A DNA stretch of 64,000 bases, taken from Friedmanniella luteola (GTDB taxonomy: Bacteria; Actinomycetota; Actinomycetes; Propionibacteriales; Propionibacteriaceae). The notes beneath the pieces are model-generated. The model saw nothing but the letters and a program-made list of their open reading frames with translations, did no database searches and had not been told where the DNA came from. Location: the NCBI RefSeq assembly GCF_900105065.1, contig NZ_LT629749.1:1302001-1366000 (forward strand), in the 5' to 3' direction. Position numbers and translations under genes: made by a program. Below are positions 1 through 64,000 of the stretch, one piece after another (position 1 is the first letter of the stretch; each line of letters begins with the position of its first letter).

Positions 1-729
1 ATGGCCCGGCAGATCGCCGAGCGCCGGGCGTCCCGGCTCCGGATGGCGGCCCAGGCGGCCAGCACCCGGCGCAAGACGCTCGACCAGCTGTTCGACCAGC
101 TCGAGCGGGGCGAGGACCAGGAGCTGCGGCTCATCCTCAAGGGCGACGGCGCTGGCTCGGTCGAGGCCCTGGAGGACGCGCTCGCCAAGATCGACGTCGG
201 CGACGAGGTCAGCCTGCGGGTCATCGACCGCGGTGTCGGTGCGATCACCGAGACCAACGTCAGCCTGGCGGCGGCCTCCAACGCGGTCATCGTCGGCTTC
301 AACGTCCGCCCGCAGGGCAAGGCGTCGGAGATGGCGGACCGCGAGGGTGTCGACATCCGGTACTACTCGGTGATCTACTCCGCGATCGACGAGATCGAGG
401 CCGCGCTGAAGGGCCTGCTCAAGCCGATCTACGAGGAGGCCCAGCTGGGTCAGGCGGAGATCCGCGAGATCTTCCGCTCGTCCCGCGCCGGCATCATCGC
501 CGGTTGCATGGTCACCAGCGGGTCGATCCGCCGCAACTCCAAGGCCCGGCTGCTGCGTGAGGGCGTCGTCATCAACGAGACGACCATCTCCTCGCTGCGC
601 CGGGAGAAGGACGACGCCACCGAGGTGCGCGAAGGGTTCGAGTGCGGCATGACGCTCGCGAACTACTCCGACATCCGGGTCGGCGACGTCGTCGAGACCT
701 TCGAGATGCGCGAGAAGGCTCGTAGCTGA
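1..729 (+). CDS. infB: Translation initiation factor IF-2, C-terminal part (5' end outside window)
   Basis: This is the last 242 residues of IF-2, the GTPase that places initiator tRNA on the 30S subunit and drives subunit joining. The G domain lies upstream of the window. What is present is a helix rich in Arg/Gln followed by domain III (around residues 45-150, with GFNVRPQ and the tyrosine-rich stretch [14 protein letters not shown]) and the domain IV beta-barrel that binds fMet-tRNA (from about residue 155, with [15 protein letters not shown] and the ending VGDVVETFE). The first ATG in the window is internal, so the start is unknown. It is followed by a strong hairpin with a short T-run, so the infB operon ends here and rbfA, usually next, is displaced by a Fic gene. 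Confidence 0.97.
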
Positions 730-750
730 GCGCAGCACCGAGCGCTGGTC

Positions 751-799
751 GTCGGCGGGGCGGGGTCGTGGCAACACGGCCCCGCCCCGTCGGCGTTTT
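751..799 (+). terminator. Intrinsic terminator after infB
   Basis: A long GC-rich stem (about 20 bp with some G-T pairs) closes over the loop GCAA at 771-774 and runs straight into GTTTTAT. This is a good rho-independent terminator for a GC-rich genome. Its T-run overlaps the first half of the palindrome before the fic gene. Confidence 0.8.
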
Positions 800-823
800 A
801 TCACTTGTCGGCCGAACTGATAA
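798..823 (+). promoter_or_regulatory. Palindromic operator-like site before fic
   Basis: An imperfect 26-bp palindrome has outer arms TTATCA (798-803) and TGATAA (818-823) with partly matching inner bases (CTT/AACT around CGGCCG). It ends 9 bp before the ATG of the fic gene, where a bound protein would block transcription start. The encoded protein carries a C-terminal winged-helix-like region, so autoregulation is a reasonable inference but is not shown by sequence alone. Confidence 0.5.
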
Positions 824-832
824 GTTCGACGC

Positions 833-2038
833 ATGGCCTTCTCGGATCAGGGGCACCGTTGGCCGCCCGTCGGGCACGAGCAGCTGATCTGGGACTCCCG
901 GTCCTCGGGTGCCGCGCTGAGCCGGACGGAGCGGCAGCGGGCGCACGGTCGCTACCACGCGGCGGTCCCGCCCCCGATCGCCGAGCTGGACTACGCGGTC
1001 CCGGTCGAGCTGGCCGGCCCGCTCGAGGACGCCGCGGCCGAGCTGGCCCGCTACGACGCCGAGATGGCCACCAGCCCCGCGCCCCTGGACGCGGTGCTGC
1101 TGCGCAGCGAGTCGGCGGCGTCGTCGCAGATCGAGAACCTCACCGCCTCGGCGCGCAGCATCGGCCTGGCCGAGCTGGGGGACGCGAGCCGCAGCAACGC
1201 GAGCCTCGTCGTCGCCAACACCCAGGCCATGCGGTGCGCCCTCGACCTGGCCGCGGAGCTGACCCCGGAGACCGTGCTGGCGATGCACCGGGCGCTGCTG
1301 GGGGCGAGCGAGCCGGACATCGCCGGTGCCTGGCGCACCGAGCCCGTCTGGATCGGCCGGTCGTCGTTGAGCCCGGTCGGGGCCGACTACGTGGCGCCCC
1401 GGGCCGAACGGATCGAGCCGCTGGTCGAGGACCTGATGCGCTACGCCCGGCGCGTCGACCAGCCGGTGCTGGCCCAGGCCGCGCTGGCGTACGCCCAGTT
1501 CGAGACCATCCACCCGTTCCCCGACGGCAACGGCCGCACGGGCCGGGCCCTGCTGCACGCCATGCTGCGGCACCACCGGCTGAGCCGGCACGTCACCGTG
1601 CCCGTGTCCGCCGGCCTGCTGTCCGACGTCACCGGGTACCACGCGGCGCTCACCGCCTACCGCGCCGGCGACCCGGACCCGGTCGTCCGGCTCTGCGTCG
1701 ACGCGACCTTCCGGGCCATCACCAACGGGCGCGCGCTCGCCGTCGAGCTGGCCGAGATCCGGGAGGGCTGGCGCGGCGCGATCACCGCGCGCCGCGACTC
1801 GGCGGTGTGGCGGGCGGCCGACCTCTTCCTGGCCCGCCCGGTGCTGGACGCCGCCCAGGTGGCGGCGGCCCTGGGGATCGCCGTGCCGAACGCCCACCGG
1901 CACCTGGAGCGGCTCGTCGACGCCGGCGTGCTCACGTCCTTCCCGCTGTACCGCCGGGCGCGGGGATGGAGGGCGGACGCCGTGCTCCGGGCGCTGGACG
2001 CCTTCGCCGCCCGGGCCGGCCGTCGGGCGCGGCCCTGA
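833..2038 (+). CDS. Fic family protein with N-terminal inhibitory motif and C-terminal winged helix
   Basis: Fic proteins transfer AMP, or another part of a nucleotide cofactor, to hydroxyl side chains of target proteins. The 401-residue protein shows the full catalytic motif HPFPDGNGRTGR at residues 227-238, with the catalytic His first. At residues 97-102 lies SSQIEN, which matches the [ST]xxxE[GN] inhibitory helix of class II (intramolecularly inhibited) Fic proteins, so activity is probably held in check by the Glu. The last 80 residues (AAQVAAALGIAVPNAHRHLERL) look like a winged helix-turn-helix, as in many Fic/DUF4172-type proteins. The gene stands alone between the infB terminator and rbfA, with a palindrome just before the ATG. 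No antitoxin gene is adjacent. The target is unknown. Confidence 0.88.
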   Translation: MAFSDQGHRWPPVGHEQLIWDSRSSGAALSRTERQRAHGRYHAAVPPPIAELDYAVPVELAGPLEDAAAELARYDAEMATSPAPLDAVLLRSESAASSQIENLTASARSIGLAELGDASRSNASLVVANTQAMRCALDLAAELTPETVLAMHRALLGASEPDIAGAWRTEPVWIGRSSLSPVGADYVAPRAERIEPLVEDLMRYARRVDQPVLAQAALAYAQFETIHPFPDGNGRTGRALLHAMLRHHRLSRHVTVPVSAGLLSDVTGYHAALTAYRAGDPDPVVRLCVDATFRAITNGRALAVELAEIREGWRGAITARRDSAVWRAADLFLARPVLDAAQVAAALGIAVPNAHRHLERLVDAGVLTSFPLYRRARGWRADAVLRALDAFAARAGRRARP

Positions 2039-2188
2039 GCCCGTCGCGGGCCAGCGCCCGGCGTCGTCGGGTGCGCACTCCCGCAGGGACCGTGGGCCCA
2101 CCGACCTGCTGCGGTGCCCGCCCGGTGCGGCGGCGGGGACCGGCCGGCCATGCGGCACAATGGAAGGCTGTCCGTCAGAGGAGGAACC

Positions 2189-2638
2189 ATGGCATCGCCC
2201 CGGGTGCTCAAGCTCGCCGACCAGATCAAGGTGATCGTGGCCGAGATGCTCGAGCGCAAGATCAAGGACCCCCGACTGGGCTTCGTCACCGTGACCGACG
2301 TGCGTCTCACCGGGGACAGCCGCGAGGCGACGGTGTTCTACACCGTGCTCGGGTCGCCCGAGGAGGCCGCCGGCACGGCCCTCGCCCTCACGTCGGCCAC
2401 CGGGCTCATCCGCTCCCAGGTCGGCAAGCAGCTGGGGATGAAGTTCACCCCGACCGTCGCCTTCGTCGCCGACGCCGTCCCGGAGAACGCCCGCCAGATC
2501 GACGACCTGCTGCAGCGTGCGCGCGACGTCGACGCACGGGTCGCGCAGGCGGCCCACGGCAAGACCTACGCCGCGGGCGAGGACCCCTACAAGCACACCG
2601 ACGAGGACGACGCCGACGACGTCGACCTGGACCGCTGA
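2189..2638 (+). CDS. rbfA: 30S ribosome-binding factor RbfA
   Basis: RbfA binds the immature 30S subunit and helps process and fold 16S rRNA, especially in the cold. The 149-residue protein begins with the basic helix [18 protein letters not shown], followed by the type-II KH fold ([17 protein letters not shown], and the PVAFV/IDDLL region near residue 100) and ends in a very acidic tail. The ATG at 2189 has an excellent Shine-Dalgarno (AGAGGAGG, 2178-2185), which decides the start over a longer in-frame extension. Its TGA overlaps a possible CTG start of truB (CTGA), so the two are probably translated together. Confidence 0.95.
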
Positions 2639-3549
2639 GCGGCTCCGGCCGGGCGACGACCGGGACGGCCGAGGCCGGCCTGGTCGTCGTGGACAAGCCG
2701 GCCGGGCTGACCTCTCACCAGGTGGTCGCCCGCTGCCGGCGGCTGCTCGGCACCCGCAAGGTCGGGCACGCCGGGACGCTGGACCCGATGGCCACCGGCG
2801 TGCTGCTGATCGGCGTCAACCGGGCCACCCGGCTGCTCGGCCACCTCATGCTCACCCGCAAGGCCTACAGCGCGACCCTCCGGCTGGGCGTCGGCACGGT
2901 GACCGACGACGCCGAGGGTGAGACCACCCTCCGGCCCGGCGTGACGGACCTCGACCCCGCGGCGCTCGAGGCGGCGCTGGTGCCGCTGCGGGGGCTGATC
3001 GAGCAGGTGCCGACCGCCGTCTCGGCGATCAAGGTCGACGGCGTCCGCTCCTACGCGCGGGTGCGGGCGGGGGAGGACGTGGCGCTCGCGGCCCGGCCCG
3101 TCACCGTGCACCGCCTCGACGTCACGGCCCGGCGGGACCTCGTCGTCGACGGCGTCCCCTGCGTCGACCTCGACGTCGTCGTCGAGTGCAGCTCGGGCAC
3201 CTACGTCCGCGCCCTCGCCCGCGACCTCGGGACCACCCTGGGCTCGGCCGGTCACCTGACCGCGCTCCGTCGCACCGCCGTCGGCCCGTTCGGGCTAGAC
3301 GAGGCGGTGCCCCTCACCGACGCCACCGAGAGCCTGCCGGTGCTGGGCCTGACCGACGTCGTGCGCCGCACCTTCGCCACCGTGGTGCTGGACGCCGAGC
3401 AGGAGGCGGCCGTCCGCGTCGGCCGGGCCCTGCCCGGGCTGGCGCTGCCCGCCGAGCAGGCGGCCCTGCTGAGCGTCGAGGACGAGTTCCTGGCCCTCTA
3501 CCGGCGCCGCGGCGACGGGGCCGTGGCCGACGCGGTGTTCTGCGGCTGA
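2635..3549 (+). CDS. truB: tRNA pseudouridine(55) synthase TruB
   Basis: TruB converts U55 of the tRNA T-loop to pseudouridine. The protein has the family hallmarks: first strand [14 protein letters not shown], the catalytic block [15 protein letters not shown] with the active-site Asp, [10 protein letters not shown], and [17 protein letters not shown]. The C-terminal 60 residues form a PUA-like domain. The start is problematic: there is no ATG, GTG or TTG between the rbfA stop and the first conserved strand. The only early candidate is CTG at 2635, overlapping the rbfA TGA; the first ordinary codon is GTG at 2689, which would remove LVV from the first beta strand. I give the CTG start with low certainty about the exact codon and high certainty about the gene. 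Confidence 0.92.
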
Positions 3550-3555
3550 GGCCGC

Positions 3556-3574
3556 CGGGGCCGTCCCGGCCCCG
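3556..3574 (+). terminator. Hairpin after truB
   Basis: An 8-bp perfect stem (CGGGGCCG / CGGCCCCG) with loop TCC lies 7 bp after the truB stop. There is no U-run, so it may only slow or protect the 3' end. ribF follows 62 bp later on the same strand. Confidence 0.4.
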
Positions 3575-3635
3575 TGGTTGACTGGGCCGCCGGAGCCGCG
3601 ACCGCGTGCCCCGGAGCGAAGGTGAGGCGGAGCAG

Positions 3636-4532
3636 ATGACCAGCGACCCGGTGGTCGTGATCGGCAACTTCGACGGCGTCCACCGAGGGCACGCCGCCCT
3701 GCTGCGCACCGCCCGCGCCGCCGAGCCGGAGGCCCCGCTCGTCGTCGTGACCTTCTGGCCGCACCCGATGTCGGTGGTCCGGCCGGACCAGACGCCGCTG
3801 CTGCTCAGCACCCTGCCGCGCCGGGTCGAGCTGCTCCGCGAGGCCGGCGCGGACGACGTCGTCGTCGTCGACTTCACCGCGGAGGTGGCCGGCTGGAGCC
3901 CCGCCCAGTTCGTCGACGCCGTGCTGCGCCCGCTGCACCCGGCCCGGGTGGTGGTGGGGGAGAACTTCCGCTTCGGCTTCCGGGCCTCCGGCACCGTCGC
4001 GACGCTGGCGGAGCTCGGCGCCGGCCAGTTCGTCGTGCAGCCCGTCGCCCTGGTCACCGACGGCGCGCAGCCGAGCTCGTCCACGCTGGTCCGGCACGCC
4101 GTCGCCGAGGGTGACTTCGGCCGGGTCCGCGAGCTGAGCGACCACCCCTTCCGGTTCTCCGGCGTCGTCGTGCAGGGCGACCAGCGCGGCCGGCTGCTTG
4201 GCTACCCGACGGCCAACCTGCTGGTCGCGCCGGGGCTGGCCGTGCCGGCTGACGGCGTCTACGCGGGCTGGGTGACCCGGTTGGACCAGCCCGACGCCCC
4301 CCGCTGGCCGGCCGCGATCTCGGTCGGGTCGAACCCGACCTTCGACGGCGTCCAGCGCCGGATCGAGTCCTACGTGCTGGACCGCGACGACCTGGAGCTG
4401 TACGGCGTGGAGATCGCCGTCGACTTCTACGCGCGGGTCCGCGGCCAGATCAGGTTCGCCGGCATGGAACCGCTGATCGAGCAGATGCACCACGACGTGG
4501 AGGACATCCGTCACCTGCTGGGGAGCTTCTGA
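3636..4532 (+). CDS. ribF: Bifunctional riboflavin kinase / FAD synthetase
   Basis: RibF phosphorylates riboflavin to FMN and adenylates FMN to FAD. The N-terminal FAD synthetase half starts almost at once with VVVIGNFDGVHRGH (HxGH-type nucleotidyl transferase motif) and contains PSSSTLVRHAVAEGD. The C-terminal riboflavin kinase half has GRLLGYPTANL, the ISVGSNPTFDG loop and LELYGVEIAVDF, ending in the usual DIRHLL helix. The ATG at 3636 with GAGGCGGAG ahead of it is preferred to an in-frame GTG at 3606, which adds only ten non-conserved residues. It is the last gene of the rbfA-truB-ribF group. Confidence 0.95.
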   Translation: MTSDPVVVIGNFDGVHRGHAALLRTARAAEPEAPLVVVTFWPHPMSVVRPDQTPLLLSTLPRRVELLREAGADDVVVVDFTAEVAGWSPAQFVDAVLRPLHPARVVVGENFRFGFRASGTVATLAELGAGQFVVQPVALVTDGAQPSSSTLVRHAVAEGDFGRVRELSDHPFRFSGVVVQGDQRGRLLGYPTANLLVAPGLAVPADGVYAGWVTRLDQPDAPRWPAAISVGSNPTFDGVQRRIESYVLDRDDLELYGVEIAVDFYARVRGQIRFAGMEPLIEQMHHDVEDIRHLLGSF

Positions 4533-4580
4533 GCAGGACGCCAGCGCTCTCGTCGTCCGGTGGGGTCGGCCTGGTTCGGC

Positions 4581-4592
4581 TACATTCGAGCG
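4581..4592 (+). promoter_or_regulatory. -10 box of leaderless promoter for the FCD regulator
   Basis: TACATT at 4581-4586 is followed by exactly 6 nt and then the ATG at 4593. In actinobacteria this spacing puts the transcription start on the A of the start codon, giving a leaderless mRNA. No clear -35 box is visible. Confidence 0.5.
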
Positions 4593-5294
4593 ATGGCCAC
4601 CCCGCTCCCGGCACCCCTGACCGTGGGTGCGGCGCACCCGCCGCTGCGCGAGGTCGTCGCCGCCGCACTCCGGCGGCTGATCCTCGACGGCACGCTCGCG
4701 CCCGGGGAGCGCCTGGTCGAGGACCGGCTCGCCGAGCTGCTCGGGGTGTCCCGCAACCCGGTGCGGGAGGCGATGCGCGCGCTCGAGGCCGAGGGGTTCA
4801 TCGACGTCCCCGCCCGCCGGGGGGCCTTCGTGGCGACCCTGTCGGAGCGGCAGGCCGCCGACCTCTTCGCGGTGCGGCTGGCCCTCGAGCCGCTGGGCGC
4901 CCGGCTGGCCGCCCAGAACGTCACCCCCGAGCCGGTCGCGCGGATGCGGTCGCTGCTGGCGCAGGCCCAGGCCTCCTCCGAGAGCCGTGACCTGGACGCG
5001 CTGTCCGACCTGCACAGCGAGCTCCACTCGGTGATCTTCGAGATGACCGACAACGCCTACCTCACCGCGATCGCCATCCCGATGGTCAAGCGCGGCCAGT
5101 GGCTGCTCCGGCAGAGCTCACCGCTCCGCGACCCGGAGGCCTGGTCGCAGCACCACGGGCTGATCGCGGCGATCGCCGCCGGCGACGCGGACCTCGCCGA
5201 GGCCGAGGCCCGCCACCACGTGCTCAGCGTCCGTCACCAGCTGATGGCCCCCGCGCACCAGCTCGCGCCGGCGGGTCGAGCCGCCTCGGTCTGA
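4593..5294 (+). CDS. GntR-family regulator with FCD ligand-binding domain
   Basis: This is a one-component transcription factor of the FadR/FCD branch. Residues about 15-80 form the winged helix (REVVAAALRRLILDGTLAPG, then the recognition segment VSRNPVREAMRALEAEGF). Residues about 90-215 form the all-helical FCD domain with the expected metal/ligand positions: Asp and His in DLHSELHSVIF, His in QHHGLIAAI and His in EARHHVLSVR. The ligand is unknown. The gene directly precedes a transporter-amidase operon, and two GTATAC-centred sites typical for this family lie in the gap. It is therefore probably the local repressor, released by an amide or peptide-derived small acid. An in-frame GTG at 4560 adds eleven residues but lies upstream of the -10 box. 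Confidence 0.88.
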   Translation: MATPLPAPLTVGAAHPPLREVVAAALRRLILDGTLAPGERLVEDRLAELLGVSRNPVREAMRALEAEGFIDVPARRGAFVATLSERQAADLFAVRLALEPLGARLAAQNVTPEPVARMRSLLAQAQASSESRDLDALSDLHSELHSVIFEMTDNAYLTAIAIPMVKRGQWLLRQSSPLRDPEAWSQHHGLIAAIAAGDADLAEAEARHHVLSVRHQLMAPAHQLAPAGRAASV

Positions 5295-5327
5295 CCGCGA
5301 GGGACGCGACTCGCGGGCGCACCGGGC

Positions 5328-5347
5328 CCTGTCGGTATACGAAGAGG
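5328..5347 (+). promoter_or_regulatory. Operator-like site 1 (GTATAC core) for FCD regulator
   Basis: The core GTATAC at 5335-5340 lies in TCGGTATACGAAGA. Members of the FadR/FCD family commonly bind short palindromes of the form T.GTATAC.A. The core begins 75 bp before the core of site 2, about seven helical turns, so looping or cooperative binding is possible. Confidence 0.5.
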
Positions 5348-5402
5348 CGAGTCGCGGCAGGTTCTGACTGCGCGTTACGTCAGCGCAACCTCACCGTGAC
5401 GG

Positions 5403-5422
5403 GTCCTTCGTATACAAGAGAC
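5403..5422 (+). promoter_or_regulatory. Operator-like site 2 (GTATAC core), overlapping a -10-like box
   Basis: The core GTATAC at 5410-5415 lies in TTCGTATACAAGAG. The flanks GAAG/CAAGAG mirror those of site 1. TATACA at 5411-5416 is also the best -10 candidate for the transporter operon, so occupancy would block initiation. The transporter ATG is 62 bp downstream. Confidence 0.5.
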
Positions 5423-5477
5423 AGACTCGGGGTCGACCCGGCTCCCACCGTCGGGTCCACGCCGACGAAGGAGCCCC

Positions 5478-7184
5478 ATGTCGCCCGCCCCGTCCCTCGC
5501 GTCGTCCCCCGGCGTCCTGGCCGCGTCGCCCGCCACCGCCTTCACCCGCCGCCGCGCGCTCGGCTGGGGCGGTGGGCTGGCCGCCGGCGCCGCCCTCACC
5601 CCCTGGCTGGCCGGCTGCTCGTCCGGCAGCGAGGACCCGGCCCCGGGGGCCTCGGCCGCCGGGCAGGCCGGCGGCTCGCTGACCGTCGGCATCAACGCCA
5701 CCCCCGACACCCTCGACCCGGGAGCCACCGGGCTGGCCCTGACGCTGCTGATCTCGATGGCCCTCTTCGACCCGCTGGTCTGGTGGCTGCCCACCGAGGG
5801 CGAGGACGAGGGCACCTTCGTGCCCGGGCTGGCCACCAGCTACGAGGTGTCCGACGACGCCTCGACCTACACGTTCAAGCTGCGCGAGGACGTGACCTTC
5901 CACGACGGCACGAAGTTCGACGCCGAGGCCGTCAAGGCGACCTACGACCACGTCGTCGACCCCGCCACCAAGTCGAAGAGCGGTCTCGGTGCCCTCGGCC
6001 CCTACGAGGGCACCAAGATCATCGACCCGTACACCGTGGAGATCAGCTTCTCCGCTCCCAACGCCGGTTTCCTGCACCAGCAGGCGGCCGGCAACTTCGG
6101 CATCGCGTCCCCGACCGCGCTGGAGAAGTACGGGGCGACCGGGTTCGGCAACAACCCCGTGGGCAGCGGCCCCTTCAAGTTCGAGAGCTACGCGACCGGG
6201 GACCGGTTGAACCTGGTCAAGAACCCCGACTACCGCTGGGGACCCGCTGAGCTGGGTGCCACCGGTCCCGCCTCCCTCGACGAGCTGGTGTTCCGGATCG
6301 TCGCCGACGACAGCGGACGGTACAACGCCCTGCAGTCCGGCCAGCTGCAGATCGCCATGAACCTGCCGCCGAACAGCATCGCGGCCGCCGCGAAGGCGCA
6401 GAAGTACACCCAGATGACGATCCCCGCGATCGGCACCCCGATCGGCATGCCGATCAACGTGACGAAGTCGCCCACGGACGACCCGCTGGTGCGGCAGGCG
6501 ATCATGGTCGCGGTGGACCAGCAGAAGCTGGTGGAGAGCGTCCAGTTCGGCGTCAACACCGCCGCCCACAACGTCTTGACCCCGATCACCCCGGGCTACA
6601 GCGAGGCGGCCAGCGCGCTCTACACCTACGACCCGGCCAGAGCCGCCGAGCTGCTGGACCAGGCGGGCTGGACGCCCGGCCCGGACGGTGTCCGGACCAA
6701 GAACGGGGAGCCGCTGCACCTCGAGATCATCCTGTACGCCGGCGGAGGGATGGAGCTGCCCGCGCAGTACGTGGTCTCCCAGCTGAGCGCCGTGGGCTTC
6801 ACCGCCACCACCGCCGTCCAGCCCTTCACGACCGCTCAGGTCTCGTTCAACGGCGGCGAGCACAACCTCGGGGCCTTCGGCTACTACGGCGCGGACCCGT
6901 ACCTGTTGAACATCTGGGTCAACTCCGCGGCGATCAAGTCGGGCTTCAACTGGTCGCACTACGCCGAGCCCGCCGTCGACGCGGCCATCGAGAAGGCGAA
7001 CGCCACCGCCGACGACGCCACCCGCAACGCGCGGTACCAGGCGGTGGGCGAGACGCTGATGAAGGACGCGATCTACCTGCCGCTGTGGGACACCAACGGG
7101 CAGTTCACGACGGCGTCGTCGGTGGCGGGGCTGCACCCGACCTTCAACGGCTACATCACCTTCCACGGCGCGACGGTCGCCTGA
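5478..7184 (+). CDS. ABC transporter substrate-binding lipoprotein, peptide/nickel family 5 (Tat-exported)
   Basis: This 568-residue extracytoplasmic receptor delivers its ligand to the permease pair encoded next. The N-terminus has a twin-arginine-like segment (TRRRALGWGGG, residues 23-33) and a lipobox LAGC with the lipidated Cys at residue 47, so a folded lipoprotein is expected on the outer face of the membrane. The mature part has SBP_bac_5 hallmarks: ATPDTLDPG, YTFKLREDVTFHDG, NPVGSGPFKFESY and a C-terminal DAIYLPLWD block. AAGGAG precedes the ATG at 5478. The ligand could be an oligopeptide, an amide or another cationic nutrient; the acetamidase downstream favours an amide-bearing molecule, which is inference. 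Confidence 0.92.
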   Translation: MSPAPSLASSPGVLAASPATAFTRRRALGWGGGLAAGAALTPWLAGCSSGSEDPAPGASAAGQAGGSLTVGINATPDTLDPGATGLALTLLISMALFDPLVWWLPTEGEDEGTFVPGLATSYEVSDDASTYTFKLREDVTFHDGTKFDAEAVKATYDHVVDPATKSKSGLGALGPYEGTKIIDPYTVEISFSAPNAGFLHQQAAGNFGIASPTALEKYGATGFGNNPVGSGPFKFESYATGDRLNLVKNPDYRWGPAELGATGPASLDELVFRIVADDSGRYNALQSGQLQIAMNLPPNSIAAAAKAQKYTQMTIPAIGTPIGMPINVTKSPTDDPLVRQAIMVAVDQQKLVESVQFGVNTAAHNVLTPITPGYSEAASALYTYDPARAAELLDQAGWTPGPDGVRTKNGEPLHLEIILYAGGGMELPAQYVVSQLSAVGFTATTAVQPFTTAQVSFNGGEHNLGAFGYYGADPYLLNIWVNSAAIKSGFNWSHYAEPAVDAAIEKANATADDATRNARYQAVGETLMKDAIYLPLWDTNGQFTTASSVAGLHPTFNGYITFHGATVA

Positions 7185-7187
7185 GCC

Positions 7188-8120
7188 GTGGCCTTCGTCC
7201 TGCGGCGCTTCGTGGCCGTCCTCCCCGTGGTCCTCGGCATCACCCTCGTGGCCTTCCTGCTGATCCACGCGATCCCCGGTGACCCGGCCGCGACGATCCT
7301 CTTCGGCTCGAACGCCGGTCCGGAGCAGATCGCCCAGCTGCGCAGCCAGCTCGGTCTGGACCGGCCGCTGCTGACCCAGTACCTCGACTTCCTCGGCCAG
7401 CTGCTGCACGGTGACCTCGGGACCTCCTACCTGACCTCCAACTCCGTCGCCCACGAGCTGCTCTCGCGGGCGCCGAGCACCCTGCTGCTGACCGGGGCGG
7501 CGATCGCCGTCGCGGTCGGCGTCGGGGTGCCGCTGGGGCTGGCGGCCGGGGCCCGCCCCGGGTCGGTGGTCGACCAGCTCGCGCGGGGCGTCTCGTTCCT
7601 CGGCGTGGCCATCCCGTACTTCTTCCTCGCGCTGGTGCTGGTGCTGCTGCTCAGCGTCCGGCTGGACTGGCTGCCGGCGATCGACGACGGCACCCCGCGG
7701 GGGCTGATCCTGCCGGCGGTCTCGCTCGGCTGGGGCTACGCCGCCATCCTCACCCGGCTGGTCCGCGGCCGGATCATCGAGGAGTACCGCAGCGAGTACG
7801 TCCGCTCGGCCCGCGCGCGGGGGTGCAGCGAGTGGCGGGTGCTGCTGGGGCACGCCCTGCGCAACTCCTCGATCCCGGCGATCACGACCATCGGGCTGCA
7901 GTTCGGCAACATCCTCACCGGCGCCGCGATCACCGAGGTGATCTTCGGACGGGCCGGGCTGGGCAGCTTCCTGGCGTCCTCGATCACCAGCAAGAACATC
8001 CCGGTGGTGCAGGGCGCCGTGGTGCTGATCGGGATCGCCTACGTGCTGATCAACCTCGTCGTCGACCTGCTGGTGGGTGCGGTCGACCCCCGGACCCGGC
8101 TGGCGGGGAGTGCGGCATGA
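7188..8120 (+). CDS. ABC transporter permease, DppB/OppB type
   Basis: This inner-membrane permease (310 residues, six predicted membrane spans) opens with the family signature RRFVAVLPVVLGITLVAF and the GDPA motif. The EAA coupling loop is seen as EYVRSARARGCSEWRVLLGHAL (about residues 205-225). GTG at 7188 lies 4 nt after the receptor stop; its own stop overlaps the next ATG. It pairs with the following DppC-type permease. Confidence 0.92.
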   Translation: MAFVLRRFVAVLPVVLGITLVAFLLIHAIPGDPAATILFGSNAGPEQIAQLRSQLGLDRPLLTQYLDFLGQLLHGDLGTSYLTSNSVAHELLSRAPSTLLLTGAAIAVAVGVGVPLGLAAGARPGSVVDQLARGVSFLGVAIPYFFLALVLVLLLSVRLDWLPAIDDGTPRGLILPAVSLGWGYAAILTRLVRGRIIEEYRSEYVRSARARGCSEWRVLLGHALRNSSIPAITTIGLQFGNILTGAAITEVIFGRAGLGSFLASSITSKNIPVVQGAVVLIGIAYVLINLVVDLLVGAVDPRTRLAGSAA

Positions 8121-9061
8121 CCGTCCCGGTGCTCGCCCCCGTCCAGACGTCGTCACGGCTGCGGCGGGTGTCCCAGGTCGCGGCCCTGGTCACCCTGGTC
8201 CTGTTCGTGCTGCTGCTCGTCGCCCCGGGCGCGCTGGCCCACACCCCGCCGAACACGACCACGGACGCCTTCCTGGCCCCGCCCAGCGGGGACCACTGGT
8301 TCGGCACCGACCAGCTCGGCCGCGACGTCCTCAGCCGCACCGTCTTCGGAGCCCGCCCGGTCCTGCTGGCCAGCCTGCTCGGGGTGCTGGTGGCCATGGC
8401 CGCCGGCGTCGCGGTGGGGATCGTGGCCGGGACGGCGCCGCGCTGGCTGAACGCCGTGCTGATGCGCGCCGTCGACGTGCTGCTCGCCCTGCCCGTGCTG
8501 CTGATCGCCCTCATCCTGATCGCGACGGCCGGCTCGGGCATCCGGAGCATCGTCGCGGCGATCGCGGTGGCGTTCGCCCCGGGGTTCGCCCGGGTCGTGG
8601 AGGCGTCGGTCCGCAAGCTGCGGACGGCGGAGTACGTCGAGGCGTCGCAGGTCTTCGGCTCGACCGGGCTGCGGACGGCCGTCCGGCACCTGCTGCCCAA
8701 CCTGATGACCGAGGTGGTGGTGCTCGGCAGCAGCGCCGTCGGCTGGGCCGTGCTGACCGCCACCACGCTCAGCTTCCTCGGGCTGGGCGTCGAGCTGCCC
8801 GCCCCCGACTGGGGCAGCGACCTCGCGGCCGGCGCCACCAGCCTCTCGACCGCCTGGTGGCTCTCCAGCTTCCCCGGGCTGGCCATCACGCTCACGATCC
8901 TGCTCGCCAACTTCAGCGGCGACTACCTGATGGGGGCCCTCGACCCCCGCGAGGGTGTCCGGCTGCGGCAGGGCGTGCGCACCTTCCTGGGCAACCGGGC
9001 GCCGCGGGTCGTGCCGCCGGCGACCGCGACGGCCACCACGACGAACGGAGCAGCACGATGA
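8117..9061 (+). CDS. ABC transporter permease, DppC/OppC type
   Basis: This is the second permease subunit (314 residues). After an N-terminal anchor it has the conserved periplasmic entry [22 protein letters not shown] (read with a short break) and an EAA loop in [23 protein letters not shown]. The C-terminus [10 protein letters not shown] is typical. The ATG overlaps the previous stop (ATGA), and the stop overlaps the start of the ATPase gene, showing tight translational coupling across the operon. Confidence 0.92.
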
Positions 9062-11121
9062 GCCTGCTGGAGGTCCGCGGGCTGCGGACCGAGATCGCCA
9101 CCCGGACGGGTCGGGTCCGCCCCGTCGACGACGTCTCCTTCTCCCTCGAGGCCGGTGAGACCCTGGGCCTGGTGGGGGAGTCCGGCTCGGGCAAGACCAT
9201 GACCGGCATGTCGCTGATCCGGCTGCTGCCCCCGGGCGGCGCGGTCGTCGGCGGGTCGGTCCGCTTCGACGGCGTCGAGCTCACCGAGCTGGACGACGCG
9301 GGGATCCGGCGGCTGCGGGGCAACGAGATCGCCATGGTGTCGCAGGACCCGATGACCTCCCTGAACCCCACCCGGACCATCGGCAGCCAGCTGCGCGAGG
9401 CCTACCGGATCCACACCGGCGCCTCCCGCCCGGCCGCGGACGCGCGGGCGGTCGAGGTGCTCCACCTGGTCGGCATGCCGCGACCGCGCGAGCGCCTGGG
9501 GGCCTACCCGCACCAGCTCTCCGGCGGCATGCGGCAGCGGGTGATGATCGCCCTCGGGCTCGTCTGCGAGCCCAAGCTGCTGATCGCGGACGAGCCGACC
9601 ACGGCGCTCGACGTGTCCATCCAGGCGCAGATCCTCGAGCTGCTCGACGACCTCAAGGCCCGGCTGTCGATGGCGGTGCTGCTGGTCACCCACGACCTCG
9701 GTGTGATCGCCGGGCACGCGGACCGGGTGGCGGTGATGTACGGCGGCCGGGTGGTCGAGGAGGCGACCACCCCGGCGCTCTTCGGCGACGCGCGGCACCG
9801 GTACAGCGAGGCGCTGTTCGAGTCGATGCCCACCCTCGACCTCGACCCCGAGGCCGACCTCGCCACCATCCCCGGCATCCCGCCGCGTCTGGTGGGGCTC
9901 GGTCCGGGCTGCCGGTTCGCGCCGCGGTGCCGCTTCGCGCAGGACGACTGCCGGACCCTCGACCCGGTGCTGGACGAGGTGGCTCCCGGGCACGCCCACG
10001 CCTGCTTCCACCCGCGGGAGGGCGGTGCCGCCGAGCCGACTGGCCGGACGCTGCGGCAGCGCCCCGAGCGGCCCGACCGGGAGCGGGCGGCCCCGGTGGC
10101 GGAGCTGTTCGAGGTGCACAAGCGCTTCGCGCTCAGGTCGGACCGGCTCTTCGGGCCCGCCCGGAGGGTGCACGCCGTCTCGGGGGTCAGCCTGGTGGTG
10201 AACGCCGGGGAGACCCTGGGGATCGTGGGGGAGTCCGGCTGCGGCAAGACCACCATCGGGCGGATGCTGGTCGGCCTCGAGGGGCCGACCGAGGGTGCGG
10301 TGTCCTTCGAGGGCCGCACGTTCACGGGGATGTCCAAGCGCGAGTTCCGGGAGCGTCGGCGCGACGTCCAGATGATGTTCCAGGACTCCGCCGCGGCCCT
10401 CGACCCGCGGATGACGGTCGAGGCGCTGGTCGCCGAGCCGATGGCCGCACAGGGCGTCGGCAGCCGGGCCGAGCGTCGTGCGGTGGTGGCGGAGCTGCTG
10501 GAGGCGGTCGGCCTGGGCGCGGACTCCGGGGCGCGCTACGCCCACGAGTTCTCCGGCGGCCAGCGGCAGCGGATCGCGATGGCCCGGGCCCTGGCCCTGC
10601 GGCCACGGATCATCGTCGCCGACGAGCCCGTCTCGGCCCTCGACGTGTCCGTGCAGGCGCAGATCCTCAACCTGATGCGCTCCCTCCAGGACCGCTACGG
10701 GCTCACCTACGTCGTCATCTCCCACGACCTCTCGCTGCTCAAGTACCTGGCCGACCGGATCGGGGTGATGTACCTCGGCAAGCTGGTCGAGCTGGGCACC
10801 AGCGAGGAGGTCTACCGTGCCCCGCGGCACCCCTACACGGCCGGCCTGATCGCCTCCATCCCCGTCCCCGACCCCGCGCGGGAGCGGCGGACCGCCTCAG
10901 CACCACTCGGCGGGGAGCTGCCCTCAGCCGTCGACCCGCCCAGCGGCTGCCGCTTCCGCACCCGGTGCCCCCGGGCCACCGAGGTGTGCGCCGTGCAGAC
11001 CCCGCCGCTCGCCCCGGCCGACGACCTGCACGCGGTGGCCTGCCACCATCCCCTCACCGGGTCCGACCCGGTCGCCCCCGAGCTCGAGCTCGAGCCCGCG
11101 CAGAGAACAGGACCTGCATGA
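9058..11121 (+). CDS. Fused dual ATPase of the peptide-type ABC transporter (DppD-DppF in one chain)
   Basis: One 687-residue protein carries both ATPase modules that most dipeptide/oligopeptide transporters encode separately. Module 1: Walker A GESGSGKT near residue 40, signature LSGGMRQR near 155, Walker [13 protein letters not shown] near 176, then an oligopeptide-transport C-terminal element with the Cys cluster [14 protein letters not shown] near 285. Module 2: GESGCGKT near 391, FSGGQRQR near 498, [12 protein letters not shown] near 520, and a second Cys-rich tail [14 protein letters not shown]. Both sites look catalytically intact. Translation is coupled to the permease (ATGA) and to the amidase downstream. 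Confidence 0.93.
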
Positions 11122-12065
11122 CCACCAGCCTCGACCCGACCGCCTCGGCCGTCCGGCTCGACCCCAGCGCCGACACCACCGCCGACGTCTTCTCCGCCGC
11201 CCACGCGCCCGTGCTGACGGTGGACGCCGGCACCCGGCTCACCGTGCGCTCGCTCGACGCGTCCGGCTACCTGGCCCCGCAGGAGCACCCGGGCCAGGAG
11301 CAGCCGAAGCTGCACCCCGACGGCCGCGGGCACTGCCTCACGGGCCCGATCGCCGTGCGCGGGGCCCGGCCCGGCCAGATGCTCGCCCTCCACCTGCACG
11401 CGCTGCGCCCCGACCCGTGGGGCTGGACGGTCGCCGCGGCCCTCGACACCCCGGTCAGCCGACGGCTCGGCCTGGCGGACGGGCCGCCGGCCTGGCTGCT
11501 GTGGGCCCTCGACGCCGACGCGGGGACCGGTCGCGAGACCCGCGGCTTCGTCCGCGACCTCGCCCCGTTCCTCGGGGTGATGGGGGTGGCGCCCGCCGAG
11601 CCGGGGGAGCACTCGACCATCCCGCCGCGGGCGGGCAGCGGGGGCAACATCGACTGCAAGGAGCTCGTCGCCGGCTCGACGCTGTACCTGCCCGTCGCGG
11701 TGCCCGAGGCGCTGCTCTACCTCGGCGACGGCCACGCCGCGCAGGGCGACGGCGAGGTGGGCGGCACGGCGGTCGAGTGCCCGATGACCACCGAGCTGAC
11801 CGTCGAGCTGGTGGACGACCGCCCCCTCCCCGGCGTGCACGCCGAGACCCCGGCCGGGCTCGTCACCTTCGGCTTCGACGCCGACCTCAACGTCGCCACC
11901 GGCGACGCCCTCGACGCGATGGTGCTCTGGATGGCCGGGCGCTACGCGGTCGACAAGGCGACGGCGCTGGCGCTGGCCAGCACCGTCGTCGACCTGCGGG
12001 TCACCCAGGTCGCCAACCAGACGTGGGGCGTGCACGCCGTCCTGCCCACGGGCAGCCTGCGGTGA
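11118..12065 (+). CDS. Acetamidase/formamidase family protein
   Basis: Members hydrolyse short amides (formamide, acetamide and relatives) to the acid and ammonia. The 315-residue protein has the family blocks GHCLTGPIAVRGARPGQML, the AGSGGNIDCKEL loop and VGGTAVECPMTTELTVEL, all expected for the FmdA/AmdA fold, plus a C-terminal VTQVANQTWGVHAVLP. Length is near the usual 310-340. It is coupled to the transporter by ATGA overlap and to the next hydrolase by GTGA. The context suggests uptake of an amide or amide-bearing peptide followed by hydrolysis; the true substrate cannot be read from sequence. Confidence 0.88.
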   Translation: MTTSLDPTASAVRLDPSADTTADVFSAAHAPVLTVDAGTRLTVRSLDASGYLAPQEHPGQEQPKLHPDGRGHCLTGPIAVRGARPGQMLALHLHALRPDPWGWTVAAALDTPVSRRLGLADGPPAWLLWALDADAGTGRETRGFVRDLAPFLGVMGVAPAEPGEHSTIPPRAGSGGNIDCKELVAGSTLYLPVAVPEALLYLGDGHAAQGDGEVGGTAVECPMTTELTVELVDDRPLPGVHAETPAGLVTFGFDADLNVATGDALDAMVLWMAGRYAVDKATALALASTVVDLRVTQVANQTWGVHAVLPTGSLR

Positions 12066-13075
12066 GCTGGCCGGTCAGTGGCGGACGGTTCGCGCTGGGC
12101 GACCTGCCGGTCGAGCTCGGCGGCACGATCCGCGGTGCGGAGCTGGCCTGGCAGGCGCACGGGACGCTGAACGCCGCTCGGGACAACGTCATCGTCTACC
12201 CGTGCAGCTACGGCGCCGACCACGACGACCTCGCCTGGTTGATCGGACCCGACGGCGTCCTGGACCCGCACCGCTGGTTCGTCGTGGTGCCGGACATGTT
12301 CTCCAACGGTCTCTCGTCCTCGGCGGCCGACGACCCGGCGTTCCCGGCCGTCGTGACGCTGGCCGACAACGTGCGGGCGCAGCACCGGCTGCTCACCGAG
12401 CACCTCGGCGTCACCGGGGTGGCCTGCGCCTACGGCTTCTCCATGGGTGCCGGCCAGGCCTACCACTGGGCTGCGCTGTACCCGGAGCTGGTGCGGCGCG
12501 CGGTGGTGGTCTGCGGGAGCGCTCGCACCGCCGTGCACAACCAGGTGTTCCTGTCGGGGCTGCTGCGGGTGCTCGAGGCGGCGCCCGAGCACCTCGGCGG
12601 TGGCCGCTTCTCCGCCCAGCCCGCGGCGGCGGTCAAGGCCTTCGCGCACGTCTACGCCGGCTGGGGGCTGAGCCAGGACTTCTACCGGGCCGGGCTGCAC
12701 GAGACCGTGCTGGGGGCCCCGGACCTCGACACCTACCTGCGCACGGACTGGGAGGACTCCTTCGCCACCTCCCGGGCCGCGAACCTCTACGCGCAGGCCC
12801 GGACCTGGGCCGAGGCCGACATCAGCCGCGGCGACTCCTCCGGCGGCGACCTGCCCGCGGCGCTGGCGTCGATCCAGGCGTCGGTGCTGCTCCTGCCGGG
12901 TGAGACCGACCTCTACTTCCGGGTCGCGGACAGCGAGGCCGAGCTGGCGCACCTGCGCGACGGCGCGCTGCACCCCATCCCCAGCATCTGGGGGCACCGT
13001 GCGGGCAACCCGCGGACGAACCCGGAGGACCTCGCCTTCCTCCGGCGTGAGGTGCGCGCCTGGCTGGAGCGCTGA
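12062..13075 (+). CDS. MetX-like alpha/beta-hydrolase fold protein
   Basis: The protein (337 residues) resembles the homoserine acetyltransferase branch of the alpha/beta-hydrolase superfamily. The nucleophile elbow is GFSMGAGQAYHWA, with Ser in GxSxG; the acid is probably Asp in LLPGETDLYF; the His lies in WGHRAGNP. The segment DNVIVYPCSYGADHDDLAWLI replaces the classical N-terminal motif of true MetX. It sits last in the operon after the amidase, with its GTG overlapping the previous stop. I read it as a hydrolase or acyltransferase acting on the imported compound, not as a methionine gene. Its last three codons form one arm of a perfect inverted repeat with the convergent gene. Confidence 0.8.
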   Translation: MSWPVSGGRFALGDLPVELGGTIRGAELAWQAHGTLNAARDNVIVYPCSYGADHDDLAWLIGPDGVLDPHRWFVVVPDMFSNGLSSSAADDPAFPAVVTLADNVRAQHRLLTEHLGVTGVACAYGFSMGAGQAYHWAALYPELVRRAVVVCGSARTAVHNQVFLSGLLRVLEAAPEHLGGGRFSAQPAAAVKAFAHVYAGWGLSQDFYRAGLHETVLGAPDLDTYLRTDWEDSFATSRAANLYAQARTWAEADISRGDSSGGDLPAALASIQASVLLLPGETDLYFRVADSEAELAHLRDGALHPIPSIWGHRAGNPRTNPEDLAFLRREVRAWLER

Positions 13076-13090
13076 CCCCGCTCAGCGCTC
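13067..13090. terminator. Bidirectional stem-loop formed by two convergent stop regions
   Basis: GAGCGCTGA (13067-13075) and TCAGCGCTC (13082-13090) are perfect complements around the 6-bp loop CCCCGC. Each arm is the final Glu-Arg-stop of one of the two convergent genes. There is no T-run on either side. Confidence 0.45.
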
Positions 13091-14650
13091 GACCAGCCCG
13101 GCCCCGAACCGCTCCGGGGCGATCAGCGGCCGGACGGTCCGCTCGACCGCGCCGCGGCTGAAGGCCCGCCGGACGACGTCGTGGCCGGCGACGTTCCCGA
13201 TCGCGCCCAGCACCATGGCCTGGTCGAGGGAGAGGTAGCGCCGGGCCACGGTGCCCGAGCCGACGGCCACGGCGTCGTAGAAGCCGCCGTCGCCGTAGAC
13301 GTCGAGCTCGCGCTCCATCTTCTGCAGGTTCGCGAGAGCCTGACGGGGCTCGTGCTGCATCGCCAGGAAGGACGCGTGCGGCGTGACCACGCCGTCGCCG
13401 TAGTCCGGGGTCGGGTTCGTCGCGGGTCGGGTGGTGCCGAAGCCGACGTCGGCGTTCGTCCTCTCGACGTCGGAGAAGTAGCCGTCGGGGTTCATCCCGA
13501 TCGCGTCGACGCCGTACTCCCGGTACCCGCCACCGGGCTGGCTGGCGGGGGAGAAGCCCCAGTAGCCGTAGCCGGCCTCCTCGAGACCGTGCTCGCGGTG
13601 CGCGCGCACGGTCAGCGGGTGGTTGACGCCCCAGGAGCGGGGCGCCCAGCGCGCCTCGGGCACGAACACGTCGGGCATCAGCGCCTCGAACATCGAGCCG
13701 CCCCAGCCGGGCACGACCCGCAGACCGCGGTAGGTGTAGGCGCCCTCGAACACGTCGAGGCCGCGGTAGCGCCGGGTGCGGCCGACGGGCCGCTGCTCCT
13801 GCCAGTCGCGGTCCAGCGGCAGCACCCGCCAGGTCGCGTAGTAGTGCTCGGGCGGCACCTGCCCGCGGGCGATGGCGATGTAGGAGGCGATCCGGGTCTC
13901 CGAGACCGTGGTGTCGTAGTAGTTGGGCGTGAACCAGACGGGGTGCTCGGTCCCCGGCAGGGTGCCGGGCACCGAGGCGCCGGCCGGCTCGGCGTCCCAG
14001 AAGCCGCCGCGGAGCAGACCTGACCCCAGGTCGCCGTGGTCGGCGGGCCGGGGGTCGTAGAACGCCCCGAAGTCCATCCGGCGGAGCAGCCGGCCCGCCT
14101 GCGCCGCCACCGCCGGCTCGGCGCGGCGCACCACCATCAGCCCCGCCGCCAGCCAGCCGTTGTCCACGCTGGAGAGGAACGGGTCGACGCGGTTGCCGTC
14201 GGTGGGCCAGCGGGTCAGCACCTCACCGGTCGCCTCGTCGTACCAGTTGTAGAACATCCCGCTGGGCGCGTGGTGGCGCAGGCCCGCCAGGCTCTCGAGC
14301 GTCTGCGCGATCCGGTGCACGCCCTCCGGCCGCCCGACCAGGCCCAGCTCGAGCGCGACGACGGTGCTCCACAGGTAGCCGCCGATGTTGGTGGGCGAGG
14401 TGTAGCCGCTGCGGAGCGGGTCGGTCACCGGGCCCTCGATGTTGTCGGCGGTGAGGCCGGTGCCCTCGTCGGTCATCGCGACCATCGAGCGCCAGGTGTC
14501 GCCGGCCCACCGCCGCAGCGGGTAGCCCGGTCGGGGCCGGGAGCGGGCGGTCGCCGGCGGCGGGGTGACGACCCCGCCGCCGGCGAGGGCAGCGGTGCCC
14601 GTGGCGGCGAGGCCCCCGGCCAGCAGGTGGCGGCGCGACAGCATGGTCAT
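13082..14650 (-). CDS. Tat-exported glucoamylase-family (DUF3131/GH144-like) protein
   Basis: This is a 522-residue exported protein. The N-terminus SRRHLLAGGLAATG is a clear twin-arginine signal. The mature part is rich in aromatic and acidic residues typical of an (alpha/alpha)6-barrel glycosidase: TSPTNIGGYLWSTVVALELG, HHAPSGMFYNWYDEATGE, SSVDNGWLAAGLMVV, WGGSMFEALMPDVF, and YGYWGFSPASQPGGGYREYG near residue 365. These blocks match the putative glucoamylase/beta-1,2-glucanase-related family. The substrate is unknown; an exported glucan hydrolase is likely. It has no companion carbohydrate genes here. GAGGGAG lies upstream of ATG 14650; a second in-frame ATG follows two codons later. Confidence 0.75.
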   Translation of the reverse strand: MTMLSRRHLLAGGLAATGTAALAGGGVVTPPPATARSRPRPGYPLRRWAGDTWRSMVAMTDEGTGLTADNIEGPVTDPLRSGYTSPTNIGGYLWSTVVALELGLVGRPEGVHRIAQTLESLAGLRHHAPSGMFYNWYDEATGEVLTRWPTDGNRVDPFLSSVDNGWLAAGLMVVRRAEPAVAAQAGRLLRRMDFGAFYDPRPADHGDLGSGLLRGGFWDAEPAGASVPGTLPGTEHPVWFTPNYYDTTVSETRIASYIAIARGQVPPEHYYATWRVLPLDRDWQEQRPVGRTRRYRGLDVFEGAYTYRGLRVVPGWGGSMFEALMPDVFVPEARWAPRSWGVNHPLTVRAHREHGLEEAGYGYWGFSPASQPGGGYREYGVDAIGMNPDGYFSDVERTNADVGFGTTRPATNPTPDYGDGVVTPHASFLAMQHEPRQALANLQKMERELDVYGDGGFYDAVAVGSGTVARRYLSLDQAMVLGAIGNVAGHDVVRRAFSRGAVERTVRPLIAPERFGAGLVER

Positions 14651-14937
14651 GGTGAACTCCCTCGTCCTCCCGGTGCCGGCCCGGCCGGCCTGACGTCGCC
14701 GAGGCTAGCGGAGCGGTCTGACACCGCGGCGGGCTGATCCGGGCCGCCGGCGGCGCGGCACGGGCGGGCCGGCCCGCGCCCCGAGCGCGGGAGGATTCGT
14801 GCGCCCCGGGCGGTCCTGGTAAGTTTGGCCACGCCGTTTGATCGGCCGCGGACCACCAAGAGCTCCCCCTCACACCGAGTGAACCCCGGACGACGGGACC
14901 CGGGAGCGCCGCGCAACGGGAAACCGAAGGAGAGAAC

Positions 14938-15207
14938 GTGGCTTTTGACGCTGCCATCAAGAAGCAGACCATCGACGAGTTCGCCACCCACGAAGGTGAC
15001 ACGGGTTCTCCCGAGGTGCAGGTCGCGGTCCTCACCCGGCGCATCGCGCACCTGACCGAGCACCTGAAGGAGCACAAGCACGACCACCACAGCCGTCGTG
15101 GCCTGATGCTCCTGGTCGGCCAGCGCCGCCGTCTGCTCAACTACGTGGCCAAGACCGACATCAACCGCTACCGGACGCTCATCGAGCGGCTCGGCCTGCG
15201 TCGCTGA
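14938..15207 (+). CDS. rpsO: 30S ribosomal protein S15
   Basis: S15 binds the 16S rRNA central domain early in 30S assembly. All 89 residues match the family, including the core [20 protein letters not shown], the [14 protein letters not shown] basic loop and the ending [15 protein letters not shown] at 14938 follows GAAGGAGAG. As in most bacteria it precedes pnp, here with a 359-bp structured gap. The 287 bp upstream hold no other gene; TAAGTT at 14820-14825 is a weak -10 candidate. Confidence 0.97.
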
Positions 15208-15215
15208 CGTGAGCG

Positions 15216-15255
15216 GAGCGGTCCTCCGCGCCCCCCGGGGCGGGCAGGGCCGCTC
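15216..15255 (+). terminator. Hairpin after rpsO
   Basis: GAGCGGTCC (15216-15224) pairs with GGGCCGCTC (15247-15255), and the interior GCCCC/GGGGC forms a second stem. It has no U-run. It may act as a 3' stabiliser, RNase III substrate or partial terminator between rpsO and pnp. Confidence 0.5.
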
Positions 15256-15362
15256 CCCTGCAGCACGGTCAGCACCGCACCACCACAACTGAACAGTCCG
15301 ACATCACCCGCTGAATCGCATCCCGCACGCACTCGACGCGGAGAGCTTCGGTCCTCGGTAGT

Positions 15363-15437
15363 GGTCTTCGGGTCCGCCGGCCCCGTGCCGGCGCGCAGGT
15401 CGTCACCTGCCCGACCCGCGGACCTCGATCGAAGACC
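15363..15437 (+). ncRNA. Structured pnp leader, probable Actino-pnp RNA motif
   Basis: The outer helix is formed by GGTCTTCG (15363-15370) with CGAAGACC (15430-15437) and, stacked inside with a short bulge on the 3' side, GGTCCGC (15371-15377) with GCGGACC (15418-15424). Within it sit two short hairpins: one from CCGG repeats near 15377-15392 and GCAGGT/ACCTGC (15395-15410, loop CGTC). The location (5' leader of pnp in an actinobacterium) and the multibranch shape fit the published Actino-pnp motif, thought to be a cis-regulatory RNA. I assign this by position and shape, not by a covariance search. Confidence 0.6.
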
Positions 15438-15446
15438 GGCCTCCCA

Positions 15447-15482
15447 CTGCTCCGGGGGAGCAGGGCCTCGTGGCACGAGGCC
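15447..15482 (+). promoter_or_regulatory. Two tandem hairpins in the pnp leader
   Basis: CTGCTCC/GGAGCAG (15447-15463, loop GGG) is immediately followed by GGCCTCG/CGAGGCC (15464-15482, loop TGGCA). Together with the motif upstream they make the 5' leader of pnp almost fully paired, as expected for a double-stranded RNase III target that controls PNPase level. Confidence 0.5.
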
Positions 15483-15566
15483 GTCGAGCAGCCGCCGTCA
15501 GGCGACAGGTGTGCGGGACGATCCACACCTCCGGTGGGCCCAGGGCCTGCCACAGAAAGGAATCCC

Positions 15567-17762
15567 GTGGAGGGACCTGAACTGCACGTCACCGAGGCCG
15601 TCATCGACAACGGCGCCCTCGGCAAGCACGTCGTCCGTTTCGAGTCGGGCCTGCTGGCCCGTCAGGCCGCCGGTTCGGCCGCCGTCTACCTCGACGACGA
15701 CACCATGCTCCTCGCGGCCACCACGGCCCAGAGCAAGCCGCGCGACGCCATCGACTTCTTCCCGCTGACCGTGGACGTCGAGGAGCGGATGTACGCCGCC
15801 GGGCGCATCCCCGGCTCGTTCTTCCGCCGCGAGGGCCGCCCGTCCGAGGGCGCCATCCTCACCTGCCGGCTGATCGACCGCCCGCTGCGCCCCTGCTTCG
15901 TCAAGGGCCTGCGCAACGAGGTCCAGGTCGTCGTCACCGTCATGGCGCTGAACCCGAACAAGACCTACGACGTCGTCGCCATCAACGCGGCCTCGATGTC
16001 CACCCAGCTGGCCGGCCTGCCGTTCACCGGCCCGATCGGCGGCGTCCGCGTCGCGCTGATCGGTGACCAGTGGGTCGGCTTCCCCGACGTCGACCAGCTC
16101 GGGGAGTCCACCTTCGACATGGTCGTGGCCGGCCGCGTGCTCGCCGACGGCGACGTCGCGATCATGATGGTCGAGGCCGAGTCGACGGCGCAGACCTGGG
16201 ACCTGGTCCGCAGCGGGAAGACCGCGCCGACCGAGGAGGTCGTCGCCTCCGGTCTCGAGGCCGCGAAGCCGTTCATCAAGGCCCTGTGCGACGCGCAGGC
16301 CGAGCTGGCGACGCACTTCCCCAAGACCACGGCGGAGTTCCCGATCTTCGCGGACTACCAGGACGACGTCTTCGCCGCCGTCTCCGAGACCGCGTCGGCC
16401 GAGCTGTCGCAGGTCATGTCGATCGCGGACAAGCAGGAGCGCGAGCAGGCCACCGACGCGCTCAAGGCGAAGCTCGTCGGCCAGCTCTCCGAGCAGTTCG
16501 CGGGTCGCGAGAAGGAGATCTCCGGTGCGTTCCGGGCGCTCACCAAGAAGCTCGTCCGGCAGAAGATCCTCACCGACCAGGTGCGCATCGACGGCCGTGG
16601 GCTGAGCGACATCCGGACCCTGTCCGCCGAGGTCGACGTGATCCCCCGCGTGCACGGCTCGGCGCTGTTCCAGCGTGGCGAGACCCAGATCCTCGGCGTC
16701 ACCACGCTGAACATGCTGGGCATGGAGCAGAAGCTCGACACGCTGGCGCCCGAGACCACCAAGCGCTACATGCACAACTACAACTTCCCGCCCTACTCCA
16801 CCGGTGAGACCGGTCGGGTCGGGTCGCCGAAGCGGCGCGAGATCGGCCACGGAGCGCTCGCCGAGCGCGCCCTGCTGCCCGTGCTGCCGACGCGCGAGGA
16901 GTTCCCCTACGCCATCCGCCAGGTCTCCGAGGCGCTCGGGTCCAACGGGTCCACCTCGATGGGCTCGGTCTGCGCGTCCACCCTCGGCCTGCTGAACGCC
17001 GGGGTGCCGCTGCGCGCTCCCGTCGCCGGCATCGCCATGGGCCTGGTCTCCGACACCGTCGACGGCGAGACGCGCTACGTCGCGCTGACCGACATCCTCG
17101 GGGCCGAGGACGCCATGGGCGACATGGACTTCAAGGTCGCCGGCACGCGGGACTTCATCACCGCCCTGCAGCTCGACACCAAGCTCGACGGCATCCCGGC
17201 CTCGGTCCTCGCCTCGGCGCTGAACCAGGCCAAGGACGCCCGGAACTCGATCCTCGACGTCATGAACGAGGCCATCGACGGACCGGACGAGATGAGCCTG
17301 TTCGCGCCGCGGATCATCACGATCCACATCCCCGTCGACAAGATCGGTGAGGTCATCGGCCCGAAGGGCAAGGTGATCAACCAGATCCAGGACGACACCG
17401 GTGCGCAGATCTCGATCGAGGACGACGGCACGATCTACGTCGGTGCGGACTCGGGCGACAAGGCCGAGGCGGCGCGGGCGCTGATCAACGCCATCGCCAA
17501 CCCGACCATGCCGGAGAAGGGCGAGCGGTACCTCGGCACCGTCGTCAAGATCACGGCCTTCGGCGCCTTCGTGTCGCTGCTGCCCGGCAAGGACGGCCTG
17601 CTGCACATCAGCAAGCTGCGCCCGCTGGCCGGTGGCGCGCGCGTCGACAACGTCGAGGACGTCGTCAGCGTCGGCCAGAAGATCCAGGTCGAGATCAACG
17701 AGATCGACGACCGGGGCAAGCTGTCGCTGGTCCCCGTCGTCGAGGAAGAGGCGTCGGTCTGA
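15567..17762 (+). CDS. pnp: Polynucleotide phosphorylase (PNPase)
   Basis: This is a 3'-5' phosphorolytic exoribonuclease that also adds tails; in actinobacteria it does polyadenylation-like tailing. The protein is 731 residues, the usual length. It has two RNase PH-like cores (the first with [20 protein letters not shown] and [20 protein letters not shown]; the second with [18 protein letters not shown] and [19 protein letters not shown]), then KH near residue 590 ([20 protein letters not shown]) and S1 near 650 ([20 protein letters not shown]). GTG at 15567 is preceded by GAAAGGAA and is preferred to a GTG at 15534 that adds non-conserved residues. Confidence 0.97.
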
Positions 17763-17796
17763 GCCCCTCGGCCTCAGCTGCCGCCTCGCGGCGTCC

Positions 17797-17815
17797 CGCA
17801 CGGCGTCACCCCTTC

Positions 17816-17832
<17 letters not shown>
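17797..17832 (+). promoter_or_regulatory. 15-bp hairpin spanning the M16 peptidase start
   Basis: The left arm at 17797-17811 and right arm at 17818-17832 pair over 15 bp with a single T-G pair and a 6-nt loop CTTCGT. One candidate GTG start (17816) lies at the loop/right-arm edge and the other (17828) inside the right arm. Folding would hide translation initiation or cut the pnp-peptidase transcript. Confidence 0.65.
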
Positions 17833-19838
<2,006 letters not shown>

Positions 19839-19839
<1 letters not shown>

Positions 19840-20555
19840 TGGCGGCCCGCCGCCGCTCGCGGGTCACCGGGCTCGTCGTCCTCCTCGTGGTGGTGGCGCT
19901 GCTGGCGCTGGGGCTGTTCTTCGCCGACCGCTACGCCGAGCAGCGGGCCGAGCGCGAGGCCGCCGGCCAGCTGCAGGCGCAGCTCGGGACGGCGACCCCG
20001 CCCGCCGTCGACGTCGAGGGCTGGCCCTTCCTCACCCAGGCCGTCGGCCAGCGGCTGCCGCGGGTGCACGTCGTCGCCGACGACCTGGGGGCCGACGGGA
20101 GCACCACGGTGCCCGTGCAGCACGCCGACCTCGTCCTGACCGACGTCACCACCCCCGACTGGTACCGCACGCTGGAGGCCTCCCGGGTCGAGGGGACCGC
20201 ACGCCTGGACTACGGCGCGCTGAGCGGCCTGGCCGGCGCGCCGCTCACGGCGGCGGGCGGCGGCCGCGTGCGGCTGGAGCGCAAGACCTCCGTCTTCGGC
20301 GCCGACGTCACCGCGACCGTGACCGGGCTGCCGCAGCTCGACGTGGACGCGCAGACGCTCACGCTGACCGACCCGACGGTCGACCTCGCCGGGGTCACCC
20401 TGCCGCAGTCCGCCTCCGACGCGCTGCTGCGCGCGGTCGTGCAACCCATCCCGGTGACCGGGCTGCCGCTGGGACTGACGGTGACCTCCATCGCGGCCGG
20501 CGACGACGCCGTCGACGTCGGACTGCTCGGCCGGGACGTCGAGCTGCGGCGCTGA
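19839..20555 (+). CDS. Single-span membrane protein with DUF2993 (LmeA-like) domain
   Basis: A 238-residue protein has a basic N-terminus and one membrane span (about residues 8-29, VTGLVVLLVVVALLALGLFF), followed by an extracytoplasmic beta-rich domain (VEGWPFLTQAVGQRLPRVHV, then repeated short strands). This matches DUF2993, whose mycobacterial member LmeA is needed for normal lipomannan in the cell envelope. Enzymatic activity is not established for the family. It is coupled to dapB by TGATG, an odd but clear pairing of two envelope-related functions. Two copies of an intergenic repeat follow. Confidence 0.72.
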
Positions 20556-20572
20556 CCATCGCCGCTCCGGCT

Positions 20573-20629
20573 CCCTGAGCCTGTCGAAGGGCCGCCCCCG
20601 TCCCCGCTCCCTGAGCCTGTCGAAGGGCC
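20573..20629. repeat. Two copies of an intergenic REP-like repeat
   Basis: CCCTGAGCCTGTCGAAGGGC occurs at 20573-20592 and again at 20609-20628, 36 bp apart and in the same orientation. Each copy is an imperfect palindrome (CCCT...AGGG). Degenerate copies recur at several other gene ends in this window. The second copy reaches to 2 bp from the stop of the convergent GNAT gene. Confidence 0.75.
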
Positions 20630-20630
20630 C

Positions 20631-21182
20631 CTAACCGAGGTCGGTGTGCAGCCGGACCTGGCGCAGCCGCAGCTCGACGTCGTCGGAGCCGATCTCGCGG
20701 CTGCTGCCGTCGGCGGCCCAGCCGGCCGACGTGAGGAAGCGCCGCAGGGCGTCGTCGGTGGTGGCGACCCACCAGCGGGCCCGCGTGAAGCCGTCGGCCC
20801 GCAGGGTGTCGGCGCAGGCGTTGAGGAGCCGGGACCCGTGGCCGCGGTGCCGGGCCGGGGGGTCGACGGCGAACTCCTGGACCTCGCCGTCGGCGACCGG
20901 GTCGGCGTCGGGGTCCTGGGCCGGCACGGTGGTGGCGAAGCCGACCACGCGGGACTCCTCGACCGCCACCAGCACCCGGAACCGGGCCTGCGGCGGGCGG
21001 CTGATCGCCTGCTCCCAGGCGGCGCTCATCTCGGTGGCCGTGACCCCGGCCAGCACGTCGGACGCGACGTCGGGCGGCAGCTCGGCCGCCCAGACGCGGC
21101 GCTGGAGGTCGGCGATGGCGACGGCCTCCGCCGGCCAGGCCAACCGGACGGAGTCGGCCACCGGGGCCGGGGGGACGCTCAT
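20631..21182 (-). CDS. GNAT family N-acetyltransferase
   Basis: A 183-residue stand-alone acetyltransferase. The conserved parts are VLVAVEESRVVGFATTVP (strand beta4), GEVQEFAVDPPARHRGHGSRLL with the acetyl-CoA loop RHRGHG, and RRFLTSAGWA at the C-terminal motif B. The acceptor substrate is unknown. It is divergent from rnj with 175 bp between their starts. The start ATG at 21182 is chosen because conserved sequence begins soon after it; an upstream extension has no homology-like features. Confidence 0.82.
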   Translation of the reverse strand: MSVPPAPVADSVRLAWPAEAVAIADLQRRVWAAELPPDVASDVLAGVTATEMSAAWEQAISRPPQARFRVLVAVEESRVVGFATTVPAQDPDADPVADGEVQEFAVDPPARHRGHGSRLLNACADTLRADGFTRARWWVATTDDALRRFLTSAGWAADGSSREIGSDDVELRLRQVRLHTDLG

Positions 21183-21343
21183 CCCGGCGATGCTAGCCGA
21201 GCCGGGCCACGACCCGGATCGACCGCGGCGGGCGGTGCCGCGCGGCAGGTCGCGCCGAGCAGGGTCGTGCGCCCGCACCCCGTCGGGCCGGACCCCGGGC
21301 CCGCCCGGGCGGGTGGAAGGCCAGGACCGCCGCCACTCCCCTG

Positions 21344-21357
21344 TAACGTGGTCCGAC
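21344..21357 (+). promoter_or_regulatory. -10 box before rnj
   Basis: TGTAACGT contains an extended -10 (TAACGT, 21344-21349), 8 nt from the GTG at 21358. This fits a leaderless or near-leaderless transcript. Confidence 0.4.
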
Positions 21358-23044
<1,687 letters not shown>

Positions 23045-23078
23045 GCTCCCGCACGACGAGCGCTGTGCCGCACGTGCA

Positions 23079-23109
23079 GCAGGACGTGCGGGACGGAGTT
23101 CGCCGTGCG
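23079..23109. repeat. 31-bp direct repeat, copy 1
   Basis: This 31-bp block starting GCAGGACGTGCG and ending CGTGCG matches 24107-24137 in the same orientation with three mismatches. It is preceded by CCGCACGT, which pairs with ACGTGCGG inside it, so each copy also carries a palindrome. It ends 1 bp before the stop of the minus-strand gene. Confidence 0.65.
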
Positions 23110-24006
23110 TCAGCGAGCGTTGCGGCGGAAGGCCCGGCCGAGCCGCTCCACCAGCAGGTCGGGCCGGAGCAGGTCGGCCCAGATCCACCGGACCACCTGC
23201 CAGCCCCGGTCCCGGAGCGCGTCCTCGCGGCGCTTCTCCTCCCAGACGACGTCCTCCGGGGTCTGCCCGGGACGCAGCAGGCGGCCGTACTTCACCCGCC
23301 CGTCGAACTCCCCCAGAGTGCGGTGCTCCGGCCAGGCGAAGTCGCTCCGGCCGACCAGCCGGCCACGGTCGTCGAACACCTGGTGCTGCAGGTCGGTCGG
23401 CGGCAGGCCGCACTGGTGCAGGACGACGCGGCTGGCCGACTCACCGGCGCTCTCGCTGCGGGCGTCCATCAGCCGTACCGCGCGGCGGGCGGCGAAGACC
23501 CCGGGGCGCCCCTGCGCCTCGTCCAGGGCGGTGGCCAGCTCGCCGGACGTGAGGCCCTTCCTGAGGGCGGCATCGCCAGCCGCGACGGACTGCTGCAGCG
23601 GCAGGCTGCGCGCCAGGTCGACCACCGTGCGGGCCAGAGCGGTCACCGCTAGGTCGTCCACCTGGACGACGTCCGCAGGCCCCAGCGGGGTGACGTGGAG
23701 ATGGAGGTGGCCCTCGCGCCGGCCGGTCCCGCTGGTGCGGGTCACGTGAACCAGCCTGAGCGGGTCGCCCCAGACCGGCAGCCCGTGCACCACGGCGGCC
23801 GAGAGGTGGCTGACGACGCCGGCACCGGGGAGCGGGAGGGTGGCCCCGACCAGTTGACGGTGCCGGAGGGCGGCGTCCTCGGACACCTCGTCGGGGTCCA
23901 GGTAGGAGCCCCGCCGGAGGCGGACGAGCTCGCCGCGGCGGGCCGACTGGGCGAGCTCGTTGTGGCTGTACCCCTCAGCGAGGAGGTCGGCGGTGGTGCG
24001 TGGCAT
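23110..24006 (-). CDS. AbiEi-like N-terminal domain protein with DUF559/Vsr-like C-terminus
   Basis: A 298-residue protein of a family common in actinobacteria. Residues about 1-40 form a winged-helix/AbiEi antitoxin-like region (ELAQSARRGELVRLRRGSYLD read in parts), the middle has a transcription-regulator-like domain (VSHLSAAVVHGLPVWG), and the last 90 residues resemble a restriction-endonuclease fold: GRSDFAWPEHRTLGEFDG, with Asp and Glu-Phe-Asp-Gly placed as in DUF559/Vsr-like nucleases, then KRREDALRDRGWQVVRWIW. There is no adjacent AbiEii-type toxin. Function is unknown; the pattern suggests a DNA-binding protein with a nuclease-like tail. It is bracketed by 31-bp direct repeats. Confidence 0.75.
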   Translation of the reverse strand: MPRTTADLLAEGYSHNELAQSARRGELVRLRRGSYLDPDEVSEDAALRHRQLVGATLPLPGAGVVSHLSAAVVHGLPVWGDPLRLVHVTRTSGTGRREGHLHLHVTPLGPADVVQVDDLAVTALARTVVDLARSLPLQQSVAAGDAALRKGLTSGELATALDEAQGRPGVFAARRAVRLMDARSESAGESASRVVLHQCGLPPTDLQHQVFDDRGRLVGRSDFAWPEHRTLGEFDGRVKYGRLLRPGQTPEDVVWEEKRREDALRDRGWQVVRWIWADLLRPDLLVERLGRAFRRNAR

Positions 24007-24096
24007 GGGACGACGTCACCACGGGCGGCCTCCCCGCGGCCAGCCCTTCGGCGACATCTGTGGACAGCGGGCCACCCCGCACGCTGGACTCCTGAC

Positions 24097-24137
24097 CGCA
24101 CGCCCTGCAGGACGTGCGCGAGGGAGTTCGACGTGCG
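24097..24137. repeat. 31-bp direct repeat, copy 2, with overlapping palindrome
   Basis: 24107-24137 repeats 23079-23109 (28 of 31 identical). It overlaps a 22-bp palindrome at 24097-24118 (CGCACGCCCTG / CAGGACGTGCG, one mismatch). It lies about 100 bp upstream of the AbiEi-like start and 28 bp from the rpmB terminator. Confidence 0.65.
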
Positions 24138-24164
24138 GGAGGTCAGCAGCTGTCCGGGAACGCA

Positions 24165-24192
24165 CAAAACCCGCCTCCCGGAGGAGGCGGGT
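24165..24192 (-). terminator. Intrinsic terminator of rpmB
   Basis: Read on the minus strand, ACCCGCCTCC and GGAGGCGGGT form a perfect 10-bp stem with loop TCCG, followed by TTTTG. It lies 15 bp after the rpmB stop and is the most classical terminator in the window. Confidence 0.85.
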
Positions 24193-24206
24193 CAGGGGCG
24201 ATCAGG

Positions 24207-24392
24207 TCAGCGGGTGACCTTGCCGGCCTTGATGCAGGAGGTGCAGGCGTTGACCCGCTTCGGCGCGCCGGACACGATGGCGCGGATGCGCTGGATGTTC
24301 GGGTTCCAGCGCCGGTTCGTCTTCTTCTTCGACCAGGGCACGTTGTGGCCGAAGCCCGGTCCCTTGCCGCACACGTCGCATACCGCTGCCAC
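24207..24392 (-). CDS. rpmB: 50S ribosomal protein L28, zinc-binding (C+) form
   Basis: L28 sits near the E-site region of the 50S subunit. The 61-residue protein AAVCDVCGKGPGFGHNVPWS...RVNACTSCIKAGKVTR has two CxxC pairs (CDVC and CTSC), so it is the zinc form; genomes often also carry a Cys-free copy used under zinc limitation. GTG at 24392, with GGGAG 8 nt upstream, gives the canonical start; an upstream ATG (24407) adds five non-conserved residues. It is monocistronic with its own terminator. Confidence 0.95.
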   Translation of the reverse strand: MAAVCDVCGKGPGFGHNVPWSKKKTNRRWNPNIQRIRAIVSGAPKRVNACTSCIKAGKVTR

Positions 24393-24558
24393 TGGAGTTG
24401 CTCCCATTGCTGTCTGACATCGAAGTGCCGCCTCGCGGCGGCGTCCTAGGGCTACCCGTCCGGGCAACCGGAACAGCGTACCCGAACCGGCCGGGCGGGG
24501 ACCAATCCGGCAGCGCCGGGGCGACGGGCCGCCGCACGGGCGCGGATAGGGTGACGGC

Positions 24559-26184
24559 GTGCTGCCCTCCTCCCGCTCCGGCGCGCCGGCCCCGCTCGGC
24601 CCGGGGTCCAGCGTCTGGGAGACCTTCGACGCCTGGCTGCGGCGGTCCAGCACGCTCATCGGGGAGTCGGCCGACGCCCTCGACGCGCTCAACGTCTTCC
24701 CCGTCTCCGACGCCGACACGGGCTCCAACCTGCAGCTGACGCTGGCCGGCATCGCCCGCGCGGTCCCCGACGTCAACCGCGGCAACCTGGGCGCCGTCGT
24801 CCAGGCCGCCATCCTCTCCGCCCACGGCAACTCGGGCGCGATCGTCGCCGAGATGTTCTCCAGCGTCTGCCGCAGCCTGGAGCATGGCCTGCCGGGCGCC
24901 GGACCGGGGCCCGCCGGCACCCGTGTCGCCGTGCTGCTGGCCACGGTCGCCGAGGCCGCCCGCCGCGCCGTCGCGCGGCCGATCGCCGGGACCATCCTCA
25001 CCGTGGCCGCCGACGCCGCCCGGGCCGCGTGGGCCGCGGCGGAAGCCACCCCCGACGACGCCCTGGCCGTCGCCCGCGCCGCGCAGACCGAGGCCCGCGC
25101 CGCCCTGCTCCGCACCCCCGACCAGCTCGACGTGCTGGCCGAGGCCGGGGTGGTGGACGCCGGGGGACAGGCCTACGCCCTGCTGGTGGACGCCCTCGTC
25201 GAGGTGCTCGGCGGCGAGCCGGCCCTCCCGCTGGCCGCCGCCGACGTCCGGCCCCGGCCCGCGGCGGCCGCCGGCGGTCCCGAGTACGAGGTGATGTACG
25301 TCGTCCACGACGCGAGCGCCGAGGACCTCGACGCCCTCCGCGCGCGGCTCGACGCCCTCGGCCACAGCGTCGTCGTGGTCGGGGAGGCCGGCAGCGGCGC
25401 CGGCCTGGCGCAGGTGCACGTCCACCTCGCCGAGCCGGGCGCCGCGGTCGAGGCCGCGCTCGGCACCGGCCGGCTGTCGCAGATCCGCATCACCGCCCTC
25501 GACCCGGTGGCCGCGCCCACCCGCACGATCGTCTCCGTCGTCGCCGGGCCCGGGCTGGTCCGTGCGGTCGAGGAGGCCGGCGGGGTGGCCGTCGACCGCC
25601 GGGGCCCACGCCCGCTCCTGGAGGAGCTGAGCGCCACCCTGCGCCGCCTGGAGGGCGACGTCGTCGTGCTGCCCAACGACCTGGAGACCCTCGAGACCGC
25701 CACGCACCTGGTCGCCCGGCTCCGCGGCGAGCGGGCCGGCCGCGGGCGGCACCTCGTCGTCATCCCCACCCTCGCCCAGGTCCAGGGCCTGGCGGCCCTG
25801 GCCGTGCACGAGCCCGACGCCGACTTCGACGCCGCGGTCGCTGCCATGGGGGCGGCGGCCGGCCACGCGCGGCACGGGGCGGTCACCGTCGCCGAGAGCG
25901 CGGCCATGACGATGGCCGGCCGCTGCGAGGTGGGTGACGTCCTCGGCGTCGTCGACGGCGACTTCGTGGAGATCGGCCGCGACGTCACCGTCGTCGCCAC
26001 CCGGGTGGCGGAGCGGCTGCTGGCCTCCGGCGGCGAGCTGCTCACCGTGGTCCTCGGCGCCGACGCGCCCGGCACCCTGGCCGCCGCGCTGAGGACCTGG
26101 GCGCGCCGTCACCCGGTGCCCCTCGAGGTGCAGGTCCTCGAGGGCGGCCAGCCGCGCTACCCGGTCCTGCTGGGGGCGGAGTGA
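24559..26184 (+). CDS. DAK2-domain protein (fatty acid kinase FakA-like)
   Basis: A 541-residue soluble protein. The N-terminal DAK2 kinase-like domain has ALNVFPVSDADTGSNLQLTL, the Mg-ATP binding motif in which the Asp residues are kept but the usual PDGDTG reads SDADTG. It is followed by AAILSAHGNSGAIVAEMF and VVDAGGQAYALLVDAL. The middle and C-terminal parts (YEVMYVVHDAS, LPNDLETLETA and a GRCEVGDVLGVVDGDFVEIG tail) match the FakA/YloV family, which phosphorylates protein-bound fatty acids in Firmicutes. It precedes recG with GTGA overlap, an arrangement also seen in other actinobacteria. A -10 box TAGGGT at 24547-24552 is 6 nt before the GTG start. Confidence 0.87.
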   Translation: MLPSSRSGAPAPLGPGSSVWETFDAWLRRSSTLIGESADALDALNVFPVSDADTGSNLQLTLAGIARAVPDVNRGNLGAVVQAAILSAHGNSGAIVAEMFSSVCRSLEHGLPGAGPGPAGTRVAVLLATVAEAARRAVARPIAGTILTVAADAARAAWAAAEATPDDALAVARAAQTEARAALLRTPDQLDVLAEAGVVDAGGQAYALLVDALVEVLGGEPALPLAAADVRPRPAAAAGGPEYEVMYVVHDASAEDLDALRARLDALGHSVVVVGEAGSGAGLAQVHVHLAEPGAAVEAALGTGRLSQIRITALDPVAAPTRTIVSVVAGPGLVRAVEEAGGVAVDRRGPRPLLEELSATLRRLEGDVVVLPNDLETLETATHLVARLRGERAGRGRHLVVIPTLAQVQGLAALAVHEPDADFDAAVAAMGAAAGHARHGAVTVAESAAMTMAGRCEVGDVLGVVDGDFVEIGRDVTVVATRVAERLLASGGELLTVVLGADAPGTLAAALRTWARRHPVPLEVQVLEGGQPRYPVLLGAE

Positions 26185-28454
26185 GCGCCGTCGTCGGCCC
26201 CGTCGTCCAGGCGTGGCAGACCGACACCTTCCGCCGGCTCACCGAGCGGCTGGACCGGGTGCTCGGCGACAAGACGGCCAAGCAGTTCGAGTCGCTCAAG
26301 GTCCGCACGGTCAGCGACCTGATGCACCACCTGCCCCGGCGCTACTTCTCGGCCGCGGAGCTCAGCGACCTGTCGGTGCTGCAGCCCGAGCAGGAGGTCG
26401 CCGTCGTCGCCGAGGTGGTGGAGAGCCGCGCGCACAACATGCCCTCCGGCAGCTACCACACCGCCAAGAAGCCGCGGCTGGAGGCGAGGATCACCGACCA
26501 CAAGGGCTCGCTGACCCTGACCTTCTTCGGCCAGCCGCGGGTGATCAATTACTGGCAGAACCAGCTGACGCCGGGCGCCCGCGGGATCTTCGCGGGCAAG
26601 GTCCGCGAGTTCAACAACCAGCTGCAGCTGGCGCACCCCGACTTCGTCATCGTCGACGACGAGGGCCGGATGATCGGCGGGGCGCAGCGCAACGCGGCCA
26701 TGACCACGGCGGTGTCGTCGCCGCTGATCGGGCTCTACCCGCAGACCGGGAAGCTGCGCACCTGGACGATCGCGGAGTGCGCGCGGCTGGTCCTGGAGGG
26801 CCTCGACGGGCTGGTCGACCCGCTGCCCGCCTGGCTGCGGGAGGAGGCGGAGGTGGTCGAGCTGCTGCCGGCCCTGCAGGCGCTGCACCAGCCCGCGAGC
26901 CGCGACGAGATCGACGAGGGCCGCGACCGGCTCCGCTTCGACGAGGCCTTCGCCCTGCAGCTGACGATGGCCCAGCGCCGGGCTGACGCCGCGGCCCACG
27001 GCGCGGTGCCCCGGCCCCGCCGGCCCGGCCGGCTGCTGGACGCCTTCGACGCCCGGCTGCCGTTCACCCTCACCGCCGGGCAGGTCGAGGTGGGGGCGGA
27101 GATCGAGCGGGAGCTGGCCCTGGACCGGCCGATGCAGCGGCTGCTGCAGGGCGAGGTGGGCTCGGGCAAGACGCTCGTCGCGCTCCGCGCCATGCTCACG
27201 GTCGTCGACGCCGGCGGGCAGGCGGCGCTGCTCGCGCCCACCGAGGTGCTGGCCGCCCAGCACCACCGCACCCTCACCCGGATGCTGGGCGACCTCGCGC
27301 TGGGCGGGATGCTGGGCGGCGCCGAGCACGCCACCCGGGTCACCCTGCTGACCGGGTCGATGACGGCCGCGCAGAAGCGCGAGGCGCTCCTGCAGGCCGC
27401 GTCCGGCGAGGCGGGCCTGGTCGTCGGCACCCACGCGCTGCTGAGCTCCGGGGTGCAGTTCGCCGAGCTCGGGCTGGTCGTGGTGGACGAGCAGCACCGC
27501 TTCGGGGTGGAGCAGCGCGCCGCCCTCGCGGCCAAGGCCGCCGCCCGTCCGCACGTCCTGGTCATGACCGCCACGCCGATCCCGCGCTCGGTCGCCATGA
27601 CGGTGTTCGGCGACCTCGAGACGTCGGTGCTGCGCGAGGTTCCGGCCGGCCGGGCGGACGTCAGCACCGTCGTCGTCGACAGCCGCCGGCACCCCGGCTG
27701 GGTCGACCGCGCCTGGCACCGGATCGCCGAGGAGGTCGGGGCCGGTCGGCAGGCCTACGTCGTCTGCGCGCGCATCTCCTCGGCCGAGTCGGCCGGCCGG
27801 GCCGGTGAGGACGAGGTGCTGGACGAGGGCCCCGAGCCGCTGCCGCCCGCCGCCGCCGTCGAGGACCTGTTCGCCGAGCTCACGGCCGGGCCGCTGGCCG
27901 GCGTCCGGGTGGAGATGCTGCACGGCCGGCTGCCGCCCGACGACAAGGACGCCGTGATGCGGCGCTTCGCGGCCGGGGAGACGGACGTGCTGGTGGCCAC
28001 CACCGTGATCGAGGTGGGGGTGGACGTGCCCAACGCGGCGGTCATGGTGATCAGCGACGCCGACCGCTTCGGCATCTCCCAGCTGCACCAGCTGCGGGGA
28101 CGGATCGGCCGCGGTGAGCACCCGGGCGTCTGCCTGCTGCTCACGGCCGCCCCCGACGGCAGCCTGGCGCGCGAGCGGCTGGACGCCGTCGCCCGCACCC
28201 GGGACGGCTTCGCGCTGGCCGAGGTGGACCTCGAGCAGCGCCGGGAGGGTGACGTGCTGGGCGCCAGCCAGTCCGGTCACCGCTCCAGCCTGCGGCTGCT
28301 GCGGGTGCTCGACGACGCCGACGTCATCGCCCGCGCCCGCGACCTGGCCGAGCGCTGCGTGGCGGCCGACCCGGAGCTGACCGACCCCGGGCTGGCCGAC
28401 ACCGTCGCGCTGATGGAGCGCCAGGCCGCCGGCGACTGGCTGGAGCGGACGTGA
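26181..28454 (+). CDS. recG: ATP-dependent DNA helicase RecG
   Basis: RecG reverses stalled replication forks and remodels branched DNA. The 757-residue protein has the N-terminal wedge/OB region (LMHHLPRRYFSAAELSDL, then ITDHKGSLTLTFFGQP), helicase motif I GEVGSGKT near residue 323, the DExH-type box DEQHRFGVEQ near 435, MTATPIPRSVAMTVFGDLE, and motif VI QLHQLRGRIGRG. The TRG tail is present (FALAEVDLEQRREGDVLGASQSG read in parts). Compared with the family it carries a low-complexity insert around residue 540 (EDEVLDEGPEPLPPAAAVED). GTG overlaps the preceding stop; it also overlaps rsmD. Confidence 0.96.
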   Translation: MSAVVGPVVQAWQTDTFRRLTERLDRVLGDKTAKQFESLKVRTVSDLMHHLPRRYFSAAELSDLSVLQPEQEVAVVAEVVESRAHNMPSGSYHTAKKPRLEARITDHKGSLTLTFFGQPRVINYWQNQLTPGARGIFAGKVREFNNQLQLAHPDFVIVDDEGRMIGGAQRNAAMTTAVSSPLIGLYPQTGKLRTWTIAECARLVLEGLDGLVDPLPAWLREEAEVVELLPALQALHQPASRDEIDEGRDRLRFDEAFALQLTMAQRRADAAAHGAVPRPRRPGRLLDAFDARLPFTLTAGQVEVGAEIERELALDRPMQRLLQGEVGSGKTLVALRAMLTVVDAGGQAALLAPTEVLAAQHHRTLTRMLGDLALGGMLGGAEHATRVTLLTGSMTAAQKREALLQAASGEAGLVVGTHALLSSGVQFAELGLVVVDEQHRFGVEQRAALAAKAAARPHVLVMTATPIPRSVAMTVFGDLETSVLREVPAGRADVSTVVVDSRRHPGWVDRAWHRIAEEVGAGRQAYVVCARISSAESAGRAGEDEVLDEGPEPLPPAAAVEDLFAELTAGPLAGVRVEMLHGRLPPDDKDAVMRRFAAGETDVLVATTVIEVGVDVPNAAVMVISDADRFGISQLHQLRGRIGRGEHPGVCLLLTAAPDGSLARERLDAVARTRDGFALAEVDLEQRREGDVLGASQSGHRSSLRLLRVLDDADVIARARDLAERCVAADPELTDPGLADTVALMERQAAGDWLERT

Positions 28455-29089
28455 GCCGCATCATCGCCGGCTCCCACGGCGGCCGGCGGCTGACGACCCC
28501 GCCGGGGTCGCGGACCCGGCCGACCACCGACCGCGTCCGCGAGGCGCTGTTCTCCGCGGTCGCCGCCTGGGCGGGCACCGCGGACGCGCCGGCCGACGAG
28601 GCCCTGGCCGGCCTGGCGTTCGCCGACCTGTTCGCCGGCTCCGGCGCCGTCGGCCTGGAGGCGGCCAGCCGGGGCGCCGGCCCGGTCCTGCTGGTGGAGG
28701 CCGACAAGCGCACCGTCGGGGTGACCACGCGCAACGTCCGCGACCTCGGCCTCGCCGGCCAGGTCCGGACCGGCAAGGTCGAGACGGTGGTGGCGTCCCC
28801 CAGCGCGCAGGCCTACGACGTCGTCTTCCTCGACCCGCCCTACGAGCTGGCGGGGGAGACGCTGGCCGGCGTCCTGCAGGCGCTGGCCGACGGCGGCTGG
28901 CTCACCGCCGACGCGCTCCTCGTCGTCGAGCGCAGCCGCCGCACCCCGGACCCGGTCTGGCCGCCGCTGGTGACCGACACCTGGAGCCGGACCTACGGCG
29001 AGACCGTCCTGCACTTCGGCTCCTGCGCCGGGCCCCCCGACGGTCCGCCGGCCGCGGCGAGCCCGTCCCCGGGATCGGCGCCCGGCTAG
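28451..29089 (+). CDS. rsmD: 16S rRNA (guanine(966)-N(2))-methyltransferase RsmD
   Basis: RsmD methylates G966 in assembled 30S particles using SAM. Hallmarks are the opening RIIAGSHGGRRLTTPPGSRTRPTTDRVREALF (read in parts), the SAM motif FADLFAGSGAVGLEAASRG, and the catalytic motif VVFLDPPYELAG (D/NPPY). The C-terminal 20 residues are a Pro/Gly/Ala tail with no known role. It overlaps recG by GTGA and is followed 9 bp later by coaD, the usual rsmD-coaD pair. Confidence 0.95.
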   Translation: MSRIIAGSHGGRRLTTPPGSRTRPTTDRVREALFSAVAAWAGTADAPADEALAGLAFADLFAGSGAVGLEAASRGAGPVLLVEADKRTVGVTTRNVRDLGLAGQVRTGKVETVVASPSAQAYDVVFLDPPYELAGETLAGVLQALADGGWLTADALLVVERSRRTPDPVWPPLVTDTWSRTYGETVLHFGSCAGPPDGPPAAASPSPGSAPG

Positions 29090-29098
29090 CGTGACCCC

Positions 29099-29584
29099 AT
29101 GACCCGCGCGGTGTGCCCCGGCAGCTTCGACCCGGTGACCCGCGGTCACCTCGACGTCATCGGCCGGGCCGCCGCCCTCGTGGAGGAGGTCGTCGTCGCC
29201 GTCGGGGCCAACGGGTCCAAGCGCGCCTGGTTCACGGCGCCGGAGCGGGTGGCGATGCTCGAGGAGGCCTGCGCCGGCTGGCCCAACGTGCGGGTCGCCC
29301 TGTTCGACGGGCTGCTGGTCGACTTCTGCACCGCCGAGGGCATCGGCGCCGTGGTCAAGGGCCTGCGCTCGGCCGCCGACTTCGCCTACGAGCTGCCGAT
29401 GGCGCAGATGAACGCCCACCTGAGCGGCGTGGACACCGTCTTCGTCGCCGCCGCCCCGGCCTGGTCCTACCTCTCGTCCTCCCTCGTGCGCGAGGTGGCG
29501 GGCCTCGGCGGGGACGTGGCGGAGTTCCTCACCCCGGCCGTCGCGGAGCGCGTGCGTCGACGGGCGGGGGAGCGCGGCCGCTAG
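29099..29584 (+). CDS. coaD: Phosphopantetheine adenylyltransferase
   Basis: CoaD makes dephospho-CoA from 4'-phosphopantetheine and ATP, the penultimate CoA step. It has 161 residues, the family length. The N-terminal CPGSFDPVTRGHLDVIGRAA has the TxGH nucleotidyltransferase motif (here TRGH), and the C-terminal SYLSSSLVREVAGLGGDV gives the ISSTxVR-like signature as LSSSLVR. The ATG at 29099 overlaps no neighbour; rsmD ends 9 bp before it. Confidence 0.96.
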   Translation: MTRAVCPGSFDPVTRGHLDVIGRAAALVEEVVVAVGANGSKRAWFTAPERVAMLEEACAGWPNVRVALFDGLLVDFCTAEGIGAVVKGLRSAADFAYELPMAQMNAHLSGVDTVFVAAAPAWSYLSSSLVREVAGLGGDVAEFLTPAVAERVRRRAGERGR

Positions 29585-29715
29585 GGCTCCCGCCCGGAGT
29601 TCGCCCCCATCTCCCGGCACCCGGCCGGCGCCCCGCGGCCGTTAGTCTGGAGCGGTTGCACCCCGCCCTCGGACCCCCGCCGGGGCGGGCACCAGTCCGT
29701 GCTCGAGGAGTACCA

Positions 29716-30219
29716 GTGCCTGACCAGACCACCGCCGAGGAGAAGCTCGCCCGCCTGCGCGAGCTCGTGCTGAACGCCCGGGCCATGCCCATGTCGGCGT
29801 CCTGCGTGGTCAACCGCGGCGAGGTGCTCGCCGCGATCGACGAGGTCATCGACGGCCTCCCCGACGAGATCAGCGACGCCCAGCGCGTCATCGACCGCTC
29901 GCAGGCCAAGATCGCCGAGGGCGAGGCCGAGTCGCAGCGGTTGCTGGCCCAGGCCAAGGACGAGGCGCAGAAGCTCGCTCGCGACAGCCAGATCGTCAAG
30001 GTCGCCGAGGAGCAGGCCGCGAAGATCAAGGCTGACGCGGAGGCGGAGGCGGCGGCGCTCCGGAAGGAGACCGACCTGTTCATCGACTCCCGGATGGCGA
30101 GCTTCGAGTCGGTGCTGCACAAGACCTCGAGCCAGGTCCGGACGGCGCGCAGCCGGCTGGCCGAGCGCAGCAACCTGGACCCCGCCGACCGCGCGAAGGC
30201 GGCCGCGCCGGGTGCTTGA
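29716..30219 (+). CDS. SepIVA-like coiled-coil cell-division protein
   Basis: A 167-residue cytoplasmic protein is dominated by a long coiled coil (about residues 50-150, rich in Ala, Glu, Lys and Gln: AEGEAESQRLLAQAKDEAQK, VAEEQAAKIKADAEAEAAAL). The first 50 residues (LARLRELVLNARAMPMSASCVVNRGEVLAAID) match the conserved DivIVA-like entry of the mycobacterial septum factor SepIVA (Rv2927c family). The gene order coaD/sepIVA/DUF177/rpmF/rnc/mutM parallels the mycobacterial Rv2927c-Rv2924c region. It likely works at the division site with Wag31/FtsZ. GAGGAG precedes GTG 29716 by 5 nt. Confidence 0.82.
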   Translation: MPDQTTAEEKLARLRELVLNARAMPMSASCVVNRGEVLAAIDEVIDGLPDEISDAQRVIDRSQAKIAEGEAESQRLLAQAKDEAQKLARDSQIVKVAEEQAAKIKADAEAEAAALRKETDLFIDSRMASFESVLHKTSSQVRTARSRLAERSNLDPADRAKAAAPGA

Positions 30220-30342
30220 GGCCCGTGGCAGACTGGAGCGCTGCGGGTCCGGCCCGGCCGTTTTGGTCGGGGAGGTCCGCACCCGGTAACGTACGACGTC
30301 GGTCATGACGCTGTCAGGACCGTTCGGCATGGAGGGATCGCG

Positions 30343-30924
30343 ATGGGCTCGCCGCATCGCCCGCTGGACCACCGCTCAGAGCTGGTCCTCGACACCCACG
30401 ACCTGGGTCGTCACGCGGGCGGGATGAAGCAGGTCAGGACGACGGTCGACGCGCCGGACGGGATCGGCACGGTCGTGATCGGGGTACCACCCGGGTCGCC
30501 CGTCGCCCTGGATCTCCGGCTCGAGTCGGTGGTCGAGGGGGTTCTGGTGACCGGGACCGCCACGGTCCACGTGCGCGGGGAGTGCGTCCGCTGCCTCACC
30601 GAGATCTCCGAGACGCTGGAGGTCGACGTGCAGGAGCTGTTCGTGCACCCCGAGAGCGAGGCCACCGAGGAGGAGGCCAGCCGGCTGGAGGACGACCTCG
30701 TCGACCTCGAGCCGCTGATCCGTGACGGTGTGGTGCTCGACCTGCCGTTCCAGCCGTTGTGCCGGGAGGACTGCCAGGGGTTGTGCGTCGAGTGCGGCGC
30801 CAACCTCAACGACGATCCCGAGCACAGCCACGAGGCGTCGGTCGACCCCCGGTGGGAGAAGCTGAGCCGCCTCGACGGCGGCGAGGGCGGATCCTACGAT
30901 GTCCAGAGCCAGTCCCAGAGCTAG
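30343..30924 (+). CDS. DUF177 (YceD) family protein
   Basis: A 193-residue protein of the YceD/DUF177 family, in bacteria almost always upstream of rpmF and in plants linked to 23S rRNA accumulation. The central part has [18 protein letters not shown] (CxxC) and a C-terminal zinc-ribbon-like cluster [18 protein letters not shown], giving several Cys likely to bind metal. An acidic linker ([19 protein letters not shown]) lies between. ATG 30343 follows GGAGGG. It may act in ribosome assembly and is the lead gene of the rpmF-rnc-mutM group. Confidence 0.88.
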
Positions 30925-30968
30925 ATGTGAGTTCTCCACCGCACCGGTGGAGAAGCGAGGAGAGAACC

Positions 30969-31160
30969 GTGGCCGTACCGAAGAGGAAGATGTCGCGCAG
31001 CAACACGCGGCACCGTCGGTCCCAGTGGAAGGCGACCGTGCCGACGCTGGTCACCTGCGCGAACCCGGCCTGCCGCGAGAAGCACCTGCCCCACGTGGCG
31101 TGCCCCTCGTGCGGCCAGTACGGGCCCCGCGCGGCTCGTCGACAGGTCCTCGCGTCCTGA
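30969..31160 (+). CDS. rpmF: 50S ribosomal protein L32
   Basis: The 63-residue protein begins [20 protein letters not shown] and has a zinc site made of CANPAC (C-x4-C) and CPSC, the form common in several actinobacteria. It lies in the peptidyl-transferase/tunnel region of the 50S subunit. GTG at 30969 follows GAGGAG (30956-30961). It sits between DUF177 and rnc as in most bacteria. Confidence 0.96.
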
Positions 31161-31174
31161 TCCGGGACGCCAGC

Positions 31175-31912
31175 GTGGGGACGTCGCGCCCCTCGATGGT
31201 CGAGGTGCTGACGCAGCTCGGGATGCAGATCGCTCCCGAGCTGCTCGACCGCGCCCTCACCCACCGCTCGTTCGCCTACGAGCAGGGCGGGCTGCCCACC
31301 AACGAGCGGCTGGAGTTCCTCGGGGACTCCGTCCTCGGGCTCGTGGTCACCGAGCACCTCTTCACGTCCTACCCGGACCTGTCCGAGGGGCAGCTGGCCA
31401 AGCTCCGGGCCGCCGTGGTCAACTCCCGCGCCCTGGCCGAGGTGGCCCGCGGGCTCGACCTCGGCGCCCTGCTGCGGCTCGGCCGTGGTGAGGAGGCGAC
31501 GGGGGGCCGCGACAAGTCCTCGATCCTGGCCGACACGATGGAGGCCGTCATCGGGGCGGTGTTCACCGAGCACGGCATCGACACCGCCCGCGTCTTCGTG
31601 CACCACCTGTTCGACCAGCTGATGGTCGACGTGGCGACGCTCGGCGCCGGTCTGGACTGGAAGACGAGCCTGCAGGAGAGCGCCTCCCTCGCCGGGCTCG
31701 GCGTGCCCGTCTACGAGGTGGTCGAGTCCGGTCCCGACCACGCCAAGACCTTCCAGGCCATGGTGGTGCTCGACCGGCACAGCTACGGCCCCGGCGCCGG
31801 TCGGAACAAGAAGGAGGCGGAGCAGAACGCCGCCGCGCTCGCCTTCGCCGCGCTCCAGGCCGACGCCGCAGCCGCCGCGGGGACCGCTGACACGGCCCCC
31901 GTCACCCGCTGA
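31175..31912 (+). CDS. rnc: Ribonuclease III
   Basis: RNase III cuts double-stranded RNA in rRNA precursors and structured mRNAs; the pnp leader in this window is a plausible target. The catalytic domain has [13 protein letters not shown], the signature [16 protein letters not shown] and the second acidic cluster [15 protein letters not shown]. The C-terminal dsRNA-binding domain has [11 protein letters not shown] and [16 protein letters not shown]. Start is uncertain between GTG 31175 and ATG 31196; both precede the first conserved helix. It overlaps nothing and is followed by mutM after 12 bp. Confidence 0.95.
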
Positions 31913-31924
31913 CCGGCCCCCCGC

Positions 31925-32785
31925 GTGCCCGAGCTGCCCGAGGTCGAGACCGTCCGCCGTGGCCTGGCGCCCGGCGTGACCGGCCGCACCGTGTCGGCCG
32001 TCCAGGTCCTGCACCCGCGCCCCGTCCGCCGGCACCTCGCCGGACCCGAGCACTTCGCCGCCGTCCTGGTCGGCCGCACGTTCACCGAGCCGCGGCGTCG
32101 CGGCAAGTACCTCTGGTTGCCGTTCGCCGACGGTGACGCCCTGCTGGCCCACCTGGGCATGAGCGGGCAGTTCCGGCTGGATCCCGCTGACGCGCCGCTG
32201 GTCGCCAACACCCGCGTCCTCATCACCTTCGCCGACGGCGACCCGCAGCTCCGCTTCGTCGACCAGCGGATGTTCGGCGGGCTGTCGCTGTCCCCGGGCG
32301 GCGCCGAGCTGCCGGCCGAGGTCGCCCACATCGGCCGCGACCCCTTCGACGAGGCGTTCGACCTCGAGGGGACCGCCCGCCGGATGCGGTCCAGGCGGAC
32401 CGGGGTGAAGCGCGCCCTCCTCGACCAGACGCTGGTGTCGGGCATCGGCAACATCTACGCCGACGAGGCGCTGTGGCGGGCCCGCACCCACTACGCCCGC
32501 GCGACGGCCAACCTCGGGCAGGCGCAGGCGCGGGCGGTCCTCACCGCCGCGCGCGACGTGATGGCCGGCGCGCTGGAGCAGGGCGGCACCTCCTTCGACG
32601 CGCTCTACGTCAACGTCAACGGCTCCAGCGGCTACTTCGACCGCTCGCTGGCGGTGTACGGGCAGGAGGGCCGGCCGTGCCCGCGCTGCGGCACGCCGGT
32701 CCGGCGGGAGGCGTTCATGAACCGGTCCGCCTTCCGCTGCCCCCGCTGCCAGCGCACCCCGTCGGGTGCCTCGTTCGGTGGCTGA
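31925..32785 (+). CDS. mutM: Formamidopyrimidine-DNA glycosylase (Fpg/MutM)
   Basis: MutM removes 8-oxoguanine and formamidopyrimidines and cuts the resulting abasic site. The N-terminus [13 protein letters not shown] gives the catalytic Pro after Met removal and the essential Glu. [18 protein letters not shown] carries the conserved Lys, [14 protein letters not shown] the helix-two-turn-helix, and the C-terminal zinc finger [10 protein letters not shown]...CPRCQR is complete. 286 residues. It is the usual partner after rnc in actinobacteria. Confidence 0.96.
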
Positions 32786-32864
32786 AGCCGGTGGCGGCCC
32801 GGCGCGCCGGTCGCCGCGCGCCCGCGCTCGGCGGGACAGCCGCCGCGGGTATCCTCATCCGATC

Positions 32865-33485
32865 GTGGAGCGACTAAGGAACTACCTGTTCGTCCGGCAC
32901 GGCCACAACTGGATCCTCCTGCTCCGGTTCGGCCTGGTGGGCGGGTCCGGCGTGCTCGTGAACCTGCTCGTGGTCGTCCTGTGCAACAAGCTCGGGCCCG
33001 ACGAGGACAGCGTCTTCCTGGGGCTGCCGGTCACCGACTTCAACATCCGCTGGTACCACGTCTTCGCCACCATCGCGTTCGTCGTGGCCAACCTCTGGAA
33101 CTTCCAGCTCAACCGCCGCTACACCTTCCGCAGCACCGAGCACGCCGGCTGGTTCGGTGAGTACGTGCCCTTCATGGCCGTCGGGCTGCTGGCGCACGTG
33201 GTCGGCCTGGGCATCCTCACCCTGCTCCTGCACCCCGGCTCCTGGCTGTCGCTGTCGCCGACGTTCTTCGACGACTCCTCCGGCTTCCGGACCCGGCTGT
33301 ACTGGGCCCAGCTCATCCAGATCATCGTCACCACCCCGGTCTCGTTCGTGCTGAACAAGCTGTGGACGTTCTCCGCGGTCCGCAGCCGGCCCGGCCTGCC
33401 GCCCGTCGACGGCCCGGCCGACGACGCCGGTGACGGTTCGGTCGAGGCTGCGGCGGCGCACGCCCGGCACGCCCGGCGCCCCTGA
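32865..33485 (+). CDS. GtrA family membrane protein
   Basis: A 206-residue protein with four predicted membrane spans in the GtrA pattern (LLRFGLVGGSGVLVNLLVVV, IAFVVANLWNFQLNRRYTF, VPFMAVGLLAHVVGLGI, IIVTTPVSFVLNKLWTF). GtrA proteins are thought to flip polyprenol-linked sugars or bind such lipids for cell-wall glycosylation. The cytoplasmic C-tail is Ala/Asp-rich. GTG 32865 is 9 nt after TATCCT (32850-32855). No glycosyltransferase partner lies next to it, so its pathway is unclear. Confidence 0.85.
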   Translation: MERLRNYLFVRHGHNWILLLRFGLVGGSGVLVNLLVVVLCNKLGPDEDSVFLGLPVTDFNIRWYHVFATIAFVVANLWNFQLNRRYTFRSTEHAGWFGEYVPFMAVGLLAHVVGLGILTLLLHPGSWLSLSPTFFDDSSGFRTRLYWAQLIQIIVTTPVSFVLNKLWTFSAVRSRPGLPPVDGPADDAGDGSVEAAAAHARHARRP

Positions 33486-33544
33486 CCCGCCGCGTCACCG
33501 GCGCCCGCGGGGAGGGGGCCGTCGGCCCGGGGCCGGGCGTGTCC

Positions 33545-33557
33545 TAGGTTCTCCCGC
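33545..33557 (+). promoter_or_regulatory. Leaderless -10 box of the amino-acid permease gene
   Basis: TAGGTT at 33545-33550 is 7 nt before the ATG, placing transcription start on the start codon. No Shine-Dalgarno is present, consistent with leaderless translation. Confidence 0.5.
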
Positions 33558-35063
33558 ATGGCACCCAAGGCCGGTCTCCTGCGGACCAAGGACATCGACG
33601 ACGTCCTCCACCAGAACGACGACGAGGGGGTGGGTGAGGCCCGTCCCGGACTCAGCCGGCGGCTCCGGGCCCGCGACCTGATGGGCTTCGGCATCGGGAT
33701 CGTCATCGGCACCGGGATCTTCACCCTGACCGGCGTGCAGGCGAAGAACAACGCCGGCCCCGGGATCGTCATCAGCTTCGTCGTCGCCGGGGTGGTCAGC
33801 CTGCTGGCCGCGCTCTGCTACGCCGAGCTGGCCGCCGCCGTGCCCACCGCGGGCAGCTCCTACACCTACGCCTACACGACCATCGGCGAGATCTTCGCCT
33901 GGGTGATCGCCTGGGACCTGATCCTCGAGTTCAGCCTCGGCGCCGCCGTGGTGGCCCGGGGCTGGTCGGGCTACCTGCAGGAGGCGTTCGGGCTGCCGCA
34001 GGCCTACTTCGGGGAGGAGGGCTCGGTGGTCAACCTCGGCGCGGTGGCGATCGTGCTCGTGCTCGGGGTGGTCGCCATGGTGGGCATCCGGGAGTCGAAG
34101 TGGGTGACGAACGCGCTGGTCGTCATCAAGGTCGCGGTCTGCCTCTTCGTCATCGTCGTCGGGGCCTTCTTCGTCAAGGCCGCCAACCTGGTGCCGTTCA
34201 TCCCGCCCAGCGCCCCGCCCGCCGAGGGGGCCACCAGCCGGCTGCAGCAGCCGCTGTGGCAGTTCGCGTCCGGCATCGAGCCGGCGGCCTTCGGCGTCCC
34301 CGGCCTGCTGGTGGCCGCCGCCGTCGTGTTCTTCGCCTACTCCGGCTTCGAGGCGGTCGCCAACCTGGGCGAGGAGAGCCGGGACCCGGCCAAGGACATG
34401 CCGCGCGGCCTCCTCGGGACGCTGCTGATCTGCACCGTGCTCTACGTCGGGGTCTGCCTCGTGCTCACGGGGATGGTGAGGTACACCGACCTCAGCGAGG
34501 GGGCGCCGCTCTCCGACGCCTTCAACCAGGTGGGGCTCGGCTGGGCCGGCCTGCTGATCGGCATCGCGGCGGTCGCCGGGCTCACCTCGGTGATCCTCGT
34601 CGACATCGTCGCGGTCGGCAGGATCGGCTTCGCCGTCAGCCGCGACGGGCTGCTGCCGCCGTCCATCGGCAAGGTCCACCCGCGGTGGCGGACGCCGTAC
34701 CGGTTCACGGCTGTGGCCACCGTCGTCATCGCCGTCTTCGCCGCGTTCGTGCCGCTGGCGACGCTGGCCGAGATGGTCAGCATCGGCACGCTGTTCGCGT
34801 TCTTCGTGGTCTCCCTCGCCGTCGCCGTGCTGCGCCGGACGAAGCCGGGCCTGCGCCGACCGTTCAAGACCCCGCAGGTGCCGCTGCTGCCGATCGTGTC
34901 CGCGCTGCTCTGCCTGGCCCTGATGTCCAGCCTGGCGGTGGAGACCTGGCTGCGCTTCCTCGTCTGGCTCGCCGTCGGGCTGGCCATCTACCTCCTCTAC
35001 GGGCGGCGGCACGCCACGCTCGCGGGGCGCCGGCCCGACGAGGGCGCGGGGGCCGGGGCCTGA
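33558..35063 (+). CDS. Amino acid permease, cationic amino acid transporter (CAT) type
   Basis: A 501-residue APC-superfamily permease with about twelve spans. The first span has the substrate-binding GIGIVIGTGIFTLTGVQA, followed by GPGIVISFVVAGVVSLLAAL and the family motif CYAELAAAVPTAGSSYTYAY. Later parts include VVFFAYSGFEAVANLGEES and FAVSRDGLLPPSIGKVHPRW. This matches the CAT/YfnA subfamily, which imports cationic or broad amino acids by proton symport or exchange. Substrate cannot be fixed from sequence. It stands alone between GtrA and smc. Confidence 0.9.
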   Translation: MAPKAGLLRTKDIDDVLHQNDDEGVGEARPGLSRRLRARDLMGFGIGIVIGTGIFTLTGVQAKNNAGPGIVISFVVAGVVSLLAALCYAELAAAVPTAGSSYTYAYTTIGEIFAWVIAWDLILEFSLGAAVVARGWSGYLQEAFGLPQAYFGEEGSVVNLGAVAIVLVLGVVAMVGIRESKWVTNALVVIKVAVCLFVIVVGAFFVKAANLVPFIPPSAPPAEGATSRLQQPLWQFASGIEPAAFGVPGLLVAAAVVFFAYSGFEAVANLGEESRDPAKDMPRGLLGTLLICTVLYVGVCLVLTGMVRYTDLSEGAPLSDAFNQVGLGWAGLLIGIAAVAGLTSVILVDIVAVGRIGFAVSRDGLLPPSIGKVHPRWRTPYRFTAVATVVIAVFAAFVPLATLAEMVSIGTLFAFFVVSLAVAVLRRTKPGLRRPFKTPQVPLLPIVSALLCLALMSSLAVETWLRFLVWLAVGLAIYLLYGRRHATLAGRRPDEGAGAGA

Positions 35064-35197
35064 GGCGCGGGCACGCCGTCGCGGCTGCCGGGGACGCCGG
35101 GCCCGCTCGGTTACAGTGAGCGCGCCTTCCCGCGGCATGTCCTGACCGATCCGGCGCCCTCCGACCTCCGGGCCCGGAGATGGCTGAAAGGTCGACG

Positions 35198-38100
35198 TTG
35201 TACCTCAAGAGCCTGACCCTGCGGGGCTTCAAGTCGTTCGCCTCGGCGACGACCCTGAACTTCGAGCCGGGCATCACCTGCGTGGTCGGCCCCAACGGCT
35301 CGGGCAAGTCCAACGTCGTCGACGCCCTGAGCTGGGTGATGGGCGAGCAGGGTGCCAAGTCGCTGCGCGGCGGCAAGATGGAGGACGTCATCTTCGCCGG
35401 GACGTCCGGGCGTGCGCCGCTGGGCCGGGCCGAGGTCGCGCTGACCATCGACAACACCGACGGCGCGCTGCCGATCGACTACACCGAGGTCACGATCAGC
35501 CGGACCATGTTCCGCAACGGCGGCTCCGAGTACGCGATCAACGGCTCCGCCGCCCGGCTGATGGACGTCCAGGACCTGCTCAGCGACTCCGGCATCGGCC
35601 GCGAGATGCACGTCATCGTCGGCCAGGGCCAGCTGGACGGCATCCTGCAGGCGACGCCCGAGGGCCGCCGCGGGTTCATCGAGGAGGCCGCGGGCGTCCT
35701 CAAGCACCGCAAGCGCAAGGAGAAGGCGCTCCGCAAGCTGGAGACCTGCGAGGTCAACCTCAACCGGCTCTCCGACCTGATCGCCGAGATCCGCCGCCAG
35801 CTCAAGCCGCTCGGCCGCCAGGCCGACGTCGCCCGCCGCGCCGCCGTCATCCAGGCGGACCTGCGGGACGCCCGCGCCCGGCTGCTGGCCGACGACCTGG
35901 TGCAGGCCACGCTGGCGCTGGAGTCCGAGCTGGCCGACGAGCGGGCGCTGCGCGAGCGCCGGGCGCAGCTGGAGCAGGCGCTCGAGGACGCCCGGGAGCG
36001 CGAGATCGCCGCCGAGGAGTCCGTCCGTGCCGCGTCGCCGGCGCTCACCGCCGCCCAGGAGACCTGGTACGGCCTCGCCGCGCTGCGGGAGCGGGTGGCC
36101 AGCACCGTCTCGATCGCCCGCGAACGGGTCCGCAACGCCGCGTCCGACCCCGGCGAGACGCGCACCGGCCGCGACCCGGACGACCTGGAGCGGGAGGCGG
36201 CCGCCGTCGCCGAGCAGGAGCGCGAGCTGGACGCCCAGGTGGCCGTCCGCGCCGAGGCGCTGACCCGGGCCTCGGCCGAGCGCGCCGCCACCGAGGAGGC
36301 CCACCGGACCGAGGAGGCCCGGCTGACGGCGCTGCTGCGGGCCGCGGCCGACCGGCGGGAGGGCCTGGCGCGGCTGACCGGTCAGGTCAACACGCTCCGC
36401 AGCCGGGCCGAGGCGGCCGAGGCCGAGATCGGCCGGCTGACGGCGGCGTCCGCGCAGGCGCAGGAGCGCGCCGAGCAGGCGTCGCGCGCGTTCACCGCCC
36501 TGGAGAGCCGGGTGGCCGGCCTCGACGACGGCGAGCTGGGCCTGGACGCCGACCACGAGAGCGCCGTCGAGGCGCAGGAGGCCGTGCGCGCCGAGCTGGC
36601 CGAGGTCCGCCGGCAGGAGGCCGCCGCCACCCAGGAGCGGGCCGCCCTCGCGGCCCGGGTCGAGGCGCTCGCGGTCGGCCTGCAGCGCAAGGACGCGGCG
36701 GCCGCCCTGCTGGCCGACGGCGTGCCGGTCGACGGGCTGCTGGGGGCCGTCGCCGCCCTGGTGGAGGTCGAGGCCGGCTTCGAGGTCGCCGTCGCGGCCG
36801 CTCTCGGCCGGACCGCCGACGCGGTCGCGGTCGCGGGCGCCGAGTCCGCGCTGGCCGCCGTCGCCCACCTCAAGGCCGAGGACCTCGGCCGCGCCGCCCT
36901 GCTGGTCGCCGGCCCGTCGACCGGGCCCGCGGCACCGTGGCCCGACCTGGCGGACGGCGCCCGCTACGCCGTCGACGTCGTCCGGGTCGCCGACACCCTG
37001 CGCCCGGCGCTCACCGCGGTGCTCGAGCGGGTGGCGCTGGTCGAGGACCTCGACGCCGCCCGTCGGCTCGTCGCCGCGCACCCGGTGCTGACCGCCGTCA
37101 CCCGGGACGGTGACGTGCTGGCGGCCGCCACCGCCGCCGGGGGCTCGAGCGCGCAGCCCAGCCTGATCGAGCTGCAGGCCGCCGTCGACGACGCCGAGCG
37201 CCGGCTCGCCGAGGCGGGTCACACCGCCGACCGGCTCCGGTTCGTGCAGAGCCAGCTGGAGGAGCGCCGGCGGGCCGCGGACGAGGCCGTGGAGGTGGCG
37301 CTGGAGAAGCTGCACGAGTCCGACGCCGTGGTGACGGCCCTGGCCGAGGAGCTGGGGCAGCTGAGCAGCACGGCCCGTTCGGCGAGCGGGGAGGCCGACC
37401 GGCTGCGGCAGGCCATCGGGCAGGCCGAGGCCGCCCGGGACCGCGACGTCGCCGGGCTGGCCGAGCTGGAGCAGCGGCTGGCGCTGGCGGCGTCCAGCCA
37501 GGACGAGCCCGAGCCGGACCCGGTCGAGCGGGACCGGCTGGCCGAGGCGGCCCGCCGGGCCCGCGGCGCGGAGATGGACGCGCGGCTCGCGCTGCGGACC
37601 CAGGAGGAGCGGGCGCGGTCGCTGGCCGGCCGGGCCGACGCCCTGCGGAGGGCCGCGGAGAACGAGCGCCAGGCCCGGGCCCGCGCCCAGGCCCGGCGCG
37701 AGCGCCTGCAGCGGGAGGCCCGGGAGGCGACCGCGGTGCAGACCGCCGGCACCTACCTGGCCGCGCAGCTGGAGCGCTCGCTGGCCCGTGCGGCCGCCGC
37801 CCGCAGCGAGGCCGAGGCGGCGCGCTCCGAGGCCGAGGCGGCGCTGCGCACCGTCCGCGCCGACGTGCGCTCCCTCGGCAGCCAGTTCGAGCAGCTGGTG
37901 GACGCCGTGCACCGCGACGAGCTGGCCCGTGCCGAGCAGCGGATGCGCGTCGACGCGCTGACCGAGAAGGCGATGGTCGAGGTCGGCCTGGAGGCGGAGG
38001 CCCTGATGGCCGACTACGGCCCCGACCGGCCCGTCCCGGTGCTGGCCCGGCCCGACGGCACCGCCCTCGGGCCCGACGACGAGCAGCCGCCGCCCGTGCC

Positions 38101-38770
38101 CTACGTCCGCGACGTGCAGCAGGCCCGGTTCCGCAAGGCCGAACGGGCCATCGCCGCGCTCGGCCGGGTCAACCCGCTGGCGCTGGAGGAGTTCGACGCG
38201 ATGGAGGAGCGCCACCAGTTCCTCGCCGAGCAGCTCGAGGACCTCCGCCGGACCCGCAAGGACCTGCTCGACATCATCGCCGACGTCGACACCCGGGTGG
38301 AGCAGGTCTTCGCGGAGGCCTACGCCGACGTCGAGGCCGCCTTCGTGCGGGTGTTCGCGCGGCTCTTCCCGGGCGGCGAGGGCCGACTGGTGCTGACCGA
38401 GCCCGGCAACTGGCTCACCACCGGCGTCGACGTCGAGGCCCGGCCGCCGGGCAAGAAGGTCAAGCGGCTGTCCCTGCTGTCGGGCGGCGAGCGCTCGCTG
38501 GTCGCGGTCGCCTTCCTGGTCTCGCTGTTCATCGCGCGGCCGAGCCCGTTCTACATCCTCGACGAGGTCGAGGCCGCCCTGGACGACACCAACCTCGGCC
38601 GGCTGCTGGAGATCTACGAGGAGCTGCGGACCAACAGCCAGCTGCTGGTGATCACCCACCAGAAGCGGACGATGGAGATCGCCGACGCCCTCTACGGCGT
38701 CACCATGCGCGGGGACGGCGTCTCCGCTGTCATCTCCCAGCGCCTGCGCGAGACGGAGTCGGTGGCCTGA
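35198..38770 (+). CDS. smc: Chromosome segregation ATPase Smc
   Basis: Smc dimers with ScpA/ScpB extrude DNA loops and organise newly replicated origins. The N-terminal head has Walker A GPNGSGKSN near residue 31 and the Q-loop/GRQADVAR segment. Long coiled-coil arms flank a hinge near residues 480-640 (DGLLGAVAALVEVEAGFEVA). The C-terminal head has signature LSGGERS near 1093 and Walker B YILDEVEAALDD near 1120. TTG at 35198, 6 nt after GAAAGG, gives the canonical start YLKSLTLRGFKSFA; an ATG at 35180 adds six residues without a good ribosome site. TACAGT at 35112-35117 is a possible -10. ScpAB are not in the window. Confidence 0.96.
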   Translation: MYLKSLTLRGFKSFASATTLNFEPGITCVVGPNGSGKSNVVDALSWVMGEQGAKSLRGGKMEDVIFAGTSGRAPLGRAEVALTIDNTDGALPIDYTEVTISRTMFRNGGSEYAINGSAARLMDVQDLLSDSGIGREMHVIVGQGQLDGILQATPEGRRGFIEEAAGVLKHRKRKEKALRKLETCEVNLNRLSDLIAEIRRQLKPLGRQADVARRAAVIQADLRDARARLLADDLVQATLALESELADERALRERRAQLEQALEDAREREIAAEESVRAASPALTAAQETWYGLAALRERVASTVSIARERVRNAASDPGETRTGRDPDDLEREAAAVAEQERELDAQVAVRAEALTRASAERAATEEAHRTEEARLTALLRAAADRREGLARLTGQVNTLRSRAEAAEAEIGRLTAASAQAQERAEQASRAFTALESRVAGLDDGELGLDADHESAVEAQEAVRAELAEVRRQEAAATQERAALAARVEALAVGLQRKDAAAALLADGVPVDGLLGAVAALVEVEAGFEVAVAAALGRTADAVAVAGAESALAAVAHLKAEDLGRAALLVAGPSTGPAAPWPDLADGARYAVDVVRVADTLRPALTAVLERVALVEDLDAARRLVAAHPVLTAVTRDGDVLAAATAAGGSSAQPSLIELQAAVDDAERRLAEAGHTADRLRFVQSQLEERRRAADEAVEVALEKLHESDAVVTALAEELGQLSSTARSASGEADRLRQAIGQAEAARDRDVAGLAELEQRLALAASSQDEPEPDPVERDRLAEAARRARGAEMDARLALRTQEERARSLAGRADALRRAAENERQARARAQARRERLQREAREATAVQTAGTYLAAQLERSLARAAAARSEAEAARSEAEAALRTVRADVRSLGSQFEQLVDAVHRDELARAEQRMRVDALTEKAMVEVGLEAEALMADYGPDRPVPVLARPDGTALGPDDEQPPPVPYVRDVQQARFRKAERAIAALGRVNPLALEEFDAMEERHQFLAEQLEDLRRTRKDLLDIIADVDTRVEQVFAEAYADVEAAFVRVFARLFPGGEGRLVLTEPGNWLTTGVDVEARPPGKKVKRLSLLSGGERSLVAVAFLVSLFIARPSPFYILDEVEAALDDTNLGRLLEIYEELRTNSQLLVITHQKRTMEIADALYGVTMRGDGVSAVISQRLRETESVA

Positions 38771-38793
38771 CCCCGCGGCCTGGGCCCGTCGGA

Positions 38794-38890
38794 GGCCTTT
38801 CGACCAGCTCAGGGCGCGGACGGCGCGCGCGGCCTCGACCCGCCCCCGCGGTCCGAGCCCCACCCTGCGGACTGAGCCTGCCGAAGGCCC
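38794..38890. repeat. Two degenerate copies of the CCCTGAGC repeat after smc
   Basis: 38794-38814 (GGCCTTTCGACCAGCTCAGG and one more base) is the inverted form of the repeat seen at 20573. 38869-38890 (ACTGAGCCTGCCGAAGGCCC at its core) is a forward copy with changes. They face each other about 55 bp apart in the smc 3' region. Confidence 0.6.
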
Positions 38891-39022
38891 CCGCGGACCG
38901 TTACCCGATCGAGAGCCCGACGGGCCGTGCGGCGCCGCGCGCGGGCCGGCGGCGGCCGTGACCATGGGACCGCACGACAGTTCCTTCCCCGGACGCTGTC
39001 CGACTGTCTGAGAGGCTCGTCC

Positions 39023-39214
39023 ATGACTGCCATCGTCCTGGCCATGCTCGTCATCCTGGCCGTCGTCGCCGGCACCGCCGGTGTCGTCGTCGTCGGCATC
39101 GAGGGGCGGTTCAAGGACCGCGCCCCCCGGGTCGCGGACCGGATGGCCCGCGCGGCCCAGCACCTCAACGGCGACGGCACCCCGCCGAAGGCCTTCCAGC
39201 GCCTGCTCTCCTGA
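39023..39214 (+). CDS. Small single-span membrane protein between smc and ftsY
   Basis: A 63-residue protein has an N-terminal membrane span (TAIVLAMLVILAVVAGTAGV and three more hydrophobic residues) and a basic, cytoplasmic-looking tail (GRFKDRAPRVADRMARAAQH) ending PPKAFQRLLS. AGAGG lies 9 nt before the ATG at 39023. I do not recognise a named family. Position directly before ftsY, whose product also starts with a membrane span, makes a role at the membrane possible, but this is only context. Confidence 0.7.
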   Translation: MTAIVLAMLVILAVVAGTAGVVVVGIEGRFKDRAPRVADRMARAAQHLNGDGTPPKAFQRLLS

Positions 39215-39273
39215 GCCGCGGCGGGCCCGCTCCGGGCGCGTCCGCGGGAGCGGGGCCCTGCGCCGCGCGCCCC

Positions 39274-39285
39274 TAGGATGACCCG
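39274..39285 (+). promoter_or_regulatory. Leaderless -10 box of ftsY
   Basis: TAGGAT at 39274-39279 lies 6 nt before the GTG at 39286, with no Shine-Dalgarno between. Confidence 0.5.
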
Positions 39286-40464
39286 GTGGATCCGTTGACC
39301 CTCTGGATAGTCATCGGCGCCGTCGTCCTCGCCGCCTTCGTGGTGGTGGGCGTCGTCGCCGCCCGTCGTCGGGCCGCCCTGCAGCGTGCCCGCGACACCC
39401 GTCAGCTGCCCGGCGGACCCGGTGCGGGGACGGGCGGTCGGCGTGGGGGTTCCGCCCTCGACGTCGACGAGCGAGCGGGTCGTGGGGTCACGACCGACGA
39501 CGAGGTCGTCGAGGCCGAGCTGGTCCCGGTCGACCGGCCGGAGAGCCGGGACAGCCGGCTGGCGCGGCTGCGCCGTCGGCTGGCGGGCTCGGACAGCCCG
39601 CTGAGCCGCGGCCTGCTGACGCTGATCAGCCGGGACCGGATCGACGAGGACACCTGGGAGGCGTTCGAGGAGGTCCTGATCACCTCCGACCTCGGCGTCG
39701 GGCCGACGACGGAGCTGGTCGAGGCGCTGCGGGGGCGGCTGCGGGTGGACGGCGTCTCGGACCCGGCCCACGCCCGGGCGATCCTGCGCGAGGAGCTGGT
39801 CCGGCTGGTCGACCCGCACCTGGACCGCACGGTGCACGCGGACCGGGGCGAGACGCCGGCCGTGATCATGGTCGTCGGCGTCAACGGCACCGGCAAGACC
39901 ACGACCGTCGGCAAGCTGGCGCGGGTGCTGGTGGCCGAGGACAAGGACGTCGTGCTGGGCGCGGCCGACACCTTCCGCGCCGCGGCGTCGGAGCAGCTGG
40001 CCACCTGGGGCGACCGGGTGGGCGTGCCCACGGTGCGCGGTCCCGAGGGCTCGGACCCGGCCAGCGTCGCCTTCGAGGCGGTCAAGGCCGGCATCGAGCA
40101 GGAGGTGGACGTCGTCATCGTGGACACCGCGGGACGGCTGCACACCAAGACCGGGCTGATGGACGAGCTGGGCAAGGTCAAGCGGGTCATCGAGCGGCAG
40201 GCCCCGGTGGGTGAGGTGCTGCTGGTCCTCGACGCGACGACGGGCCAGAACGGGCTGACGCAGGCCCGGATCTTCCGCGACGTCGTGAACATCACGGGCA
40301 TCGTGCTGACCAAGCTCGACGGCTCGGCCAAGGGCGGCATCGTCGTCCAGGTGCAGCGGGAGCTGGGCGTGCCGGTGAAGCTGGTGGGGCTGGGGGAGGG
40401 CGTCGACGACCTCGCGCCCTTCGACGCCGAGGTGTTCGTCGACGCGCTGCTTGACGCGGGCTGA
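39286..40464 (+). CDS. ftsY: Signal recognition particle receptor FtsY
   Basis: FtsY is the membrane receptor that docks ribosome-SRP complexes to the Sec translocon. Unlike the E. coli form it starts with a true membrane span (residues 5-25, LTLWIVIGAVVLAAFVVVGV) followed by a charged linker, as is usual in actinobacteria. The NG domain has ISRDRIDEDTWEAFEEVLIT, G1 GVNGTGKTTT near residue 198, ADTFRAAASEQL, DTAGRLHTK near 279 and TKLDGSAKGG near 341. 392 residues. Ffh, its partner GTPase, lies 2.1 kb downstream. Confidence 0.97.
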   Translation: MDPLTLWIVIGAVVLAAFVVVGVVAARRRAALQRARDTRQLPGGPGAGTGGRRGGSALDVDERAGRGVTTDDEVVEAELVPVDRPESRDSRLARLRRRLAGSDSPLSRGLLTLISRDRIDEDTWEAFEEVLITSDLGVGPTTELVEALRGRLRVDGVSDPAHARAILREELVRLVDPHLDRTVHADRGETPAVIMVVGVNGTGKTTTVGKLARVLVAEDKDVVLGAADTFRAAASEQLATWGDRVGVPTVRGPEGSDPASVAFEAVKAGIEQEVDVVIVDTAGRLHTKTGLMDELGKVKRVIERQAPVGEVLLVLDATTGQNGLTQARIFRDVVNITGIVLTKLDGSAKGGIVVQVQRELGVPVKLVGLGEGVDDLAPFDAEVFVDALLDAG

Positions 40465-40468
40465 TCGG

Positions 40469-40508
40469 GTGAGGACCCCGACCGGGTGCTCCCGGCCGGA
40501 GTCCTCAC
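40469..40508. terminator. Bidirectional terminator between ftsY and ohr
   Basis: GTGAGGAC (40469-40476) and GTCCTCAC (40501-40508) are perfect arms; the interior CCG.CCGGG / CCCGG.CGG extends the stem to a TGCT loop (40487-40490) with two mismatches. It lies between the convergent stops of ftsY and ohr. Confidence 0.7.
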
Positions 40509-40518
40509 GCGACGACGA

Positions 40519-40953
40519 TCAGGCGGCGGCGACGGCCTTGACGGTCGCCGGCACGTTGCCGCGGATGGCCTTCGAGTACGGGCACACCTGGTGGGCGGCC
40601 TCGGCGAGCTCCTGGACCTGCGCGAGCTCGAGGCCCGGGATCGCCACCTCGAGGTCGGCGGTGATGGCGAAGCTGTCGCCCTCCGGCCCGAAGCCGATGT
40701 TGGCGGTGACCTGCGCCGCGGAGGCGTCGACCTTCGCCTTGCGGGCCACCATCATGAGCGCGCCGTTGAAGCAGGCCGAGTAGCCGGCGGCGAAGAGCTG
40801 CTCGGGATTCGTGCCCTCGCCCGTCCCGCCCATCTCCTTGGGGGCGGTCAGGGTGAGGTCCAGCACGCCGTCGCTGCTGACGGAGCGGCCCTGGCGGCCG
40901 CCGCTCGTCGTGGCGGAGGCGGTGTAGACGATCGAGGTCGGAGTCTGTGTCAT
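40519..40953 (-). CDS. Organic hydroperoxide resistance protein (Ohr/OsmC family)
   Basis: Ohr is a thiol peroxidase that reduces organic and fatty-acid hydroperoxides with lipoyl-linked electrons. The 144-residue protein has both active-site cysteines: Cys61 in LFAAGYSACFNGAL and Cys124 in HQVCPYSKAIRGN, plus the Arg of the active-site loop in TTSGGRQGRS. The ATG at 40953 is preferred to a GTG three codons earlier. No OhrR (MarR) gene is adjacent, so regulation is not visible. Confidence 0.92.
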   Translation of the reverse strand: MTQTPTSIVYTASATTSGGRQGRSVSSDGVLDLTLTAPKEMGGTGEGTNPEQLFAAGYSACFNGALMMVARKAKVDASAAQVTANIGFGPEGDSFAITADLEVAIPGLELAQVQELAEAAHQVCPYSKAIRGNVPATVKAVAAA

Positions 40954-41007
40954 GTCCGGCACAACCGGCCGACGGGGTCGCCTAGTTCGTGTCCTGCGTC
41001 ACCCCCG

Positions 41008-41030
41008 GCGCCGGAGCCGGTCGAAGGGCC
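41008..41030. repeat. Degenerate copy of the CCCTGAGC repeat
   Basis: GCCGGAGCCGGTCGAAGGGCC keeps the GAGCC.GTCGAAGGGCC half of the consensus. It lies between the minus-strand genes for DJ-1/PfpI and Ohr. Confidence 0.5.
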
Positions 41031-41089
41031 TTCCACAGGCTCGGGCCGCGGGGTGCCGCTCCGGCAGGGGGGACGGGCCGCAGGTGGGC

Positions 41090-41668
41090 TCAGGCCTCGC
41101 TGATGCTCTGGGCGCTGCCGACGCCGTGGTGCAGGGCCTCGAGCAGCGCGTTGTTGAAGGCGGGGATGTCGTCGGGGTTGCGGCTGGTGATCAGGTTGCC
41201 GTCGACGACGACCTTCTCGTCCACCCACGACGCGCCGGCGTTGCGGAGGTCGGTCTGCAGGCTGGGCCAGGAGGTCAGCTGCTTGCCGCGCACCACGTCG
41301 GCCTCGATGAGCGTCCAGGGGGCGTGGCAGATGGCGGCGACCGCCTTGCCCGACTCCGCGAACTCCCGCACGAACGCGACGGCGGCCGCGTCGGTGCGCA
41401 GCGCGTCCGGGTTCGCCACGCCGCCGGGCAGCACCAGCGCGTCGAAGTCGCCGACGGCGGCTTCGCCGACCGTCAGGTCCACGGCCTGGGTGTCCGCGGC
41501 GTCGAGGTGCTCGAACAGCTGCACCTCACCGCTCGCGGGGCTGAGCAGGACCGCCTCGTGCCCGGCGTCGGTCACCGCGGCCCACGGCTCGACGAGCTCG
41601 GCCCGCTCGATGCCCTCGGCGGCCACGAGGAACGCGACCCTCTTCACTGACTTCGTGTCTTCGACCAT
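41090..41668 (-). CDS. DJ-1/PfpI family protein
   Basis: A 192-residue cytoplasmic protein of the type-1 glutamine amidotransferase-like superfamily. The nucleophile is Cys114 in GKAVAAICHAPWTL, with the His next to it. LVLPGGVANPDALR carries the conserved Gly-Gly loop, and the C-terminal VDGNLITSRNPDDIPAFN is typical of PfpI-type proteins. Relatives act as protein/nucleotide deglycases or chaperone-like stress proteins; protease activity was claimed for the archaeal founder. Its neighbours Ohr and SDR suggest an oxidative/carbonyl stress group, which is inference. Confidence 0.9.
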   Translation of the reverse strand: MVEDTKSVKRVAFLVAAEGIERAELVEPWAAVTDAGHEAVLLSPASGEVQLFEHLDAADTQAVDLTVGEAAVGDFDALVLPGGVANPDALRTDAAAVAFVREFAESGKAVAAICHAPWTLIEADVVRGKQLTSWPSLQTDLRNAGASWVDEKVVVDGNLITSRNPDDIPAFNNALLEALHHGVGSAQSISEA

Positions 41669-41710
41669 GCCGTCAACGTAGTCGCGGTGCCGGCACGGCC
41701 CCGCCCCGGC

Positions 41711-42442
41711 TCAGAGCGTGTGGCCGCCGTTGACGCTGATCTGCTGCCCCGTGACGAAGCCGGCACCGTCACCGGCCAGGTAGGCGACCAGTCCCGCGAC
41801 GTCGTCCGGGGTGCCCATCCGGCCCAGCGGCACGTCGGCGCGGTAGGCGGTGGTGTCGGCGCCCTCGTGCCGCTCGACGGGGATCCAGCCCGGCTGCACC
41901 AGGTTCACCGTCACCCCGTGCGGGCCGAGCTCGCGCGACCACGAGCGGACCAGCCCGATCTGCGCCGCCTTGGCCGCGGTGTAGGCCGAGGCGCGGGGGA
42001 GCGCGCGGCCCACCATGTCGGACCCGATCAGCACCACCCGGCCGGTGCCCCGTCGCTTCATCGTCGGCAGCGCCGCCTGGACCAGCAGGGTCGGGCTCTG
42101 CACGAAGAACCGCAGCTGGTCCAGGTGGTCCTCCCAGGTCAGGTCCTCGATCGCCACGGCCGGCTGCGGCCCCGTCGCGTTGGCCACGACGGCCTGCACC
42201 GGGCCGAGGTCGGCCTCCGCCGACGCGACCAGGGCGTGCACGTCGGCGGCGTCGGTGACGTCGGCCCGGTAGGCGCGGGCGGCGCCGCCGGCCTCCTCGA
42301 CCGCGGCCACCACCGCGTCGGCCTCGTCCGCCCCCGTTCGGTAGTTCACCGCGACGGCCCAGCCGTCGGCGGCGAGCCGGCGGGCGATGACGGCGCCCAG
42401 GCCACGGGAGGATCCGGTCACGACGGCGGTGGGGGTGCTCAT
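41711..42442 (-). CDS. Short-chain dehydrogenase/reductase (FabG-like)
   Basis: A 243-residue classical SDR. The cofactor motif is TGSSRGLGAVIA near residue 9, the NNAG-like motif reads VVANATG, and the catalytic set is Ser in LIGSDMVGRA and YTAAK. PGWIPVERHEGADTTAY and GFVTGQQISVNGGHTL complete the fold. The best match is 3-oxoacyl-ACP reductase-like enzymes, but its lone position argues against a fatty-acid synthase role. Transcribed away from ffh; TAGCCT lies 8 nt before the ATG on the minus strand (42451-42456). Confidence 0.9.
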   Translation of the reverse strand: MSTPTAVVTGSSRGLGAVIARRLAADGWAVAVNYRTGADEADAVVAAVEEAGGAARAYRADVTDAADVHALVASAEADLGPVQAVVANATGPQPAVAIEDLTWEDHLDQLRFFVQSPTLLVQAALPTMKRRGTGRVVLIGSDMVGRALPRASAYTAAKAAQIGLVRSWSRELGPHGVTVNLVQPGWIPVERHEGADTTAYRADVPLGRMGTPDDVAGLVAYLAGDGAGFVTGQQISVNGGHTL

Positions 42443-42450
42443 GGCCGGTC

Positions 42451-42497
42451 AGGCTAGTGGTCGCAGGTGCCGTCGCGGGGCCCGCGTTGAGTAGGCT
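42451..42497. promoter_or_regulatory. Divergent promoters of the SDR gene and ffh
   Basis: On the minus strand TAGCCT (42456-42451) is 8 nt from the SDR ATG. On the plus strand TGAGTAGGCT contains TAGGCT (42492-42497), an extended -10 candidate about 105 bp before ffh, leaving a leader. -35 boxes are not evident. Confidence 0.35.
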
Positions 42498-42601
42498 GGG
42501 CAGGACCGACCCTCCGCGGCCGCAGCCCCGCCTGTGCCGCCCCGACCTCGACCTGTCGTCCGGACCGGTCGGGTCAGCTCCGCCCACCGAAGGACTCCGC
42601 C

Positions 42602-44158
42602 GTGTTCGACACCCTGCAGGACCGCCTCGCCGCGACGTTCAAGAACCTCCGCGGCAAGGGCCGGCTCACCGAGGCCGACATCGACGCCGCCGCCCGTGAG
42701 ATCCGGGTGGCGCTGCTCGAGGCCGACGTCAACCTGGCCGTGGTCAAGGACTTCGTCGCGGCCGTCAAGGACCGGGCCCGCGGGACCGAGCTGTCCGGGG
42801 CCCTCAACCCGGGCCAGCAGGTCATCAAGATCGTCAACGACGAGCTGGTCACGATCCTCGGCGGCGAGACCCGCCTGCTGCGCTTCGCCAAGCGGCCTCC
42901 GACGGTGATCATGCTCGCCGGCCTCCAGGGCGCCGGCAAGACGACCCTGGCCGGCAAGCTCGCGCTCTGGCTGAAGAGCGAGGGCCACTCGCCGCTGCTC
43001 GTCGCCGCCGACCTGCAGCGCCCGAACGCCGTCAACCAGCTGCAGGTGGTCGGCCAGCGGGCCGGCGTGCAGGTCTTCGCGCCGGAGCCCGGCAACGGCG
43101 CGGGGGACCCGGTCGCCGTCGCCAAGGCCTCCATCGGCGAGGCGGAGCGGCGGCTGTTCGACGTCGTCATCGTCGACACGGCCGGCCGGCTCGGCGTCGA
43201 CGCCGACCTCATGCAGCAGGCCGCCGACATCCGCGACGCCGTCAGCCCCGACGAGATCCTCTTCGTCGTCGACGCGATGATCGGCCAGGACGCGGTCAAC
43301 ACGGCCAAGGCGTTCGCCGAGGGCGTCGGCTTCGACGGCGTCGTGCTCACCAAGCTCGACGGCGACGCCCGCGGTGGCGCGGCGCTCTCGATCGCCCGGG
43401 TGACCGGCAGCCCGATCATGTTCGCCTCGAACGGCGAGCAGCTCAAGGACTTCGACGTCTTCCACCCCGACCGGATGGCCAGCCGCATCCTCGGGATGGG
43501 CGACATGCTGACCCTGATCGAGCAGGCGGAGAAGACTTTCGACGCCGAGCAGTCGGCCAAGGCGGCGGCCAAGCTGACCGGCCAGGGCGGCGAGTTCGGC
43601 CTGGCCGACTTCCTGCAGCAGATGCAGATGGTCCGCAAGATGGGCCCGCTCTCCAAGATCTTCGGCATGCTGCCGGGGATGGGGGAGATCAAGGACCAGA
43701 TCAACAACATCGACGAGCGCGACGTCGACCGGATCGAGGCGATCATCCACTCGATGACCCCGACCGAGCGCGACAACCCCAAGATCATCGACGGCTCGCG
43801 CCGCGCCCGGATCGCGAAGGGCTCGGGCGTCGAGGTGTCGGAGGTCAACGGGCTGGTCAACCGCTTCTTCGAGGCCCGCAAGATGATGACCTCGATGGCC
43901 TCGGGCAAGATGCCGGGGATGCCCGGCCTGCCGGGGATGGGTGGGCCGAAGAAGCCGCCGGCCAAGCAGCAGAAGAAGAAGGGGGCCCGCGGGGTGTCGG
44001 GGAACCCGGCCAAGCGGAACGCCCTGCCCGCGCGGGCGGGGGACCCGGCCGACGCCGCGGCGGCGTTCGGCGCCGGAGGGCTGGACCAGGCGGCGCTGGA
44101 GAAGGCGATGGCGGACTTCCAGCTGCCGCCGGAGCTGCGCGGGCGGCTCGGGAAGTAG
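42602..44158 (+). CDS. ffh: Signal recognition particle protein Ffh
   Basis: Ffh binds 4.5S RNA and signal sequences of nascent membrane proteins. NG domain: N-terminal VFDTLQDRLAATFKNLRGKG, G1 GLQGAGKTTLAGKLA near residue 105, DTAGRLGVDADLM near 191, TKLDGDARGGAALSI. M domain from about residue 330: MQMVRKMGPLSKIFGMLPGM and the signal-peptide-binding Met-rich helices, then a Gly/Met/Lys-rich tail (KMPGMPGLPGMGGPKKPP). The 518 residues are normal for actinobacteria. GTG start at 42602 follows GAAGGA. rpsP usually follows; here the amidohydrolase gene and others intervene. Confidence 0.97.
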   Translation: MFDTLQDRLAATFKNLRGKGRLTEADIDAAAREIRVALLEADVNLAVVKDFVAAVKDRARGTELSGALNPGQQVIKIVNDELVTILGGETRLLRFAKRPPTVIMLAGLQGAGKTTLAGKLALWLKSEGHSPLLVAADLQRPNAVNQLQVVGQRAGVQVFAPEPGNGAGDPVAVAKASIGEAERRLFDVVIVDTAGRLGVDADLMQQAADIRDAVSPDEILFVVDAMIGQDAVNTAKAFAEGVGFDGVVLTKLDGDARGGAALSIARVTGSPIMFASNGEQLKDFDVFHPDRMASRILGMGDMLTLIEQAEKTFDAEQSAKAAAKLTGQGGEFGLADFLQQMQMVRKMGPLSKIFGMLPGMGEIKDQINNIDERDVDRIEAIIHSMTPTERDNPKIIDGSRRARIAKGSGVEVSEVNGLVNRFFEARKMMTSMASGKMPGMPGLPGMGGPKKPPAKQQKKKGARGVSGNPAKRNALPARAGDPADAAAAFGAGGLDQAALEKAMADFQLPPELRGRLGK

Positions 44159-45241
44159 GTGGACGCGACGCCCCGGCTGCACCTGCAGGGCGTGGTGCTC
44201 CCCGACGGGGAGCCACGCGACCTGTGGCTGGTCGACGGCGTCGTCCGCACGGAGCCCGTGCGGGACGCCACCACGGTGGCGACCGGTGGCTGGATCATGC
44301 CGGGCCTGGTCGACGCCCACTGCCACGTCGGGCTGGAGATGCACGGCGCGGTGCCGGCCGAGCGGGCCGAGGAGCACGCGCTGGCCGACCGCGCCGCCGG
44401 GGCTCTGCTGCTCCGCGACGCCGGCTCGCCCGCCGACACCCGCTGGATCGACGACCGTGAGGACCTCCCCCGGCTGATCCGGGCGGGACGGCACATCGCC
44501 CGGCCCAAGCGCTACCTCCGCAACTACGCCGACGAGGTCGAACCGGAGTCGCTGGTCGCTGCCGTCGAGCGCCAGGTGGCCCGGGGGGACGGCTGGGTCA
44601 AGATCGTCGGCGACTGGATCGACCGGGGGATCGGAGACCTGGCGCCGCTCTGGCCGCAGGACGTCGCCGCGGCCGCGATCGCCCGCGCCCACGCGCTCGG
44701 GGCCCGCGTGACCGCGCACGTCTTCGGCGAGCAGGCAGCGACCGAGCTGGTGGCCGCGGGCATCGACGGCATCGAGCACGGCACCGGGCTGACCGACGCC
44801 ACCATCGACGCGATGGCCGCCCGCCAGGTGGCGCTGGTGCCGACGCTGGTCCAGCTCGAGAACTTCGAGGGCATCGCCGCCAGCGCCGAGGAGAAGTTCC
44901 CCACCTACGCGGCGCACCTGCGCGCCCTCTACGCCGGACGGCTCGGGGTCTTCGCCCGGGCGCACGAGGCCGGGGTGCCGATCTACGCCGGCACGGACGC
45001 GGGCGGCTACCTGCCGCACGGGCTCGTCGGGCAGGAGATGGGGCTGCTCGCCGGGTTCAGCTCCGCCGAGCACGCGCTCGGGGCCGGCTCGTGGCGCGCG
45101 CGGGCCTGGCTGGGGCGCCCGGCCACGCTGGAGGAGGGTGCGCCGGCCGACCTCGTCGTCTTCGACGCCGACCCCCGGCTGGACCTGAGCGTGCTCCGCC
45201 GGCCCCGGCACGTGGTGCTGCGCGGCCGCGTGGTCGGCTGA
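44159..45241 (+). CDS. Amidohydrolase family protein
   Basis: A 360-residue metal-dependent hydrolase of the imidazolonepropionase/prolidase-like branch. The metal ligands are visible: HxH in VDAHCHVGLEM, a candidate carboxylated Lys in DGWVKIVGDWI, His in VTAHVFGEQA, His in DGIEHGTGL, and Asp in IYAGTDAGGYLPHG. The C-terminal composite domain ends ADLVVFDADPRLD. The substrate is unknown. It begins with GTG directly after the ffh TAG, without spacer; homologues are often found right after ffh in actinobacteria, suggesting a conserved pairing. Confidence 0.9.
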   Translation: MDATPRLHLQGVVLPDGEPRDLWLVDGVVRTEPVRDATTVATGGWIMPGLVDAHCHVGLEMHGAVPAERAEEHALADRAAGALLLRDAGSPADTRWIDDREDLPRLIRAGRHIARPKRYLRNYADEVEPESLVAAVERQVARGDGWVKIVGDWIDRGIGDLAPLWPQDVAAAAIARAHALGARVTAHVFGEQAATELVAAGIDGIEHGTGLTDATIDAMAARQVALVPTLVQLENFEGIAASAEEKFPTYAAHLRALYAGRLGVFARAHEAGVPIYAGTDAGGYLPHGLVGQEMGLLAGFSSAEHALGAGSWRARAWLGRPATLEEGAPADLVVFDADPRLDLSVLRRPRHVVLRGRVVG

Positions 45242-45283
45242 GTCGGGGCAGCGGCCGGCGGAGGCCGGCGCCGTGACCCGCCC

Positions 45284-45313
45284 TTGACCGTTTCGTTATC
45301 TGCTCGTTATCTT
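45284..45313 (+). promoter_or_regulatory. Promoter of the S1 protease gene with two 11-bp-spaced direct repeats
   Basis: TTGACC (45284-45289) and TATCTT (45308-45313) are separated by 18 bp, the best sigma-70-like promoter in the window. TCGTTATCT occurs at 45293-45301 and 45304-45312, an 11-bp period covering spacer and -10, a likely regulator site. The 45362 ATG is 49 bp further on. Confidence 0.6.
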
Positions 45314-45361
45314 CGTGGAGGTCCGACTCCTGCGTGCTCCCCCACCTCCCCGGAGATCCCC

Positions 45362-46570
45362 ATGACCGCATCCCCCCGCCGACGCGCCGGTGCCCTGCTG
45401 GGCGTCGCCACGGCGACGTTCGTCCTGGCCGCCGGCACCGCCGGCCCGGCCGCCGCCGCCCCGGCGCCCCCTCCGTCCCGCAGCGGTGACGCCGCTGCCG
45501 CGGCCCTCGCCCGCGACACCGGCGTCTCGACCTCGACCGCCCAGCGGCGGGTGAGCGCCCAGTCCGCCCTCAGCCGGACCAGCGCCGAGGTCGACGCCAC
45601 GCTGTCCCCGGCCAGCTCGGCCGGCAGCTGGCTGGACGCCCGCACGGGTACGGTCACCGTCGCGGTGACCACCGCCGCCGCGGCCGCTCGGGCCCGGGCG
45701 CTGGGCGCCACGCCGAAGCGGGTCGCCCACAGCGCCGCCCAGCTGACGCGGGTCCGGCAGGACCTCGACGGCTGGGCCCGCGCCGAGGGGGCCGGCCAGG
45801 TGGTCAGCTGGGGCGTCGACGAGCAGACCAACGCCGTCCGCGTCCGCACCACGGCCGGCGCCGACGACCGGGTGACCGCGGCGTTCGTGCGGCACGCCCG
45901 CAGCCACGGCTCGAAGGTGACGGTCACCTCGACGACCGCGCGGGTGCAGCCGATGGCCGACCTGCTGGGGGGCCGCCAGATCGAGTTCGCCGGCTACGTC
46001 TGCTCCGTCGGGTTCAACGCCCGCACCGCCGCCGGCGCGCCCGTCATGCTGACGGCCGGGCACTGCGGCGAGGGCTACCAGACCTTCCGCAGCGGCGGCA
46101 CCCTGGTCGGGAAGACGAGTGCCTTCAGCTTCCCCGGCAACGACTACGCGCGGGCGCCGATCAGCTCCAGCTGGACCGCCCGTGGCCGGGTGAGCACCTG
46201 GGACGGCCGCTCGGTGGCGGTGAAGGGCTCGGCGGCCGCCGCCGTCGGTGCGGCGATCTGCAAGAGCGGGCGGACGACGGGCTGGACCTGCGGCACCGTC
46301 CGCGCCAAGAACCAGACGGTGAACTACAGCAACGACGACGGCAGCACCAGCGTCGTCTCCGGCCTGACCGAGACGAGCACCTGCACCGAGGGGGGCGACT
46401 CCGGCGGGGCCAACCTGTCCGGGACCCAGGCCCAGGGCCTGACCAGCGGCGGCGCCGGGTACGGCAGCCAGGGCGTCTGCGGGGAGAAGGTCGGCCAGCC
46501 GAACCTCTCCTACATCCAGCCGGTCCGCGAGGCGCTGAGCGCCTACGGGCTGACCCTGGTCACCGGCTGA
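45362..46570 (+). CDS. Secreted S1 family serine protease (streptogrisin/alpha-lytic type)
   Basis: An extracellular chymotrypsin-fold protease made as a preproprotein. Residues 1-33 are a Sec signal peptide (RRRAGALLGVATATFVLAAG, cleavage after the AAA stretch). The pro-region to about 195 includes the alpha-lytic pro-domain-like segment SSAGSWLDARTGTVTVAVTT. The mature enzyme begins near MADLLGGRQIEFAG and has the triad His in TAGHC (near 233), Asp in GNDYAR (near 260) and Ser in GGDSGG (near 347), with Cys pairs as in streptogrisins. ATG 45362 follows GGAGATCC. The strong promoter suggests regulated expression for nutrient scavenging. Confidence 0.92.
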   Translation: MTASPRRRAGALLGVATATFVLAAGTAGPAAAAPAPPPSRSGDAAAAALARDTGVSTSTAQRRVSAQSALSRTSAEVDATLSPASSAGSWLDARTGTVTVAVTTAAAAARARALGATPKRVAHSAAQLTRVRQDLDGWARAEGAGQVVSWGVDEQTNAVRVRTTAGADDRVTAAFVRHARSHGSKVTVTSTTARVQPMADLLGGRQIEFAGYVCSVGFNARTAAGAPVMLTAGHCGEGYQTFRSGGTLVGKTSAFSFPGNDYARAPISSSWTARGRVSTWDGRSVAVKGSAAAAVGAAICKSGRTTGWTCGTVRAKNQTVNYSNDDGSTSVVSGLTETSTCTEGGDSGGANLSGTQAQGLTSGGAGYGSQGVCGEKVGQPNLSYIQPVREALSAYGLTLVTG

Positions 46571-46582
46571 CCGAGGCCGGGG

Positions 46583-47320
46583 TCACGGCGTCGACGCGCC
46601 GGCCGCCGGTTCGTCGGCCGCCAGGTGGGTGCCGAAGAAGGCCTCGATCCGGCGCCACGCGTCCTGCGCGGCGACCGGGTCGGGGCCGACGTGGCCGAGC
46701 TTCAGCAGCGGACGGGCCAGCAGCGGCCCGTTCGGGGCGTCGTTGAGGAAGCTGTGCCCGGCGCTCGGGTACACCGCCACGTCGTGGGGGACGTCGTTCG
46801 CCTCCAGGGCTGCGGTGAGCCGCGGCACCGCGCCGACCAGCTGCTTGTCCCGGCCCCCGTAGCTCGCCACGACCGGGCAGGCGCCGCGGAGCACCTCGTC
46901 CACGTCGTCCGGGATCATCCCGTAGTTCACCGCGCTGGCGTCGAAGCCGTCGGAGGACAGCAGCAGGGCGAAGCCGCCGCCCATGCAGAAACCGATCACC
47001 CCGACCTTGCCGTTGACGTGTCGGTCGTCGAGCAGCTGCTCGCGCGCGGCCTGGAGCAGCGCGAACGGCGGGCCGGTCCGCGCCTTCAGCGCGGCGAAGG
47101 CCGCACGCATGCAGCGCAGCCGCGGTCCGTCCTCGAACAGGTCGGGCGCCAGCACCACGAAGCCGGCGGAGGCGAGCCGCTCGGCCTGGCGGCGCAGCAC
47201 GTCGTCGATGCCCCAGATCTCGTGGACCATGACGACGCCGGGCCAGGGGCCGGGGGCGGCGGGGCGGACGAGGACGGCCAGCCGGCCCTCGAGTCGGGTG
47301 TCGATCGCCACGGTCTCCAT
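46583..47320 (-). CDS. Dienelactone hydrolase family protein
   Basis: A 245-residue alpha/beta hydrolase. The nucleophile is Cys112 in VGVIGFCMGGGFALL, with Glu36 in MVHEIWGID, Asp in YGGRDKQL and His in AGHSFLND forming the dienelactone-hydrolase set. Such enzymes open lactone rings in chloroaromatic degradation, but many genomic copies are general carboxyl-ester or lactone hydrolases; no catechol-pathway genes are here. It converges on the S1 protease gene with 12 bp between stops. TAGGGT lies 6 nt before its ATG on the minus strand (47327-47332), so it is probably leaderless. Confidence 0.9.
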   Translation of the reverse strand: METVAIDTRLEGRLAVLVRPAAPGPWPGVVMVHEIWGIDDVLRRQAERLASAGFVVLAPDLFEDGPRLRCMRAAFAALKARTGPPFALLQAAREQLLDDRHVNGKVGVIGFCMGGGFALLLSSDGFDASAVNYGMIPDDVDEVLRGACPVVASYGGRDKQLVGAVPRLTAALEANDVPHDVAVYPSAGHSFLNDAPNGPLLARPLLKLGHVGPDPVAAQDAWRRIEAFFGTHLAADEPAAGASTP

Positions 47321-47392
47321 GCCCGCACCCTAGGTCCGCCCCCGGTGGCGGTCCGGGGAGCCCCGCGTCGTGGAGCGGGGCCACCCTCCGGG

Positions 47393-47422
47393 TTCGCTTC
47401 CCGGCCGTGGCTCTGGCATGAT
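47393..47422 (+). promoter_or_regulatory. Candidate promoter of the rpsP operon
   Basis: TTCGCT (47393-47398) and CATGAT (47417-47422) are 18 bp apart. The predicted RNA has a leader of about 150 nt before rpsP. The 47321-47579 gap holds this promoter and the divergent DLH promoter; nothing else was recognised. Confidence 0.35.
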
Positions 47423-47579
47423 GTGGGCCGCATCTGTGTCGTGGGCGCCCTCTCACCGTCCGCACGGCCCGGGTTCACCCGAGATCGTCGCCGAGTGTTT
47501 TCCCCACCGCGCGCCACGGTCTCACCCATCTCGTGGTTCGGCCCCGCCGACCACAGCTCACACAGGAGAAACCACACTC

Positions 47580-48056
47580 GTGGCTGTCAAGATTCGTCTG
47601 AAGCGCCTGGGCAAGATCCGGTCGCCGCACTACCGCATCGTCGTCGCCGACTCCCGGACCAAGCGGGACGGTCGGGCGATCGAGGAGATCGGCAAGTACC
47701 ACCCCAAGAACGACCCGTCGGTCATCGAGGTCAACTCCGAGCGGGCCCAGTACTGGCTCCGTGTCGGCGCGCAGCCGACCGAGGCCGTCGTCGCGCTGCT
47801 CAAGCGGACCGGCGACTGGCAGAGCTACTCCGGCGACACCTCGCCCTCGGGCGTCGAGCCGCAGCGGGAGAAGCCCAACAAGACCGAGATCTTCAACGCC
47901 GCGCTGGCCGAGGCCGGCAGCGAGCCGCAGACCGCCGCCATCTCCACCCGGCGCGGCCGCGGCACCGTCGAGGGCACCCCCGCGGAGGCCGCTGACGCCG
48001 CCGACGCGGGTGCGGCCGCCGCCGAGACCCCCGCCACCGAGACCCCCGAGGCCTGA
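47580..48056 (+). CDS. rpsP: 30S ribosomal protein S16
   Basis: S16 is a primary assembly protein of the 30S body. Residues 1-85 are the conserved domain ([55 protein letters not shown]). Actinobacteria add a variable C-terminal tail; here about 70 residues, ending in an Ala/Glu/Asp/Thr-rich run, for 158 in all. GTG 47580 follows AGGAGA. It heads rpsP-KH-rimM-trmD. Confidence 0.96.
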
Positions 48057-48057
48057 C

Positions 48058-48342
48058 GTGCTGGCCGATGCGCTCGAGCACCTCGTCCGCGGCATCGTCA
48101 CCAACCCCGGCGACGTCGTGGTGAAGGACAAGGACCTGCGTCGCGGGCGGATGCTCGAGGTGCGGGTGAACCCCGAGGACATCGGCAAGGTGATCGGTCG
48201 CAACGGCCGCACGGCGACCGCGCTCCGCACGGTCGTCGCGGCGCTCGCCGGGCGTGACCAGGTCCGGGTCGACTTCGTCGACGTGGACAAGGGCCCGCGC
48301 CGCACCGGCAGCACCGGCGGTGGCGGCTCCCGCCGTCGCTGA
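48058..48342 (+). CDS. KH-domain RNA-binding protein (KhpA/YlqC family)
   Basis: A 94-residue RNA-binding protein with one KH domain; the GxxG loop is IGKVIGRNGRTATALRTVV. In other bacteria KhpA pairs with KhpB and affects cell length and mRNA stability. Here it has a Gly/Ser/Arg-rich tail (RRTGSTGGGGSRRR). GTG starts 1 nt after the rpsP stop, so translation is coupled. The order rpsP-khpA-rimM-trmD is standard. Confidence 0.93.
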   Translation: MLADALEHLVRGIVTNPGDVVVKDKDLRRGRMLEVRVNPEDIGKVIGRNGRTATALRTVVAALAGRDQVRVDFVDVDKGPRRTGSTGGGGSRRR

Positions 48343-48363
48343 CCCGGTCCCGAAGACCACCGC

Positions 48364-48395
48364 ACGCCCCGACCCCGTCCGCGGGGCCGGGGCGT
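48364..48395 (+). terminator. Strong hairpin between the KH gene and rimM
   Basis: ACGCCCCG (48364-48371) plus CCCCG pair with CGGGG plus CGGGGCGT (88-95) around loop TCCG; 13 bp with one mismatch. There is no U-run, so it may attenuate or separate the rpsP-khpA transcript from rimM-trmD. Confidence 0.55.
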
Positions 48396-48442
48396 CGGTG
48401 TTCCCACGGGTCCACCCCCCGCACACTGCTGAGGAGATCAGG

Positions 48443-49045
48443 ATGGCTGAGACCGTCGAGGTGGTGGTCGGTATAATCGGCCGCGCCCACGGGATCCGCG
48501 GTGACGTGACCATCGAGGTCCGCACCGACGAGCCCGAGCGCCGTTTCGCCGTCGGCGCGGTCCTGCGGTCCGAGGACGGCCGGCGCACCTTCACCGTCAC
48601 CAGCTCCCGCGACCACTCAGGCCGGCTGCTCGTGCACTTCGACCAGCTGCCCGACCGCACGGCGGCCGAGGCCGCCCGCAGCACCGTCCTCGTCACCGAC
48701 GTCGACCCGGCCGAGCGCCCCGAGGACGACGACGAGTTCTACGACCGCCAGCTGATCGGCATGGTCGTCCGGTCCGCCGACGGCGCTCGGGTGGGCACCG
48801 TCAGCGACGTCCTGCACCTGCCGCTGCAGGACACCCTCGAGCTGGCGACCGACGACGGCACCCGGCTGGTGCCCTTCGTGGCCGCCGTGGTGCCACGCGT
48901 CGACCTGGCGGCGGGCGAGCTGCACCTGGCCGACGTCCCCGGCCTGCTCACCGACCGCGACGAGGACGACCCCGAGGCCGATGACGCCGACGAGGACGAC
49001 CCCGCCGGGGAGGACGCGGACCGGCCGGGGGACGACCGGGCCTGA
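48443..49045 (+). CDS. rimM: Ribosome maturation factor RimM
   Basis: RimM helps mature the 30S head by binding S19. The N-terminal beta-barrel has [20 protein letters not shown] (the conserved GRIxxPHGIRGE block), the second PRC-barrel domain has [20 protein letters not shown] and [12 protein letters not shown]. The last 30 residues are almost only Asp/Glu/Ala, an actinobacterial-type acidic tail. ATG 48443 follows GAGGAG. Its TGA overlaps the trmD ATG. Confidence 0.95.
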
Positions 49046-50250
49046 TGCGTCTCGACATCGTCTCGATCTTCCCCGAGTACCTCGCCCCGCTGGAGCTCTC
49101 GCTGGTCGGCAAGGCCGTCCGCACCGGGATCGTCGAGCTGGCCGTGCACGACCTGCGGCAGTGGACGCACGACCGGCACCGCACCGTCGACGACACCCCC
49201 TACGGCGGGGGCGCCGGGATGGTCATGAAGCCCGACCCGTGGGGGGAGGCGCTCGACGCCCTCGTCCCGCCCGGCACCGCGGGCGACCCGGTGCTGCTGG
49301 TCATGACCCCGTCGGGCCGGCGCTTCGACCAGGCCCTCGCCGCCGAGCTGGCGGGGGAGCGGCACCTCGTCGTCGCCTGCGGCCGCTACGAGGGCATCGA
49401 CGCCCGGGTGGTCGAGCACGCGCGCAGCCGCCTGCGGGTGCTGGAGGTCAGCCTGGGCGACTACGTGCTGAACGGCGGCGAGGCCGCGGCGCTGGCCATC
49501 ACCGAGGCCGTCGTCCGGCTGCTGCCGGGCGTCATCGGCAACCCGGCGTCGCTGACGGAGGAGTCGCACGCGGCCGGCCACGACGGCCTCCTCGAGTACC
49601 CCGTCTACACCAAGCCGCCGAGCTGGCGCGGCCTGGACGTGCCCCCCGTGCTGTTCTCCGGCCACCACGGCCAGATCGCCGCCTGGCGCCGCGAGCAGGC
49701 CGTCGAGCGCACCCGGCAGCGCCGCCCGGACCTGCTGCCGTCCGAGTACGACCCGCTGGTGGTGGCGCGGGCCGTCGAGGCCGACGCCGGCGAGCTCTGG
49801 ACCCTGCAGCAGGCCGCCTACCTGGCCGAGGGGCGCCGGCACGGCACCTTCGACATCCCGCCGCTGGCCGAGACGCTCGCGGAGCTCCGGGCCTCCCTCG
49901 CCGACGGCCTCGTGCTGGTCGCGCGCCGGGCCGGCCGGCTCGTCGGCTCGGTGCGGGGCGAGGTCCGCGGGGACGACGTCTGGTACGTCGGCCGGCTGAT
50001 GGTGGCCCCCGACCTGCAGCGGGCCGGCGTGGGCAGCGCCCTGCTGGAGCGGGTCGAGGCGATGGCACCGCCCAGCACCCGCCGGATCGCCCTGGTGACC
50101 GGCGTGCACAGCGACGCCAACGTGGCCTTCTACCGGCGGCGCGGCTACCGCGTCGTCGGCCGGCGCTCGCACCCCGGGGTCGACGTGCTCGACCTGGAGA
50201 AGCCCTGGGCCCCGACAGGCGGCGGGACGGTGGTGACCGGCGAGGTGTAG
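49045..50250 (+). CDS. trmD: tRNA (guanine-N1)-methyltransferase TrmD fused to a GNAT acetyltransferase
   Basis: TrmD methylates G37 of tRNAs with GG in the anticodon loop and so prevents +1 frameshifting. Residues 1 to about 240 are a full Trm[32 protein letters not shown], the SAM knot [14 protein letters not shown] near 112 and [23 protein letters not shown]. Residues about 250-392 are a GNAT domain: [40 protein letters not shown] (acetyl-CoA loop) and [17 protein letters not shown]. The chain is continuous with no stop or shift. Normal TrmD is about 230-260 residues. What the acetyltransferase half modifies is unknown. Confidence 0.93.
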
Positions 50251-50366
50251 CCACCTCGTCGGTCCCCACGCTGCCGGCGTCCGCGCCGGACGGATGCGGT
50301 CCGCGACGTGGTGAAGAACACCAGTGCGGCCGATGGTCCTATGCGTGAGTTTTCTGTGCGGAGTCC

Positions 50367-50379
50367 TAGGGTTGGGACC
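50367..50379 (+). promoter_or_regulatory. Leaderless promoter of the sdh operon
   Basis: TAGGGT (50367-50372) is 7 nt from the GTG at 50380. GTGAGT at 50345-50350, 16 bp upstream, is a possible -35. The spacing decides the sdhC start against upstream in-frame codons at 50308 and 50341. Confidence 0.55.
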
Positions 50380-51096
50380 GTGGCAACGACAACCCTGTCG
50401 CCGACGCAGCGCGCCGTCCGGACGACGGTCGCGCTCAAGGCGCTGATGGCGGTCAGCGGGCTGATCCTGATCGGCTACCTGCTGGCCCACATGTACGGCA
50501 ACCTCAAGGTCTTCGCGGGTCAGCAGGCCTTCGACGACTACGCGCACCACCTCCGCACCCTCGGCGAGCCGATCCTGCCCCACACCGGGCTGCTGTGGAT
50601 CATCCGCGTCGTGCTCCTCGCGGCGGTGTTCGGTCACGGCTGGGCCGCCTTCAAGCTGTGGGCCCGCGCCCGCCACGCCCGCGGGGGCGGCGGCGCCAAG
50701 CGCTACCAGTCGACGAAGGGCCGGACCGGGGTCCAGCGGACCTACTCCTCCTTCACCCTGCGGTGGGGCGGCATCGTGATCGCGCTGTTCGTGATCTTCC
50801 ACCTGCTGCACTTCACCTGGAACACCATCCACCCGGGCGGGGCGAGCGACAGCCCCTACCAGCGCGTCGTCAACGGCTTCGGCGTCTGGTGGGTCGTGGT
50901 GGCCTACACCCTCGCCATGGTCGCGGTGGGCTTCCACCTGCGGCACGGCACCTGGAGCGCCCTCACGACGCTGGGCCTCAACACCTCCGCCGCGATGCGG
51001 CACCGGCTGAACGTCCTGGCCTACGTGGTCGCCGGTGTCGTCACCGTCGGCTTCCTCCTTCCTCCGTACAGCATTCTCCTGGGGCTGGTGAGCTGA
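50380..51096 (+). CDS. sdhC: Succinate dehydrogenase cytochrome b subunit (b558/diheme type)
   Basis: The single large membrane anchor of a type B succinate:menaquinone oxidoreductase as in Bacillus and actinobacteria. The 238-residue protein has five predicted spans with His residues likely ligating two haems: LLAHMYGNLKVF, VFGHGWAAFKLW, IVIALFVIFHLLHFTWN, and VGFHLRHGTW. It passes electrons from the flavoprotein/iron-sulfur subunits to menaquinone. sdhA begins 3 bp after its stop. Confidence 0.93.
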   Translation: MATTTLSPTQRAVRTTVALKALMAVSGLILIGYLLAHMYGNLKVFAGQQAFDDYAHHLRTLGEPILPHTGLLWIIRVVLLAAVFGHGWAAFKLWARARHARGGGGAKRYQSTKGRTGVQRTYSSFTLRWGGIVIALFVIFHLLHFTWNTIHPGGASDSPYQRVVNGFGVWWVVVAYTLAMVAVGFHLRHGTWSALTTLGLNTSAAMRHRLNVLAYVVAGVVTVGFLLPPYSILLGLVS

Positions 51097-51099
51097 TCG

Positions 51100-53166
<2,067 letters not shown>

Positions 53167-53236
53167 TGCTGCTCCGCCACCGCTCGACCGGGCAAGACCG
53201 AGACATGAGGTGCGCAGCGCGCGCGAGGGAGAAGAC

Positions 53237-54055
53237 ATGACGATCACGGCTGGAGACAAGAACGTGGCGGGGGAGGTCCAGGCCTCCGGGGCCGGCGGCA
53301 CCCGTCTGATGACCATCACGGTCCGGGTCTGGCGCCAGGCCGACGCCCGGTCCGAGGGCCGGATGGTGGCCTACGAGGTGCCCGGCGTCTCGGAGCACAT
53401 GTCCTTCCTGGAGATGATGGACGTGCTCAACGAGCGGCTGACCCTGGAGGGCGACGACCCGATCGCGTTCGACCACGACTGCCGCGAGGGCATCTGCGGC
53501 CAGTGCGGCGTGGTCATCGACGGCGTGGCCCACGGCCCGCAGCAGACGACCACCTGCCAGCTGCACATGCGCTCGTTCGCCGACGGCGCCACGATCGACG
53601 TGGAGCCGTGGCGGGCCGACGCCTTCCCCGTGGTCAAGGACCTGATGGTCGACCGCGGCGCGTTCGACCGGATCATCCAGGCCGGCGGCTACATCTCCGC
53701 GCCGACCGGGACCGCGCCGGACGCCCACGCCTCGCCCATCCCCAAGGCCAACTCCGACCACGCCTTCGAGGCCGCCGCCTGCATCGGCTGCGGCGCCTGC
53801 GTGGCGGCGTGCCCCAACGGCTCGGCCATGCTGTACACCGCGGCGAAGGTGACGCACCTGGGCCTGCTGCCGCAGGGGCAGCCCGAGCGGCACTCGCGGG
53901 TGCTCGGGATGGTCGCGCAGCACGACGCCGAGGGCTTCGGCGGCTGCACCAACATCGGTGAGTGCACCGCGGTCTGCCCGAAGGAGATCCCCTTCGAGAC
54001 GATCTCCCGGCTCAACCGGGACCTGTACGGGGCGATCACCCACCCGAACAGCTGA
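53237..54055 (+). CDS. sdhB: Succinate dehydrogenase iron-sulfur subunit
   Basis: Carries electrons from FAD to the quinone site. All three clusters are present: [2Fe-2S] [10 protein letters not shown] near residue 81, [4Fe-4S] [12 protein letters not shown] near 181, and [3Fe-4S] [12 protein letters not shown] near 236. 272 residues. ATG 53237 follows GCGAGGGAG; an earlier in-frame ATG (53210) lacks a good site. The sdhA-sdhB gap is 70 bp. A 16-bp terminator follows after the stop. Confidence 0.95.
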
Positions 54056-54080
54056 CCTCGACGACCCGAGCCCGCGCTCC

Positions 54081-54104
54081 GCGTCCTGAGCCGGTCGGAG
54101 GACC
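54081..54104. repeat. Degenerate copy of the CCCTGAGC repeat after sdhB
   Basis: GCGTCCTGAGCCGGTCGGAGG and ACCG following keep the CCTGAGCC.GTCG core with changed outer arms (CCT/AGG). It abuts the sdh terminator. Confidence 0.5.
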
Positions 54105-54139
54105 GACGGCCACCGACCCTCCCGGGTCGGTGGCCGTCG
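54104..54139 (+). terminator. Terminator of the sdh operon
   Basis: CGACGGCCACCGACCC (54104-54119) and its exact complement at 54124-54139 form a perfect 16-bp stem with loop TCCC, followed by TCGTCCTT. It is the longest perfect terminator stem here. Confidence 0.8.
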
Positions 54140-54165
54140 TCGTCCTTGGGAGGCCGCCCTCGCGC

Positions 54166-55071
54166 TCAGCCGGCCAGCCGCTCGGCCGCCGCGCGCACCA
54201 GACCGAACTGCGGGTGCTCCGGCTGCCCGCCCGCCGGGTCGCCGCCCGGCTGGAGGCTGACGTTGTCGTCCATCCCGACCACCACCTCGACGGTGAGCAT
54301 CAGCCGGTCGTCCACGCGGGTCACGCCGAGGCTCTCGAAGAAGCCCTCCTGACTGCTCTCCCCGCCCTGCTGGGTGTAGACCGGCACGACGGCGAACTCC
54401 CCGGAGGTCCCCGCCGGTGTCGTCACCTCGACCCGGACGGGGTCGCCGGGGGCGTCCAGCAGGGTGTTCCCGTGGTCCTCCAGAGTCGCGGCGCAGTCGT
54501 CGACCCACCCTCGGACGACCCGCTCGGCCCGCTGGGCCGCCCCGGGGTCGGCGAACTGCAGGGCGAGCGTCTGCACCGCGGGCTGCTCCTGCCCCGGGTG
54601 GCGGAAGTCGCGAGCGGCCTGCCCGCTCGCCCGGAGCGGAGCCAGTCCGTCGGGGATGCAGGCCGAGAGCTCGTCGGGGACCCGGCCCGTGCCGGTCGGG
54701 GCGATCTCCAGCGCGGGGCCGCCGCGGGTGGGGACGTCCGCCGCGCGCAGCAGGGTGGCGGTGCCGACCGTCCGGGCCGGGGTCGGCGGCACCGTGGACG
54801 GCGCGTCCGGCGCCGGTGAGGCGGCCGGCCGCGACGGGACCGCCGACGCCACCGGCGGCGGCGCGGTGTCGTCGCGGCCGGGCAGCTGGGTGAGCAGGCC
54901 TCCGCCCGCCAGCGCCACGACCACGGCGGCCGCAGCAGCCGTGGCGGCGTGCCGCCGGTGGCGTCGGCGGGCCCCCAGCCGGCGGACCCGCACCGGGTCG
55001 AGGGGGGTGGCTCCGTGCTCCGCATCGGCGCTGAGGCCCCGCAGCAGCTGGTCCAGGTCGTGTCCGGTCAT
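54166..55071 (-). CDS. Single-span membrane protein coupled to an ECF sigma factor
   Basis: A 301-residue protein. The cytoplasmic N-terminus ([20 protein letters not shown], then an Arg/His-rich RRLGARRRHRRH) leads to one membrane span (ATAAAAAVVVALAGGGLL), a Pro/Ala/Ser-rich linker and an outer domain of about 170 residues (DELSACIPDGLAPLRASGQA, GWVDDCAATLEDHG) containing two spaced Cys. The ATG overlaps the sigma-factor stop (ATGA). The layout suggests an anti-sigma factor or sensor, though I do not recognise a classical zinc anti-sigma motif (HxxxCxxC). No close family is named with confidence. Confidence 0.75.
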   Translation of the reverse strand: MTGHDLDQLLRGLSADAEHGATPLDPVRVRRLGARRRHRRHAATAAAAAVVVALAGGGLLTQLPGRDDTAPPPVASAVPSRPAASPAPDAPSTVPPTPARTVGTATLLRAADVPTRGGPALEIAPTGTGRVPDELSACIPDGLAPLRASGQAARDFRHPGQEQPAVQTLALQFADPGAAQRAERVVRGWVDDCAATLEDHGNTLLDAPGDPVRVEVTTPAGTSGEFAVVPVYTQQGGESSQEGFFESLGVTRVDDRLMLTVEVVVGMDDNVSLQPGGDPAGGQPEHPQFGLVRAAAERLAG

Positions 55072-55562
55072 CGCCGTCCCTCCTCGAGGGTCTCGTCGGC
55101 CAGCAGGACGGCCAGGGCGGCGCGCCCTCGGGACAGCCGGGCCTTCACCGTGCCGACCGGTGCCCCGACCTCCGCGGCGACCGCGGCCACGGGGAGGTCG
55201 GCCAGGTGGTGCAGCACGATCGCCCGCCGCTGGTCGGCTGGCAGGGCCTGCAGGGCCCGGGCCAGCGCCACGCGGGTGACGTCGGGCTCCACGGGGGTCC
55301 GGGGTGCGTGCGCCCGGTCCGCGGGCAGCAGGGCCTTCCGGGCGCGTCGCCAGCGGCTGACGGCCAGCCGGTAGGCGACGGTCCGCACCCAGGCCTCGGG
55401 GGCCTGGTCGACGTCGAGCGTGCGGCGCCGGTCCCAGGCCCGGATGAACGCCTCCTGCACGCAGTCCTGGGCCTCGGTCACGCTGCCGCACATCGCGTAG
55501 ATCTGGCCGACGAGGCGACCGAACGACGCCGCGTAGAAGGCGTCGAAGGCCTCCTCGTCCAT
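55068..55562 (-). CDS. ECF RNA polymerase sigma factor, SigE family
   Basis: A 164-residue sigma-70 family factor. Region 2: [40 protein letters not shown] and [18 protein letters not shown] (2.4-like). Region 4: [20 protein letters not shown] and [20 protein letters not shown] (recognition helix). The pattern fits the SigE-type ECF group common in actinobacteria. ATG 55562 with GGGAGGA 6 nt before it is preferred to an upstream in-frame ATG at 55654. It is encoded immediately before its membrane-protein partner and opposite rplS. The promoter it recognises is not clear. Confidence 0.9.
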
Positions 55563-55823
55563 CCCGGTCCTCCCCGTCGTGAGCCGGTGGTCGACCGGGC
55601 CGGCCCATCCTGGCGGCCCCGGGGGGTGGTCCGCCACCTCCGTCGTCGGCTCCATCACGTCCTCCGCTGCTCGGTCTGCACGCTCCCGGCCGGGGAACGT
55701 CGGACGCCGTCGTCCTGACCCGTCTACGCGGGCCGGGGCGGTCCGGTTGCGTCCGCCGCGCGGTCGGGGGTCGGCGGGTCGAGGGGCGACCCGGTACCCC
55801 GACGATTTCCGGGCTGGGCGCCG

Positions 55824-55875
55824 CTGTGGCAGACTGACTCGCTGTTGTCCTCTGGATGCGCGGCTCCTGCCACAG
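55824..55875 (+). promoter_or_regulatory. Inverted repeat in the rplS upstream region
   Basis: CTGTGGCAG (55824-55832) and CTGCCACAG (55867-55875) are exact complements 34 bp apart. CAGACT (55830-55835), overlapping the first arm, is a -10 candidate for rplS with TTTCCG 18 bp upstream. The 385-bp gap 55563-55947 otherwise shows nothing coding. Confidence 0.4.
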
Positions 55876-55947
55876 GGGGATCGTCCGCGGCCGGGGACCA
55901 TCGAACCCACCGACGTGGTGACCTGTGGCACCGGCGAGGAAACACCC

Positions 55948-56301
55948 ATGAGCAAGCTGATCGACGCACTGGACCAGGCGTCCCTGCGCACCGACATCCC
56001 CACCTTCCGCCCCGGCGACTCCGTCAAGGTGCACGTGAAGGTCACCGAGGGCAACCGCTCCCGGCTCCAGGTCTTCGCCGGCGTGGTCATCTCGATCGCC
56101 GGTGACGGCGTGCGCGAGGCGTTCACCGTCCGCAAGGTCAGCTTCGGCGTCGGCGTGGAGCGCACCTTCCCGCTGCACAGCCCGATCATCGACCACGTCG
56201 AGGTCGACCGCCGCGGCGACGTCCGTCGCGCCAAGCTGTACTACCTGCGCGACCTGCGCGGCAAGGCCGCCAAGATCAAGGAGAAGCGCGAGGCTCGCTG
56301 A
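55948..56301 (+). CDS. rplS: 50S ribosomal protein L19
   Basis: L19 lies at the 30S-50S interface. The 117 residues match the family: [60 protein letters not shown], and the C-terminal [21 protein letters not shown] 55948 follows GGCGAGGA. It is separated from trmD, its usual neighbour, by the sdh and sigma genes. Confidence 0.97.
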
Positions 56302-56319
56302 GCGACCCGCGTCCGTCCG

Positions 56320-56344
56320 CCCGGTGGGCTCCCGAGCCACCGGG
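56320..56344 (+). terminator. Hairpin after rplS
   Basis: CCCGGTGGGCT and AGCCACCGGG pair around CCCG with one bulged G. It is 18 bp after the rplS stop and probably ends or trims the mRNA; there is no U-run. Confidence 0.55.
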
Positions 56345-56359
56345 CCACGGTTCCTGCCT

Positions 56360-56453
56360 CGACCACGGTGCTCCCACGGCGGGCACCCCGGCGGCGTCCG
56401 ACCGGTTCTCCCGGTCTGGCGCGTCCGGGGTGCCGCCGCGGGCGCCGTGGTCG
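56360..56453 (+). other. Large inverted repeat / structured region between rplS and lepB
   Basis: Three nested helices: CGACCACGG (56360-56368) with CCGTGGTCG (56445-56453); GGCGG plus CACCCCGG (56378-56391, one bulge) with CCGGGGTG plus CCGCC (56425-56437); and a terminal ACCGG/CCGGT hairpin (56401-56415). That is about 27 bp of pairing in 94 nt with no coding signal. Confidence 0.6.
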
Positions 56454-56594
56454 TCGCGTCTCCGCTCGCGGTCGGTCCTGCCGGCCGGTGAGTCACGCGC
56501 GTCGGCCCGGGATCCGGGCTACGGTGGACGCTGTTCCCGCCGCGACCGCGGCACCCGCGCAAGCCGCGATCGACGCCGGACCCGAGGCGAGCAG

Positions 56595-57398
56595 TTGACC
56601 ACTGACCAGAACGCCCGCAGCAGCACTGCGGCGGGCGGTGACTCCCGCCCGCGCCGCAGCGCCGGCCAGCAGGTCGGATCCTTCGTGAAGGAGTTGGTCT
56701 TCGTCGTCGTCGGCGCGCTGATCGTCTCCTCCCTGCTCCGCGCCTTCGTCGGGCAGATGTTCATCATCCCGTCGCAGTCCATGGAGAGCACGCTGCTGAT
56801 CGGCGACCGGGTCGTCGTGCAGAAGATCACCGACTTCCACCGCGGCGACGTCGTGGTGTTCGAGGACCCGGGCGGCTGGCTGGACGAGGAGCCCGTCGCC
56901 GAGCCCGGCCCGTTCGACCGCGTCCTGGAGTTCGTCGGCGTCCCGACGGCCAGCACCCCCGGCCACCTGATCAAGCGCGTGATCGGGATGCCCGGCGACC
57001 GCGTGGTCTGCTGCGACGACGACGGTCGGCTGTCGGTCAACGGCCAGCCCCTGGACGAGACCAGCTACCTCTACGTCAACCCGGGCGGTGACCAGGTGAC
57101 GCCCTCCGACGTCCAGTTCGAGGTGGTCGTGCCGAAGGACCGGATCTTCGTGATGGGCGACCACCGCGACCTCAGCGCCGACTCCCGCTGCCACCTCTCC
57201 GACGTCTGGCCCGACCTGCCGCGGGGCGGCATCGCCTTCGTGCCCGAGGACCTCGTCGTCGGGCCGGCGTTCGCCATCGCCGCGCCCTTCGACCGCGCCG
57301 AACGGCTGCGCACCCCGGCCACCTTCGCCGACGTGCCGGCGCCGACCGAGCCGGCGCCCGACCGCGCGGTGATCGAGCCCGCCGGGGTCAGCTGCTGA
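56595..57398 (+). CDS. lepB: Signal peptidase I
   Basis: LepB removes signal peptides of Sec and Tat substrates on the outer face of the membrane, including several encoded in this window. The 267-residue protein has an N-terminal span (VKELVFVVVGALIVSSLLRA), the catalytic Ser in FIIPSQSMESTLLIGD (near residue 61), the Lys in HLIKRVIGMPGDRVVCCDDD (near 126) and box E GDHRDLSADSRCHL. Unusually for the family it has four Cys in or near the catalytic core. TTG 56595 with GAGGCGAG ahead is the likely start; TACGGT (56520-56525) is a -10 candidate. Its TGA overlaps the rnhB ATG. Confidence 0.94.
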   Translation: MTTDQNARSSTAAGGDSRPRRSAGQQVGSFVKELVFVVVGALIVSSLLRAFVGQMFIIPSQSMESTLLIGDRVVVQKITDFHRGDVVVFEDPGGWLDEEPVAEPGPFDRVLEFVGVPTASTPGHLIKRVIGMPGDRVVCCDDDGRLSVNGQPLDETSYLYVNPGGDQVTPSDVQFEVVVPKDRIFVMGDHRDLSADSRCHLSDVWPDLPRGGIAFVPEDLVVGPAFAIAAPFDRAERLRTPATFADVPAPTEPAPDRAVIEPAGVSC

Positions 57399-58153
57399 TG
57401 GCCGGTCCGGGGGAGCACGGGACGGTGCCCGACCACGGCGAGGTGCCGACGGTCAAGGTGCGCCGCGACAGCGGCCTGTACGGGTACGAGCGCGCCCTGG
57501 TCCGGGTGGGGCTCGGCCCGGTCGCCGGGGCGGACGAGGCGGGGCGCGGCGCGTGCGCGGGACCGCTGGTGGCCGGCGCGGTCATCCTGTCCGACGCCCG
57601 GCACCGCCAGATCAAGGGCCTGGCCGACTCCAAGCTGCTGACCGCCCGGACGCGGGAGCGGCTGTACGACGAGATCACCGCCAAGGCGCTCGCCTGGTCG
57701 GTCGTCGCGGTGGAGCCGGGGGAGTGCGACCGGCTCGGCATGCACGTCGCCGACATCACGGCGCTGCGGCGGGCGCTGCTGCGGTTGGACGTCGCCCCCA
57801 CCTACGTGCTGACCGACGGGTTCCCCGTCGACGGGCTCGGGGTGCCCGGCCTCGCCGTCTGGAAGGGCGACCGGGTCGCGGCCTGCGTCGCCGCCGCGTC
57901 GATCATCGCCAAGGTGACACGGGACCGCATCATGACCGAGCTCGACGCCGTCCACCCGCAGTACGCGTTCGCCGTGCACAAGGGCTACTGCACACCCCTG
58001 CACCAGGAGCGGCTGGACCTCCACGGCCCGTCGGCCACGCACCGGATGCGCTTCGACAACGTGGCCCGAACCACTAGAGTCGATACGATGTCCGACCTGC
58101 CCCGCTCCCGCCCCGCCGCCGCCCTCCTCGACGCCGAACGGGCCGTCTCGTGA
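57398..58153 (+). CDS. rnhB: Ribonuclease HII
   Basis: RNase HII removes single ribonucleotides and RNA primers from DNA. The acidic active site is in VAGADEAGRGACAGPLVAGA (Asp-Glu), with the third Asp in PTYVLTDGFPVDGL and the fourth in SIIAKVTRDRIM. 251 residues. N-terminal 45 residues precede the catalytic start, and the C-terminal 40 (after HRMRFDNVAR) form a non-conserved tail that overlaps the next GTG. Gene order lepB-rnhB-DUF2469 is the common actinobacterial arrangement. Confidence 0.95.
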   Translation: MAGPGEHGTVPDHGEVPTVKVRRDSGLYGYERALVRVGLGPVAGADEAGRGACAGPLVAGAVILSDARHRQIKGLADSKLLTARTRERLYDEITAKALAWSVVAVEPGECDRLGMHVADITALRRALLRLDVAPTYVLTDGFPVDGLGVPGLAVWKGDRVAACVAAASIIAKVTRDRIMTELDAVHPQYAFAVHKGYCTPLHQERLDLHGPSATHRMRFDNVARTTRVDTMSDLPRSRPAAALLDAERAVS

Positions 58154-58464
58154 GCGCTGAGGACCTCGAGCAGTACGAGAGCGAGCTCGAGCTCCAGCTC
58201 TACCGCGAGTACAAGGACGTGGTGGGGATCTTCACCTACGCGGTGGAGACCGAGCGGCGCTTCTACCTCTGCAACGCCGTCGACCTCAAGGTCCGGACCG
58301 AGGGTGGCGACGTCTACTACGAGGTCTCGATGGCCGACGCCTGGGTCTGGGACATGTACCGCCCCGCCCGTTTCGTGAAGAGCGCGAAGGTCCTGACCTT
58401 CCGCGACGTCTCCATCGAGGAGATCACGCACAGCGACCTGCAGGTCCCCAAGAACGTCCCCTGA
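58150..58464 (+). CDS. DUF2469 domain protein
   Basis: A 104-residue protein of a family confined to actinobacteria and almost always after rnhB (Rv2901c-like). It is acidic, with the core ELELQLYREYKDVVGIFTYA, VETERRFYLCNAVDLKVR and DAWVWDMYRPARFVKSAKVL. The function is not known; conservation suggests a housekeeping role. GTG overlaps the rnhB stop. Its own stop codon lies inside the first unit of the 19-bp tandem repeat, so the repeat has expanded right up to the coding end. Confidence 0.92.
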   Translation: MSAEDLEQYESELELQLYREYKDVVGIFTYAVETERRFYLCNAVDLKVRTEGGDVYYEVSMADAWVWDMYRPARFVKSAKVLTFRDVSIEEITHSDLQVPKNVP

Positions 58465-58610
58465 GCCTGTCCTCGCGCCCTGAGCCCGTCCTCGCGCCCT
58501 GAGCCCGTCCTCGCGCCCTGAGCCTGTCGAAGGGCCCCTCCCGATCCCGTGCCCTGAACCCGTCGAACGGCCGGCCCTCCCGGGCCCGGCGCCCTGAGCC
58601 TGTCGACGGG
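58461..58610. repeat. Tandem 19-bp array plus two degenerate palindromic units
   Basis: CTGAGCCYGTCCTCGCGCC repeats with exact 19-bp period from 58461, 58480, 58499; the fourth unit at 58518 turns into the full CTGAGCCTGTCGAAGGGCC form. Degenerate units follow near 58554 (CTGAACCCGTCGAACGGCC) and 58593 (CTGAGCCTGTCGACGGGGCC). The 188-bp gap 58465-58652 is filled by these and the next promoter. Confidence 0.75.
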
Positions 58611-58652
58611 GCCTCCGCTCCGACCGCCGCCCCGCGGGCCTAGGCTCGGACG

Positions 58653-59081
58653 GTGGGACAGGAAGGGCTGGTGCGCTTCGTGCAGGCGCAGGACGCGGGG
58701 GGCACCTACACCCGGGCGCTGGCCGAGCTGCGCCGCGGCCGCAAGGTCAGCCACTGGATGTGGTTCGTGTTCCCCCAGCTGGCGGGTCTCGGGCGCAGCA
58801 GCACCGCCCAGCACTACGCGCTCGGCTCGCTGGCCGAGGCCCGGGACTACCTCGCGCACCCCGTGCTCGGCCCACGGCTGCTGGAGGTGTCCGGCGTGGT
58901 CGCCGGGCTCGAGCGGGGGAGCGCCGTCGACGTCCTCGGTCCGGTCGACGCGGTCAAGCTGCGCTCGTCGGCGACCCTCTTCCTGCGCGCCGCGCCGGAC
59001 GAGCCCGTGTTCGCCGCGGTCCTCGACCGCTACTTCGGCGGGCAGCCGGACGAAGCCACGGACCGGCTGCTCGGCCGCTGA
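58653..59081 (+). CDS. DUF1810 family protein
   Basis: A 142-residue soluble protein matching DUF1810: LVRFVQAQDAGGTYTRALAE, GRKVSHWMWFVFPQLAGLG, STAQHYALGSLAEARDYLAH, LRSSATLFLRAAPDEPVF and LDRYFGGQPDEATDRLLG. Its fold is all-helical; no activity is established. TAGGCT (58641-58646) is 6 nt before the GTG, consistent with a leaderless mRNA. It seems to be a stand-alone accessory gene. Confidence 0.87.
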   Translation: MGQEGLVRFVQAQDAGGTYTRALAELRRGRKVSHWMWFVFPQLAGLGRSSTAQHYALGSLAEARDYLAHPVLGPRLLEVSGVVAGLERGSAVDVLGPVDAVKLRSSATLFLRAAPDEPVFAAVLDRYFGGQPDEATDRLLGR

Positions 59082-59149
59082 CGAGTCGCTAGCGTGGCGG
59101 GCAGCACCGGCGGTGGTGGACGGCCGGCTGACGGCCCCGAGGAGCGCCG

Positions 59150-59671
59150 GTGACCGATCCGTTCGAGGCGCTCGCGGAGGACTTCCTGGCGATCACCGCC
59201 GACGTCGTCTACTGCACGGTGACGACCGTGGACGGGGCCGGCCGGCCCCGGTCCCGGATCATGCACCCGGTCTTCGAGGTCGTCGACGGACGGCCTCGCG
59301 GGTGGGCCGTCACCGACCGCTCGCCGGTCAAGACGCGGCACCTGGCCGCCAACCCCTTCGTCTGCTGCTCGTACTGGAGCCCGGCGCACAACACGGTGAC
59401 CGTCGACTGCGAGGCCCGCTGGGTCGAGGACGACGACACGAAGCAGTACGTCTGGGACCTGTTCCGGGACACCCCTCCGCCGCTCGGTTGGGGTGACCTG
59501 GCCGCCTACGAACCCGAGCGGATCGCCCACCCGCTGTTCCACCCGCTGCGGTTGACGCCGTGGCGGGTGCAGCTGCTGCGGGCGGAGCAGATGATGGCCG
59601 GGGACTTCTCGCCCCGCACCTGGCGGGCGGTCCCGTCCACAGCCCAGCAGCTGCCGCCGTCCACAGCCTGA
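59150..59671 (+). CDS. Pyridoxamine 5'-phosphate oxidase family (flavin-binding split-barrel) protein
   Basis: A 173-residue protein with the split beta-barrel pattern of PPOX-type flavoproteins: DVVYCTVTTVDGAGRPRSRI at the N-terminal strands and the phosphate-binding SPVKTRHLAANPFVCCSYWS. Two adjacent Cys occur in that strand. It could bind FMN or F420, which is common in this family among actinobacteria; the sequence does not decide. GTG 59150 follows GAGGAG. Substrate unknown. Confidence 0.82.
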   Translation: MTDPFEALAEDFLAITADVVYCTVTTVDGAGRPRSRIMHPVFEVVDGRPRGWAVTDRSPVKTRHLAANPFVCCSYWSPAHNTVTVDCEARWVEDDDTKQYVWDLFRDTPPPLGWGDLAAYEPERIAHPLFHPLRLTPWRVQLLRAEQMMAGDFSPRTWRAVPSTAQQLPPSTA

Positions 59672-59727
59672 CGGCGTGGGCGGCGGGACCGGTCCGCCGT
59701 CCTGATGCTCACCCCGGGAGGTGGGCG

Positions 59728-60102
59728 ATGGTGCAGAACGCACGGCAGGCGTTGGGGGCCCGGGGTGAGGAGCTGGCGGTGGCCGAGCTCCGCCGTCAGG
59801 GGATGGAGGTGCTGGAACGCAACTGGCGCTGTCGGCACGGCGAGATCGACGTGGTGGCGACCGAGACGGTGGACGGTCGGACGACGGTGGTGTTCTGCGA
59901 GGTGAAGTGCCGGTCCGGCCTCGGGTTCGGCGACCCGCTGGAGGCCATCACCTGGGCCAAGCTGCGCCGGCTGCGCTCGTTGGCGGCGGAGTGGATGCGG
60001 GTCCACGAGGTGACGGCGGCGACCGTCCGGCTGGACGCGGTCGGCGTGCTGCTGGTCCGGGGCCGCGAGCCGACGGTCCGGCACGTCCGGGCGGTCGGCT
60101 GA
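59728..60102 (+). CDS. YraN (UPF0102) family endonuclease-like protein
   Basis: A 124-residue protein with a restriction-endonuclease-like core: LGARGEELAVAELRRQGMEV, RNWRCRHGEIDVVATE (catalytic-type Glu-Ile-Asp) and VVFCEVKCRSGLGFGDPLEA (ExK), i.e. the Holliday-junction-resolvase-like YraN family. Its role is not defined. It usually follows rnhB-DUF2469 and precedes the ComM-like/DprA genes in actinobacteria; here ComM and DprA are absent downstream and unrelated genes follow. ATG 59728 follows GGGAGGTGGG. Confidence 0.92.
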   Translation: MVQNARQALGARGEELAVAELRRQGMEVLERNWRCRHGEIDVVATETVDGRTTVVFCEVKCRSGLGFGDPLEAITWAKLRRLRSLAAEWMRVHEVTAATVRLDAVGVLLVRGREPTVRHVRAVG

Positions 60103-60154
60103 GGAGGGGCGCGCGCGGAGGGTAGGGGGTCGGCCGGCTGGGTACCTGGCCGAC

Positions 60155-60625
60155 GTGTCGAGTCAGCTGAGCATCTTCCTGCGCAACCACGAGGCCGCAG
60201 CCCGGGCCGGGCTCGACCTGGTCCGGCGCGCGGCCCGGAACCAGCGGCGCCGGCCGTGGGGTGATGAGCTGGCCTCGCTCGCGCTGGAGGCGGAGGAGGA
60301 CCTGACCTCGCTGCGCCGGCTGATGCGGCACCTCGACGTCAGCCCGGCCCCCGTGCTGGGGACGGCCCTGCGGCTGGGTGAGCGGGCGGGCCGGCTCAAG
60401 CCGAACGGGCACCTGGTGCGCCGGGCGCCCCTCAGCGACCTGGTGGAGGTGCAGGGGGTGCTGACCGCGCTGACGCTCAAGGGGGCCGGGTGGCGGGCGC
60501 TGCTCGCGACGCGGGCCGCCGACGGCGCCGAGCTGGACCTCCCGGCCCTGGTCGAGCGCGCCGACCGGCAGCAGGAGCGGCTGCTCGCCGTGCACAGCGC
60601 CGTGGCGGTCCGCAGCCTGGCCTAG
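60155..60625 (+). CDS. Conserved hypothetical helical protein
   Basis: A 156-residue protein predicted to be almost fully helical (SQLSIFLRNHEAAARAGLDL, ELASLALEAEEDLTSLRRLM, LKPNGHLVRRAPLSDLVEVQ, and a long helical C-terminus with QQERLLAVHSAVAVRSL). It has no Cys, no membrane span and no signal peptide. The layout recalls four-helix-bundle proteins, but metal-ligand spacing typical of ferritin-like folds is not convincing. TACCTG (60143-60148) is 6 nt before the GTG. It converges on the EEP-domain gene. Confidence 0.7.
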   Translation: MSSQLSIFLRNHEAAARAGLDLVRRAARNQRRRPWGDELASLALEAEEDLTSLRRLMRHLDVSPAPVLGTALRLGERAGRLKPNGHLVRRAPLSDLVEVQGVLTALTLKGAGWRALLATRAADGAELDLPALVERADRQQERLLAVHSAVAVRSLA

Positions 60626-62595
60626 CGCGTCAGGGGCGGACGGCGACCACCAGCGGGAGGTGGTCGGACAGCTGGACGCCGGTCAGCACCTCCGCGTCCG
60701 CGAAGGCCACGCCGCGCCCGAGCACCCAGTCGATCCGCCGGGTCGGGCCCGTGCTGGGGTCGGTCAGCGTGGCCGGGTCGCCGACCGCGTCGACCGCGCT
60801 GACGTAGCCGGCGGCCGTCAGCAGCCGCACCTCCGCCGAGCCGGGGGTGGCGTTGAGGTCGCCGCCGACGACCTGGGCCCCGGGACGCGGCGGGGCGAGG
60901 AAGGCCTGCAGCTGGGCGACGCGGGTCGGGGTGTTCCCCGCGCGGTGCTGCAGGTGGATCGAGGTCACCGTGGTCGGCCGAGCCCCCAGACGGGTGACGG
61001 CCGTGAGTGCGGAGCGGCGCTGCGGGCCGGCGCCGTAGGGCAGGGGCTGGACGCGGACGTCGCCGAGCGTCCCGCGGGCCAGGACGACGTTGCCGAAGCG
61101 GCCGTCGGCCGCGGGGGCGAAGGCGAAGGACCGGTCGAGCCGCTGGGACAGCCAGCTGGCCATGTCGACGCCCCCGCCCTGGACCCACCCGCGGGACACC
61201 TCCTGCAGCAGCACGACGTCCGGGTCCTCCGCCTCGATCACGCGGGCGACGGCCTCGAGGTCCACCGCGCCCTCCGGGCTCACGCCGTAGTGGAGGTTCC
61301 AGGTGAGGACCCGGCCGGTGTACCGCCCGTCCGCCGCCGGCCCGTCGGGCCGCGCCTGCGCGACGGCGGTAACCGCCCCGAGGAGGAGCAGGACGGCGCT
61401 GCCGAGCAGCACGGCACGGTCGGGCCGGGGCCGAGCGGTGGGTCCCGGTCGGCGGTCCGCGCCGCCCGCCGGGCCCAGTCCCGCGACGGCCAGCGCGGCC
61501 GCGGTCAGCACCAGCACCAGCACGTTCGGGACCCCGAGCGGGACGTCGTAGTCGAGCTGGAAGACCAGCACCGGGCCGATGGTGGTCAGCCCGACGACAC
61601 CGGCGGCTGCTGCGGTGGCGGCCGACGTCCGGACCGGCCGCGAGGAGGCCGGTTCGTCGGTGCCGGGCGAGGACCAGGCGCGCCCCAGCAGCAGCGCCGC
61701 GGTCAGCTGGGCCGACAGCAGGGCGGTGAGCACCAGCGCGACCCCGGCGGCGGTCGCCCCCGACACCTGCAGCGCCACCGCGGTGGCCACCGGCAGGGCC
61801 ACCGCCGCGACGGCGACGGTCCGTCGCGGGCCGGCCGGCTGGCGGGGCCGCCGCCCGGCGAGCACCGCCGCGAGCAGCAGGCCGGCGCCGAGCAGCGGTC
61901 CGGTGACGGCCAGCGGCAGACCGGACTGGGCCGCCGCGGACGCGGGGTTGGCCAGCACCAGGACGCCGAGGCTGAGCACGGGGCCCAGGGCCCAGAGGCC
62001 CGGCGTCTTCCGCGGAGGTGCTGCGACCGGTTCGCGCCGCGCGAGCACGGCCAGCAGGACGACGGCGAGGGCGACGGCGACGGCCACCGCCCAGCCGGCG
62101 GGGGTCGACCGCCAGGGAGCGTCCCAGGTGCCCAGGGTGAGCTGGAGACCCACCGAGCCGCTCGCACCGGCCAGGACGGCCGCGGCCGCCGCCCGGCCGC
62201 CGCCGTCGCCGTCGGACAGCTCCGCGACGGCCAGCGTCAGCACGGTCACCGCGACCGCGACGGCCAGCAGCCCGACGACGACGCGGGCGTCGCCGGCGAG
62301 TTGCTGGACGACCAGCCGGAACAGGGCCAGCAGCACGGCGCCGCCGAGCAGCGCCGCCGTCCACGGCCGGGCGACCCGGCGGGTCCCGGCCAGCAGCAGG
62401 GCGGTCAGGGGCGCCGGCGCGACGTAGGTCAGACCGGCGGCGAGGGCCGCCGCCGGCGCCCCGCCGCGGACGAAGGTCGTGTCCAGCAGGGGGCCGCTGC
62501 ACCGGACCAGCTCCAGGGTGGCCAGGGTCAGCACGGCGACGAGGGCGGGGAGCGGCCGCAGGGCCGTCACCGCGGCGCCGCCCCCCGGCCGCTCC

Positions 62596-64000
<1,405 letters not shown>

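Follow-up and report, generated by a model that had tools for sequence, protein, structure and literature searches.

A small gene bracketed by two long hairpins in Friedmanniella luteola is one member of a widespread actinobacterial element with the layout palindrome, DnaA-box-like site, AbiEi-Vsr nuclease gene, palindrome. At least five genes of this kind have further copies of their palindrome dispersed through the same genome, a pattern suggesting that the enzyme is what spreads them. We consider it probable, with some reservation, that the AbiEi-Vsr protein processes the palindrome of its own element and disperses it in a REPtron-like manner, using an enzyme unrelated to RAYTs. The proposal follows from REPtron anatomy combined with a different enzyme in a genus in which Y1_Tnp was not found.

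The unit lies in the window (the whole stretch of 64,000 nucleotides analyzed here), where the original prediction saw a gene between 31-bp direct repeats. Those copies (23079-23109 and 24107-24137) do agree at 28 of 31 positions, but they are the 3' halves of long palindromes, and the CGCACG...CGTGCG palindrome noted with them exists as part of a larger hairpin. The full repeat is 62 nt long, with 76% identity between the copies (Table 1). Folding of 23041-23115 and 24070-24145 on the plus strand produced nested hairpins (z of -5.2 and -6.3), and none of 200 shuffles folded as well as either. The 31-bp pattern, left open at the three differing positions, had no other match in the window at up to three mismatches and none in 100 shuffles, and the repeat had no match among known plasmids. 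An att-like site was rejected because the repeat is half of a hairpin; an Rfam RNA was likewise rejected, with two microRNA matches that were both sub-threshold.

Table 1. Coordinates in the window of the element and of an adjacent hairpin
Feature	Position	Strand	Basis or remark
Left hairpin, imperfect nested palindrome, adjoins stop codon	23048..23109	.	Alignment, folding, own-genome copies
AbiEi-like + Vsr/I-Bth0305I-like fold protein, 298 aa, predicted nuclease	23110..24006	-	ORF, profiles, model
CTGTCCACAGAT, DnaA-box-like motif, ~60 nt 5' of start codon, conserved across elements	24056..24067	-	
Right hairpin, 5' of gene	24076..24137	.	Alignment, folding, own-genome copies
GC-rich hairpin with T run, likely rpmB terminator	24158..24203	-	Conserved in G018; outside element

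As had been read from the sequence, one open frame stands alone between the housekeeping genes for RNase J (rnj) and ribosomal protein L28 (rpmB). Junctions without the unit, which the original prediction proposed to look for, are the rule in the genus. In 16 of 20 genus genomes rnj and rpmB fell inside the fetched stretch; the window genome is the sole carrier, and all 15 other junctions are without the gene. Spacers measure 8-296 nt in 13 of these 15, and 870 and 1116 nt in the remaining two, which were scored only for absence of the gene. The closest genome, G018, represents a sister species (96% identity over the C-terminal 180 residues of RNase J). Its junction consists of rnj, a single related hairpin, and rpmB. 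This hairpin was found by direct alignment, not being among the matches of the hairpin search at E <= 0.001, and is identical to the two window hairpins in 46/64 and 46/65 columns, while these agree with each other in 49/63 columns. Because the sister junction holds just one hairpin, which aligns with either window copy, the unit was either gained, or cleanly lost with one hairpin left behind. The gene-free sister site, together with the absence of the gene from every junction but that of the window, supports the predicted cassette that can come or go. At this junction other genus members (L123, L125, and L126) have hairpins that are near-perfect and very long; those of L125 and L126 are related to hairpins of L091 and L084 in the same genomes. 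The RNase J frame of the window is itself broken at 22105-22125, where its length differs from that of G018 by one base, which reflects either a sequencing error or a real mutation.

Relatives of the protein, a multi-copy orphan family, occur in 36/40 related genomes; the source genome has 8 matches, which fall at 7 places, and up to 12 were counted per genome. We sampled 56 distinct members from the better of more than 150 listed matches. Counts were made on 53 elements of 32 genomes, among them the one in the window; the rows of L080 (with an in-frame stop), L133 (broken), and L144 (a partial match) had been dropped, as had two duplicates, L136 and L139. In 41/53 elements the 350-nt flanks share a direct repeat scoring 40 bits or more (44/53 at 35 bits or more), and the script's criterion classes 32 of those 41 repeats as palindromic. 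Controls came from one genome and elements from many. Among 303 control genes (700-1150 bp long, from 1.2 Mb of the source genome), called with a simple GC3 script and with the 812-kb and 1530-kb family members missing from the top rows, only the window gene itself reached 40 bits. Three reached 35 bits, the second of which (37.4 bits) begins like an AbiEi protein; a gene with such a start, at G000:C1 1561631-1562587, has a 20-bp exact direct repeat on both sides. A null of 599 window pairs had a median of 22 bits, with four pairs above 40 bits at 9.1-10.9 kb that are, by eye, tandem transporter-ATPase genes. Finally, the same 1.2 Mb contains 178 hairpins and only two similar same-strand pairs 100-6000 bp apart, both around family genes; a third family member, at 812 kb, was missed as a pair by this test and holds a 62-nt repeat of 73% identity in its flanks. 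Chance hairpin pairs were rejected on these nulls (window pairs, control genes, and 1.2-Mb hairpin pairs). The broken source-genome member L133, with matches in separate frames, is still flanked by its hairpin pair, and at that site G018 shows a single hairpin in a short spacer. Searches of mobile elements returned one partial match to a phage protein and five plasmid records (NZ_LR134451.1, NZ_LR134463.1, NZ_LR134465.1, NZ_CP012477.1, and NZ_AP024649.1), the latter being distant homologues on Tsukamurella and Arthrobacter plasmids.

Across the elements, palindromes are mostly 50-120 bp. The 3' hairpin usually starts 0-50 nt past the stop codon, and the 5' hairpin usually ends about 55-175 nt ahead of the start. 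The only strongly conserved sequence between the 5' hairpin and the gene is G-T-T/C-G/A-TCCACAG-A/G; we take TTGTCCACA to be the actinobacterial DnaA box. An exact TCCACAG lies upstream of 43/53 elements, most commonly near -60, versus 6/808 control genes, a set that may include family members. The first 4 kb of the contig, viewed as a possible origin, has two weaker DnaA-box-like matches only.

The hairpins themselves differ from element to element, and paralogs carry different ones. Five hairpin families recur elsewhere in their own genome and are absent or rare in the other genomes that were searched (the high counts that follow are lower bounds). The L084 hairpin has at least 38 matches at a minimum of 36 places in its own genome, G006, including the two flanking ones, and none in 19 other genus genomes. 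Similarly, the L091 hairpin has at least 60 matches at 31 or more places in G011, flanking ones included, with one match in G002 and none in 18 other genus genomes. For L143 of Nocardioides lianchengensis, 28 matches at 14 places (12 of them solo) are 89-99% identical, and four other genomes have none. The L132 hairpin recurs at five further places in 1.2 Mb of the source genome, its own. The window hairpin is a low-copy example, with two flanking and three solo copies (at 464, 852, and 1520 kb); in the genus it has two matches in G018, one weak match in G017, and none in 17 others. The original prediction had weighed its cassette against the alternative of repeats scattered through the genome with no linkage to this gene family. 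Half of that alternative was found, in the form of these three gene-free places, but the hairpin-gene link is nonetheless real, given how regularly family members carry their own flanking hairpin pair.

In three genomes, 52 of 55 rows from the hairpin search (some places counted on both strands, a few element-flanking copies among them) lie outside called genes, with only three between divergent genes; solo hairpins often sit past gene 3' ends. We read 10 of the 12 N. lianchengensis solos. All span the same 74 positions, with ends GCTGTAAC and GTTACAGC, and three are perfect palindromes. None of the 10 has a target-site duplication, the longest flank repeats being 2-4 nt (sum 24 versus a shuffled mean of 32). 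Their flanks are mostly dissimilar, and since several have a common short extension of the TGCGGCGCG, GTCCGGATAG type, the dispersed unit may exceed 74 bp. A second small motif like GTCCGGATAGCGGAC stands alongside four solos (L275, L279, L283, and L289), and the unit may accordingly be composite. The L283 hairpin was not seen in G046 (25-nt spacer) or in 150 nt read of the 154-nt spacer of G050, where both flanking genes are shared. L142, another Nocardioides element with a protein 46% identical to that of L143, carries these ends (GCTGTAACG and CGTTACAGC) on its upstream copy, with a different interior.

Some of the data count against a palindrome mover. Twelve of the 53 elements fall below 40 bits, the 10 solo sites read show no target-site duplication, and 5/7 source-genome elements have no clear dispersed copy in 1.2 Mb, a quarter of that genome (none for L131, L134, and L135; one weak match each for L130 and L133). 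Dispersal without a paired gene also counts against it: a CCTGAGCCTGTCGAAGG-type palindrome occupies at least 11 places in G000:C1 400001-1600000 (L165-L224), where no gene was seen between a pair of its copies. In G018, CCTGAGCCTGTCGAAGG-type palindromes are found at sites that carry other hairpins in the source genome.

Comparison with the sister species points to turnover of the hairpins. Opposite the source-genome solos at 464419 (window family) and 500981 (L132 family), G018 carries different hairpins, and in the 180 nt of G018 read opposite the 1520-kb solo there is nothing similar; for comparison, of 34 source-genome hairpins for which both flanks could be located in the G018 stretches, 27 are matched there. 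At the L130/L138 locus the element is present in both species, with hairpin pairs that are alike within a species and by eye different between them. L131 and L136 are 92% alike in the right flank, with different paralogs and hairpins, while the L131 cassette together with its hairpins shows 72% similarity to L137, which lies at another locus. Over 29 genus elements, protein and hairpin similarity correlate weakly (Mantel 0.32, 0/2000; with GC held, 0.21, 12/2000), which fits co-evolution.

The protein was predicted to have an antitoxin-like front and a nuclease-like end, and its modeled fold bears this out. In an AlphaFold2 model of the window protein (38 sequences, pLDDT 95.3), residues 1-181 match the AbiEi antitoxin 6y8q (Z 11.3, 168 residues, rmsd 6.5) and Rv2827c (Z 9.1, 172 residues, rmsd 4.3). 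Residues 186-298 match the catalytic domain of the homing endonuclease I-Bth0305I (Z 11.6, 97 residues, rmsd 2.7) and Vsr (Z 9.2, 106 residues, rmsd 3.7). The C-terminal part also matches mitoribosomal chains (Z 9.2-9.3) and FASTKD4 (Z 8.3), so this fold alone is no proof of a nuclease. E189, D222, E233, D235, E257, and K258 are invariant in the 38-member alignment. NCBIfam offers no consistent family for the members, DUF559 and MTES_1575 match one of the 38 each, and a sequence-profile search of solved structures gave nothing useful. Judged from the model, the usual annotation of this gene as an antitoxin gives way to the likeness of an enzyme that cuts DNA.

Such a fold also suits the main rival explanation, a homing-type element in which the gene moves, targets resident intergenic palindromes, and duplicates them on entry, the palindromes being passive and spread by other means. 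The match to a homing endonuclease catalytic domain, the related hairpin kept at the gene-free G018 junction, and the one-hairpin G018 site that faces L133 (by eye with only a CGAGGC core in common) all agree with it. We nevertheless regard homing as unlikely, as paralogs have different hairpins rather than one common target, the flanking hairpin belongs in five cases to a family dispersed in that very genome, and pairs at the L130/L138 locus agree within species and by eye differ between them. A still less probable explanation is that the hairpins are plain bidirectional terminators or insulators, intergenic hairpins being common here and their families few. The position of solos past gene 3' ends and the unrelated long hairpins at rnj-rpmB in other genus members would be expected of terminators; the near absence of similar pairs around other genes in the 1.2 Mb examined, and dispersed N. 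lianchengensis copies that end alike and show 89-99% identity, would not. Equally improbable is an orphan AbiEi antitoxin or anti-phage gene with incidental or regulatory repeats, for which speak the PADLOC AbiEi models (38/38 members) and Pfam AbiEi_4 (26/38, the window protein under the curated cut-off) and against which stand the tested window neighbors, which include no AbiEii toxin gene (RNase J, L28, FakA-like, and RecG), the extra nuclease-like domain, and repeats that are long hairpins present also far from the gene.

We therefore return to a nuclease that spreads its own palindrome. Nuclease lineages have their own palindrome families; the nuclease would probably recognize and then cut or nick its palindrome, perhaps extruded or single-stranded, and copies would thereby spread to intergenic sites, as RAYTs are thought to do with REPs. 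Recombination between the two flanking copies could excise the gene and leave one hairpin. Observation covers the anatomy and its recurrence, the dispersed private copies in five families, the predicted fold, and the sister-species junction that lacks the gene and holds one related hairpin; that the nuclease moves palindromes, what it does and on which substrate, and whether DnaA plays a part are what we infer from association. More tentatively, and with somewhat less than even confidence, we propose a new actinobacterial class of palindrome-spreading elements, in which AbiEi-Vsr nucleases would drive genome-private long hairpins to gene ends and the DnaA-box-like site would couple them to replication. 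If true, the REP/RAYT way of life would have been invented a second time, independently and through unrelated chemistry. A multi-copy orphan family that at present bears the name of an antitoxin would gain a function, many of the long hairpins between genes in high-GC actinobacteria would have a possible origin, and REP-like dispersal could be tested with an enzyme that is no relative of RAYTs. There is also a warning that genes of this family should not be counted as AbiE defense systems, as the PADLOC models would count them. In the titles and abstract openings surveyed, with few subscription papers among them, we met no description of AbiEi or DUF559 genes with flanking palindromes, which does not establish their absence from print.

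Among known systems, the dispersed copies resemble MITEs in being short, gene-free, and palindromic, with common ends at many sites; they differ from MITEs and insertion sequences in that 10 sites have no target-site duplication and the putative partner is no known transposase. The AbiEi antitoxin of type IV toxin-antitoxin systems resembles residues 1-181 in fold and through the PADLOC models, but AbiEi/AbiEii pairs are unlike the window gene, which has neighbors without a toxin gene and a fused nuclease-like domain. Likewise, the EDxHD (Vsr-like) homing endonuclease I-Bth0305I shares the catalytic-domain fold (Z 11.6 over 97 residues), whereas the N-terminal part here is different, the gene is free-standing in the chromosome between hairpins, and homing is only putative. 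The closest parallel is the REPtron. In its literature (PMC6006769, PMC3733652, PMC3116915), a RAYT/TnpA_REP nuclease gene is flanked by palindromes dispersed in the intergenic DNA of its own genome; each gene is tied to its own palindrome type, and several types per genome are possible. Correspondingly, the gene here lies between palindromes of a genome-dispersed family (five families), with an own type per gene and the possibility of several types in a genome. Differences are (i) the predicted fold, which is AbiEi plus Vsr-like and not HUH/Y1, (ii) palindromes of mostly 50-120 bp versus the 20-40 bp given for REPs (PMC3733652), (iii) the DnaA-box-like site inside the element, and (iv) the GTAG/GTGG foot, which the 74-bp palindrome of N. 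lianchengensis lacks, this being the only family whose ends are clear. A RAYT as the palindrome mover was rejected, as Y1_Tnp (PF01797) had no match in 20 genus genomes at E <= 0.001, with the control giving a signal in 5/14. Since the modeled protein is not of the HUH plus tyrosine Y1 transposase type that defines REPtrons, we do not file the element as a REPtron, though it appears to work like one.
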